Of a stretch of DNA of 33,651 nucleotides, positions 1-33,651 are shown piece by piece (the first letter of the stretch is position 1; the number at the start of each line of letters is the position of its first letter). Position numbers and translations under genes: made by a program. Where the stretch lies: positions 1 through 33,651 of the IMG/VR virus record IMGVR_UViG_3300010388_000103. One strand, written 5' to 3'. Under the pieces are notes generated by a model. The model saw nothing but the letters and a program-made list of their open reading frames with translations. It did no database searches and was not told the origin of the DNA. This DNA is from a virus.

Positions 1-55
1 ATGGGCGAGTACAAGCGCGGCACACTTCACGCTGGCGTAAACCCCAAGGGACCGG
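1..55. repeat. Terminal direct repeat, left copy (assembly overlap)
   Basis: These 55 bases are identical to the last 55 bases of the window (33597-33651). A single exact overlap of 55 bases at the two ends is what a de Bruijn assembler with k = 55 leaves on a circular contig. The simplest reading is a circular or circularly permuted genome. A genuine short terminal repeat cannot be excluded from sequence alone. Confidence 0.95.
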
Positions 56-135
56 CCAAGGCTCCGATGGCTAAGAGCCGCAAGCAGGCCATCGCAATTG
101 CACTGTCAGAAGCTGGCAAGTCCAAAAAGAAGTAA
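1..135 (+). CDS. DUF6496-like small basic protein, 3' part (gene spans the contig ends)
   Basis: This is the 3' part of a gene that starts at 33555 and continues through the terminal overlap, so 33555-33596 joined to 1-135 gives 58 residues. The in-frame ATG at position 1 is an internal methionine (residue 15). The product is rich in lysine and alanine and contains KAPMAKSRKQAIAIALSEAG, which I recognise as typical of the DUF6496 family of small phage and bacterial proteins of unknown role. It lies between the large terminase and the portal gene, 9 bp before the portal start, so it is co-transcribed with the head genes. High charge suggests nucleic acid or head-protein binding, but this is inference. 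Confidence 0.8.
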   Translation: MGEYKRGTLHAGVNPKGPAKAPMAKSRKQAIAIALSEAGKSKKK

Positions 136-144
136 GGCGAAAAC

Positions 145-2394
145 ATGGCATATCGGAAGAACGCAAAGCCTTCTAACGAAGAAGTTGACGACGCAATGGT
201 GCTGGACGACGGCATCGAGATTGACGTTGGCGCGTCTGACGAAGAGCCAATGACCGACGAGGAACTGGAGAGCATTATCTCCGGCGAGATCGACGACGCT
301 CAGGCCTACATTGACGACACCATCTCCCCGCTGAGGGCTGAGGCCGGTCAGTATTACAAAGGCGAGCCATTCGGTAACGAAGAGGAAGGCCGATCGTCTG
401 TCATCTCAATGGACGTGCGCGATACCGTGCAGGCCATCATGCCGTCGATCATGCGCGTCTTCTTTGGCTCCTCCAGTGTTGTTGAGTTTGCCCCGAACGG
501 TCCAGAGGACGTAGCGAACGCAGAGCAGGCGACGGATTATGTCAACTACTGCCTGACACGCGACAACAACCTGTTCTTCCATGCCTATGCCATGTTTAAA
601 GACGCTCTGGTCCGCAAGAACGGCTTCGGCAAAGTCTGGTGGGATGAGAAGGAAACCGTCAAGACCTACGAGATTGAGGGTCTGGACGAAAACGCCTATT
701 CCGTTCTGCTGTCTGACCCCACCGTTGAACTGCGTGAGGTTGAGGTAGAATACGGCGAAATGGAGGCAATGACGCCTGAAGGCATCGCCACCGTCATCCA
801 GATGCCGACGTACAGCGCAACGGTCGTCCGCAAGACGAAGGAGGGTCGCCTCAATATGCAGGCCCTTCCGCCCGAAGAGTTGCTGATCGACCGTCGCGCT
901 AAGTCCATGAACGACTTCGAGTTTATCGGCCACCGTCGCTACATGACCGTCTCCGAGCTTGTCCAGATGGGCTATGAGCAGGAAGAAGTTGAGCAGCTTG
1001 GCTACGAGACGCAGGACGACTTCGAAGGCAATCAGGAAGCGTTTGACCGCAACCCGCAGGCAACCATTCTTGGCGCTGGCCGCACTGATACCGCGTCGAA
1101 GAAGGTTCTCTACATTGAGGGCTATCTCTATGTTGACATGGACGGCGACGGCATTGCGGAACTTCGCAAGGTCTGCGTTGGTGGCAGCGCGTTCAAGCTC
1201 TTGCACCATGAAGCTGTAGACGACCATCCATTCTTCGACTTCTGCCCGGACCCTGAGCCGCACACATTCTTCGGTATGTCGATTGCCGACGTGGTTATGG
1301 ACATCCAGCGCATCAAGTCGTCGATCATGCGCAACACTCTGGACAGCCTTGCGCAGTCGATTTACCCGCGCATGGGTGTGGTTGAAGGACAGGCTTCGAT
1401 CGAAGATGTTCTAAACACTGAGGTTGGCGGCATCATTCGCATGAAGTCGCAGGGAGCCGTGCAGCCGTTCATCACACCGAACGTCTCGCAGGCCGCATTC
1501 CCGATGCTCCAGTACATGGATGAGGTGAAGGAAAGCCGCACCGGCATCAACAAGGCTTCGGCTGGCCTCGACGCAAATGCACTGAATGGCGCAACTGCAA
1601 CAGCCGTGAACGCGACTGTGACCGCAGCGCAACAGCATATCGACCTGATCTGCCGGATGTTTGCAGAGACTGGCTTCAAGACGCTGATGTCTAAGTCATT
1701 GAAATTGATGGTTAAAAATCAGGACAGGCCGCGCATGGTTCGCCTGCGTAATGAGTTTGTGCAGATCGATCCCCGCGTCTGGGATGCCGACATGGACGTG
1801 CTGGTCAACGTGGCTCTTGGCACTGGCTCTGACGACCAGAAGATGGGCTTCCTCAACGTGATTGCCCAGAAGCAGGAAATGATCCTCCAGCAGCTTGGCC
1901 CGATGAACAACCCGCTGGTCAGCCTTGAGGGCTACTACAACACGCTTGAGCAGATGCTGGCAATCGCTGGCTTCAAGGATGTGTCGCGCTTCTTTACCAA
2001 TCCGCAGGGCTTCCAGCCTCCCGCTCCTACGCCTCCTCCGCCAAGCCCGGAAGCAATTCTGGCGCAGGTGCAGGCACAGAGCATTCAGGCTGACATCCAG
2101 AAGAAGGCCGCAGAGCTTGAACTTCAGCGCGAAGATATGCTTCTGAAGGATGACCGCGAACGCGATAAGCTGGACGCAGAGGTGATGCTCAAGTCCGCTG
2201 AGATTGAAGCGAAGTATGGCTCGCAGGTAAACACGGCCAACATTCAGGCCCTGATGCAGCGTGACCGTGAGTTTCTCCGTCAGCAGGGCGAACTAGAACG
2301 CTCAGTCATTCAGGCATCACAGGCAGCACCAGCCGCACCGATGCCAGTTGAGATGCCGATGCCCGTTGAACTTCCGCCAGAAGGAATGATGTAA
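145..2394 (+). CDS. Portal protein (P22-like)
   Basis: The 749-residue product has the size and sequence character of P22-type portal proteins: an acidic N-terminus, then a segment around residues 70-115 (YYKGEPFG, VRDTVQAIMPSIMRVFF) shared by podovirus portals, a long mixed core, and a C-terminal Gln/Glu-rich coiled-coil-like barrel region (about 640-715) ending in a Pro/Met-rich tail. The portal forms the dodecameric ring at one vertex through which terminase pumps DNA and to which the adaptor docks. The ATG follows an AAGG ribosome-binding site. It sits just after the terminase genes once the contig is circularised and overlaps the next gene by one base (TAATG). The family assignment is by recognition, not search. 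Confidence 0.9.
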   Translation: MAYRKNAKPSNEEVDDAMVLDDGIEIDVGASDEEPMTDEELESIISGEIDDAQAYIDDTISPLRAEAGQYYKGEPFGNEEEGRSSVISMDVRDTVQAIMPSIMRVFFGSSSVVEFAPNGPEDVANAEQATDYVNYCLTRDNNLFFHAYAMFKDALVRKNGFGKVWWDEKETVKTYEIEGLDENAYSVLLSDPTVELREVEVEYGEMEAMTPEGIATVIQMPTYSATVVRKTKEGRLNMQALPPEELLIDRRAKSMNDFEFIGHRRYMTVSELVQMGYEQEEVEQLGYETQDDFEGNQEAFDRNPQATILGAGRTDTASKKVLYIEGYLYVDMDGDGIAELRKVCVGGSAFKLLHHEAVDDHPFFDFCPDPEPHTFFGMSIADVVMDIQRIKSSIMRNTLDSLAQSIYPRMGVVEGQASIEDVLNTEVGGIIRMKSQGAVQPFITPNVSQAAFPMLQYMDEVKESRTGINKASAGLDANALNGATATAVNATVTAAQQHIDLICRMFAETGFKTLMSKSLKLMVKNQDRPRMVRLRNEFVQIDPRVWDADMDVLVNVALGTGSDDQKMGFLNVIAQKQEMILQQLGPMNNPLVSLEGYYNTLEQMLAIAGFKDVSRFFTNPQGFQPPAPTPPPPSPEAILAQVQAQSIQADIQKKAAELELQREDMLLKDDRERDKLDAEVMLKSAEIEAKYGSQVNTANIQALMQRDREFLRQQGELERSVIQASQAAPAAPMPVEMPMPVELPPEGMM

Positions 2395-4394
2395 TGACGC
2401 TTGACGATTTGCGCGCAATGGGAGTTTCGGACGCTGACATTACTGGGCTTTTGTCATTTGACCCGTCATCCCTGACGATTGGCGGCGGGCAGGACGAAGC
2501 TGCGAGGGCTTTGGCGGCTGCACAGGCGACAGGTCTTTCCAATCTTGGTTATGTCCCAGTTTATGGCGGCGGGGATATTATTCCCGGAACTACGCAGGGC
2601 ATTCTCTCAAAACTTGGCATTGAAAACCCATACACTCCCATCTTCCAAACGGTTGGAAGCGAAAACTCCGGGACTGCGATGGACGCAACGGAGCGCACAA
2701 CTTTTGCGCCAACTCCGGGCCAGACATACCGCCTTGTGGACAATCGCACTGGCGAAACATTTGGTCAGGCAAGTGACCCTGTAGGGATTAAAGCACTTGT
2801 TGATCAGGCCAATGCCCTTTCTGAAGAGCAAGGCAAAAAGGCCAACTGGGACTTGCAGCAGTCAACGCTGTATTCTGCCGATCCCAATCAGCCGCTGAAG
2901 CAGGGCTGGAACACCATCGCGCAGGATGATCCGAATACCATTCCAATGAGCATCAAGGCGATGATGGCCGCTATGGCTGTGATGACGGGTGCGGGTGTAG
3001 CTCAGGGCCTGAGTACTGCTGGCACGGCGGCCACTGGTGCTGGCGCTGGTGCTGGCGCTGGTGCTGGGTCTGGCCTTGTTCCGGGCGCTCTCAGCGGACT
3101 TAGCTTTGCGCCTGTTGCGTCTGTTCCTGTCGCAGCTTCCGCAGTAGCTCCAATTGTTGTCACGGCAGGGGCTGGAGGGCTGACTGCTGCACAGTTGGCT
3201 GCACTTGCTGGCACCGCTGCGGCTGGAACTGCGGCTACGACAACGGGAGGCGCTGCGTCTGGCACAACCACAAGCGCGACAACTGCCCCAGCAGCAACCA
3301 CCACAGCAGCGGCAACAGGGTCCGAACTAGCTCCGATCACTGTGACGGCGGGTAGTAGTCCGACAAACCTCGTTCCAGCGTCATTGCTTGCTGGTGGCGG
3401 CGCTGCTGCTGCTGCGGCGGCTAACGCTGCTGGATCAACGACTAGCGCGGCAGATTTGGCCGCATCAAGGACTGGCATGACAGGAGCAGAGATGGCCGCA
3501 GTTAACGCAGGCGCAGGTGGCACCAACCTTCTGGATAAAATCATCTCCAACATGGGCATCTCGGATTATGCGACGTTGGCCTCTCTGGCAGCGAGCGCAG
3601 TCGGTGGCGGCGGCGGTGGCGGAACAGGCTCAACAACGCCTTACGTTTCGCCGTTTGGCGCTGGCACGAACTTTGGCGGCCTTGCATCGCGGACGCAGAT
3701 CAACCCGAACATCACAGACTATGAAAAGTATGGTTTTGGCCCAGAGGCTCAATTCTTCTCTGGCGGTCAGGGCGGCCTTGCAGGCACCGGAACTGGCACT
3801 GCAACGGCCACTAAAGATACGCCATACACTGGTGGCACATTGACGTTGCCTGAAGGCACGACGGCTGGCGTAACGCCTCCGACAACGCCAGTCACGACGA
3901 CAACCACTGCTCCTGCGACAACCTATCAGACGAACCTGAAAGACCCTGATATTTTCTCGTATATGAAGACGGTCAACGATAGCCTTGGCTCATTCTACAA
4001 GATGGGCCAGATGACCGATCAACAGGTGCGCGACTATCAGCAGAAGATGTACGACGCCATCAACACACCGGGCGCGACGATTGACACGTTCCGCAGTGCT
4101 GTTGCGATGCCGCAGTACACGATGTTTAACCAGCCGACCGGGACGCCGGTTGCAAACGTGCCAGCGCCGTTTGAATATACTGCGCCCGCACAGCCAATTC
4201 AAAATCTTTCAGCCTACATGAACGACCTCAACTCGCAGATCGGCTCAAGGGTTTCTCAGGGCCTGTTGAGCGCTGCAGATGCACAGAAAATTCAGGGCGA
4301 CCTGACGAACGTGTATCGCTCAGGAGGTGCAACAACGCAGGGCCTCCAAAGCGCATTTGATGCTGCATCGCAAAAGTATAAGCCGCTCATCTAA
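2394..4394 (+). CDS. Ala/Gly/Thr-rich phage structural protein of unknown function
   Basis: The 666-residue product is not recognised as a named family. Residues about 1-190 look globular. A hydrophobic segment (about 185-205, AMMAAMAVMTGAGVAQ) leads into a long low-complexity stretch rich in Ala, Gly and Thr (about 200-520), including a GAGAGAGAGSG run. The C-terminal 140 residues are again globular, with short helical-looking repeats. The start overlaps the portal stop (TAATG) and its own stop overlaps the next ATG in the same way, so translation is coupled. Position between portal and scaffold, plus the hydrophobic and disordered character, suggests a virion protein, perhaps one ejected with DNA. 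This is inference. Confidence 0.6.
   Translation: MTLDDLRAMGVSDADITGLLSFDPSSLTIGGGQDEAARALAAAQATGLSNLGYVPVYGGGDIIPGTTQGILSKLGIENPYTPIFQTVGSENSGTAMDATERTTFAPTPGQTYRLVDNRTGETFGQASDPVGIKALVDQANALSEEQGKKANWDLQQSTLYSADPNQPLKQGWNTIAQDDPNTIPMSIKAMMAAMAVMTGAGVAQGLSTAGTAATGAGAGAGAGAGSGLVPGALSGLSFAPVASVPVAASAVAPIVVTAGAGGLTAAQLAALAGTAAAGTAATTTGGAASGTTTSATTAPAATTTAAATGSELAPITVTAGSSPTNLVPASLLAGGGAAAAAAANAAGSTTSAADLAASRTGMTGAEMAAVNAGAGGTNLLDKIISNMGISDYATLASLAASAVGGGGGGGTGSTTPYVSPFGAGTNFGGLASRTQINPNITDYEKYGFGPEAQFFSGGQGGLAGTGTGTATATKDTPYTGGTLTLPEGTTAGVTPPTTPVTTTTTAPATTYQTNLKDPDIFSYMKTVNDSLGSFYKMGQMTDQQVRDYQQKMYDAINTPGATIDTFRSAVAMPQYTMFNQPTGTPVANVPAPFEYTAPAQPIQNLSAYMNDLNSQIGSRVSQGLLSAADAQKIQGDLTNVYRSGGATTQGLQSAFDAASQKYKPLI
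3036..3065 (+). repeat. 12-bp tandem repeat encoding Gly-Ala run
   Basis: Two and a half tandem copies of GGTGCTGGCGCT lie in frame inside the Ala/Gly/Thr-rich structural gene and encode alternating Gly-Ala. The surrounding coding sequence is low complexity as well. It probably arose by slippage and could vary in length between isolates. Confidence 0.7.
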
Positions 4395-4630
4395 TGGATA
4401 AAGTGGACATCATCGCACAGGCCCATCACGCCAAGCGCCTTCTGGAAGACGACGTTCTTCAGGACGCATTCGCAGAGATTGAAGCCGACATTTACTTGGA
4501 ATGGCGCACCACCACTATCGGTGACGAGCGCCAGCGCCAAGACCTGTTTCACACGCTAAAAGGATTAGAGCGTTTGAAAGCCCGCCTACAGGCATACCTT
4601 GATGCGGGAGTGCTTGCATCAAGGATTTAA
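4394..4630 (+). CDS. Small helical phage protein of unknown function
   Basis: The 78-residue product appears almost entirely helical and charged (HHAKRLLEDDVLQDAFAEIE near the N-terminus, LKGLERLKARLQAYL near the C-terminus). Small proteins of this type are common just upstream of scaffold or capsid genes in podoviruses, but I do not know a defined function. The ATG overlaps the stop of the preceding gene by one base, indicating translational coupling. A 21-bp gap with an AAAGG ribosome-binding site follows before the scaffold gene. Confidence 0.7.
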   Translation: MDKVDIIAQAHHAKRLLEDDVLQDAFAEIEADIYLEWRTTTIGDERQRQDLFHTLKGLERLKARLQAYLDAGVLASRI

Positions 4631-4651
4631 CTTTTACGAAAAAGGTGATAT

Positions 4652-5662
4652 ATGACGGAACAAGTCGGCAACCCCGATACTGGGATCGGCCTCCACGAAG
4701 CAACCTTAGCCATCAGCAAATTGCTCGGCCCTGAAGAGGACAACCAAGACGAAGCTGAGGCGCTAGACCATGAAGATGGTCAGGCAGAAGCGGAATATGA
4801 GGAAGACGCCTCCGATGAGGACGAAACCGAATACGACGACGAAGCCGATCTGGACGAAGACGATAGCGGCGAAGAAGGCGCGCAGGAACTTCCTGACGAT
4901 GTGACGGTCAAGGTCAAAGTTGACGGTCAGGAATTGGAAGTCACCCTTGCAGAGCTTCGGAGTGGTTATAGCCGGACTTCAGACTACACGCGGAAGGCCC
5001 AAGCCCTAGCTGAAGAACGTAAAGCGTTCCAAGGTGAGGCTGAAACCATCCGCCAAGAACGCGCTCAATACGCTGAGCTTCTGCCTTTGCTCCAGCAGCA
5101 ACTGATGCAGCAGACCAGCGCAGAGCCTGATTGGGACACTCTTTATAACGAAGACCCCATTGAGGCAGCGCGGTTGGAACGACGGTGGAATAAATCCCGT
5201 GAGGAACAAGCGTATCGCTTGCAGGCCATTCAGGCAGAGCAGCAGCGCCTCGCACAGGAAGCATCCATTGACCAAACGAGAGCCATTCAGGCTTTTGTGG
5301 AAGCGGAACGCGCACGACTGCCCGATGTTATCCCGGAGTGGAAAGATCAGGCTGTCATGGTGCAGGAAGCAAAAGATTTGCGAGACTGGGCTGTAGCTCA
5401 GGGATTGTCAGAGCAGGAAATCGAGAGCCTGCGTCAAGCCAATCACGTCGCACTTCTCCGCAAAGCCATGCTTTACGATAAGGGCCGCACCAAGGTGCAA
5501 CAGGCCAAGGCTGCTCCAAAAAAGCAGGCCAAGGTCATCCGCCCCGGAAGCAGTGGGTCTCAGTCCAGTGGTCGTCCAACTGAGGTAAAGAGAGCTTCTC
5601 AGCGCCTTGCGCGTAGTGGCCGTATCAGTGATGCAGCCGCTCTTTTGGACAAACTCATTTAA
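4652..5662 (+). CDS. Putative capsid scaffolding protein
   Basis: The 336-residue product has the profile of phage scaffolds. There is a very acidic N-terminal region (about residues 30-85, dominated by Asp and Glu), a short domain (about 85-115, VTVKVKVDGQELEVTLAELR), a long Gln/Glu-rich helical coiled-coil region (about 110-260), and a basic Ser-rich C-terminus, the part that typically contacts the capsid protein. It lies directly upstream of the major capsid gene, the usual place for a scaffold. Scaffolds direct procapsid assembly and then leave or are degraded. The call rests on composition and position rather than a conserved motif. Confidence 0.75.
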   Translation: MTEQVGNPDTGIGLHEATLAISKLLGPEEDNQDEAEALDHEDGQAEAEYEEDASDEDETEYDDEADLDEDDSGEEGAQELPDDVTVKVKVDGQELEVTLAELRSGYSRTSDYTRKAQALAEERKAFQGEAETIRQERAQYAELLPLLQQQLMQQTSAEPDWDTLYNEDPIEAARLERRWNKSREEQAYRLQAIQAEQQRLAQEASIDQTRAIQAFVEAERARLPDVIPEWKDQAVMVQEAKDLRDWAVAQGLSEQEIESLRQANHVALLRKAMLYDKGRTKVQQAKAAPKKQAKVIRPGSSGSQSSGRPTEVKRASQRLARSGRISDAAALLDKLI

Positions 5663-5675
5663 GGACACATAAGTT

Positions 5676-6638
5676 ATGGCTATTGTTGCAAATACCTTCA
5701 CCCGGTACTCCGCTATCGGTATTCGTGAAGACCTTTCGAACGTCATCTACAACATCGCGCCGGAAGAGACCCCGTTCATCTCGAACATCGGTCGTGAAAG
5801 CGTCAAGAACACCTACTTCGAATGGCAGACGGACACGCTCGCCGCTGCGTCGGCTGCCAACGCCGCGCTCGAAGGTGATGATGTCACTTCGTTCACTGCT
5901 GTTACGCCAACCGCTCGCGTTGGTAACTACACGCAGATCAGCACGAAGAACGTTGTCATCTCCGGTACGCTCGACGCGCTGGACAAGGCCGGTCGTCGCT
6001 CGGAAGTCACCTATCAGCTTGCTAAGATGGGTTCCGAACTGAAGCGTGACATGGAAAGCGCCCTGCTTGCAAACCAAGCGTCGGTTGCCGGTAACACCAC
6101 GACTGCTCGCCGCACGGCTGGTCTGCCTGCATGGCTTACGTCGAACACCTCGGCTGGCGTTGGCGGTGCTAACCCGACTGTTGGCTCGACCCCGACGGCT
6201 GCTCGTACTGACGGTACGCAGCGCGCCTTCACCGAAGCCCTGCTGAAGACTGTTGTTGCTTCGGTTTGGGATAACGGTGGTACGCCGAAGATGCTCATGG
6301 TTGGCTCGTTCAACAAGCAGGCAGCTTCCGCGTTTGCCGGTGTCGCCACGAAGTTCCGTGACGTTCCCGCAGGCCAGCAGGCTCAGATCATCGGCGCTGC
6401 CGACGTGTATGTTTCGGACTTTGGCACGATCAACATCGTTCCTAACCGCTTCATGCGCGCTCGTGACGCTCTGATCGTCGATCCTGAATACGCATCGCTC
6501 GCAGTGCTGCGTCCGATCCAGCAGGAAGAGCTTGCCAAGACGGGTGACGCTGAGAAGCGCCTGATGCTCGTCGAGTATGGTCTGAAGGTTAAAAATCAGG
6601 CTGCTCATGGTGGGGTATTCGATCTCACCACTTCGTAG
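5676..6638 (+). CDS. Major capsid protein, DUF5309/SU10 type (HK97 fold)
   Basis: The 320-residue protein matches the SU10-like DUF5309 capsid family as I know it: an N-terminal segment ending in APEETPFISNIGR, a TYFEWQTDTLAA-like E-loop region, repeated motifs such as GNYTQISTKNVVISGT, and a C-terminal region with KTGDAEKRLMLVEYGLKVKN. It forms the icosahedral shell. The ORF begins 13 bp after the scaffold stop with an AAGGA ribosome-binding site. The codon choice is strongly GC-ending and biased, consistent with high expression. A strong hairpin follows at 6648-6671. A long antisense frame across this gene is a by-product of that codon bias. Confidence 0.9.
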   Translation: MAIVANTFTRYSAIGIREDLSNVIYNIAPEETPFISNIGRESVKNTYFEWQTDTLAAASAANAALEGDDVTSFTAVTPTARVGNYTQISTKNVVISGTLDALDKAGRRSEVTYQLAKMGSELKRDMESALLANQASVAGNTTTARRTAGLPAWLTSNTSAGVGGANPTVGSTPTAARTDGTQRAFTEALLKTVVASVWDNGGTPKMLMVGSFNKQAASAFAGVATKFRDVPAGQQAQIIGAADVYVSDFGTINIVPNRFMRARDALIVDPEYASLAVLRPIQQEELAKTGDAEKRLMLVEYGLKVKNQAAHGGVFDLTTS

Positions 6639-6647
6639 TATGGGTGT

Positions 6648-6671
6648 GGGGAGGGGCTTCGGCCTCTCCCC
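6648..6671 (+). terminator. Strong hairpin after capsid gene, likely partial terminator
   Basis: A 10-bp stem (6648-6657 with 6662-6671, one G-T wobble) closes on a TTCG tetraloop, nine bases after the capsid stop. UUCG loops are exceptionally stable. There is no run of T after it (the sequence continues CTAACTC), so it may act as a weak terminator or as an mRNA 3'-end stabiliser that raises capsid output over downstream tail genes. Confidence 0.75.
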
Positions 6672-6689
6672 TAACTCATTGGAGGGAAA

Positions 6690-6998
6690 ATGACTGACCG
6701 TATTATCTCTGACGACAGCGCCTCGACAGGCATCGTCACCAAGTTTCATTACGACGCTGACAAGGATGAGGCCGTCATCCAGAAGACCCAAGATGTGTCT
6801 TCCATCATCGAAGCTAACAAGGTTGAGTTTAACGCCGCGCCTGAGCGATTTGGCGAATTCACCAAGGTTGGCAGCATCCCACTTTCAGTGTATTACGAGC
6901 TTGAGCGCAAGGGCATTCTGAATGACCAAAAGGCGCTCGCTAAATGGCTGAATGACCCTGACAATCGAGCATTCCGCACAAGGCCGGGGACCATCTAA
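6690..6998 (+). CDS. Conserved small phage head protein of unknown function
   Basis: The 102-residue product contains IPLSVYYELERKGILNDQ followed by a WLNDPDNRAFRTRPG ending, a pattern I associate with conserved hypothetical proteins found just after the capsid gene in podoviruses. It has no signal peptide or membrane segment. It starts after a GGAGGG ribosome-binding site and overlaps the next ATG by one base (TAATG). A role at the head-tail interface is plausible from position only. Confidence 0.75.
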   Translation: MTDRIISDDSASTGIVTKFHYDADKDEAVIQKTQDVSSIIEANKVEFNAAPERFGEFTKVGSIPLSVYYELERKGILNDQKALAKWLNDPDNRAFRTRPGTI

Positions 6999-7618
6999 TG
7001 GCAATTACCACGTACTCTGAATTGAAGACAGCGGTTGCGGACTTCCTCAATCGTGACGACCTCACCTCTGTCATCCCCAACTTCATTGCATTGGCAGAGG
7101 CAACCCTCAATCGCCGTATGCGCGCCCCTGAGATGGTGACGCGGGCTGCTGTGACGGTTGATGCAGAGTATGAAAACCGTCCGGCTGACTGGATGGAGAC
7201 GATCCGCTACCAGATTACCACAAACCCGATCACTGTGTTGGAGTTTGTAACGCCGGAAGAGGCCATCATCCAGAAGACGAAGTTCTCTGCCGCTGGTGTG
7301 CCGCTGTTCTTCTCAACGGTTGGCACCCAGTTTCAGCACGTTCCTACGCCGGATGGGTCTTACACTGGCGAGTTGATGTATTATGCCCGGATCGCTGGCC
7401 TATCCGACACAAACACATCGAACTGGCTTTTGACTGCCAACCCTGATATATACCTGTATGCAACGCTTATTCAGAGTGCGCCCTACTTGAAAGAGGATGA
7501 GCGCATCAGCGTCTGGGCAGGGATTTACGACCGCCTGATGTCTGAATATGATGTCGCAGAACAGCGGGCCAAGACTGGCTCAAGCAGATTGGTTGCTCGG
7601 ACAAGGACGTTTGGCTAA
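6998..7618 (+). CDS. Head-tail adaptor/connector protein
   Basis: The 206-residue product starts [20 protein letters not shown] and continues with a segment of the [14 protein letters not shown] type, both characteristic of the phage adaptor family (gp4-like proteins of SU10 and P22-type podoviruses) that rings the portal and links it to the tail nozzle. Predicted helices at the N- and C-termini surround a beta-rich centre, as in known adaptors. It overlaps both neighbours by one base (TAATG), so it is translationally coupled to them. Position after the capsid gene supports the role. Confidence 0.75.
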
Positions 7619-8502
7619 TGGCTGATACTACGACCACAAACCTCGGCCTTACCAAACCCGAAGTTGGCGCGTCTGCCGACACTTGGGGCAATAAGCTCAA
7701 CACCGACCTTGACCTGCTCGACGCACTCTTTGCCGCTGACGGCACTGGTACATCTGTTGGCCTAAAGGTTGGTGCCGCGAAGACGCTTGCCGTTGCAGGT
7801 ACATTGAACGTCACTGGGTCATTGACTGGCGGCGTCGTTGCCCCGCTGGCCTCTCCGACGTTTACGGGTACTGTGGTTCTCCCATCGACCACCAGCATTG
7901 GTGGTGTCAGCGCAACGGAGCTTGTCTACCTCGACGGTGTGACATCCAATGTCCAGACGCAGCTTGACGCCAAGCTCGGCACTGCTGCCGCTGCATCGAC
8001 CTATGCGCCGCTTGTTAGCCCGACATTCACCGGCACTGTCGTTCTTCCATCCACGACCAGCATCGGTGGCGTCAGTGCTGCTGAGATCGTCTACCTTGAT
8101 GGCGTAACGTCGAACGTCCAGACCCAGCTTGATAACAAGGCCGGTCTTTCGTCGCCTGCATTCACCGGCACACCGACAGCGCCAACAGCCGCATCTGGCA
8201 CCAACACAACGCAGGTCGCCACGACAGCCTTCGTGCAGCAGACATCATTCGATAACTCTCTTCCGCTGCAATCAGGCAACGCTGGCAAGTACGTCACGAC
8301 TGACGGCACGAACGCAAGCTGGGCGACGATCCCTCCGCAAAGCTATCCGGGTGCTGGTGTTGCTATTTCGACTGGCACTGCTTGGGCCGCATCTGTTGCA
8401 CCGGGCGCATCTGGACAGGTGCTGACCAGCAACGGGACCAATTGGACCTCTGGCCCAGCACCAACCACGTCATACACCACACTTATGAAATTCGGTCTGT
8501 AA
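7618..8502 (+). CDS. Tail fibre protein with duplicated module
   Basis: The 294-residue protein begins with a signature of tail fibre/tail collar proteins ([20 protein letters not shown], about residues 8-27), which normally anchors a fibre to the virion. Residues 76-119 and 131-174 are 44-residue repeats differing at four positions, built of short beta-forming units ([18 protein letters not shown]). A third shorter [12 protein letters not shown] unit follows at about 179-190, then a TTAFVQQ motif common in fibre shafts. The C-terminus (about 215-294) is Ser/Thr/Gly-rich. It probably forms a trimeric fibre, with the AT-richer downstream proteins perhaps forming the tip. Confidence 0.85.
7843..7974 (+). 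repeat. Fibre module repeat, copy 1 (44 codons)
   Basis: This stretch encodes residues 76-119 of the tail fibre. It is a near copy of 8008-8139 at protein level (40 of 44 residues identical), while the DNA has diverged at many synonymous positions, pointing to an old duplication held by protein-level selection. Confidence 0.85.
8008..8139 (+). repeat. Fibre module repeat, copy 2 (44 codons)
   Basis: This stretch encodes residues 131-174 of the tail fibre and is the partner of 7843-7974. Copies are 165 bp apart start to start, with an 11-residue linker between the protein repeats. Confidence 0.85.
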
Positions 8503-8514
8503 GGAAGTTTTGAA

Positions 8515-9780
8515 ATGCCTGATACACTGAAGCAATTCTACAATGCGTCGATCAACGTCACTGGGTTGACGGGCAATCAGACTGCCACGTTGTTCACGAA
8601 CAACTCGACGACCCGCGCCGTCATCAAGGATGTGGATGTTGCGAATACGTTTCCTGTCACACCGAACCTGACGGTTGGTGGAACGGCGGTTGCATCATTG
8701 GGGTCAAACCTTACCGGCTCAGAGATTGTGGATGTCAGCCAAGCGGTCGCTATGTCGTTTGCTTCGCCTCTTGCGTTCACAATGACCCAGACAGTGAATT
8801 TGATTTCATCGGGAACACAGCGAGTTTCTACGTCATATAACATTAATGGACTTGTGAGTGGCGCTGCAACCGCAGATCAGGCCACACCTTCCTTAGACGC
8901 ATCCGCTTCCTATGTAACAGCGGTATATTATGCCCCCGATGGCGATGTATTTTCCGCACAGACTGATGGCAATTCATATTGGCTTTTGCGGAAAAATGCT
9001 GGCGGCGCAGGAGGCACGGCTTCAACGGTAAACTCAGGGTTTACTGGTTCATATTCTGCTATTGCATTCGATGGTATTAATACATTCTACTGGCTAACCA
9101 GCAGTACAAATTTGCGCGCATTTAATGCGGACACTGAAACTACGACAAATACAACCATTGCAACCGTCTCTGGCGGTGGCGGCGCTACTTATTCACGTCT
9201 TTTGTTTAGCAATGGATATTTGCTGTATAGCTACCAAGGAACTGCTTCTCCATACCTAATTGAAATTTCAACTGGGCGTTGGGCGTTCTTGAACGGTTTA
9301 GATATGTCTACAGTTGGCTGGAACGCCAGCCATGTCGTGCCCGGCTTTTGGTTTGATACATCTACACGGGTTGCTACCTTAATGTGGTTTTACCCCGGTA
9401 ATAATGATTATTATAGGGCTATCAGCCCAGCTGTTCCTGCCCTGACTGCTGCGTCGGTTACAATTTCAACTTCGTGGACAACATTGAATTTGGATTATAG
9501 CGCTTTTGTCGGCAGTGGGCAGCCATCGGTTAGCGCTGCACACATCGTTTTGTATAGCGCAGATGGCGGTGTTACAATTGACAGCGCCAACGCTTACGCC
9601 CGCGTACTTTCTGGAATTTCAGGCGCGACAAGTGGTTGGTCATTGGGCGCGGCTATTTCAAACATCGTTGTGACAATTTATCGCCCAAGGGTGACGTTCA
9701 CATCGTCTCCAACAGTGAACACCACAAACTTCCCAAGCACAATCTCCCTGCGCCTAACTGGCGTAGAAGTCACAGCGTAA
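8515..9780 (+). CDS. Putative receptor-binding/tail protein, AT-rich
   Basis: The 421-residue product is not a family I recognise. The first 110 residues contain beta-type sequence (NQTATLFTNNSTTRAVIKDVDV, then LTVGGTAVASLGSNLTG) resembling tail-associated beta domains. Residues about 120-300 look like repeated beta strands with aromatic ends, propeller-like. The C-terminus (about 330-421) is another beta domain. No signal peptide or membrane helix is seen. Codons from about 8800 onward are clearly more AT-ending than in the fibre gene before it, suggesting acquisition of a host-specificity module. A GGAAG ribosome-binding site precedes the ATG. Position after the fibre gene suggests virion attachment. 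Confidence 0.6.
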   Translation: MPDTLKQFYNASINVTGLTGNQTATLFTNNSTTRAVIKDVDVANTFPVTPNLTVGGTAVASLGSNLTGSEIVDVSQAVAMSFASPLAFTMTQTVNLISSGTQRVSTSYNINGLVSGAATADQATPSLDASASYVTAVYYAPDGDVFSAQTDGNSYWLLRKNAGGAGGTASTVNSGFTGSYSAIAFDGINTFYWLTSSTNLRAFNADTETTTNTTIATVSGGGGATYSRLLFSNGYLLYSYQGTASPYLIEISTGRWAFLNGLDMSTVGWNASHVVPGFWFDTSTRVATLMWFYPGNNDYYRAISPAVPALTAASVTISTSWTTLNLDYSAFVGSGQPSVSAAHIVLYSADGGVTIDSANAYARVLSGISGATSGWSLGAAISNIVVTIYRPRVTFTSSPTVNTTNFPSTISLRLTGVEVTA

Positions 9781-9790
9781 GGATTATATC

Positions 9791-10105
9791 ATGCTGATCA
9801 ATCCGACCCCGTCCGCGACCGCGATTGCAAACATAAACACACTTGTTAACCCAAGGCAGATTGCTGCTTATTCAAACACCTACGGGCAGGTAATGTATAC
9901 TGTCCCTGCCGGGAAAAAATTTGTAGGATATTTCACGGGAAATGGGGGTACTAATATTAATATAATTCCGCAAGTAGGTGTTGCTGTTGCAATGCCAACC
10001 CAAACTAACGCTCCTACTAATATAACGTTAGTAGCCGGGACTGTAGTTTCATATGCGTCATTTTCTAACGCTGGTTATCTTCTTGGCGTAGAGAGCGACC
10101 TATAA
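9791..10105 (+). CDS. Small beta-rich tail-associated protein, AT-rich
   Basis: The 104-residue product has a YTVPAGKKFVGYFTGN motif, a type seen in small jelly-roll domains at phage fibre tips or accessory capsid/tail proteins. I cannot assign a family. Like the gene before it, it is noticeably AT-rich (for example around 9951-9970) and may have been acquired together with it. It ends one base before the tail chaperone gene, an arrangement seen for fibre tip genes and their chaperones. Confidence 0.6.
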   Translation: MLINPTPSATAIANINTLVNPRQIAAYSNTYGQVMYTVPAGKKFVGYFTGNGGTNINIIPQVGVAVAMPTQTNAPTNITLVAGTVVSYASFSNAGYLLGVESDL

Positions 10106-10106
10106 G

Positions 10107-10508
10107 ATGGCTCAGATCAATGTAGCTGACGACCTCACCGTCCATGTTCTCACCGACGACAGTGCGTTTGAGTTTTTCCTGCCCAGCTATGACCCTGAAA
10201 GCATGGCCGCATTTGCGAATGCTGGTCAGGCGTATGCTTGTGCAGAGCGGTACGTCGAGCTTGGCAATGTCTGGCAACCCTACAAATCGCCAGAAGAGCG
10301 CGAACAGGAGCGCAACGCAGGGATCATCGCTGGCAACAAGCCAATCCGCAACGCCAAGCTGGCCGAATGCGACTGGACGCAGATCGGTGACGTGAACCTG
10401 ACCGCCGACTGCAAGGCCGCGTTCGCCGCATACCGCCAAGCCCTGCGTGACGCTGATATGCTCAACCCAGTATGGCCGGACGCTCCTGCTGAAGAGTGGG
10501 TTGCCTAA
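10107..10508 (+). CDS. Phage tail assembly chaperone (PF16778-like)
   Basis: The 133-residue product has a C-terminal half with the pattern IRNAKLAECDWTQIGDV ... AAFAAYRQALRD ... VWPDAPAEEW, which I recognise as typical of the phage tail assembly chaperone family found next to tail fibre genes. The N-terminal half is an acidic globular domain of unknown detail. Such proteins assist folding or attachment of fibres and are not necessarily in the virion. It directly follows the putative receptor-binding genes and precedes the lysis cassette by two bases, matching the common order in many phages. Confidence 0.8.
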   Translation: MAQINVADDLTVHVLTDDSAFEFFLPSYDPESMAAFANAGQAYACAERYVELGNVWQPYKSPEEREQERNAGIIAGNKPIRNAKLAECDWTQIGDVNLTADCKAAFAAYRQALRDADMLNPVWPDAPAEEWVA

Positions 10509-10510
10509 CG

Positions 10511-10729
10511 ATGGATATGTCATTCGGCATCGACACACTTCTCACCCTGATTGCTGGCGTCTTTGCCATCATTGGCGTTTGGACGAAGTTGAGCAACCGC
10601 TTGGCAATTCTAGAAACCAAGCTAGATTTTGGTGACGAGAAGTTTTCGGCCATCGACAAGAAGTTCGATGAGGTGATGACCCACCTCCGCCGGATTGAGG
10701 ACAAACTGGACAACAAGGCTGACCGATGA
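10511..10729 (+). CDS. Small membrane protein with coiled coil (lysis cassette; holin/antiholin candidate)
   Basis: Starting at the ATG at 10511, two bases after the chaperone stop, gives 72 residues. One N-terminal transmembrane segment (about residues 8-26, TLLTLIAGVFAIIGVW) is followed by an amphipathic coiled coil (NRLAILETKLDF onward) to a charged end. This topology resembles a membrane-anchored XhlA-like accessory protein. It shares the RLA-x-x-E-x-K pattern with the product of 11214-11378. An ATGA overlap couples it to the next gene. It is a holin, antiholin or holin-accessory candidate by position only. Confidence 0.65.
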   Translation: MDMSFGIDTLLTLIAGVFAIIGVWTKLSNRLAILETKLDFGDEKFSAIDKKFDEVMTHLRRIEDKLDNKADR

Positions 10730-11211
10730 GTTTCCTAGACGACTTTGAAAGCAAGATGGACGGTGTGAACGATACCGTCGAGTTTGTGATCCGCGTGGCT
10801 ATCGTCACCCTGTCCGCTGTCATCCTTGTAGTGGTGGCGGCTTTGGCTGTGGCGCTGTTCGTGCCGAATGAATTGGTAGACAGCAAGGCCATCCTTGAGA
10901 CAATCAACCCAGCGTTCCAGACCATCGTCGGTGCGTTTGTCGGCTTGCTCGGTGGTTTGAGCCTCAATGCCAATGCCCGCGATAAGGAAGCTCCTGTTGA
11001 GCCTGAAGCGCCGACGCCTGACCCAGAAGTTGGTGAGTTTAAGCCTGTGCCGCTGGTCCGCCCTGTTGAGCCTGAGCCAGTCGCAGAAGATGACGATGAC
11101 GACGATATGGCTCCGTGGGAAAAGTATCGCAACGATCTGCGCTTCGACGTGAACGGTGATGGCGTTGTCGATCAGGAAGACTTCCCCGACTGGCGTAACC
11201 CGGCAGCATAA
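10726..11211 (+). CDS. Two-TM membrane protein with EF-hand-like C-terminal loop (holin candidate)
   Basis: The 161-residue product has an N-terminal amphipathic segment, a strong TM helix (about 24-46, IVTLSAVILVVVAALAVALF), and a second hydrophobic segment (about 62-80, AFQTIVGAFVGLLGGLSL). A proline/glutamate-rich linker and a run of six Asp (about 124-130) follow, then a C-terminal DVNGDGVVDQEDF loop with Asp/Asn at positions 1, 3, 5, 9 and 12 as in an EF-hand or dockerin calcium loop. It lies just before the endolysin, so a holin role is possible, but at 161 residues with an extended acidic tail it is unusual. It overlaps the preceding gene (ATGA). Confidence 0.65.
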   Translation: MSFLDDFESKMDGVNDTVEFVIRVAIVTLSAVILVVVAALAVALFVPNELVDSKAILETINPAFQTIVGAFVGLLGGLSLNANARDKEAPVEPEAPTPDPEVGEFKPVPLVRPVEPEPVAEDDDDDDMAPWEKYRNDLRFDVNGDGVVDQEDFPDWRNPAA

Positions 11212-11213
11212 CG

Positions 11214-11378
11214 GTGGGCGACCTCTCAACCGTTGAACTCATCGGTCAGCTATGGCCGCTGGTTCTCGCCTTCATCACGCTGGTCATCATCCTCGCCAAG
11301 ATGGACGTGCGGCTCGCTGTGGTCGAAGAGAAGATCAAGACGCTCTTTGAGCTTTGGAACAAGGGACAGGACAAATGA
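11214..11378 (+). CDS. Small membrane protein with coiled coil, related to the 10511 product
   Basis: A GTG start two bases after the preceding stop gives 54 residues: a short N-terminus, one TM segment (about 11-29, QLWPLVLAFITLVIILAK), then an amphipathic helix (VRLAVVEEKIKTLFELWNK). The RLAVVEEK motif parallels RLAILETK in the product of 10511-10729, suggesting paralogues. The end overlaps the endolysin start (ATGA). A holin, antiholin or anchor function is likely from context, but none is proven. Confidence 0.65.
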   Translation: MGDLSTVELIGQLWPLVLAFITLVIILAKMDVRLAVVEEKIKTLFELWNKGQDK

Positions 11379-11986
11379 GCCTGATTAACCTGCAAAAGAA
11401 GATTGGAGCAACGGCAGATGGCGCGTTTGGTCCGGGAACTTTCAAGAAGGCTGCGGCTTACTACAAGCTATCTCCTAATCGCGCTGCACATTTCTTTGCT
11501 CAAACGGCGCATGAAACGGGCGGCTTCAAGACGTTCTCGGAGAACCTCAACTACAGCGCCAAAGGGCTTCGCGGCACGTTTGGTAAGTATTTCAAGACTG
11601 ACCTCGAAGCTCGGCTCTACGAACGCCAGCCGCAGAAGATTGCCAATCGTGTCTATGCAAATCGCATGGGCAACGGACCTGAGCAAACAGGATCAGGGTG
11701 GCTGTGGCGCGGCAGAGGGGCCATCCAATTAACTGGATACGACAACTACAAATCGTTCGCAGAGTACATCAACCGGCCAGACGTTCTGACGAACCCAGAT
11801 ATTGTCGCTACAGAATTGTCCTTTGAGAGTGCGCTCTGGTTCTTTGACAAGAACAAGCTGTGGTCGATCTGCGATAAGGGCGTCAATGAAGCAGCTATTG
11901 TTGCGTTGACCAAGAGGGTAAATGGCGGTCTCCACGGGATTGACGACCGCCGCGCCAAGACGAAGAAGTATCGGGCTTGGGCATGA
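11375..11986 (+). CDS. Endolysin, GH19 chitinase-like (lysozyme activity)
   Basis: The ATG at 11375 overlaps the stop of the preceding membrane protein (ATGA) and has an AGGGACAGG ribosome-binding site, so I prefer it to an in-frame upstream codon at 11354. The 203-residue product has a short N-terminal peptidoglycan-binding-like segment (LQKKIGATADGAFGPGT, residues 6-22), then the GH19 core: catalytic Glu in AHETGGF (E47), a second likely catalytic Glu in SENLNYSA (E56), and the WRGRGAIQLTGYDNY substrate-cleft motif (111-125). GH19 endolysins of Gram-negative phages cut the peptidoglycan glycan strand. No signal peptide is visible, so it needs the holin for release. Confidence 0.92.
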   Translation: MSLINLQKKIGATADGAFGPGTFKKAAAYYKLSPNRAAHFFAQTAHETGGFKTFSENLNYSAKGLRGTFGKYFKTDLEARLYERQPQKIANRVYANRMGNGPEQTGSGWLWRGRGAIQLTGYDNYKSFAEYINRPDVLTNPDIVATELSFESALWFFDKNKLWSICDKGVNEAAIVALTKRVNGGLHGIDDRRAKTKKYRAWA

Positions 11987-12378
11987 TCCCAAATCCGCTG
12001 ATGGTCTATGTGGCGGCAGGCACTCTTGTTATTGGCGCAGCAGCCGGATACAAAGTCCGCGACTGGCAGTGTGACGCGGCATATTCAAAGGCTCTGGAAA
12101 AGGCTGAAAAGCAACGGGCCGAAATGCAAAAGGCGGTAGACGATGTTTCGCAAGTTTACGAAGTCGAACGGGATCAAGCCGATGTCGTGGCAACCGAACG
12201 CACCAACACTATTCGTGAGATATACAAAACGGCTCCTGCTGTGCCTGCTGATTGCACTCCTCCTGATGGCATTAACGGGTTGCTCCAAGGCGGTGTCCGT
12301 GACGCCAATGCCGCAGCCACCGGCAAACCTAGCGTCGAATTGCCCGCTGCTTCCAGCGCCACCGGCAGTGCTGACTGA
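11983..12378 (+). CDS. Inner-membrane spanin subunit (Rz-like)
   Basis: The ATG at 11983 overlaps the endolysin stop (ATGA); a TTG at 11977 is a less likely start. The 131-residue product has an N-terminal TM anchor (about 7-25, MVYVAAGTLVIGAAAGY), then a long Ala/Glu/Lys/Gln-rich coiled coil (about 35-80), and a short Pro/Cys-containing C-terminal segment. This is the Rz plan: an inner-membrane protein with a periplasmic coiled coil that pairs with the Rz1 lipoprotein to fuse inner and outer membrane after peptidoglycan loss. Position after the endolysin and the embedded Rz1 frame support the assignment. Confidence 0.85.
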   Translation: MIPNPLMVYVAAGTLVIGAAAGYKVRDWQCDAAYSKALEKAEKQRAEMQKAVDDVSQVYEVERDQADVVATERTNTIREIYKTAPAVPADCTPPDGINGLLQGGVRDANAAATGKPSVELPAASSATGSAD

Positions 12379-12487
12379 CCCTGACCGCGCAGTCTGGGAA
12401 AGTGATCTCATTGCGCGATATACCGATTGCAGCGTCAAGCACCGCTTGACAGTCGAAGCATGGGTGAAGGCTTTGGAAGCCAAGTAA
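12182..12487 (+). CDS. Outer-membrane spanin lipoprotein (Rz1-like), partly embedded in Rz
   Basis: In a different frame from Rz and overlapping its 3' half, this ORF encodes a lipoprotein signal: basic RYTKR, a hydrophobic LLLCLLIALLLMA segment, then the lipobox LTGC. A proline-rich mature part follows (PMPQPPANLASNCPLLPAPP), the hallmark of Rz1. The start is uncertain. ATG 12182 is listed; GTG 12215 gives a more typical short signal peptide, while ATG 12143 has the better ribosome-binding site (AAGGCGG). The mature protein would be about 68 residues. It is predicted to be anchored in the outer membrane, where it binds Rz. Its stop is followed at once by the ribosome-binding site of the next gene. 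Confidence 0.85.
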   Translation: MSWQPNAPTLFVRYTKRLLLCLLIALLLMALTGCSKAVSVTPMPQPPANLASNCPLLPAPPAVLTDPDRAVWESDLIARYTDCSVKHRLTVEAWVKALEAK

Positions 12488-12500
12488 GGGAGATTACATT

Positions 12501-13496
12501 GTGCCAGCATCGACATTCACAGACGAAGAGTTTATAACAGCATGGGAGCGTGGCAAGGGCAGCCCTATCAAGGTTGCAGCCATCCTCGGCATCAAGGAGC
12601 GTGGCGTCTATTCCCGTCGTGAACGACTGGCGCAGCGCGGGATCATCCTCAAGAGCGTCCCGTCAGATGGTAAGCCGACCAAGTGGGCCTCTGACGACGC
12701 TGGCCGCGCATACAAGCGACAGATCGACCTCAGTATCGACACAGGCACCGTTATTGCGTTCTCTGACGCGCACTGGTGGCCCGATCAGGTGCGGACGACG
12801 GCCAATGAGGCTCTGCTGCTGCTGATTGAGGATTTGAAGCCTCGCACAGTGTTTGCCAATGGCGACTTGTTCGATGGCGCACGGGTCAGCCGTCACGCGC
12901 CTCTTGGCTGGGCTGAGTTGCCCACCGTGAAGGAGGAGTTGGAAGCCTGCCAAGACCGACTGGATGAGATTGAACAGCGTCTCCCCAAGGGTTGTGTCAA
13001 GATTTGGAACGTCGGCAACCATGATGCCCGCTTTGACCGGGCGCTATGCGTCAACGCATCGGAATATGATGGCGTGGTGCAGCGGCTTGAAGACAAGTTT
13101 GACCGCTGGAACTTCACATGGTCAACGATGATTAACGAAAACGTGATGGTCAAGCACCGCTATCACAACGGCATTCACGCCACCTACAATAACACCCTCA
13201 AATCTGGCCGCTCAATCGTCACTGGACACCTTCACCGGCTCGCCGTGACACCTTGGGCCGATTACAACGGACGGCGCTATGGCGTCGATACAGGGACGCT
13301 CTCCAATCCGCATGGCCCGCAGTTTGATTACGCAGAGAACAACCCGTCTCCTCATACGTCCGGCTTCGCCGTTCTGACGTTCAAGGATGGGCTGCTGCTG
13401 CCGCCTGAGTTGTGCGAAGTCATCAATGACAAGGCATATTTCAGGGGTGAATGTGTTTTCGACGGAGGGGCTGACGATGACAATTTCGGCAATTGA
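12501..13496 (+). CDS. Calcineurin-like metallophosphoesterase with N-terminal HTH-like domain
   Basis: The GTG at 12501 follows a GGGAG ribosome-binding site. The 331-residue protein has an N-terminal segment (about 5-48, DEEFITAWERGKGSP...VAAILGIKERGVYSRRERL) resembling a helix-turn-helix. The metallophosphoesterase motifs follow in order: D89-x-H91 (FSDAH), GDLFDG (121-126), GNHD (172-175) and GHLH (242-245). These bind two metal ions and hydrolyse phosphomono- or diesters. The substrate is unknown; DNA or nucleotides are possible given the DNA-binding-like N-terminus. It sits among late genes, after lysis and before tail genes. Its last 20 bases overlap the start of the HNH gene. Confidence 0.88.
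   Translation: MPASTFTDEEFITAWERGKGSPIKVAAILGIKERGVYSRRERLAQRGIILKSVPSDGKPTKWASDDAGRAYKRQIDLSIDTGTVIAFSDAHWWPDQVRTTANEALLLLIEDLKPRTVFANGDLFDGARVSRHAPLGWAELPTVKEELEACQDRLDEIEQRLPKGCVKIWNVGNHDARFDRALCVNASEYDGVVQRLEDKFDRWNFTWSTMINENVMVKHRYHNGIHATYNNTLKSGRSIVTGHLHRLAVTPWADYNGRRYGVDTGTLSNPHGPQFDYAENNPSPHTSGFAVLTFKDGLLLPPELCEVINDKAYFRGECVFDGGADDDNFGN
13477..13496 (+). repeat. Flanking near-repeat at HNH insertion, left copy
   Basis: ATGACAATTTCGGCAATTGA matches 14001-14020 at 18 of 20 positions. This copy contains the HNH start codon and also the stop codon (TGA) of the metallophosphoesterase in another frame. Confidence 0.85.
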
Positions 13497-14004
13497 GTAT
13501 TTGCGCCAGCGGCTCGCATATGAACCAGAAACTGGCATTTTAACTTGGCGACATTGCGATGCCATGCCTGCGTGCTGGAATGCACGCTTTGCTAATAAAG
13601 AGGCTTTTACGGCAAATAGCGGTAATGGCTATCGTGTTGGTAAGATAGACAATTGGCCATATAACGCACATCGCGTTGCTTTTGCCATTTATCATGGGCG
13701 ATGGCCAAATTATATGGTTGACCATATTAATGGTGATGGGACTGATAATCGCATCAGCAATCTTCGTGAGGCAACGCACTCGCAAAATCAGCATAATCGA
13801 AAAAAGAGCAAAAACAATACATCTGGCTACAAGGGTGTATCTCGCAACAATCGCGGCTGGCTTGCTCAAATTATGCTCAATGGCAAGACCCGCTGTCTCG
13901 GCACATATTCAACGCCAGAGGATGCAGCAACGGCCTACAATACCGCTGCAAAAACTATGCACGGTGAGTTTGCAAATTCACAAAGCGTGGGTGATTTAAA
14001 ATGA
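13477..14004 (+). CDS. HNH homing endonuclease with AP2-like DNA-binding domain
   Basis: The ATG at 13477 lies inside the end of the metallophosphoesterase gene. The 175-residue product has an HNH_3-type core (AHRVAFAIYHGRWPN, then VDHINGDGTDNRISNLREAT, about residues 64-107) and a C-terminal AP2/ERF-like domain (GYKGVSRNNRGW ... CLGTYSTPEDAATAYNTAA, about 120-165) for DNA recognition. Such freestanding nucleases cut intron-less alleles and spread by repair. The gene is more AT-rich than its neighbours. Its first eight residues, MTISAIEY, almost repeat those of the next gene (MTISAIEF), and the DNA of both starts is nearly identical, marking the insertion site. Confidence 0.9.
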   Translation: MTISAIEYLRQRLAYEPETGILTWRHCDAMPACWNARFANKEAFTANSGNGYRVGKIDNWPYNAHRVAFAIYHGRWPNYMVDHINGDGTDNRISNLREATHSQNQHNRKKSKNNTSGYKGVSRNNRGWLAQIMLNGKTRCLGTYSTPEDAATAYNTAAKTMHGEFANSQSVGDLK

Positions 14005-14020
14005 CAATTTCAGCAATCGA
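14001..14020 (+). repeat. Flanking near-repeat at HNH insertion, right copy
   Basis: ATGACAATTTCAGCAATCGA matches 13477-13496 at 18 of 20 positions. It contains the start codon of the DUF6378-like gene, so each copy now serves a different gene. Confidence 0.85.
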
Positions 14021-14330
14021 ATTCTTGGAACGAGCCGCTGATCTGATGCTCGAACGCGGGCAGGAATACGATACGCCAGAAGGTGAGCGCAGCATGGCCC
14101 GGACGGTTGCAGCGTTCAATGTGCTGACCGGAAACATCTTGAGCGAGCAGGACGGCTGGCTGTTTATGCTGCTCTTGAAACTTGCGCGCCAGCAGCAGTC
14201 GGACACTTGGCATCAAGACAGTTCTGAGGATGCAATCGCCTACGCTGCCCTGATGGCAGAAGCGTGGCAAAACGCAGACAATGATGATATAGAGGTGGTG
14301 TTTACTTTCAGCACTGACGATGAAGAGTAG
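14001..14330 (+). CDS. DUF6378-like phage protein
   Basis: The 109-residue product shows the DUF6378 pattern: an N-terminal LERGQEYDTPEGERSMARTV stretch, a central LFMLLLKLARQQQSD segment, and a DAIAYAALMAEAW helix near the C-terminus, followed by an acidic tail. This is a small helical family common in phages; its arrangement recalls MazG-like nucleotide pyrophosphatases, but no function is established. It overlaps the HNH stop by four bases (ATGA). Before the HNH insertion it probably overlapped the metallophosphoesterase gene. Confidence 0.75.
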   Translation: MTISAIEFLERAADLMLERGQEYDTPEGERSMARTVAAFNVLTGNILSEQDGWLFMLLLKLARQQQSDTWHQDSSEDAIAYAALMAEAWQNADNDDIEVVFTFSTDDEE

Positions 14331-14332
14331 CT

Positions 14333-15820
14333 ATGGCCCTAGTTCCGATTAAAATTCCACCGGGCGTTTATCGCAACGGAACTGAGCTTCAGGCATCAGG
14401 ACGCTGGTACGACAGCAATTTGGTGCGCTGGCATAACGGGACTATTCGACCAGTTGGCGGGTGGCGCATCCGCAACAGCACGGCCACGAACGGCTTCCCG
14501 CGCACGACGCTTGCATGGCGCTCTAACGATGGCTCTCGCCGTCTTGGCGTAGGGACGAACACCAAGCTCTACAGCATGACCTCGGCAGGCACGCTTGTCG
14601 ATATTACGCCAGCAGGCTTTGTTCCGGGTGCAGCGAACGGCAGCGATAACACAGGCTACGGCAACCTTGCCTATGGCAGCTATGCCTATGGCACACCGCG
14701 CCCTGACATCAGCCCGATCACAGAGGCCGCAACGTGGAGCCTTGATACGTGGGGTGAATATCTGGTTGCCTGCTCAACATCTGACGGCAAGCTGTACGAA
14801 TGGCAGTTGGACGATGTTACTCCGGTCACAGCGGCAGCGCAGATCACCAATTCACCCACAAACTGCGTGGGCCTGACCGTGACTGATGAGCGGTCGATCT
14901 TGGCTCTGGGCGCTGACGGCAACCCACGTAAGGTGGCATGGTGTGACCTTGAGGACAACACCGTCTGGACTGCTGCGTCCACCAATCAGGCTGGCAGCTT
15001 CACGCTGACGACATCCGGCAAGATTATGTGCGCCCGTCGCGTCCGTGGGCAAATCCTTGTGCTGACTGATATTGACGCGCACGTCGCCAATTACGTTGGC
15101 CTGCCGTTCACCTACCAGTTTGAAACCGCTGGCCGGAATTGCGGCATCATCTCCCGCCAAGCCGTTGCCGTTCTCGACAACATGACAATCTGGATGGGTA
15201 ATCGCGGCTTCTTCGTTTATGATGGCTACGTGAAGCCTCTGGCATCCGACGTTGAGGATTACATCTTCTCCGACCTCAACGGCACCCAGCGGTCCAAGAT
15301 TGTCTGCGTCCCGAACACTGAGTTTGGCGAAATTTGGTGGTTCTACCCGTCTTCATCGTCGGTCGAGAATGACCGCTATGTCGTGTACAACTATCAGGAA
15401 GGCCACTGGGCTATCGGCCAGATGCCCCGCTCTTGCGGCACCGATAAGGGTGTCTTCAATTACCCAATGATGTGGACGCCTGAAGGCTACGTTTACGACC
15501 ATGAAGTCGCGTTTGTCCGTCCGGGCGGTGGAGCAGTTTTTGCAGAGACTGGTCCAGTGCAGATCGGTGAAGGCGACCGCATCCTGCATATCAATGAACT
15601 TATCCCAGATGAGCGCACACAGGGCGATGTGACGGCGACATTCATCAAGAAATACTACCCGAACGGGGTGGAAAGCTCCTACGGCCCATATTCATTGAAC
15701 AACCCAACATCGGTGCGCTTCAATGGCCGACAGATCAGTATGCGCATTGATGGTGCGCGTAATGTTGACTGGCGCGTTGGAATTATGCGGTTGAACGGTA
15801 TTGCAGGTGGGCGCAGGTGA
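14333..15820 (+). CDS. Tail nozzle/packaged DNA stabilisation protein (P22 gp10-like)
   Basis: The 495-residue product has an N-terminal stretch IPPGVYRNGTELQASGRWYD followed by a WHNGTIRPVGGW motif, typical of the gp10/nozzle-type tail family of P22- and SU10-like podoviruses. Repeated beta-strand units rich in Trp and Gly (for example LAWRSNDGSRRLGVGTN, MTIWMGNRGFFVYDG) fit the beta-propeller of those proteins. They close the portal-adaptor channel and carry fibre attachments. The start lies two bases after the DUF6378 stop. The stop overlaps the GTG of the next gene. The assignment is by family resemblance only. Confidence 0.8.
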   Translation: MALVPIKIPPGVYRNGTELQASGRWYDSNLVRWHNGTIRPVGGWRIRNSTATNGFPRTTLAWRSNDGSRRLGVGTNTKLYSMTSAGTLVDITPAGFVPGAANGSDNTGYGNLAYGSYAYGTPRPDISPITEAATWSLDTWGEYLVACSTSDGKLYEWQLDDVTPVTAAAQITNSPTNCVGLTVTDERSILALGADGNPRKVAWCDLEDNTVWTAASTNQAGSFTLTTSGKIMCARRVRGQILVLTDIDAHVANYVGLPFTYQFETAGRNCGIISRQAVAVLDNMTIWMGNRGFFVYDGYVKPLASDVEDYIFSDLNGTQRSKIVCVPNTEFGEIWWFYPSSSSVENDRYVVYNYQEGHWAIGQMPRSCGTDKGVFNYPMMWTPEGYVYDHEVAFVRPGGGAVFAETGPVQIGEGDRILHINELIPDERTQGDVTATFIKKYYPNGVESSYGPYSLNNPTSVRFNGRQISMRIDGARNVDWRVGIMRLNGIAGGRR

Positions 15821-16929
15821 CACTCAGGCTTCCGCCACCTCCGGGCGCGTACAGCCCTGCGTATGAAGCGCAGCGCAACCGCCTTATCGAGCTTTATTCC
15901 AACAGCCTTTACGAAAAAGGTCAGGATGTTGGCGTCTACCAGCCTGCAAAGCTGATTGTCTCTGACGCATCGTTTATTACGACGGACACCCACACCGTAG
16001 GGACTGGCGGCCTTTCGTGGAACTCAGTTGATGAAACGCTCAATCTTGGCATGGGTGAAGGTGTCATCCAGCAGGTTGGCCTTGAGACATTCGCCCGCGT
16101 CCAGAATAACACCGGCTCAACTCTGGCAAAGGGTGCGGTCGTTGGCTTTGCCGGTGCCAGTGCGAACAACACTCTGGTCGTCACCAAATACCTTGCCGAT
16201 GGATCGACCCCGACGCTCTACATCCTTGGCGTTATGGCGCACGACCTGCCAGACAATGGGACGGTAGGCTACTGCACTGTCTGGGGCCATGTCTCCGGCA
16301 TCAACACAAGCTCATTCTCGCTTGGCGATGTGCTTTATGCGTCACCGACGACGGCTGGCGCTCTGACGAAGGTGAAGCCGACCGCGCCGGACAACGTCGT
16401 GCCAGTCGCCGCCGTAGTGAAGGTTGGAACGACTGATGGCGAGTTGTTTGTCCGCCCGTCGATTGAGCAGCAATTCTATAACGGCCAGTTCACCAAGAAC
16501 ACGACGATCACACCGGCAGCGGCCAACACAGCCTATGCGCTGGCGTGGGACACGACCGTCATCACAGAGGGTATCACGTTGACCGGAAGCCCGACAACGC
16601 GCCTGACTGTAGCCCACAGCGGTCTCTATAACTTCGCTGTTCGCATCCAGTTTTCCTCTGGCAACTCGAACGCCAAGTCTGCGTGGATGTGGCTCAAGAA
16701 AAACGGCACGACCAATATCGGGTCAAGCACGGCTGTTGGCTCATTGAAGGACAGTGGCGGCTATTCAGTCCTCGCTATCAACGACTTCGTTTCACTGGGC
16801 GCAAACGATTACGTCGAATTGTTCTGGGCGGTTGACGACACAGGCTTGCAGCCGACTAACGTAACGGCGACGGCTTTCGCTCCATCTGCACCGACGGCCC
16901 ATGTCGCAGTGACGCAGGTCCAGCAGTGA
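15817..16929 (+). CDS. Tail/fibre protein with C-terminal jelly-roll-like domain
   Basis: The GTG at 15817 overlaps the preceding stop (GTGA). The 370-residue product starts with a Pro-rich segment and a helix (RNRLIELYSNSLYEKG). It continues with a beta module of the type GDVLYASPTTAGALT (about 169-185) common in phage tail proteins. It ends with a C1q/TNF-like domain (about 235-370), in which LTVAHSGLYNFAVRIQFSS and AWMWLKKNGT are typical jelly-roll strands. Such domains form trimeric fibre heads or capsid decorations. It probably attaches next to the nozzle, and a receptor or glycan binding role is possible. Confidence 0.7.
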   Translation: MTLRLPPPPGAYSPAYEAQRNRLIELYSNSLYEKGQDVGVYQPAKLIVSDASFITTDTHTVGTGGLSWNSVDETLNLGMGEGVIQQVGLETFARVQNNTGSTLAKGAVVGFAGASANNTLVVTKYLADGSTPTLYILGVMAHDLPDNGTVGYCTVWGHVSGINTSSFSLGDVLYASPTTAGALTKVKPTAPDNVVPVAAVVKVGTTDGELFVRPSIEQQFYNGQFTKNTTITPAAANTAYALAWDTTVITEGITLTGSPTTRLTVAHSGLYNFAVRIQFSSGNSNAKSAWMWLKKNGTTNIGSSTAVGSLKDSGGYSVLAINDFVSLGANDYVELFWAVDDTGLQPTNVTATAFAPSAPTAHVAVTQVQQ

Positions 16930-17288
16930 TGGTTGAAGAGTTTATGCGGTGCCAGCCGTACATTAAAGCGGCACTGGAATACACCAAGGGGACGCACAAC
17001 ATCCGCGATATCTGGGATGGGATTGTCACCGGGAACTTTCAGCTATGGCCGGGTGAGAAGTCGGCTGTCGTGACTGAAATACAAATCTTTCCGGGCAAGA
17101 AGGTGATGCACATTTTCCTTGCTGGGGGTGATCTGGATGAATTACTGGAGATGGAGCGTTCTGTGCGAGCATTTGCCGTCACTATAGGCTGTAATTCCAT
17201 GTCAATATCTGGTAGACGGGGTTGGGTTAAGATTTTCAAAGGCGACGGGTGGCAAGAGGTTTGCACCACAATCGCCAAGGAGCTTTAA
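16929..17288 (+). CDS. Phage protein, possibly acetyltransferase-like internal virion protein
   Basis: The ATG at 16929 shares its A with the preceding TGA (TGATG). The 119-residue product ends with SISGRRGWVKIFKGDGWQ and contains VVTEIQIFPGKKVMHIFLAGG. This strand-helix pattern, with a GRxGW near the end, recalls the GNAT-like fold of small internal virion proteins such as T7 gp13. I give that as a possibility only. It precedes a run of ejection-type genes, which fits. No signal or membrane segment is seen. Confidence 0.6.
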   Translation: MVEEFMRCQPYIKAALEYTKGTHNIRDIWDGIVTGNFQLWPGEKSAVVTEIQIFPGKKVMHIFLAGGDLDELLEMERSVRAFAVTIGCNSMSISGRRGWVKIFKGDGWQEVCTTIAKEL

Positions 17289-17290
17289 GT

Positions 17291-18190
17291 ATGTCTAAGG
17301 GCGGTCAGACTGCAACACAGTCAACAACGCAGCAGCTAAACCCGTTTGTGCAGGATTTGCTGACCCGCAATTTTCAGGCGGCACAGCAGGTTTCGTCGAT
17401 CCCCTATCAGGCATACGGTGGCCCGCGCATTGCTCAGTTCCGCCCGCAGGAGCAGCAAGCCTTCACGATGGCCGAACAGGCCGCAACGGGCCGCCTTGGG
17501 GCTTCTCAGCTTGATCAGGCCACTCAGGCTGCACAGCGCGCTGCTGGCTACTCTCCCGCGCAGTTCCAGACTGACGTGCAGGGCTTCATGTCGCCCTATC
17601 AGGAAAACGTGGTGGACGCGACGATGCGCCGCCTTGCTCAGTCCCGTGCAGAGCGTGATGCGGCAACGAAGGCTTCACTGGCAGCCTCTAAGGCATTCGG
17701 CAACGAACGTCGTGGCGTATATGAGGCGCAGATCGCGGGCGAGCAGGATTTGAACACCGCTCAGACGCTGGCAAACCTCTATCAGCAGGGCTACGGTCAG
17801 GCTGCCGGTCTCGCGTCTAACTTGCCCACACAGCAGCTTGCAGGCGCTTCCCAGTTGGCAGGCTTTGGCGCACAGGCTCTTTCACAGGAGCAGGCCCGCC
17901 AGCAGATGCTTGCTCAGGCAGGTCAGGCGCAGCGCGGTATGGCCCAGCAGAATATTGATCTGGCTTATCAGGACTTCCTCGCACAGCGCGGCTACCCGCG
18001 TGAACAGCTTCAGATTTTCCAGTCTGGTGTCAGTGGCGTTCCTGCGACGACATCCACGACGCAAACATCGACCACTCCGGGTCAGGGCTTCCTTGGTGCT
18101 GCGGGTGACATTCTTGGCGTTGCTGGCGCTGCTAAGTCGCTGTTTGAGCCGTCGAACGCAAACCTTCTCAAGAGCATTTTGGGGATTTAA
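17291..18190 (+). CDS. Putative internal/ejection virion protein, Gln/Ala-rich
   Basis: The ATG at 17291 follows a CCAAGGAG ribosome-binding site. The 299-residue protein is rich in Gln and Ala, with helical repeats (TMAEQAATGRLGASQLDQ, then LASKAFGNERRGVYE-like elements) and a C-terminal hydrophobic stretch (about 268-290, GFLGAAGDILGVAGAAKSLF). Many podoviruses place such proteins between tail and ejection genes. They are packed in the head and pass into the host envelope with DNA. No catalytic motif is seen. It is separated by two bases from the next gene, so the two are probably co-translated. Confidence 0.65.
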   Translation: MSKGGQTATQSTTQQLNPFVQDLLTRNFQAAQQVSSIPYQAYGGPRIAQFRPQEQQAFTMAEQAATGRLGASQLDQATQAAQRAAGYSPAQFQTDVQGFMSPYQENVVDATMRRLAQSRAERDAATKASLAASKAFGNERRGVYEAQIAGEQDLNTAQTLANLYQQGYGQAAGLASNLPTQQLAGASQLAGFGAQALSQEQARQQMLAQAGQAQRGMAQQNIDLAYQDFLAQRGYPREQLQIFQSGVSGVPATTSTTQTSTTPGQGFLGAAGDILGVAGAAKSLFEPSNANLLKSILGI

Positions 18191-18192
18191 TT

Positions 18193-19365
18193 ATGGCACC
18201 TCCGTCGTTTATGTCCTCAAGGGCTGTCCAAGGTTATTCTCCTCAGTTCCTTAACACTGGCACTGAGGCTCCCGCCCCCGTGGCTGGCGCACAGTCTCCC
18301 GATCTGACCAACCGCCTGTTGCAGATCATGGGCGGCAATCTTGCTGGCACATTGTCTGGCGGTGAGAAGCTGTCAGCCCTTGGCGCTCTCCTCAAGTCAG
18401 TCAGCCGTGGCAGCCAGAGTAGCCCGCAGCAGGTTCTACAGAGCATCCAGCAGCAGAAGTTGCAGGAAACGCAGGGTGCTTTGCAAATTCAGGAGCTTCG
18501 GAAGCAGGCTGGTCAACAGGCCCAGCGTAATGCTTTGCGTGAGGATTTGCTGTCAAAGGCTCGCAACGATGGAGAGCGCGCTCGAATTAGGCTTTTGAGC
18601 GACGAAAACCTTGAAAAGTATGCGTTGCAAGGTCTTGAAAACAAGCCGCCAGAAATGGAAGCGAAGCAAAAGCAGCTTGCAACGTATTTCCAAATGAGGA
18701 TGGAAGACCCAGCACGAGCAAGCGCGTATTGGCGTTTAATTAATCCAACACAAATTGTTGGCTCCATTGAAAGCGGCATTAAAGAATATAACGTTCCAGA
18801 GCCTCCGATGGAAAATGGCGCTGTTGGCGCTCCTTCTCGTGGTGGCATTTCTGACCTTACTCCGCCACAGCCAAAGCCAGTCGTCCCGACTGAAAGCGAG
18901 AATACCGCTGGGTATCTGTATACGCGATTGCAGGATAGCATCGGCAGTTTGAATAGCATTCTTAAGAGTGATCCCGCCGCTGCCAGCCCATCTGCCTCTG
19001 AAATTGTTACAGAAAAGGTTTTGGGTGAGGACATTGCAAACAAGTTTAAATCTCCAGCGCGGCAGCAGTTCATTGCTTCCCAAAGAGATGCTCTTGCTGT
19101 GTCCCTGACCCTTGTTACTGGTGCTGCATACAACGAGCAGCAGTTGAACGACGAATATAGAGCATACTTCCCACAATATGGCGATGACCCGTCAACAAAG
19201 GCATTTAAACAAAAGAAATGGGAAAATCTTTTGAATGCTGCAAGGATCAAGGCTGGTCGGTCATTGCAGGGCCAGACTGGCGGAAATGCTGGCGCACCAA
19301 AACCATCTAGCGGCAAGGCTCCAGCGCCAAAGATTAAAATTCTAAGCGTCAAGCCAAGGGGCTAA
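18193..19365 (+). CDS. Putative internal virion protein
   Basis: The 390-residue product has a Pro/Ser-rich N-terminus (about 1-45), a Gln-rich helical region (about 75-120), a charged helical centre and a C-terminal basic tail. No domain is recognised. The 3' two-thirds of the gene use more AT-ending codons than its neighbours, a mild sign of separate history. It sits between two other ejection-type genes and shares their spacing (2 bp on each side). A structural or ejected role is inferred. Confidence 0.6.
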   Translation: MAPPSFMSSRAVQGYSPQFLNTGTEAPAPVAGAQSPDLTNRLLQIMGGNLAGTLSGGEKLSALGALLKSVSRGSQSSPQQVLQSIQQQKLQETQGALQIQELRKQAGQQAQRNALREDLLSKARNDGERARIRLLSDENLEKYALQGLENKPPEMEAKQKQLATYFQMRMEDPARASAYWRLINPTQIVGSIESGIKEYNVPEPPMENGAVGAPSRGGISDLTPPQPKPVVPTESENTAGYLYTRLQDSIGSLNSILKSDPAAASPSASEIVTEKVLGEDIANKFKSPARQQFIASQRDALAVSLTLVTGAAYNEQQLNDEYRAYFPQYGDDPSTKAFKQKKWENLLNAARIKAGRSLQGQTGGNAGAPKPSSGKAPAPKIKILSVKPRG

Positions 19366-19367
19366 AC

Positions 19368-21392
19368 ATGGCAGAAATGAAGGTATTTGACCTTACGTTC
19401 CAAGACGAGAGCGGCAAGGTCTATGACGCGCAGATTGAGGCTCCGGCTGACGCTTCTGAAGCCGATCTACAGGCTGCTGCGGCTCAATATCTTGCATCCG
19501 CTCGCCCACAGACCGCATTCCCTCCTGCTGTCGTTAAGAGTGCCGCCCCCATTCCAATCCCCAGTGAGGCAGAGGCTGCAACGCAGATCGCCCAAACTGA
19601 GGCGCGGACTGCTGCTCGCAAAAAGGCAATGGACGAGCGTGGTATTCTTCAGGCGTTTGGCGAGGGGTTTATGGCTCCGCGTCAGGAAGACCCATTTGGG
19701 CTTCAGGGTGATTTTACCATTGGTGAACGTGTGGGCCTCGCACCGCTGACTGCGTTGAATTATCTTCGTGAAGGTGTGCAGAGTGTCGGCTCTGGATTGG
19801 CGGAAGCCGGTGGTCAGGCAATCTACAACCTTGGCCTTGGTCAAGGATATTCTCCGCAGCGCATTGGTGCAGAGCTTGGTGAGTTTGCTCAAGTTGGTGG
19901 CATGGCGCTTCCAAACGCTCCGCTGCGTACTCAGGCTGCGACCACTGAGTTTATGCTGCCATCTGTTCGTCAGGCTATGCGGTCTGTCCAGCAAGCGGCG
20001 ATAAACGTCCCCAACCTTGATCGGCTGACCCCAGCCCAGCGCGTTCTCGCAGCCGCAGAGCGTCAGAGGGTGCCTCTTATGCCCGCTGATGTTGGCGGTT
20101 CTGGTGTTCAGGGCTTGACCTCCGGCACGGCTCAGTCAGTGGTTGGGCGTGGGCCTGTCACACGCGCATCGGAAGCCACCACTGAAGCCTTACAACTCGC
20201 AGCGCAGCGGGCTGCTGACGAAACTGGTAAAGTAAAAAGTCCATTAGAAATTGGCTTGAGTTTGAAAGATGCGGCGACAGCATTTGCTACTACGACATCT
20301 AGGCGTGGTGGAGAGCTTTATGACCGCGTTCAAAAGGCTGCGGAGGGCCTTGTGTTCCGCCCATTGAATGCAGCCAAGACCATTGACCGCGAGATTGATC
20401 GGCTGCGTAAGAAGAATGACCCGTCAGACCCGCTTCTGCGTTATCTGGAAAGCAAGCGCGAACAGCTTAGCACGCCTCAAGGCTTTGATTATGAAGGCGC
20501 AAAGCAAATTCTCAGCGACCTGAAGGCGGATCACCGCGTCAAGGATGATCTGTTGCGCGTGACAAATGCCAAATCAACTCTCGGTCGGGTTGCCCGCGCA
20601 ATGGAGGATGATGTCACCGGCACAATGATTAAAAACGATCGGGAAGGCGCTGCGAACGCTTTCAAGACTGCCAATGCGTATTGGCGGCAGCGTGTTGAAA
20701 CGCTTGATGATGCCTTGGAGCCAGTCCTCGGAACAAACGCAACGCCAGACCTTATTCTCGATAGCATTAATGCTATGGCTGGTGGCCGCAAGGGTGGCGT
20801 CCAGCGACTTGTGCGCGTCATTAATTCTCTTCCAGAGGCTGATCGCGGCAGTATTCGGGCAACGATTGTTGACCGTCTTGGCCGTGCAAAACCGGGCGCT
20901 CAAGATGCTGGCGGTGAAGTTTTCTCTCCCGCAGAATTTATGACCAACTGGAATAAAATGTCTAATGAGGCAAAGGCAGCCTTATTTGGACGCGATAGGA
21001 AACTGTCTCAGGCTCTTGACGACATTGCACTTTTGGCTGGTAGCACGAAGCAGGCGCAACGGTTTGTTAACCAGTCACAGACCGCTGGTGCCGTTCAAGT
21101 GAACAATCTTTATAACATCATGGCTGGCGCTGGGATGCTTGGTGGCGGTGCTGCGGCAACCGCTGGCAACTTCGGTGTCGCTCTGACCTCGGTAGTTCTT
21201 CCGCTTGTTCTGACGCGCCTGAGCGCGAATGCACTAACATCGCAGCGCCTTGTCCGCTATCTCGCAGACGCTCCGAAAAAGGTTAAAAACGCAGACCAGT
21301 TCCGCGCTGGCTTGCTTGACATCGCATCCAAGGTTCCGGCAGTCTCTGCTGAATTGGAAGCCATCGCCGCAGAAATGGGTGGTCCACAATGA
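19368..21392 (+). CDS. Large internal/ejection virion protein
   Basis: The 674-residue product begins with a ubiquitin-like beta segment (KVFDLTFQDESGKVYDAQIE, about 5-24, followed by an ADASEADLQAAAAQYL helix), a module seen at the start of large internal virion proteins of podoviruses. Long helical regions follow, including LRYLESKREQL and YWRQRVETLDDALEP. There is a hydrophobic Gly/Ala segment (about 580-620, AGAGMLGGGAAATAGNFGVA), probably membrane-inserting. Together with the transglycosylase encoded next, it would build the periplasmic ejection conduit. The stop overlaps the next gene's ATG (ATGA). Confidence 0.7.
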   Translation: MAEMKVFDLTFQDESGKVYDAQIEAPADASEADLQAAAAQYLASARPQTAFPPAVVKSAAPIPIPSEAEAATQIAQTEARTAARKKAMDERGILQAFGEGFMAPRQEDPFGLQGDFTIGERVGLAPLTALNYLREGVQSVGSGLAEAGGQAIYNLGLGQGYSPQRIGAELGEFAQVGGMALPNAPLRTQAATTEFMLPSVRQAMRSVQQAAINVPNLDRLTPAQRVLAAAERQRVPLMPADVGGSGVQGLTSGTAQSVVGRGPVTRASEATTEALQLAAQRAADETGKVKSPLEIGLSLKDAATAFATTTSRRGGELYDRVQKAAEGLVFRPLNAAKTIDREIDRLRKKNDPSDPLLRYLESKREQLSTPQGFDYEGAKQILSDLKADHRVKDDLLRVTNAKSTLGRVARAMEDDVTGTMIKNDREGAANAFKTANAYWRQRVETLDDALEPVLGTNATPDLILDSINAMAGGRKGGVQRLVRVINSLPEADRGSIRATIVDRLGRAKPGAQDAGGEVFSPAEFMTNWNKMSNEAKAALFGRDRKLSQALDDIALLAGSTKQAQRFVNQSQTAGAVQVNNLYNIMAGAGMLGGGAAATAGNFGVALTSVVLPLVLTRLSANALTSQRLVRYLADAPKKVKNADQFRAGLLDIASKVPAVSAELEAIAAEMGGPQ

Positions 21393-21976
21393 ACAAGAAG
21401 CTGGTAAACTTTGCGTTGCAAGAGGCGGATCGTCAGGGCGTCCCCCGCGACTATATCAATGCCATCATCCAGATTGAAAGCAGTGGCGGGATTAACGTAG
21501 GGCCTTCAAGTGCTGGTGCGCGTGGCCCAATGCAGTTGATGCCCGACACGGCCAAGGGCCTTGGGGTGGACATCGACGACCCTATGGACAACATCCGTGG
21601 CGGGGTGCGGTACTACAAGCAGCAACTCAAGAAGTTTGGCGACCCTGTGATTGCGGCAGCCGCATACAACGCAGGTCCGGGCAACGTCCGAAAGTATGGC
21701 GGCATCCCGCCTTTTGCTGAAACGCGAGACTATGCGAAGAAGTTTCGCAACTTCATTGGGGCTGCGGAGGCTACAACGCCATCGGCTGCGCGCTCTAAGC
21801 CCGGACAGATGCTGGCGATGAAGTTGGATGATCCGACACCTTACACGCCAAGCCCAATCGACCTAGAGGCTGAAACCGAAAGCAACTTCGCCTCCCTGCT
21901 CTCCAAGATCGGCGCTGGCAAAAAGAAGCGTTCGACCAAGCGTAAGATGCCCGGTATTCTGGATGGATTGATCTAA
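21389..21976 (+). CDS. Soluble lytic transglycosylase (virion-associated)
   Basis: The 195-residue product has an SLT/GH23 domain: catalytic Glu in QIESSGG (E30), GPMQLMPDTA (46-55), a NIRGGVRYYKQQL helix (68-80) and AAYNAGPGNV (91-100). GH23 enzymes cleave peptidoglycan with 1,6-anhydro product formation. Here it most likely acts in the virion to open the cell wall locally during DNA ejection, since a separate endolysin exists. The C-terminal 80 residues are low-complexity, ending in a basic stretch (GAGKKKRSTKRKM). The gene overlaps the large internal protein gene by four bases. Confidence 0.92.
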   Translation: MNKKLVNFALQEADRQGVPRDYINAIIQIESSGGINVGPSSAGARGPMQLMPDTAKGLGVDIDDPMDNIRGGVRYYKQQLKKFGDPVIAAAAYNAGPGNVRKYGGIPPFAETRDYAKKFRNFIGAAEATTPSAARSKPGQMLAMKLDDPTPYTPSPIDLEAETESNFASLLSKIGAGKKKRSTKRKMPGILDGLI

Positions 21977-22095
21977 TGGCGAAGAAGGCTTCCAAGGAAA
22001 CCGCATGGCAACCACAGCAGCGCAAGAAGCGGCGTCATTCGCCTGCTGGCCTGCGTCATCGCAAGAAACTGGGGCCGCGCTCGCACTTGAGATAA
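21976..22095 (+). CDS. Very basic 39-residue protein
   Basis: The ATG shares its A with the preceding TAA (TAATG). The product is dominated by Lys, Arg and His (QQRKKRRHSPAGLRHRKKLG) and ends before the convergent operon. It could bind nucleic acid or be a packaged peptide. No homologue is recognised. Tight coupling and a clean stop support it as a real gene, though a small ORF of this size could be chance. Confidence 0.5.
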   Translation: MAKKASKETAWQPQQRKKRRHSPAGLRHRKKLGPRSHLR

Positions 22096-22120
22096 TGGGA
22101 GCAGTTATTAGCCGCCCCCA
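22096..22120. terminator. Imperfect hairpin between convergent operons
   Basis: The 30-bp gap between the last late gene and the end of the leftward operon contains an imperfect inverted repeat (TGGGAGCAG near 22096, GCCGCCCCCA near 22111) with a three-base loop and two mismatches. Its position in the convergent gap suggests a bidirectional terminator. No clear T run follows on either strand, so it may be weak or Rho-assisted. Confidence 0.45.
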
Positions 22121-22125
22121 TCCCC

Positions 22126-22338
22126 TCACTCGTCGTCAATAACATCCACAGGACGCTCTGGTGGCCTCTCCTCTGGCAGCTTCACATAAGGCCCGCCAGC
22201 GTTGACAATCTCACTCATGGCGCTCTGGACCATGCTTCCACGATCCCACTGTCCTGTCATTATGCCGCGATACACAACAGAGCCTACGCGATAGGCATTT
22301 GCGACTTTCTCACGCGCTTTCAGCAGCAGTGCGTTCAT
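22126..22338 (-). CDS. Small phage protein of unknown function (last gene of leftward operon)
   Basis: I place the start at 22338, where the ATG follows GGAGAG at good distance and lies one base past the preceding stop. An upstream in-frame ATG at 22362 is possible. The 70-residue product is helical at first (NALLLKAREKVANAYRVG) and ends in a Pro/Glu/Asp-rich tail. No family is recognised. Being last in the recombination operon, it may have an accessory role. Confidence 0.6.
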   Translation of the reverse strand: MNALLLKAREKVANAYRVGSVVYRGIMTGQWDRGSMVQSAMSEIVNAGGPYVKLPEERPPERPVDVIDDE

Positions 22339-22339
22339 G

Positions 22340-22552
22340 TCACTCTCCGTTATATTCTTCATCTGTGACAATCTTAATCCCCTGTGCCAAACGATAGCGG
22401 CCATCCTCGCCTTTTTCAGCAAGGCCCATATCAACAATCATATCGAGAATAACCTCCCAATCATCTGGGGAAAGTTCCTCATCGACCATATTATCCAGAT
22501 AGCCAGCTACATCAGCCCTTTGCTCTGGTGTCATTTCTTCTGATTTAAGCAT
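22340..22552 (-). CDS. Small acidic phage protein of unknown function
   Basis: The ATG at 22552 has a strong GGAGG ribosome-binding site five bases away, which favours it over in-frame ATGs at 22567 and 22564 that overlap the SSB stop. The 70-residue product (MLKSEEMTPEQRADVAGYLD...) looks like a small winged-helix or helical acidic protein: the segment DDWEVILDMIVDMGLAEKGE followed by GRYRLAQG recalls a winged-helix wing. Function unknown. Confidence 0.65.
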   Translation of the reverse strand: MLKSEEMTPEQRADVAGYLDNMVDEELSPDDWEVILDMIVDMGLAEKGEDGRYRLAQGIKIVTDEEYNGE

Positions 22553-22563
22553 ATTTTCCTCCA

Positions 22564-22941
22564 TCAAAATGGGAGATCGTCCTCTAAATCAACGGGGGCA
22601 TAGCCATTCTGCTTGGCCGTATCGTGGGCTGTCGGCTGCTTGGCGTTATCCGCCCGCGACATAAACTCAACCTCATCGACTGAGACGTTGAATTGCGCCT
22701 TGCCTTCATACTCACCGATAGCCAGCGTACCGACTGCCGTGACCTTTGTTCCCTTTAGCAGATAGGGATGCAGTGACCGGGCGCGCTTGCCCCAGAGGGA
22801 GCAGCGGAACCAATTGGTCGTCTTCTTGTCGCCAAAGCCCTGCGTGACACCAACTGGAAACGTCAGCACCTCATCGCCGCCCTGTGTGGCCTTAATCTCG
22901 GCATCGCGGCCCAGCCCGCCTGTGATAAATACTTTCTGCAT
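22564..22941 (-). CDS. ssb: Single-stranded DNA-binding protein
   Basis: The ATG at 22941 begins MQKVFITGGLGRDAEIKATQ, typical of the OB-fold start of bacterial SSB; a longer in-frame extension upstream overlaps the previous gene and is not SSB-like. Of 125 residues, about 1-100 form the OB domain (KKTTNWFRCSLWGKRARSL, then KGTKVTAVGTLAIGEYEG). The protein ends DLEDDLPF, a variant of the DDDIPF tail that recruits partner proteins. It coats single-stranded DNA in replication and recombination. It lies downstream of the GapR-like gene and within the same operon as Erf, exonuclease and NinB. Confidence 0.92.
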   Translation of the reverse strand: MQKVFITGGLGRDAEIKATQGGDEVLTFPVGVTQGFGDKKTTNWFRCSLWGKRARSLHPYLLKGTKVTAVGTLAIGEYEGKAQFNVSVDEVEFMSRADNAKQPTAHDTAKQNGYAPVDLEDDLPF

Positions 22942-22942
22942 C

Positions 22943-23179
22943 TTACATTCCCAACGCTGCGATATAGGTATCCAGAATGGCTTCGAACTCAGCACGGTCA
23001 TGTGCTTCCATCGCCCGCAGCTTGATGATCTGCCGCATAATCTTGGCATCATAGCCACGCGCCTTGGCTTCGGAATACACATCGCGGATGTCGTCCGAAA
23101 TGCCCTTCTTCTCCTCTTCAAGGCGCTCAATGCGCTCAATCAAAAGCCGAAGTTCGTCGGCTGCTACCATATTACCCAT
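22943..23179 (-). CDS. GapR/DUF2312-like nucleoid protein
   Basis: The ATG at 23179 follows GGAG about eight bases upstream and overlaps the NinB stop. The 78-residue product ([40 protein letters not shown], then [17 protein letters not shown]) is close to the DUF2312/GapR family of alphaproteobacteria. GapR is a small coiled-coil protein that binds overtwisted, AT-rich DNA ahead of replication forks and stimulates type II topoisomerases. The phage version may aid phage replication or compete with the host protein; this is inference. Its presence supports an alphaproteobacterial host. Confidence 0.88.
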
Positions 23180-23552
23180 AATAATCACTCCATTTGACGC
23201 CATGCTTTGAGCCATAGGCGTATATGCTTTCAATAAGGTCTGACATCTGGGCCTTGCTCAGTTTGGAAGAGTGAAATCCAATGGGGAATGGTCTTCCATC
23301 CAAGCCGTTTTCAAATGCCACTTCATGCCCGCAGGCTGCCATAAAAATGCACTTCCAGACCTCTGGGATATGCACTCGGCCTTCAGGCTTTGATCTGCTG
23401 ACATCAGAGATCATCGCCCACATTTTTGCGTTTTGGTCGTCGCTTCTGCGCTCAGGGCTGATCCGCACGACGGCATTGTCCGGCGCTTTGTCGATCAGTT
23501 GTTTGGAAAGTTCCCTTTGGTATTTTCCCCGCAGGTGGACAACCTGTGTCAT
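23172..23552 (-). CDS. NinB/Orf-family recombination mediator
   Basis: The 126-residue product has the NinB pattern: [19 protein letters not shown] (about 35-53), an [15 protein letters not shown] segment, and the C-terminal [20 protein letters not shown] with [13 protein letters not shown]. In lambda, NinB (Orf) binds SSB and DNA and helps load recombination proteins. An AAGGAGA ribosome-binding site precedes the ATG at 23552. It sits with Erf, YqaJ and SSB in one operon, fitting a shared pathway. The gene partly overlaps the GapR-like start. Confidence 0.88.
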
Positions 23553-23555
23553 TTT

Positions 23556-23897
23556 CTAATCTCCTTCTCTGGTTTCTAACTTGTGTCGGTGCGGGCTGGC
23601 TTTAAAAAACTCCATAGCCATCGCCTTCATATCAATGCCGTGGCACTTTTCAAATGTTTCTTCACCTTGCTGGTGCTGTTGGGCGTGGCAGGATTTGCAA
23701 AGGCTTATTACCCATTTATCCGAAGGTTTCGTTCCCATGCCACCGTCTGTCCCCCGGCGCACGTGAGCCGCTTCGATTGCCTCAGTCGACCCGCAGGCCG
23801 AACAGGCGAAGCCACGAACCCAAGCGCGATGTGCTGGGCTTCTCTTCTGCTTGTCCGCCTTGTCCGACTTCTGTTTCACCCTTTGGGGAAGTGCCAT
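23556..23897 (-). CDS. Zinc-finger HNH-type nuclease (DUF968/YbcO/Ref-like)
   Basis: The 113-residue product has a basic N-terminus (QRVKQKSDKADKQKRSPAHR), then CSACGSTEAIEAAHVRR with two Cys and a likely catalytic His, and VISLCKSCHAQQHQQGE with a second Cys pair plus His residues. This Cys4 and His-Asn/His arrangement matches small phage HNH nucleases such as YbcO, DUF968 or Ref. These cut DNA, often with RecA or in recombination. The 5' 116 bases overlap the end of the upstream gene in another frame. The ATG follows AAGGA. Exact family is uncertain. Confidence 0.78.
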   Translation of the reverse strand: MALPQRVKQKSDKADKQKRSPAHRAWVRGFACSACGSTEAIEAAHVRRGTDGGMGTKPSDKWVISLCKSCHAQQHQQGEETFEKCHGIDMKAMAMEFFKASPHRHKLETREGD

Positions 23898-24108
23898 TTG
23901 CTAGTTCCTTCAAAACATACCGCGCCACTCGACGCTCCTGACCGTAGCGGTCGATCACATAGTCCCATTCCGTCTGGATTTTATGGCCGTCATCACGCAG
24001 GTCTTTGATCCGCGCTGCCAGACGCATAATGCCCAGTTCCTTCATCGCGACCATTGGGCCGATGGGGGCCTTCTTCAGCCATCCCAAAACCAGTTCGTTC
24101 TGTGTCAT
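23782..24108 (-). CDS. HTH_39-type helix-turn-helix protein
   Basis: The 108-residue product has an N-terminal winged helix-turn-helix (LGWLKKAPIGPMVAMKELGI, then MRLAARIKDLRDDGHKIQTE and YGQERRVARYVL, about 8-66). I recognise this as the HTH_39 type of short phage proteins, here likely a DNA-binding regulator or recombination accessory. The last 40 residues are low-complexity and encoded where the nuclease gene begins in another frame, which explains their composition. It starts two bases after the exonuclease stop. Confidence 0.78.
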   Translation of the reverse strand: MTQNELVLGWLKKAPIGPMVAMKELGIMRLAARIKDLRDDGHKIQTEWDYVIDRYGQERRVARYVLKELANGTSPKGETEVGQGGQAEEKPSTSRLGSWLRLFGLRVD

Positions 24109-24110
24109 GA

Positions 24111-24719
24111 TTAAAACCTCGCGTTTAGGTCAGCAATTTCCCGCTCCACCTCGACCAGAAAATCTGCAACTTTAGCTTCCAATTCTAGAATTGCTGCGTC
24201 GTCTCGCTCAACCCGCTTTATGAAAAGCTGGAGGTTATCCGGAAGCCGTGGGTCGAAGGAAACAAAGTCGCACCACTGGCGGTCAACGCAACGCATCTGC
24301 CAGAGCATCTGGTTCATGTATTTGGTAGGAACCTTCTGCGACTTGAGCGTCTCAATGTGCGTCGTGGTGTTGGGACACTTTATCTCTATAAGGCCATCGT
24401 CATCGACAAGGCCATCAGGGCTTGCGTGAGTGTGCTTGAGCGTAGGATGCAGGGCGATGCCCATTTCCTCCACAAACGTCCCTGTGGCCGCCTCATAGGC
24501 TTTTCTGGCGTTATCCTCCTGCTCCTGTCCCCACAACATAGCAGCGTTCTGGAAACCCTCTGAGGGAATACCTGTGAGACGTTCTGCGATGATCTTGTTC
24601 TTCAGGTTCTCACGCGATGTGCCCCAGCCGGTTTTGGTGGTGGCAAGGGCTTCGTTAAGCTGGCTTGCGCCAAGCGACCCGCATCGGGCAGCAAACCATT
24701 CACTAGACCGTTGTTCCAT
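24111..24719 (-). CDS. YqaJ-like viral exonuclease (lambda Exo superfamily)
   Basis: The ATG at 24719 (MEQRSSEWFAARCGSLGAS) follows a GGAG at eight bases. The ATG at 24737 would overlap the preceding gene further. The 202-residue product shows the YqaJ/lambda exonuclease PD-(D/E)xK motifs: WGQEQED with E66, ASPDGLVD with D102, and LIEIKCP with E112 and K114. It is a 5'-3' exonuclease that resects double-strand ends to leave 3' single strands, on which the Erf annealing protein encoded in the same operon acts. Start RSSEWFAARCG is typical of this family. Confidence 0.92.
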   Translation of the reverse strand: MEQRSSEWFAARCGSLGASQLNEALATTKTGWGTSRENLKNKIIAERLTGIPSEGFQNAAMLWGQEQEDNARKAYEAATGTFVEEMGIALHPTLKHTHASPDGLVDDDGLIEIKCPNTTTHIETLKSQKVPTKYMNQMLWQMRCVDRQWCDFVSFDPRLPDNLQLFIKRVERDDAAILELEAKVADFLVEVEREIADLNARF

Positions 24720-25128
24720 TTTTTCGTCTCCATTCATTTGCTATTTTAAGTTCGTTTAAATCATCAGGCAGGTAGGCAATTCCAAATCGCTCCATCTCCC
24801 GGCAAGCCATATCGACATCCCTTGCAGCGGCCTCCCATTCAGCTAAGGCTTTGACCTGCTGATACGATGCGGCACTTGAGTATTTTGGAAAGTAGCCTTT
24901 AGGCTTAGACCCATGTTTTCGGCAATTGACCCAAGAATTAGCAACATCAAAACCTCCGCCGCCCCTAGCGGGATGTGAAATTTTACGGATGGCTTGGTAT
25001 GTCAACTGGTTTACCCTAACTGCAGTAACCCCCAAATCTTCGCCCATTTCCGCATATGTCGCCCCTAGTCGGCGCATTGAAACAACGCGGAGTTCGCGCT
25101 CCTTCAAGTTCCCAAGAATGTCGGTCAT
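24703..25128 (-). CDS. Sigma-70 region 4-like HTH protein
   Basis: The 141-residue product has an N-terminal segment NLKERELRVVSMRRLGATYA followed by EMGEDLGVTAVRVNQLTYQA (about 7-50), which matches a region-4/phage-antirepressor-type HTH that recognises promoter DNA. The rest (about 55-141) is unassigned: a Gly-rich linker, then a charged helical region. No sigma region 2 is present. It overlaps the Erf stop by four bases (ATGA). It may regulate the early operon or act on host RNA polymerase; this is inference. Confidence 0.65.
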   Translation of the reverse strand: MTDILGNLKERELRVVSMRRLGATYAEMGEDLGVTAVRVNQLTYQAIRKISHPARGGGGFDVANSWVNCRKHGSKPKGYFPKYSSAASYQQVKALAEWEAAARDVDMACREMERFGIAYLPDDLNELKIANEWRRKNGTTV

Positions 25129-25679
25129 CCCTTCTTCTTCTCAAGTACGCCAGTGACGTATGCGTATTGATCCTGCGTCATCTCTTTCAGGCTGTTGACC
25201 TTTAGCTTCTTGCAGATGGCGACCACATCGCTCTGGGTGGCGTCCACCAAGTCTTGGACCTTCTCAAGCTGCTCAGTGCTGATCGGCTGCGGTGATGCCG
25301 CCTCAATAGGCTTGGATGCGTCGATTGCGTCATGTTCCACAATTTCAAGGGCTACCATATAGAGATAACGGCGCTGGTACGTCTCAACCGCGCCAAGGTT
25401 CTGGATCGGGTGCGTTCCCTTGAGGTTGGCATCTGCCATCGGGCTGTAGAATGAAATCCGCTCGCCGGTTTCGACATCAACAACTTCAAGCGAGGCATTC
25501 TCAGGTGAGAATGAAACAATCGGGCAAAGGCCATAGGTCTCAAACACCTTGAGAGCTGGGATCAGGAAGTCGCCCAGTTCGAAGTAGCTGTAGCCTGCGA
25601 ATGAGTTTTTGCCGGACTTTTTGAGCGGCATGGCATGGAAGGCTGCGCGGGCAGCGTTGAGTTTAGCGTATACGGTCAT
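25125..25679 (-). CDS. erf: ERF-family single-strand annealing protein
   Basis: The 184-residue product has the ERF-family N-terminus (KLNAARAAFHAMPLKKSGKN, SFAGYSYFELGDFLIPAL) and the motif NLGAVETYQRRYLYMVALEI at about 93-112, then EHDAIDA. ERF proteins bind single-stranded DNA and anneal complementary strands, as in P22 Erf, to circularise or recombine phage DNA. The C-terminal part (about 130-184) is a flexible and helical segment. The start shares a base with the preceding stop (TGATG). It works with the YqaJ exonuclease and SSB of the same operon. Confidence 0.9.
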   Translation of the reverse strand: MTVYAKLNAARAAFHAMPLKKSGKNSFAGYSYFELGDFLIPALKVFETYGLCPIVSFSPENASLEVVDVETGERISFYSPMADANLKGTHPIQNLGAVETYQRRYLYMVALEIVEHDAIDASKPIEAASPQPISTEQLEKVQDLVDATQSDVVAICKKLKVNSLKEMTQDQYAYVTGVLEKKKG

Positions 25680-25858
25680 CAGTTTAATTCCCCTGCTGTT
25701 TTCAATCGGTCGCGCAAATCGTTAGCCACCTCTGGATAGCGGTCTGCGAAGGTTGCCATCAATGAGACGAGATAGCCCAGCTTGAATGAGCATCTGTCGC
25801 CATATGGGGTAGACACTTGGGCGTCCAAAATGTCGATGATTGTTTGGTAGTTGTCCAT
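25679..25858 (-). CDS. Small phage protein of unknown function
   Basis: The ATG at 25858 shares its first base with the preceding TAA (TAATG); an in-frame ATG at 25870 is less likely. The 59-residue product (MDNYQTIIDILDAQVS..., FKLGYLVSLMATFADRYPEV) appears helical and acidic at first, with no membrane segment clear enough to call. Position before erf, in the same operon, suggests an accessory role. Not recognised. Confidence 0.6.
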   Translation of the reverse strand: MDNYQTIIDILDAQVSTPYGDRCSFKLGYLVSLMATFADRYPEVANDLRDRLKTAGELN

Positions 25859-26025
25859 TAGAAGTTCCAAGGCTGTGCGTTGAGGGTCTGGGCGAGCTTA
25901 CGCGCTTCGCGCTTTCCGTTAACCGAATAGCCTTGCAGGTATTCGCGACGGCCATTCTCGATCTTGGTGATCCAGAGCATCGGAGCGATGCGGGCGGTGC
26001 CGTTGGTGTATTCTGCTGCAATCAT
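25858..26025 (-). CDS. Small phage protein, first gene of the leftward operon
   Basis: This 55-residue ORF starts at 26025 with an AAGGGA ribosome-binding site and overlaps the next start (TAATG). The product runs MIAAEYTNGTARIAPMLWIT, then KIENGRREYLQGYSVNGKRE and a short end. It is rich in Arg and Tyr and looks like a short beta-type domain. No family is recognised. The first gene of a leftward transcript is often a small early product, and the overlap makes it credible despite its size. Confidence 0.65.
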   Translation of the reverse strand: MIAAEYTNGTARIAPMLWITKIENGRREYLQGYSVNGKREARKLAQTLNAQPWNF

Positions 26026-26075
26026 TTCTAAGTTCCCTTCGTTGCTAACACGGCCAACATACAGCCGCCGACGGA

Positions 26076-26100
26076 CAATGCAATAGGAAAAATTGCGTTG
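26076..26100. promoter_or_regulatory. Inverted repeat, candidate operator in divergent control region
   Basis: CAATGCAAT (26076-26084) and ATTGCGTTG (26092-26100) form an inverted repeat with eight of nine positions paired and a 7-bp spacer. The right arm overlaps the -35 box of the rightward promoter candidate (26098-26103). This suits a dimeric repressor; the HTH protein encoded at 26151 is the obvious candidate. GACAAT also recurs at 26074 and 26100. Confidence 0.55.
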
Positions 26101-26127
26101 ACAATATAATTTTTTAGATCGTATGAG
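26098..26127 (+). promoter_or_regulatory. Rightward early promoter candidate
   Basis: TTGACA (26098-26103) is a perfect -35 box. An 18-bp AT-rich spacer leads to TATGAG (26122-26127), which matches four of six -10 positions. It would start transcription about 20 bp before the GTG of the HTH gene at 26151. No equally good leftward promoter was found by eye in the 110-bp gap, although some weaker elements exist. Confidence 0.6.
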
Positions 26128-26150
26128 GGGCTTCCAACAAGGAGAATGAA

Positions 26151-26360
26151 GTGCATATCAAGGTAAGGGAACTACTCGCTAAGGCCGCATTCCACGGCAT
26201 CACACGATCGGCTATCGCCGCGCAGGCAAAGTTGGCTCCGACGATTTTCACCAACTGGAAAAAGGTGACACCCCGGCTGGACACTCTTGACCGGGCGACC
26301 AAAGCTCTCGATGATTTGATTACACTGAAGGAGCTTACAGGTGAAAAAGTGGAAAGCTAA
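26151..26360 (+). CDS. Small HTH regulator (Cro-like)
   Basis: A GTG start with an AAGGAG ribosome-binding site gives 69 residues. A helix-turn-helix is visible: LLAKAAFHGITRSAIAAQAK, then LAPTIFTNWKKVTPRLDTLD (about 8-47). It is the first gene of the rightward operon, next to the inverted repeat overlapping its promoter, so autoregulation is likely. Short length and lack of a second domain fit a Cro-type repressor rather than a CI protein. It overlaps the DUF1064 gene by 20 bases. Confidence 0.75.
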   Translation: MHIKVRELLAKAAFHGITRSAIAAQAKLAPTIFTNWKKVTPRLDTLDRATKALDDLITLKELTGEKVES

Positions 26361-26718
26361 GAAGGCGTATTGCACCACCGGCCACAAGCACGACAGCATC
26401 TCGGAAGCCAAACGGTGTGATGAACTGCACGTTATGCTGGCCGCTGGTGAGATTGATGACCTGCTCGTGTTTCCGCAATTTTGGTTTGTTATCAATGGGA
26501 TACAGGTCAAGCACGATAACGGCAGGCGTCTAGGGATAACGCTTGACTTTGGGTATACAATGCCGGATGGCACCGAAGTCTGCGAAGACGTTAAGCCAGT
26601 CTCAAAGATCGCAATATCTAGAGATTGGCCTATTCGTAAGGCGATATTTAAATCGCTATATCCGGGAATAACACTACGTGAAACACAGCCATCCAACAGT
26701 AGAAAGTCTGATAAGTAG
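26341..26718 (+). CDS. DUF1064-like endonuclease
   Basis: The GTG at 26341 lies within the end of the HTH gene. The 125-residue product shows the DUF1064 arrangement: SISEAKRCDELHVMLAAGEI (about 18-37), VFPQFWFV, a LDFGYTMPDGTEVCEDVKP block (about 68-86) with D, E and K spaced as in PD-(D/E)xK nucleases, and FKSLYPGITLRE near the end. It may resolve recombination intermediates or trim ends, but no activity is proven for this family. The HNH gene begins in its 3' end, so its last residues may have changed. Confidence 0.82.
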   Translation: MKKWKAKKAYCTTGHKHDSISEAKRCDELHVMLAAGEIDDLLVFPQFWFVINGIQVKHDNGRRLGITLDFGYTMPDGTEVCEDVKPVSKIAISRDWPIRKAIFKSLYPGITLRETQPSNSRKSDK

Positions 26719-27187
26719 AACGACTAAAGTCGGCGAATGTTTTGAGTGGAATGGCAAAAGAACCCGCAGTGGTTACGGAAGGATAATGATAAACCGAAAA
26801 GAAACATATACCCATCGTGCTATGATTGTAGCTAAAACTGGGAATGAAATTCCAGATAAAATGTGCGTTATGCACTCTTGCGATAACCCGCCTTGCGTAA
26901 ATCCAGATCACTTGAGAATTGGAACATATAAAGAAAATTCACAAGATATGATAAAAAAAGGGCGTGGATATAGACCTGATCCTAAATTGTGGTCCGGGAC
27001 AAATAATCCAAAAGCCGTTTTGTCTAATGATGATAAATTAAAAATGATTGAACTTATGAAAAATGGAATGTCAGCCACTGAGGCCTCTGAAATTTTTCCG
27101 GTAAGCGTTGTTAGGTGCTGTCAAATTCGCAAAGAGGCGGGCATTGTACAACAAAGAAAAAAGAGATGGTTTCGAAAGCCATTATAA
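26678..27187 (+). CDS. HNH homing endonuclease, second copy
   Basis: The GTG at 26678 lies in the end of the DUF1064 gene. The 169-residue product has the HNH_3 core: CFEWNGKRTRSGYGRIMI, THRAMIVAKTGNEIPDK, then VMHSCDNPPCVNPDHLRIGT (about 65-84), in which MHSCDNPPCVNPDHL is the catalytic block. A helical stretch resembling HTH (KLKMIELMKNGMSATEASEI, about 120-139) follows. It is clearly AT-rich in comparison with both neighbours, a mark of mobile nucleases. It sits within the early operon where its target is likely an adjacent conserved gene. Confidence 0.88.
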   Translation: MKHSHPTVESLISRTTKVGECFEWNGKRTRSGYGRIMINRKETYTHRAMIVAKTGNEIPDKMCVMHSCDNPPCVNPDHLRIGTYKENSQDMIKKGRGYRPDPKLWSGTNNPKAVLSNDDKLKMIELMKNGMSATEASEIFPVSVVRCCQIRKEAGIVQQRKKRWFRKPL

Positions 27188-27193
27188 AAATAA

Positions 27194-27230
27194 GGCCCCG
27201 GAGCGGAAGGGAGTACGCTGCAACGGGGCC
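27194..27230 (+). ncRNA. GC-rich structured element (hairpin) after HNH gene
   Basis: GGCCCCG (27194-27200) pairs with CGGGGCC (27224-27230), a perfect 7-bp stem. Inside it AGCG (27202-27205) pairs with CGCT (27216-27219), leaving a 10-base loop and a GCAA bulge on the right. It follows the HNH stop in a 93-bp gap. No T run follows, so it may be a regulatory RNA structure or 3'-end rather than an intrinsic terminator. Confidence 0.5.
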
Positions 27231-27280
27231 ACGCCAAAACTGACGCAGGCAAATAATATAGAAAGAAGGGACAAAACACA

Positions 27281-27640
27281 ATGATTAGAATTACCACCAA
27301 CCGCCAGCGCGCAACACCGCTTCCACGGCCACCACGGCGCGCAATGCTGATGGCCCCAGTCGCTGTTAAGGTGCCGGTCTACACCAGCTTCAAAATGGAC
27401 GACATAAAGCGCGCAGTCACGCAGAAGCACGGTGTGTCAATCGAGGACATTTTCAGCCGGTCGCGGGTGAAGCAGTTGGTTGCAGCACGTCGGGAGTTTA
27501 TCCAAAGGCTGCACCACGAAATGCGCTGGAACGCAGACAGGATCGCGGCTCACCTGCAAATTGATCGCTCGACAGTCAATCATCACTTGGGCCTGCGGCG
27601 GACATCCAGCGTCAAATATGGCGCTTTGAACGACGATTGA
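27281..27640 (+). CDS. DnaA domain IV-like DNA-binding protein
   Basis: The 119-residue product has a Pro/Arg-rich N-terminus (about 1-35), then a domain matching the C-terminal DNA-binding domain of DnaA: KMDDIKRAVTQKHGVSIEDI, SRSRVKQLVAARREFIQRL, and ADRIAAHLQIDRSTVNHHL (about 38-105). There is no AAA+ ATPase region, so it cannot by itself open an origin. It may mark the phage origin, titrate host DnaA boxes, or regulate early transcription. It lies just before the replication initiator gene, which supports a replication link. Confidence 0.82.
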   Translation: MIRITTNRQRATPLPRPPRRAMLMAPVAVKVPVYTSFKMDDIKRAVTQKHGVSIEDIFSRSRVKQLVAARREFIQRLHHEMRWNADRIAAHLQIDRSTVNHHLGLRRTSSVKYGALNDD

Positions 27641-27654
27641 ATTGTGTTATGAAA

Positions 27655-27691
27655 GGCGGGCGAGGATGGAGTTGACGCTCCCTTCCCCGCC
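27655..27691 (+). terminator. GC-rich hairpin between DnaA-IV gene and initiator gene
   Basis: GGCGGG (27655-27660) pairs with CCCGCC (27686-27691), continuing after one mismatch as a further imperfect stem (GAGG with CCTT, one wobble). No T run follows. It may attenuate transcription or shape the leader of the replication gene. Confidence 0.45.
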
Positions 27692-27712
27692 CTACACAGC
27701 CACGAGAGGAAA

Positions 27713-27790
27713 ATGGCTATGATAATTTTGTTACCTATCCCCGCACGTTTGGCTCCGCAAGTTATTGGAGGCCAATATGCACAGTTTTGA
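27713..27790 (+). CDS. Possible 25-residue leader peptide overlapping the initiator start
   Basis: An ATG with a good GAGAGGAAA ribosome-binding site opens a 25-residue hydrophobic peptide (MAMIILLPIPARLAPQVIGG at its start) that ends 14 bases inside the initiator gene in another frame. Overlap of this kind often serves translational coupling or control. It could also be chance, as it is very short. Confidence 0.35.
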   Translation: MAMIILLPIPARLAPQVIGGQYAQF

Positions 27791-28445
27791 TCCAGACATT
27801 GCAAAATTGGTTGGCGTGAACGCTGCCGTGATCCATCAGAACATCATCTGGTGGACGCAGAAGAATGCCGCAAACGGCAGGCATTGTTACGACGGGCGCT
27901 ATTGGACCTACAACAGCATCGCAGCCTTCGACGAGCTATTCCCTTATCTGACAAGGGCGCAGATCAGATCGGCTTTGCTTAAGCTGGAAGAGGCTGGCCT
28001 GATTGTGTGTGGAAACTACAACAAATCGGCATACGACAGGACCAAATGGTATTCGCCAAATGAGCAACTCCATTTGTCAAATTTAGCAAATGGATTTGAG
28101 CGGGATGACCAACCAATACCAGATGATAAACCAGTTGGTAAACCAGATAAGGATATGTCATCTGACGATGACCTCTCTGTCCACGATGTCGTTGACGCTT
28201 GGAATGATCTGGCTGCTGACCGTGGCCTTCCGAAAGTCTCCAAGGTAACGGAAGCACGTAGACGACAGGTGCAAGCCCGGATTAAGGAATATCCAGACGC
28301 AGGCGACTGGTCAAAGGCGCTGTCAGCCATCGACAAATCGAAATTCCTGTGCGGAGACAACGACAGAGGCTGGAGAGCAAACTTCGACTTCCTGCTACAG
28401 CCCAGCACATTCATCAAACTTTTAGAGGGAACCTATGACCGATAA
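27777..28445 (+). CDS. Replication initiator (lambda O-like)
   Basis: I choose ATG 27777, preceded by GGAGG at six bases. The 222-residue product has an N-terminal winged helix (about 5-80: VIHQNIIWWTQKNAANGRHC, YNSIAAFDELFPYLTRAQIR, LLKLEEAGLIVCGNYNKSAY), a hydrophilic linker with repeated KP/DK units (about 105-135) and a C-terminal domain ending GWRANFDFLLQPSTFIKLLE, typical of phage replication organiser proteins. Such proteins bind repeats in their own gene and recruit host helicase. Repeat clusters lie at 28042-28146 within the linker region. No phage helicase or polymerase is encoded, matching dependence on host enzymes. Confidence 0.82.
   Translation: MHSFDPDIAKLVGVNAAVIHQNIIWWTQKNAANGRHCYDGRYWTYNSIAAFDELFPYLTRAQIRSALLKLEEAGLIVCGNYNKSAYDRTKWYSPNEQLHLSNLANGFERDDQPIPDDKPVGKPDKDMSSDDDLSVHDVVDAWNDLAADRGLPKVSKVTEARRRQVQARIKEYPDAGDWSKALSAIDKSKFLCGDNDRGWRANFDFLLQPSTFIKLLEGTYDR
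28042..28094. repeat. Four CAAATGG-type repeats, candidate origin element
   Basis: Within the initiator gene, CCAAATGG (28042), CCAAATGA (28056), TCCATTTG (28069, opposite orientation) and CAAATGGA (28087) occur in 53 bp. The last two make a perfect 8-bp inverted repeat around an AAATTT centre. Iterated binding sites within an O-type gene are the classical phage origin arrangement. Confidence 0.6.
28115..28146. repeat. Three 12-bp-spaced ACCAG repeats, candidate iterons
   Basis: AATACCAG (28115), TAAACCAG (28127) and TAAACCAG (28139) occur at exact 12-bp spacing in the linker-coding part of the initiator gene. The spacing equals four codons, so they also produce a repeating Lys-Pro pattern; protein-level repetition is an alternative explanation. 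Confidence 0.55.
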
Positions 28446-28599
28446 GAAAATCATCCGCTCCACAGCCGGGAGCATATCGACAAGCTCGACGCACTTTGAC
28501 GACTATGTGAACTGGATCAACGAAAACATGAAAAGCACGAAGGCTGTCATCAGGCAGGATGAGAACGGACGCCGCTACTTTGATTTGGTGACGAAGTGA
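28435..28599 (+). CDS. Small phage protein of unknown function
   Basis: A 54-residue product (MTDKKIIRSTAGSISTSSTH, FDDYVNWINENMKSTKAVIR, then DENGRRYFDLVTK) overlaps the initiator stop by 11 bases, with an AGAGGGA ribosome-binding site. It is a mixed polar peptide with no membrane segment or recognised domain. Its stop shares a base with the next start (TGATG). Confidence 0.55.
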   Translation: MTDKKIIRSTAGSISTSSTHFDDYVNWINENMKSTKAVIRQDENGRRYFDLVTK

Positions 28600-28757
28600 T
28601 GCCCAGAGGGACACCACTGCGGGCGAACCATAACGACGCCATTCACAAAGACCTTGCATGGCTGGAGATGCAGAAGGTGGCAATCGCCGTCAAGCACGGT
28701 GTCACGCTGGGAACGCTCGACAAGATTGACAAGCTGCGAAAGAAAAATGCCGTATAA
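28599..28757 (+). CDS. Small helical phage protein of unknown function
   Basis: A 52-residue product (MPRGTPLRANHNDAIHKDLA, WLEMQKVAIAVKHGVTLGTL, ending KIDKLRKKNAV) starts at the ATG sharing a base with the preceding stop. The KHGVTLGTLDKIDKLRK segment looks like a short helix-turn-helix. Function unknown. It overlaps the next ORF by 11 bases. Confidence 0.5.
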   Translation: MPRGTPLRANHNDAIHKDLAWLEMQKVAIAVKHGVTLGTLDKIDKLRKKNAV

Positions 28758-28920
28758 CATTGGGCGGAAGCCACCCCATGAATTTATCGACATCAAGTTC
28801 CGCAATGGGCAGGTGCGCCGGAACGTCAAGACAGAAAACTGGCGCTTCCGGCCTTGGCCTTTTGAAAGCGATTGGGACGTGGAGTTTTGGCAAAAATCAA
28901 CGGAAGGTGAAAAAAAATAG
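28747..28920 (+). CDS. Small beta-type phage protein of unknown function
   Basis: A 57-residue product starts at 28747. FIDIKFRNGQVRRNVKTENW followed by RFRPWPFESDWDVEFWQKS (about 13-51) is a beta-strand pattern found in small phage early proteins with a conserved Trp-rich end. The ATG lies in the end of the preceding gene. No motif permits a function call. Confidence 0.6.
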   Translation: MPYNIGRKPPHEFIDIKFRNGQVRRNVKTENWRFRPWPFESDWDVEFWQKSTEGEKK

Positions 28921-28930
28921 CATTTGGGTA

Positions 28931-28958
28931 TTGACCAGTGTGATTTTGGCCGTAAGAT
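28931..28958 (+). promoter_or_regulatory. Promoter candidate before the tiny-ORF cluster
   Basis: TTGACC (28931-28936) and TAAGAT (28953-28958) are separated by 16 bp. They match the -35 and -10 consensus at five and four of six positions. It lies in the 69-bp gap before the gene at 28990, one of the few non-coding gaps in the early operon. Confidence 0.5.
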
Positions 28959-28989
28959 GGGCTGCATAGAAACGAAGGGAGTTTAGAAA

Positions 28990-29211
28990 ATGTCACGCAT
29001 ATACGGAGACCCCGGCGACATCAGAGTTGCCAAGCCAGACAGCATCGACGTTGCAATGCGTCGGGGCAATGGGGCTGGGCAGTATGGTGGAGAAAGCCCT
29101 TATGAGGTTGGCACACCGGAGCATGAGACGTTCGAGCGTTACAAAGCAAAGATGCAGGAATACCAAGCGGCTAAGGCTGCCAATGGCGGCAACATCCCGG
29201 AGGGCTGGTGA
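28990..29211 (+). CDS. Phage early protein of unknown function
   Basis: The 73-residue product (MSRIYGDPGDIRVAKPDSID, then YGGESPYEVGTPEHETFERY and KAKMQEYQAAKAANGG) is polar and has a helical C-terminal half. A GAAGGGAG ribosome-binding site precedes it. No domain recognised. It is the first gene after the promoter candidate at 28931. Confidence 0.6.
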   Translation: MSRIYGDPGDIRVAKPDSIDVAMRRGNGAGQYGGESPYEVGTPEHETFERYKAKMQEYQAAKAANGGNIPEGW

Positions 29212-29225
29212 TGGGAGAGTATCAA

Positions 29226-29318
29226 ATGACACGCAGCGAAATGATCTGGACGATGGCAGCCACATTTATGATGGGCTTTGTCTGCACGGTAGCTTTGGTA
29301 AAGGAGCTTAGCCTGTGA
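29226..29318 (+). CDS. Single-TM peptide
   Basis: The ATG at 29226 follows GGGAG; an in-frame ATG at 29211 sharing a base with the preceding stop is possible. The 30-residue product is one hydrophobic helix (MIWTMAATFMMGFVCTVALV) with short polar ends. It may act at the host membrane; role unknown. Confidence 0.5.
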   Translation: MTRSEMIWTMAATFMMGFVCTVALVKELSL

Positions 29319-29440
29319 TTAGCTATAGAGACTTTCTGGCGCTCAAGGGCATCAAGCCAATCGTGATCGAGCGGACCGTCAAGCAGAAGGGCGATAAAGT
29401 CATCGTCTCAAGCTACAAGCCAGCGGAGATTGCCCGATGA
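29315..29440 (+). CDS. Small basic phage protein
   Basis: A GTG start overlapping the preceding stop, with AAAGGAG upstream, gives 41 residues: MISYRDFLALKGIKPIVIER, then TVKQKGDKVIVSSYKPAEIAR. It is basic and beta-like. Overlap with both neighbours (GTGA and ATGA) supports a translated gene. Not recognised. Confidence 0.5.
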   Translation: MISYRDFLALKGIKPIVIERTVKQKGDKVIVSSYKPAEIAR

Positions 29441-29652
29441 ACGGCTTCATGACGCGCTTGCCTGCCCGCATTCAGTCGAGCAAGCTGCCCAGCAAAGAGA
29501 GCGATGCTCAGTATTTTGCAAAGCTGGTGGAAGGCTCAAGGGAACTGGCAAAGGCCATTCTCAAAACCAAAAAGCTACATGGCCCGATGACCAAGGAAGA
29601 GCAGATCGAACTGGTCGCATGGGCCTATGACGTGAAGATCACGGTTGTATGA
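29437..29652 (+). CDS. Small phage protein of unknown function
   Basis: The 71-residue product (MNGFMTRLPARIQSSKLPSK, ESDAQYFAKLVEGSRELAKA, then KLHGPMTKEEQIELVAWAYD) starts at an ATGA overlap. It is soluble and helical; no motif recognised. It lies in the coupled run of small early genes. Confidence 0.55.
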   Translation: MNGFMTRLPARIQSSKLPSKESDAQYFAKLVEGSRELAKAILKTKKLHGPMTKEEQIELVAWAYDVKITVV

Positions 29653-29663
29653 AAGGGAGAGAG

Positions 29664-29774
29664 ATGCAGCAATTTATAGACATAATCATAGCGACTTTGG
29701 CGCTTGGCGCACTCGCTACCGCACTGGCATTCTGTGCGCGGGTTGGCTGGGCATTGGGGAGCAAGGTAATATGA
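29664..29774 (+). CDS. Single-TM peptide
   Basis: ATG 29664 follows GGGAGAGAG. An in-frame ATG at 29649 overlaps the preceding gene. The 36-residue product (MQQFIDIIIATLALGALATA then LAFCARVGWALGSKVI) is a membrane helix with a basic C-terminus. It overlaps the next gene by four bases (ATGA). Confidence 0.5.
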   Translation: MQQFIDIIIATLALGALATALAFCARVGWALGSKVI

Positions 29775-29863
29775 TCGCCGACCCCCTGCTGTTCTTCGTG
29801 GTAAACGCAATTGTGGTCGCCACCGCCTACCTGATCGTCACAAATGGAGACGCAAATGACTGA
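29771..29863 (+). CDS. Single-TM peptide
   Basis: A 30-residue product (MIADPLLFFVVNAIVVATAY then LIVTNGDAND) forms a membrane helix with a polar, acidic end. It starts at an ATGA overlap and its last bases overlap the next gene's start. Its pairing with the preceding TM peptide is notable. Confidence 0.5.
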   Translation: MIADPLLFFVVNAIVVATAYLIVTNGDAND

Positions 29864-30143
29864 CCTGCCGATATTGCCCGACTGGGTGCTGATCGAAGCC
29901 GCGAAGCGGAGCGGATGGGCCAACACGCTCACGGTTGAATATTTGCAAAGCGCCTATAGGGCATATCCTGGCTACAACGCCCTGTGCGACATGATCGCCA
30001 AGCACGAACAGAAGCCGGTTGATCGCAAGCTGCTGTGTGCGCGGGAAGCGTATTCTGATGTTTCACGCAGAAACCCAGATGATTGGCATAGTGAAATTGC
30101 CATCCGCGCCATCGAACTGTACGAAGAGGGATTTGGGAAATGA
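29856..30143 (+). CDS. Phage protein of unknown function
   Basis: ATG 29856, preceded by GGAG, is chosen over 29844, which lies deeper in the previous gene. The 95-residue product (LPILPDWVLIEAAKRSGWAN, then AYPGYNALCDMIAKHEQKPV and DWHSEIAIRAIELYEEGFGK) looks helical. The last part resembles short helical repeats found in phage accessory proteins. No function assigned. Confidence 0.6.
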   Translation: MTDLPILPDWVLIEAAKRSGWANTLTVEYLQSAYRAYPGYNALCDMIAKHEQKPVDRKLLCAREAYSDVSRRNPDDWHSEIAIRAIELYEEGFGK

Positions 30144-30334
30144 GCGAGACGCTTAAGCCATGTCCGTTTTGCGGCTGCACGAACGTCTACCCTGTCAGCC
30201 CATCGCTAGGCCATTCGGCTTGGCGTGTATTCTGCGATGATTGCAGCGCGGAAGGTCCGACTATCCAGTCATATAATTCCGATGAAGCGGAGGCCCGTTG
30301 CCAATGGGTTTGGAATATCCGCCATGATGCGTGA
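30140..30334 (+). CDS. Lar-like restriction alleviation protein (zinc finger)
   Basis: The 64-residue product has the Lar pattern: LKPCPFCGCTN at the N-terminus, then WRVFCDDCSAEGP, giving two Cys pairs for one zinc, and a C-terminal EAEARCQWVWNIR segment that matches the usual WN-R ending. Lar of Rac/lambda-like phages modulates host type I restriction-modification. Many Lar-like phage proteins have no tested function. It starts in an ATGA overlap and is translationally coupled. Confidence 0.75.
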   Translation: MSETLKPCPFCGCTNVYPVSPSLGHSAWRVFCDDCSAEGPTIQSYNSDEAEARCQWVWNIRHDA

Positions 30335-30705
30335 GGACAAAGGTAGTGCCGCCCGCAAAGAAACCCGCGCAGCCTTGGGAGAAACGAAAAATGACTGAGA
30401 TTGAAAAACTGATTGACCGGTTCGCGCTTGAGGCGAGGGACGAACATCTCGGGGAAGCACTATACGGGCTGTCCGCACGGCTGCTACTCACTGGTTGGCT
30501 GGACGACGAAACAAACCACGCCGCATATGAGAAAGTAGTATCGACGTATGGTAAGCCGTTTATAAAAATTGACGACGACTTGCTGGCTGGGGCGCTGGCG
30601 GATGCGCTAGTGCAGTATCTAGACGCCAGCCACCTCGACCTCGCGGAAGACCTCCGCAATGCTCTCGCCATACGCGGTGGAAAAATTGTGTGGGGTGACA
30701 AATGA
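30331..30705 (+). CDS. Phage protein of unknown function
   Basis: The GTG at 30331 overlaps the preceding stop (GTGA); ATG 30391 (MTEIEKLIDRFALEARDEHL) is an alternative with a GGGAG further upstream. The full product is 124 residues: a Pro/Lys-rich N-terminus (about 1-20), then a helical soluble domain rich in Asp, Leu and Ala. Not recognised. Confidence 0.55.
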   Translation: MRTKVVPPAKKPAQPWEKRKMTEIEKLIDRFALEARDEHLGEALYGLSARLLLTGWLDDETNHAAYEKVVSTYGKPFIKIDDDLLAGALADALVQYLDASHLDLAEDLRNALAIRGGKIVWGDK

Positions 30706-30929
30706 CGGAGATCACACAGGCTGACATTGATCTGCAAAACGAACTTTGGAAAATGTCAGTTAACTGGGGCAATAGAGAGACAATGACGGAAATGATTGCC
30801 CGTCACCGCGAACAAGCAGCCGCAGAAGAGCGCGCCAAGATCGTGGCGTGGCATAGGACGTGTCCGCCGCACATAGCCCACTGCTTTGACGCGGCAGATG
30901 CCATCGAAGCAAAGGAACATTTGAAATGA
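30702..30929 (+). CDS. Small phage protein of unknown function
   Basis: The 75-residue product (MTEITQADIDLQNELWKMSV, then IARHREQAAAEERAKIVAWH and a short end with CFDAADAIEAKEHLK) starts at an ATGA overlap. It is helical. The ERAKIVAWH plus ADAIEAKEHL ending is a pattern I have seen at the ends of many uncharacterised phage early proteins. Confidence 0.6.
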   Translation: MTEITQADIDLQNELWKMSVNWGNRETMTEMIARHREQAAAEERAKIVAWHRTCPPHIAHCFDAADAIEAKEHLK

Positions 30930-31093
30930 GCGCACTTGGAATAACCTTCGTGGCCTTGGCGCTGTCGTGGCTGATCGGTCGCATCTTATCATACATCGAC
31001 CACCCAGTGGCCGAGCTGATCCATATCATCTGCGTCCTGATATTCTTTGGCGCAATGGTGACCGGCATCGTGCTGGTGGGGATGATGCTATGA
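30926..31093 (+). CDS. Two-TM small membrane protein
   Basis: The 55-residue product has two hydrophobic helices (ALGITFVALALSWLIGRILS and LIHIICVLIFFGAMVTGIVL) separated by a short acidic loop. The start overlaps the preceding stop (ATGA). Such a product could alter the host membrane or act against other phages; this is speculation. Confidence 0.55.
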   Translation: MSALGITFVALALSWLIGRILSYIDHPVAELIHIICVLIFFGAMVTGIVLVGMML

Positions 31094-31215
31094 GGTGCTT
31101 GTTCCACAAATGGACGCGCTGGTCGAAGCCGTATCAGCGTGAGACCATTTATGTGAGCGACTACCAACAACGAAGCTGCACCAAGTGCGGCAAGGCAGAG
31201 GAGAGAAAGGTATGA
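31090..31215 (+). CDS. Zinc-ribbon-like small protein
   Basis: The 41-residue product MRCLFHKWTRWSKPYQRETI, then YVSDYQQRSCTKCGKAEERK has a Cys-x-x-x-His near the start and a Cys-x-x-Cys pair near the end, enough for one zinc site. Small CxxC proteins of this kind are frequent in phage early operons and of unknown role. It overlaps both neighbours (ATGA). Confidence 0.55.
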   Translation: MRCLFHKWTRWSKPYQRETIYVSDYQQRSCTKCGKAEERKV

Positions 31216-31391
31216 TCGAGATTTATGCCATCGCAGGCTTCTTGCTGGGCGCGGCCACTGGGTTTGCCATCGCCAACGCAGGCATGACACGCAGGCTGGA
31301 AGACCTGCAAAGCGAATACGATACACTGGTGGACCGCGACCCCAAGACTGGGCGGTTCGTCAAATCCATGCGGAAGTTGGAAAGGGACTGA
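31212..31391 (+). CDS. Small membrane-anchored protein
   Basis: The ATG at 31212 overlaps the preceding stop; 59 residues. An N-terminal TM segment (IEIYAIAGFLLGAATGFAIA) precedes a charged helical tail (GMTRRLEDLQSEYDTLVDRD then a basic end). Topology suggests a membrane-tethered coiled coil. No homologue recognised. Confidence 0.55.
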   Translation: MIEIYAIAGFLLGAATGFAIANAGMTRRLEDLQSEYDTLVDRDPKTGRFVKSMRKLERD

Positions 31392-31392
31392 G

Positions 31393-31671
31393 ATGAGTAC
31401 GACAGCAGTTTTTGCATTGATGGAGGCAGGCCGCCTCGACTTCACGACAGCCAAGAAGATCATCTCCAAGCTGGAAGCCAATGGGATGACCATCTACAAG
31501 AAGAAGATATTCAAGAACGGGAAGCGGCCCATATCGTCAAAGCCGTTCACACCGGAACTGGCTGCAAAAATCAGGAGCTATTACGTATCGCATCCGCACA
31601 TGACGCAGCAGGAGATTGCGAACGTCTTCCACGTCAACAGCGGGCGGGTTAATGAGGCTTTGTCGGGATGA
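31393..31671 (+). CDS. HTH-containing phage protein
   Basis: The 92-residue product has a helical N-terminal part (AVFALMEAGRLDFTTAKKII) and a C-terminal helix-turn-helix of the type HPHMTQQEIANVFHVNSGRV (about 67-86). It resembles small DNA-binding regulators of phage early or late genes. It lies just before the terminase genes, so it may affect the late switch; no evidence beyond position. It overlaps the next gene by four bases. Confidence 0.65.
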   Translation: MSTTAVFALMEAGRLDFTTAKKIISKLEANGMTIYKKKIFKNGKRPISSKPFTPELAAKIRSYYVSHPHMTQQEIANVFHVNSGRVNEALSG

Positions 31672-31850
31672 TTGTCCACATTGCACCGGAAGACCTGACC
31701 CACTTTGCTGTGGCATGGCTTCGATACACGCTTGATGAACTGAAGGCCAATGCAGCCTGTCCCCGCGAGCATCCAGATGATGTCAGACAGTACAAGAAAG
31801 ACATCAAGGCGGTGAAGCGCATTTTGGCTTACGTTGACGGCCCGCTTTGA
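31668..31850 (+). CDS. Small phage protein of unknown function
   Basis: The 60-residue product (MIVHIAPEDLTHFAVAWLRY, then TLDELKANAACPREHPDDVR and YKKDIKAVKRILAYVDGPL) appears helical. The start is an ATGA overlap. Its last codons overlap the -35 box of the promoter candidate at 31847. Not recognised. Confidence 0.55.
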   Translation: MIVHIAPEDLTHFAVAWLRYTLDELKANAACPREHPDDVRQYKKDIKAVKRILAYVDGPL

Positions 31851-31875
31851 CAAAACAGGGATGATAGCCTAGATA
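31847..31875 (+). promoter_or_regulatory. Promoter candidate before the terminase genes
   Basis: TTGACA (31847-31852) is a perfect -35 box at the stop codon of the preceding gene. A 17-bp spacer leads to TAGATA (31870-31875), which matches three of six -10 positions. This 58-bp gap separates the early run from the terminase genes, so a late promoter here would be sensible. The weak -10 box lowers confidence. Confidence 0.45.
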
Positions 31876-31908
31876 GATTTTCAGGCGGAAGTGGAGTAGA
31901 AGCCTGTT

Positions 31909-32295
31909 ATGACATTGACATTCAAACAAGAAGCATTTGCCCAAGCCATCGCTGACGGGATGACGCAAGCTGACGCATATCGCGCGGCTTATGACGCTGA
32001 AGATATGTCGGATAACGCCATTTACGTTGAGGCATCTCGCGTCATCGACAACCCTAAAGTGGCGCTAAGGGTCAAAGAGCTTAAAGATGCCCTGTCAGAG
32101 AAGGTTCTGTGGACCCGTGAGATGTCTGTCAGGGCGCTCAAGGAAACATACGAAACAGGGGCAGGAAGCGTTAAGGTTGCAGCCGTCAAAGAGTTGAACG
32201 CAATGCACGGCTACAACGAACCATCAAAGCTCCACGTCGAAGGAAACATTGGCATCGTGCGCTATCCCGGTCTGGATGATGGCGAAGACGATTGA
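31909..32295 (+). CDS. terS: Terminase small subunit
   Basis: The 128-residue product begins MTLTFKQEAFAQAIADGMTQ, followed by ADAYRAAY and SDNAIYVEASRVIDNPKVALRV, typical of Terminase_2-type small subunits: an N-terminal HTH for recognising the packaging site and a central oligomerisation helix. The C-terminus is short and acidic. It forms the ring that brings the large subunit to phage DNA. Its end overlaps the large subunit start. It follows the promoter candidate by 33 bases. Confidence 0.88.
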   Translation: MTLTFKQEAFAQAIADGMTQADAYRAAYDAEDMSDNAIYVEASRVIDNPKVALRVKELKDALSEKVLWTREMSVRALKETYETGAGSVKVAAVKELNAMHGYNEPSKLHVEGNIGIVRYPGLDDGEDD

Positions 32296-33544
32296 CCTAA
32301 TCAGTCCGTATAGGCCGCGAGACCAATTCCTCCCGCTGCATAAACGTAAAACACGATGGATGATTACCGTTGCCCATCGTCGTGCCGGTAAGACGGTCGC
32401 CTGCGTCAATGAGGTGATCCGCAGGGCATTGGCTTGTAAGCTGCCCAACCCTCGCTTTGCATACATCGCTCCACAGCTTAATCAGGCGAAAGACATCGCT
32501 TGGACGTACATCAAGGAGGCGGTTGCCTTCCTTCCGGGCGTCAAGATTAATGAGAGCGAGCTATGGGTAGAGCTTCCCAATAATGCCCGCGTCAGGGTTT
32601 ACGGCGCTGACAATCCAGATCGGCTGCGTGGCATCTATCTTGATGGCGTCGTGCTGGATGAGTTTGGGGACATGAACCCAACAGTCTGGACACAGGTGAT
32701 CCGTCCCGCGTTGTCTGACCGTAAGGGCTGGGCAATCTTCATCGGTACGCCAAAGGGTAAGAACGTCTTCTTCGACCTGTGGCAGAACGCAGAGAACGAC
32801 GAAGATTGGACGCGCCTCATTCTCAAGGCATCTGAGACAGGGCTGCTGGACGACAAGGAGCTTTCCGACGCTCGCCGCATGATGAGTGAGGACGAATACG
32901 CTCAGGAATACGAGTGCAGCTTTGAAGCCGCTGTTCGTGGTGCGTACTATGGTAAGGAGTTTTCAGATGCAGACGCACAAGCAAGAATTACATCTGTTCC
33001 TTATGACCCATCTCTATCAGTCCACACTGCTTGGGACTTGGGTATGTCCGACAGCACCGTCATCTGGTTCGTCCAAGCGCATGGCGGAGAAACCCGCTGG
33101 ATTGATTGTCTCAAAGGTGAAGGCGTTGGCCTCGACTGGTATGTGAAGCAGTTGCAGGCCAAGCCTTACGTCTGGGGCAACCACTATCTCCCGCATGACG
33201 TGCGCGTCCGTGAACTGGGGACAGGCAAGAGCCGCTTGGAGGTTCTGGGCGAGCTTGGGCTACGCAATATCGAGGTGGCACCGCGCATGGACATCATGGA
33301 CGGCATTCAGGCGCTCCGTATGCTGTTGGCGCGCTCTTGGTTCGACAAGGACAACTGCAAGACCGGGATCGAAGCCCTGCGGATGTATCGCCGCAATTAC
33401 GATGAGAAGCGGCAAGAGTTTCAGGCCAACCCGTATCACGACTGGACCAGTCACTACGCTGACGCGGCTAGATACTTTGCCATAGCGCATCGGGAGCAAA
33501 TGGGTTATACGCCTATCAGGCGAAATATACGTGGTATCGTTTGA
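32279..33544 (+). CDS. terL: Terminase large subunit
   Basis: I place the start at ATG 32279 (MAKTIDLISPYRPRDQFLPL); 32276 is equally possible, and neither has a strong ribosome-binding site. The 421-residue protein has an ATPase domain with Walker A AHRRAGKT (32-39), Walker B LDGVVLDE (121-128) and a FIGTP coupling motif (154-158), then a nuclease domain with AWDLGMSDS (D253) and a distal HDWTSHYADAARY block holding further acidic residues. It cuts concatemers and powers DNA translocation into the prohead. Packaging strategy is not shown by the sequence; the circular assembly is compatible with headful packaging. Confidence 0.92.
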   Translation: MAKTIDLISPYRPRDQFLPLHKRKTRWMITVAHRRAGKTVACVNEVIRRALACKLPNPRFAYIAPQLNQAKDIAWTYIKEAVAFLPGVKINESELWVELPNNARVRVYGADNPDRLRGIYLDGVVLDEFGDMNPTVWTQVIRPALSDRKGWAIFIGTPKGKNVFFDLWQNAENDEDWTRLILKASETGLLDDKELSDARRMMSEDEYAQEYECSFEAAVRGAYYGKEFSDADAQARITSVPYDPSLSVHTAWDLGMSDSTVIWFVQAHGGETRWIDCLKGEGVGLDWYVKQLQAKPYVWGNHYLPHDVRVRELGTGKSRLEVLGELGLRNIEVAPRMDIMDGIQALRMLLARSWFDKDNCKTGIEALRMYRRNYDEKRQEFQANPYHDWTSHYADAARYFAIAHREQMGYTPIRRNIRGIV

Positions 33545-33554
33545 GGGTTAAACC

Positions 33555-33651
33555 ATGAAAAAACTCGACGCAGCGGCAAAGAAGATTGCCAAGGTCATGG
33601 GCGAGTACAAGCGCGGCACACTTCACGCTGGCGTAAACCCCAAGGGACCGG
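33555..33651 (+). CDS. DUF6496-like small basic protein, 5' part (continues at position 1)
   Basis: The gene starts at ATG 33555, ten bases after the terminase stop, with a GAGGG upstream. It starts MKKLDAAAKKIAKVMGEYKR and reads in frame through the terminal overlap. Combined with positions 1-135 it gives one intact 58-residue product. The reading-frame continuity is itself support that the contig is circular. Confidence 0.85.
   Translation, partial: MKKLDAAAKKIAKVMGEYKRGTLHAGVNPKGP
33597..33651. repeat. Terminal direct repeat, right copy (assembly overlap)
   Basis: These 55 bases are identical to 1-55. Removing one copy gives a circle of 33,596 bp. Confidence 0.95.

Follow-up and report, generated by a model that had tools for sequence, protein, structure and literature searches.

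How an HNH endonuclease gene could enter between two overlapping phage genes and leave both of them whole is the question raised by a 33,651-base virus record (the whole stretch analyzed here, below called the window) that also encodes portal, scaffold, and terminase genes.

The HNH locus and its repeated start

Three intact genes on the plus strand make up the locus. The first encodes a metallophosphoesterase (MPE; ORF at 12501 to 13496; Pfam PF00149, 9.3e-5; PHROG 221, metallo-phosphoesterase). The second, at 13477 to 14004, encodes a freestanding HNH-AP2 endonuclease of 175 amino acids (Pfam HNH_3, 1.7e-17, and AP2, 4.7e-5, supported by alignment to homologues), and the third, at 14001 to 14330, encodes a DUF6378 protein (Pfam PF19905, 8e-9). 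The 109-amino-acid DUF6378 protein also matches PHROGs named phosphofructokinase (phrog_474 and phrog_1167), a name that is doubtful. The HNH insert is a single ORF whose ends overlap both neighbors, its stop codon (TGA, 14002 to 14004) sitting within the ATGA of the DUF6378 start. The gene lies outside any intron or intein, and its neighbors are whole. Its HNH_3 nuclease domain (PF13392, 1.7e-17; residues 63 to 105, positions 13663 to 13791) retains the catalytic DH...N motif as DHINGD..DNRISNLR in the alignment to phage HNH homologues. A putative AP2-like DNA-binding domain follows at residues 116 to 163 (positions 13822 to 13965), with a PF00847 score of 24 bits, under the curated cutoff of 33.3, and PDB sequence matches to plant AP2/ERF proteins. 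The ORF caller offers an alternative HNH start at an upstream ATG at 13387; we prefer 13477 because a Shine-Dalgarno-like GGAGGGG (13464 to 13470) precedes it and because homology to HNH relatives begins there.

The HNH and DUF6378 genes begin almost alike. The left copy, ATGACAATTTCGGCAATTGA, occupies positions 13477 to 13496, and the right copy, ATGACAATTTCAGCAATCGA, positions 14001 to 14020. As an earlier note on this DNA had stated, 18 of the 20 bases are identical (MTISAIEY versus MTISAIEF, read directly from the sequence), and the left copy also holds the final codons and stop codon of the MPE gene (TGA at 13494 to 13496). After the start codon the two genes share 15 of 17 bases, against a maximum of 11 of 17 and a mean of 4.5 for all other pairings among the window's ORF starts (3,741 pairs from 87 starts), and none of 4,000 cross-paired HNH and next-gene starts reached the window's score in a start-anchored comparison. 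Chance similarity is rejected on these counts. That the HNH protein natively has an N terminus resembling that of DUF6378 might be argued from a short helix, xxLxxLLxYxPxTG, which HNH relatives share near their start and which slightly resembles EFLERAAD. HNH homologues in other phages begin otherwise in the alignment, however, their conserved part starting at the helix before Y-x-P-x-T-G and none having a native MTISAIEY start, as the earlier note had required, and the empty site carries a single copy of the sequence. Coincidence, of either kind, is thus very improbable indeed.

The empty site is seen in HNH-less relatives, where, as had been predicted, the MPE and DUF6378 genes overlap by about 20 bp at one copy of the sequence. 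This holds for 27 of 29 listed IMG/VR junctions, some of whose contigs are near-duplicates of one another. The MPE stop codon in these relatives is made of the last base of DUF6378 codon 6 (ATT) and the following two bases. The nearest of them, G001 (IMGVR_UViG_3300047297_000103), is about 93 to 94% identical to the window on both sides of the junction and encodes an identical DUF6378 protein, and both window copies match its single junction segment. The HNH gene is therefore present in the window and absent from the same site in close relatives, all 29 listed junctions being empty. Away from the junction, the window at 2394 to 4394, about 8400 to 10300, and 18500 to 21850 is without G001 matches while the flanks are about 90% identical; these regions hold variable genes. 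Searches of viral contigs with the window HNH sequence returned only relatives of 40 to 44% identity and no second insertion at an MPE/DUF6378 junction, and phage records searched for the MPE/DUF6378 pair yielded distant relatives only.

Native left copy and divergent right copy

Comparison with the empty site separates the two copies. The left copy matches G001 at 22 of 22 bases (13477 to 13498), and most of the adjacent upstream sequence is identical as well; homology stops after it. It is the native DUF6378 start, now serving as HNH codons 1 to 7. The GGAGGGG site now upstream of HNH is likewise native to DUF6378 in HNH-less relatives, where it stands at the same spacing from the DUF6378 start (G001 and L082). 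A native fragment consisting of ribosome site, ATG, and seven codons stays on the left, still ends the MPE gene, and is fused in frame to HNH, which sets HNH up for translation from the initiation region of the target gene.

Behind HNH stands a complete DUF6378 gene, of which the first 10 or so codons are silently divergent and the remainder native. Relative to G001, the right copy (14001 to 14030) carries six silent third-position differences, in codons 4, 6, 7, 8, 9, and 10, with the protein unchanged. Three of 21 bases differ from both the native start and the left copy, and the divergence reaches nucleotide 30. With G001 as the reference, silent changes affect six of nine codons (codons 2 to 10) compared with 16 of the 99 remaining DUF6378 codons (p=0.002). 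One of them makes codon 6 of the right copy ATC, which would destroy an overlapping MPE stop. Relatives whose MPE stop depends on codon 6 all have ATT there; the exceptions, ATA in L101 and ATC in L049, occur in genomes where MPE ends earlier. When further DUF6378 genes having ATC as codon 6 were sought with a DNA pattern, L049 alone, with its earlier MPE end, was returned. Since ATC at codon 6 is incompatible with the MPE overlap, the right copy must have evolved free of that overlap, and it probably arrived with HNH or was rewritten later. The stretch from the point where left-copy homology stops to that where native sequence resumes (14022 to 14031, DUF6378 nucleotides 22 to 31) is the putative site of the break.

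The earlier note had offered two mechanisms, in-frame recruitment of a start codon and target-site duplication. The first is upheld; the second, in its plain form, does not fit a native left copy paired with a diverged right one, and the identical short direct repeats of a transposon-type duplication are not found here, the copies being nonidentical. A clean duplication might still be imagined in which fill-in on either side of HNH repaired a staggered break of about 22 nucleotides, followed by silent drift of the right copy under protein constraint. The repeat is indeed short, it directly flanks the insert, and its left copy is exactly native, yet silent changes are some four times denser in the right copy than in the rest of DUF6378, and known HNH homing endonucleases nick DNA or produce short overhangs. 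We regard such a duplication as quite unlikely. The account that we favor, and hold to be reasonably probable, is that a freestanding HNH-AP2 homing cassette hijacks the translation start of its target and restores the target with a divergent 5' end.

Related architectures in other phages

The earlier note had held such an arrangement to be rarely seen so clearly for a freestanding homing endonuclease. It is not confined to the window, as shown by a survey of about 180 to 190 nonidentical HNH-AP2 loci gathered across IMG/VR, the genomes of bacteria, and phage records. The same architecture occurs in several unrelated phages, including cultured Escherichia coli phages. When the HNH N terminus was compared, start anchored, with that of the next gene in about 180 loci, a score of at least 30 was reached at five loci (the window, L285, L383, L391, and L233) against 0.4 expected from 8,000 cross-pairs. 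The HNH and next-gene proteins begin with MPVLKNPRHD and MGVLKNPRHE in L285, with MSKTHWKA and MTSRTHWKS in L383, and with MPILSNSRHE and MPILSNHRWE in L391; HNH-less relatives sought for L383 were all distant. L233 is not counted as a start capture, since its two tandem genes (about 2360 to 3600) both encode HNH enzymes of one family. Weaker start sharing is seen in L384 (MANPL) and L238 (MTTKI). At the start-sharing loci, the common residues are mostly encoded by different codons.

A DNA comparison of both flanks at 189 loci gave a score of at least 13 in six, with 0.38 expected. Among them L233 and L131 were set aside as other things, and the test adds phage G7C, Pantoea phage PdC23, and L170/L351. 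In L131 (Sinorhizobium phage AP-16-3) an identical 15-bp repeat encoding ANDN lies at the HNH and next-gene starts (1478 to 1492 and 2035 to 2049), and it may be a lineage motif and not a start capture; the HNH C terminus also holds AANDNR. L205, L316, L345, and similar loci were at chance level and are likewise set aside. In PdC23 and L170/L351 the repeat is of another sort, comprising the upstream gene's tail plus a ribosome site. The PdC23 repeat (L488; 1464 to 1519 and 1999 to 2037) encodes the tail YR[QV]IENDG, and the upstream gene's original tail seems to have become the HNH C terminus there. That of L170/L351 (2287 to 2319 and 2872 to 2905) is a 33-bp repeat (27 of 33 identical) on both sides of HNH, silently different, with the tail KYQEPLRRVR*. 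In most of the 180 to 190 loci, a captured start was not detected, and start capture is therefore either a minority mode or one whose traces decay fast.

Cultured phages provide a second case with empty sites. In the N4-like E. coli phages G7C and ECBP1, the interruption of gene 42 (exonuclease) lies some 22 codons from its start. Before HNH there remains, as a mini-ORF, the native 22-codon fragment, in G7C matching phage IME11 at 59 of 60 nucleotides, and a full gene 42 stands behind HNH. Within codons 2 to 20 of this full copy, 13 to 14 of the 19 codons are changed relative to four HNH-less relatives (p of about 2e-6 to 4e-10, compared with p>0.2 in six control comparisons), and the sequence is native again immediately at the insertion point. 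In the divergent G7C start one serine codon has gone from TCA to AGT and four of 21 codons have residue replacements, changes absent from the compared HNH-less relatives. Simple silent drift would not readily turn TCA into AGT, and together with the four replacements this change favors import of an older, divergent donor allele, counting further against a target-site duplication followed by drift.

Of the 15 phage records found to contain the 66-bp divergent gene 42 start, 13 are annotated with an overlapping HNH or homing endonuclease. A strict linkage of this start to HNH is rejected, as two HNH-free Gamaleyavirus genomes, NAN33P5 (L500) and K57alpha1.2 (L501), carry a 95.5% identical allele. 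Their gene 42 start (1001 to 1066) is chimeric, the first 11 bases being of the native type and the rest of the divergent type. It is possible that HNH was lost when the two copies recombined and that this start is the scar, or else that a resistant allele was transferred, perhaps in part. In the K57alpha1.2 record (OY979416) an antisense "portal protein" is annotated across the gene 42 exonuclease (1 to 1415) and appears misplaced. The gene 42/primase junction of two other phages, Moo19 (L482; 1504 to 2019) and U1G (L498; 2175 to 2612), has HNH genes whose start coincides exactly with the native ATGA overlap; the native ATGAGTA is retained in Moo19, a minimal form of start capture.

The third case concerns the portal gene of L384. 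Its upstream 1.5 kb differs from the HNH-less L443 by one mismatch up to the portal start codon, and its HNH opens with MANPL, a start identical at the DNA level to that of the portal gene in L473. Behind HNH, 41 silent and 3 replacement changes relative to L443 fall within portal codons 1 to 72, and beyond codon 72 the rate drops to about 2 per 12 codons. The HNH-less portal relatives, compared among themselves, show no strong 5' excess of changes. Since the divergent tract spans 72 codons and the captured fragment 5, a rule by which the divergent tract equals the captured or displaced fragment is rejected.

These two cases bear on another explanation for the divergent copies, namely, that the duplication came first and that selection then favored silent recoding of the right copy in place. 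Identical repeats would let recombination delete HNH, and an intact target would be cut, so that selection for local recoding is conceivable on either ground. In the window and in G7C the changes are limited to about the duplicated stretch, and the HNH-free chimeric alleles resemble what repeat-mediated loss would leave. The multistep serine codon change of G7C, on the other hand, suggests an old, separate lineage, and the 41 silent changes over 216 bp in L384 go beyond what escape from one site would need. Selection in place is, on balance, unlikely. No donor phage carrying the window's right-copy alleles was found.

Possible route of entry and known homing systems

If the divergent 5' end was indeed brought in with HNH, the following series of events may be proposed. 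In an HNH-free phage the HNH enzyme would cleave the target gene, still uninterrupted, at its 5' end. To the right of the break, repair would proceed by homology from a donor genome carrying HNH and its own target-gene 5' end, and the left side would be joined directly or via short homology, giving the order native 5' fragment, HNH, divergent 5' end, and native remainder. For the window, this places the insertion of the HNH-AP2 cassette at some 22 to 30 nucleotides into DUF6378. A native fragment left in frame would give HNH a ready initiation region, as it may in the window, L384, L285, L391, L383, and L238; one left out of frame would persist as a mini-ORF, as in G7C. The cassette would in this way rescue the very gene into which it inserts. 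The divergent 5' end may in addition shield the cassette's copy from the enzyme and keep recombination between the repeats from readily removing it. The order of the parts is read directly from the sequences, whereas we infer the cutting, the donor step, and this resistance. Where the enzyme cuts may also show in the divergent segment, at about nucleotides 22 to 31 of DUF6378 and about codon 21 of G7C gene 42. ATGA overlaps are the usual setting for translational re-initiation, and DUF6378, which starts at such an overlap, would be placed for it.

Freestanding endonucleases, intronless homing, co-conversion, and overlap with an upstream ORF are established, and 5 of the 12 freestanding homing enzymes of phage T4 overlap the upstream ORF (PMC2988022). 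The T4 seg and mob genes are alike in being freestanding nuclease genes beside a likely target, with neighbor overlaps and co-conversion of flanks, but neither a captured N terminus of the next gene nor a divergent restored 5' end is described in the available part of that source, and the T4 cut sites it gives are hundreds or thousands of base pairs away, whereas here the break would fall within the duplicated start (PMC2988022). T4 mobA, with its 50-nucleotide bypass insert in gene 60, and Aeh1 mobE in nrdA likewise place an HNH gene in an essential gene, and the insert accompanying mobA is thought to protect against the enzyme (PMC5009743, PMC2988022). Those genes are split or are rescued by ribosomal bypassing, whereas here the gene is kept whole by a second 5' copy. 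I-TevII in sunY is an ORF flanked by target-like halves, read as capture at a break (Loizos et al. 1994 in PMC3984707), but it lies within a group I intron and not at a gene start, and the target does not regain a coding copy. Lactococcal phages, too, have genes for I-HmuI-like HNH enzymes in many positions, some showing marker exclusion, but duplicated or captured gene starts are not reported for them, the terms "overlap" and "duplicat" being absent from the text (PMC12724721). In the open-licence literature, no account came to light that combines a captured target start with a divergent restored 5' end. Given the known features of freestanding homing, the arrangement is therefore best regarded as a variant of it and not as a separate category.

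A broader reading, which we put forward tentatively and hold somewhat short of even, is that these loci are recurrent phage HNH home-and-rescue elements, in which the mobile unit would be the nuclease plus a silently divergent, cleavage-resistant target 5' end, with the nuclease expressed from the captured start. Loss by repeat recombination would then leave HNH-free resistant alleles, perhaps those of NAN33P5 and K57alpha1.2. These cases address the open question of how a selfish nuclease enters a packed phage genome without killing resident genes, and they offer a concrete answer: such a nuclease may seize the start of its target gene and bring a divergent replacement copy, which can be checked in cultured E. 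coli phages. If true, this would be a natural counterpart to engineered home-and-rescue gene drives.
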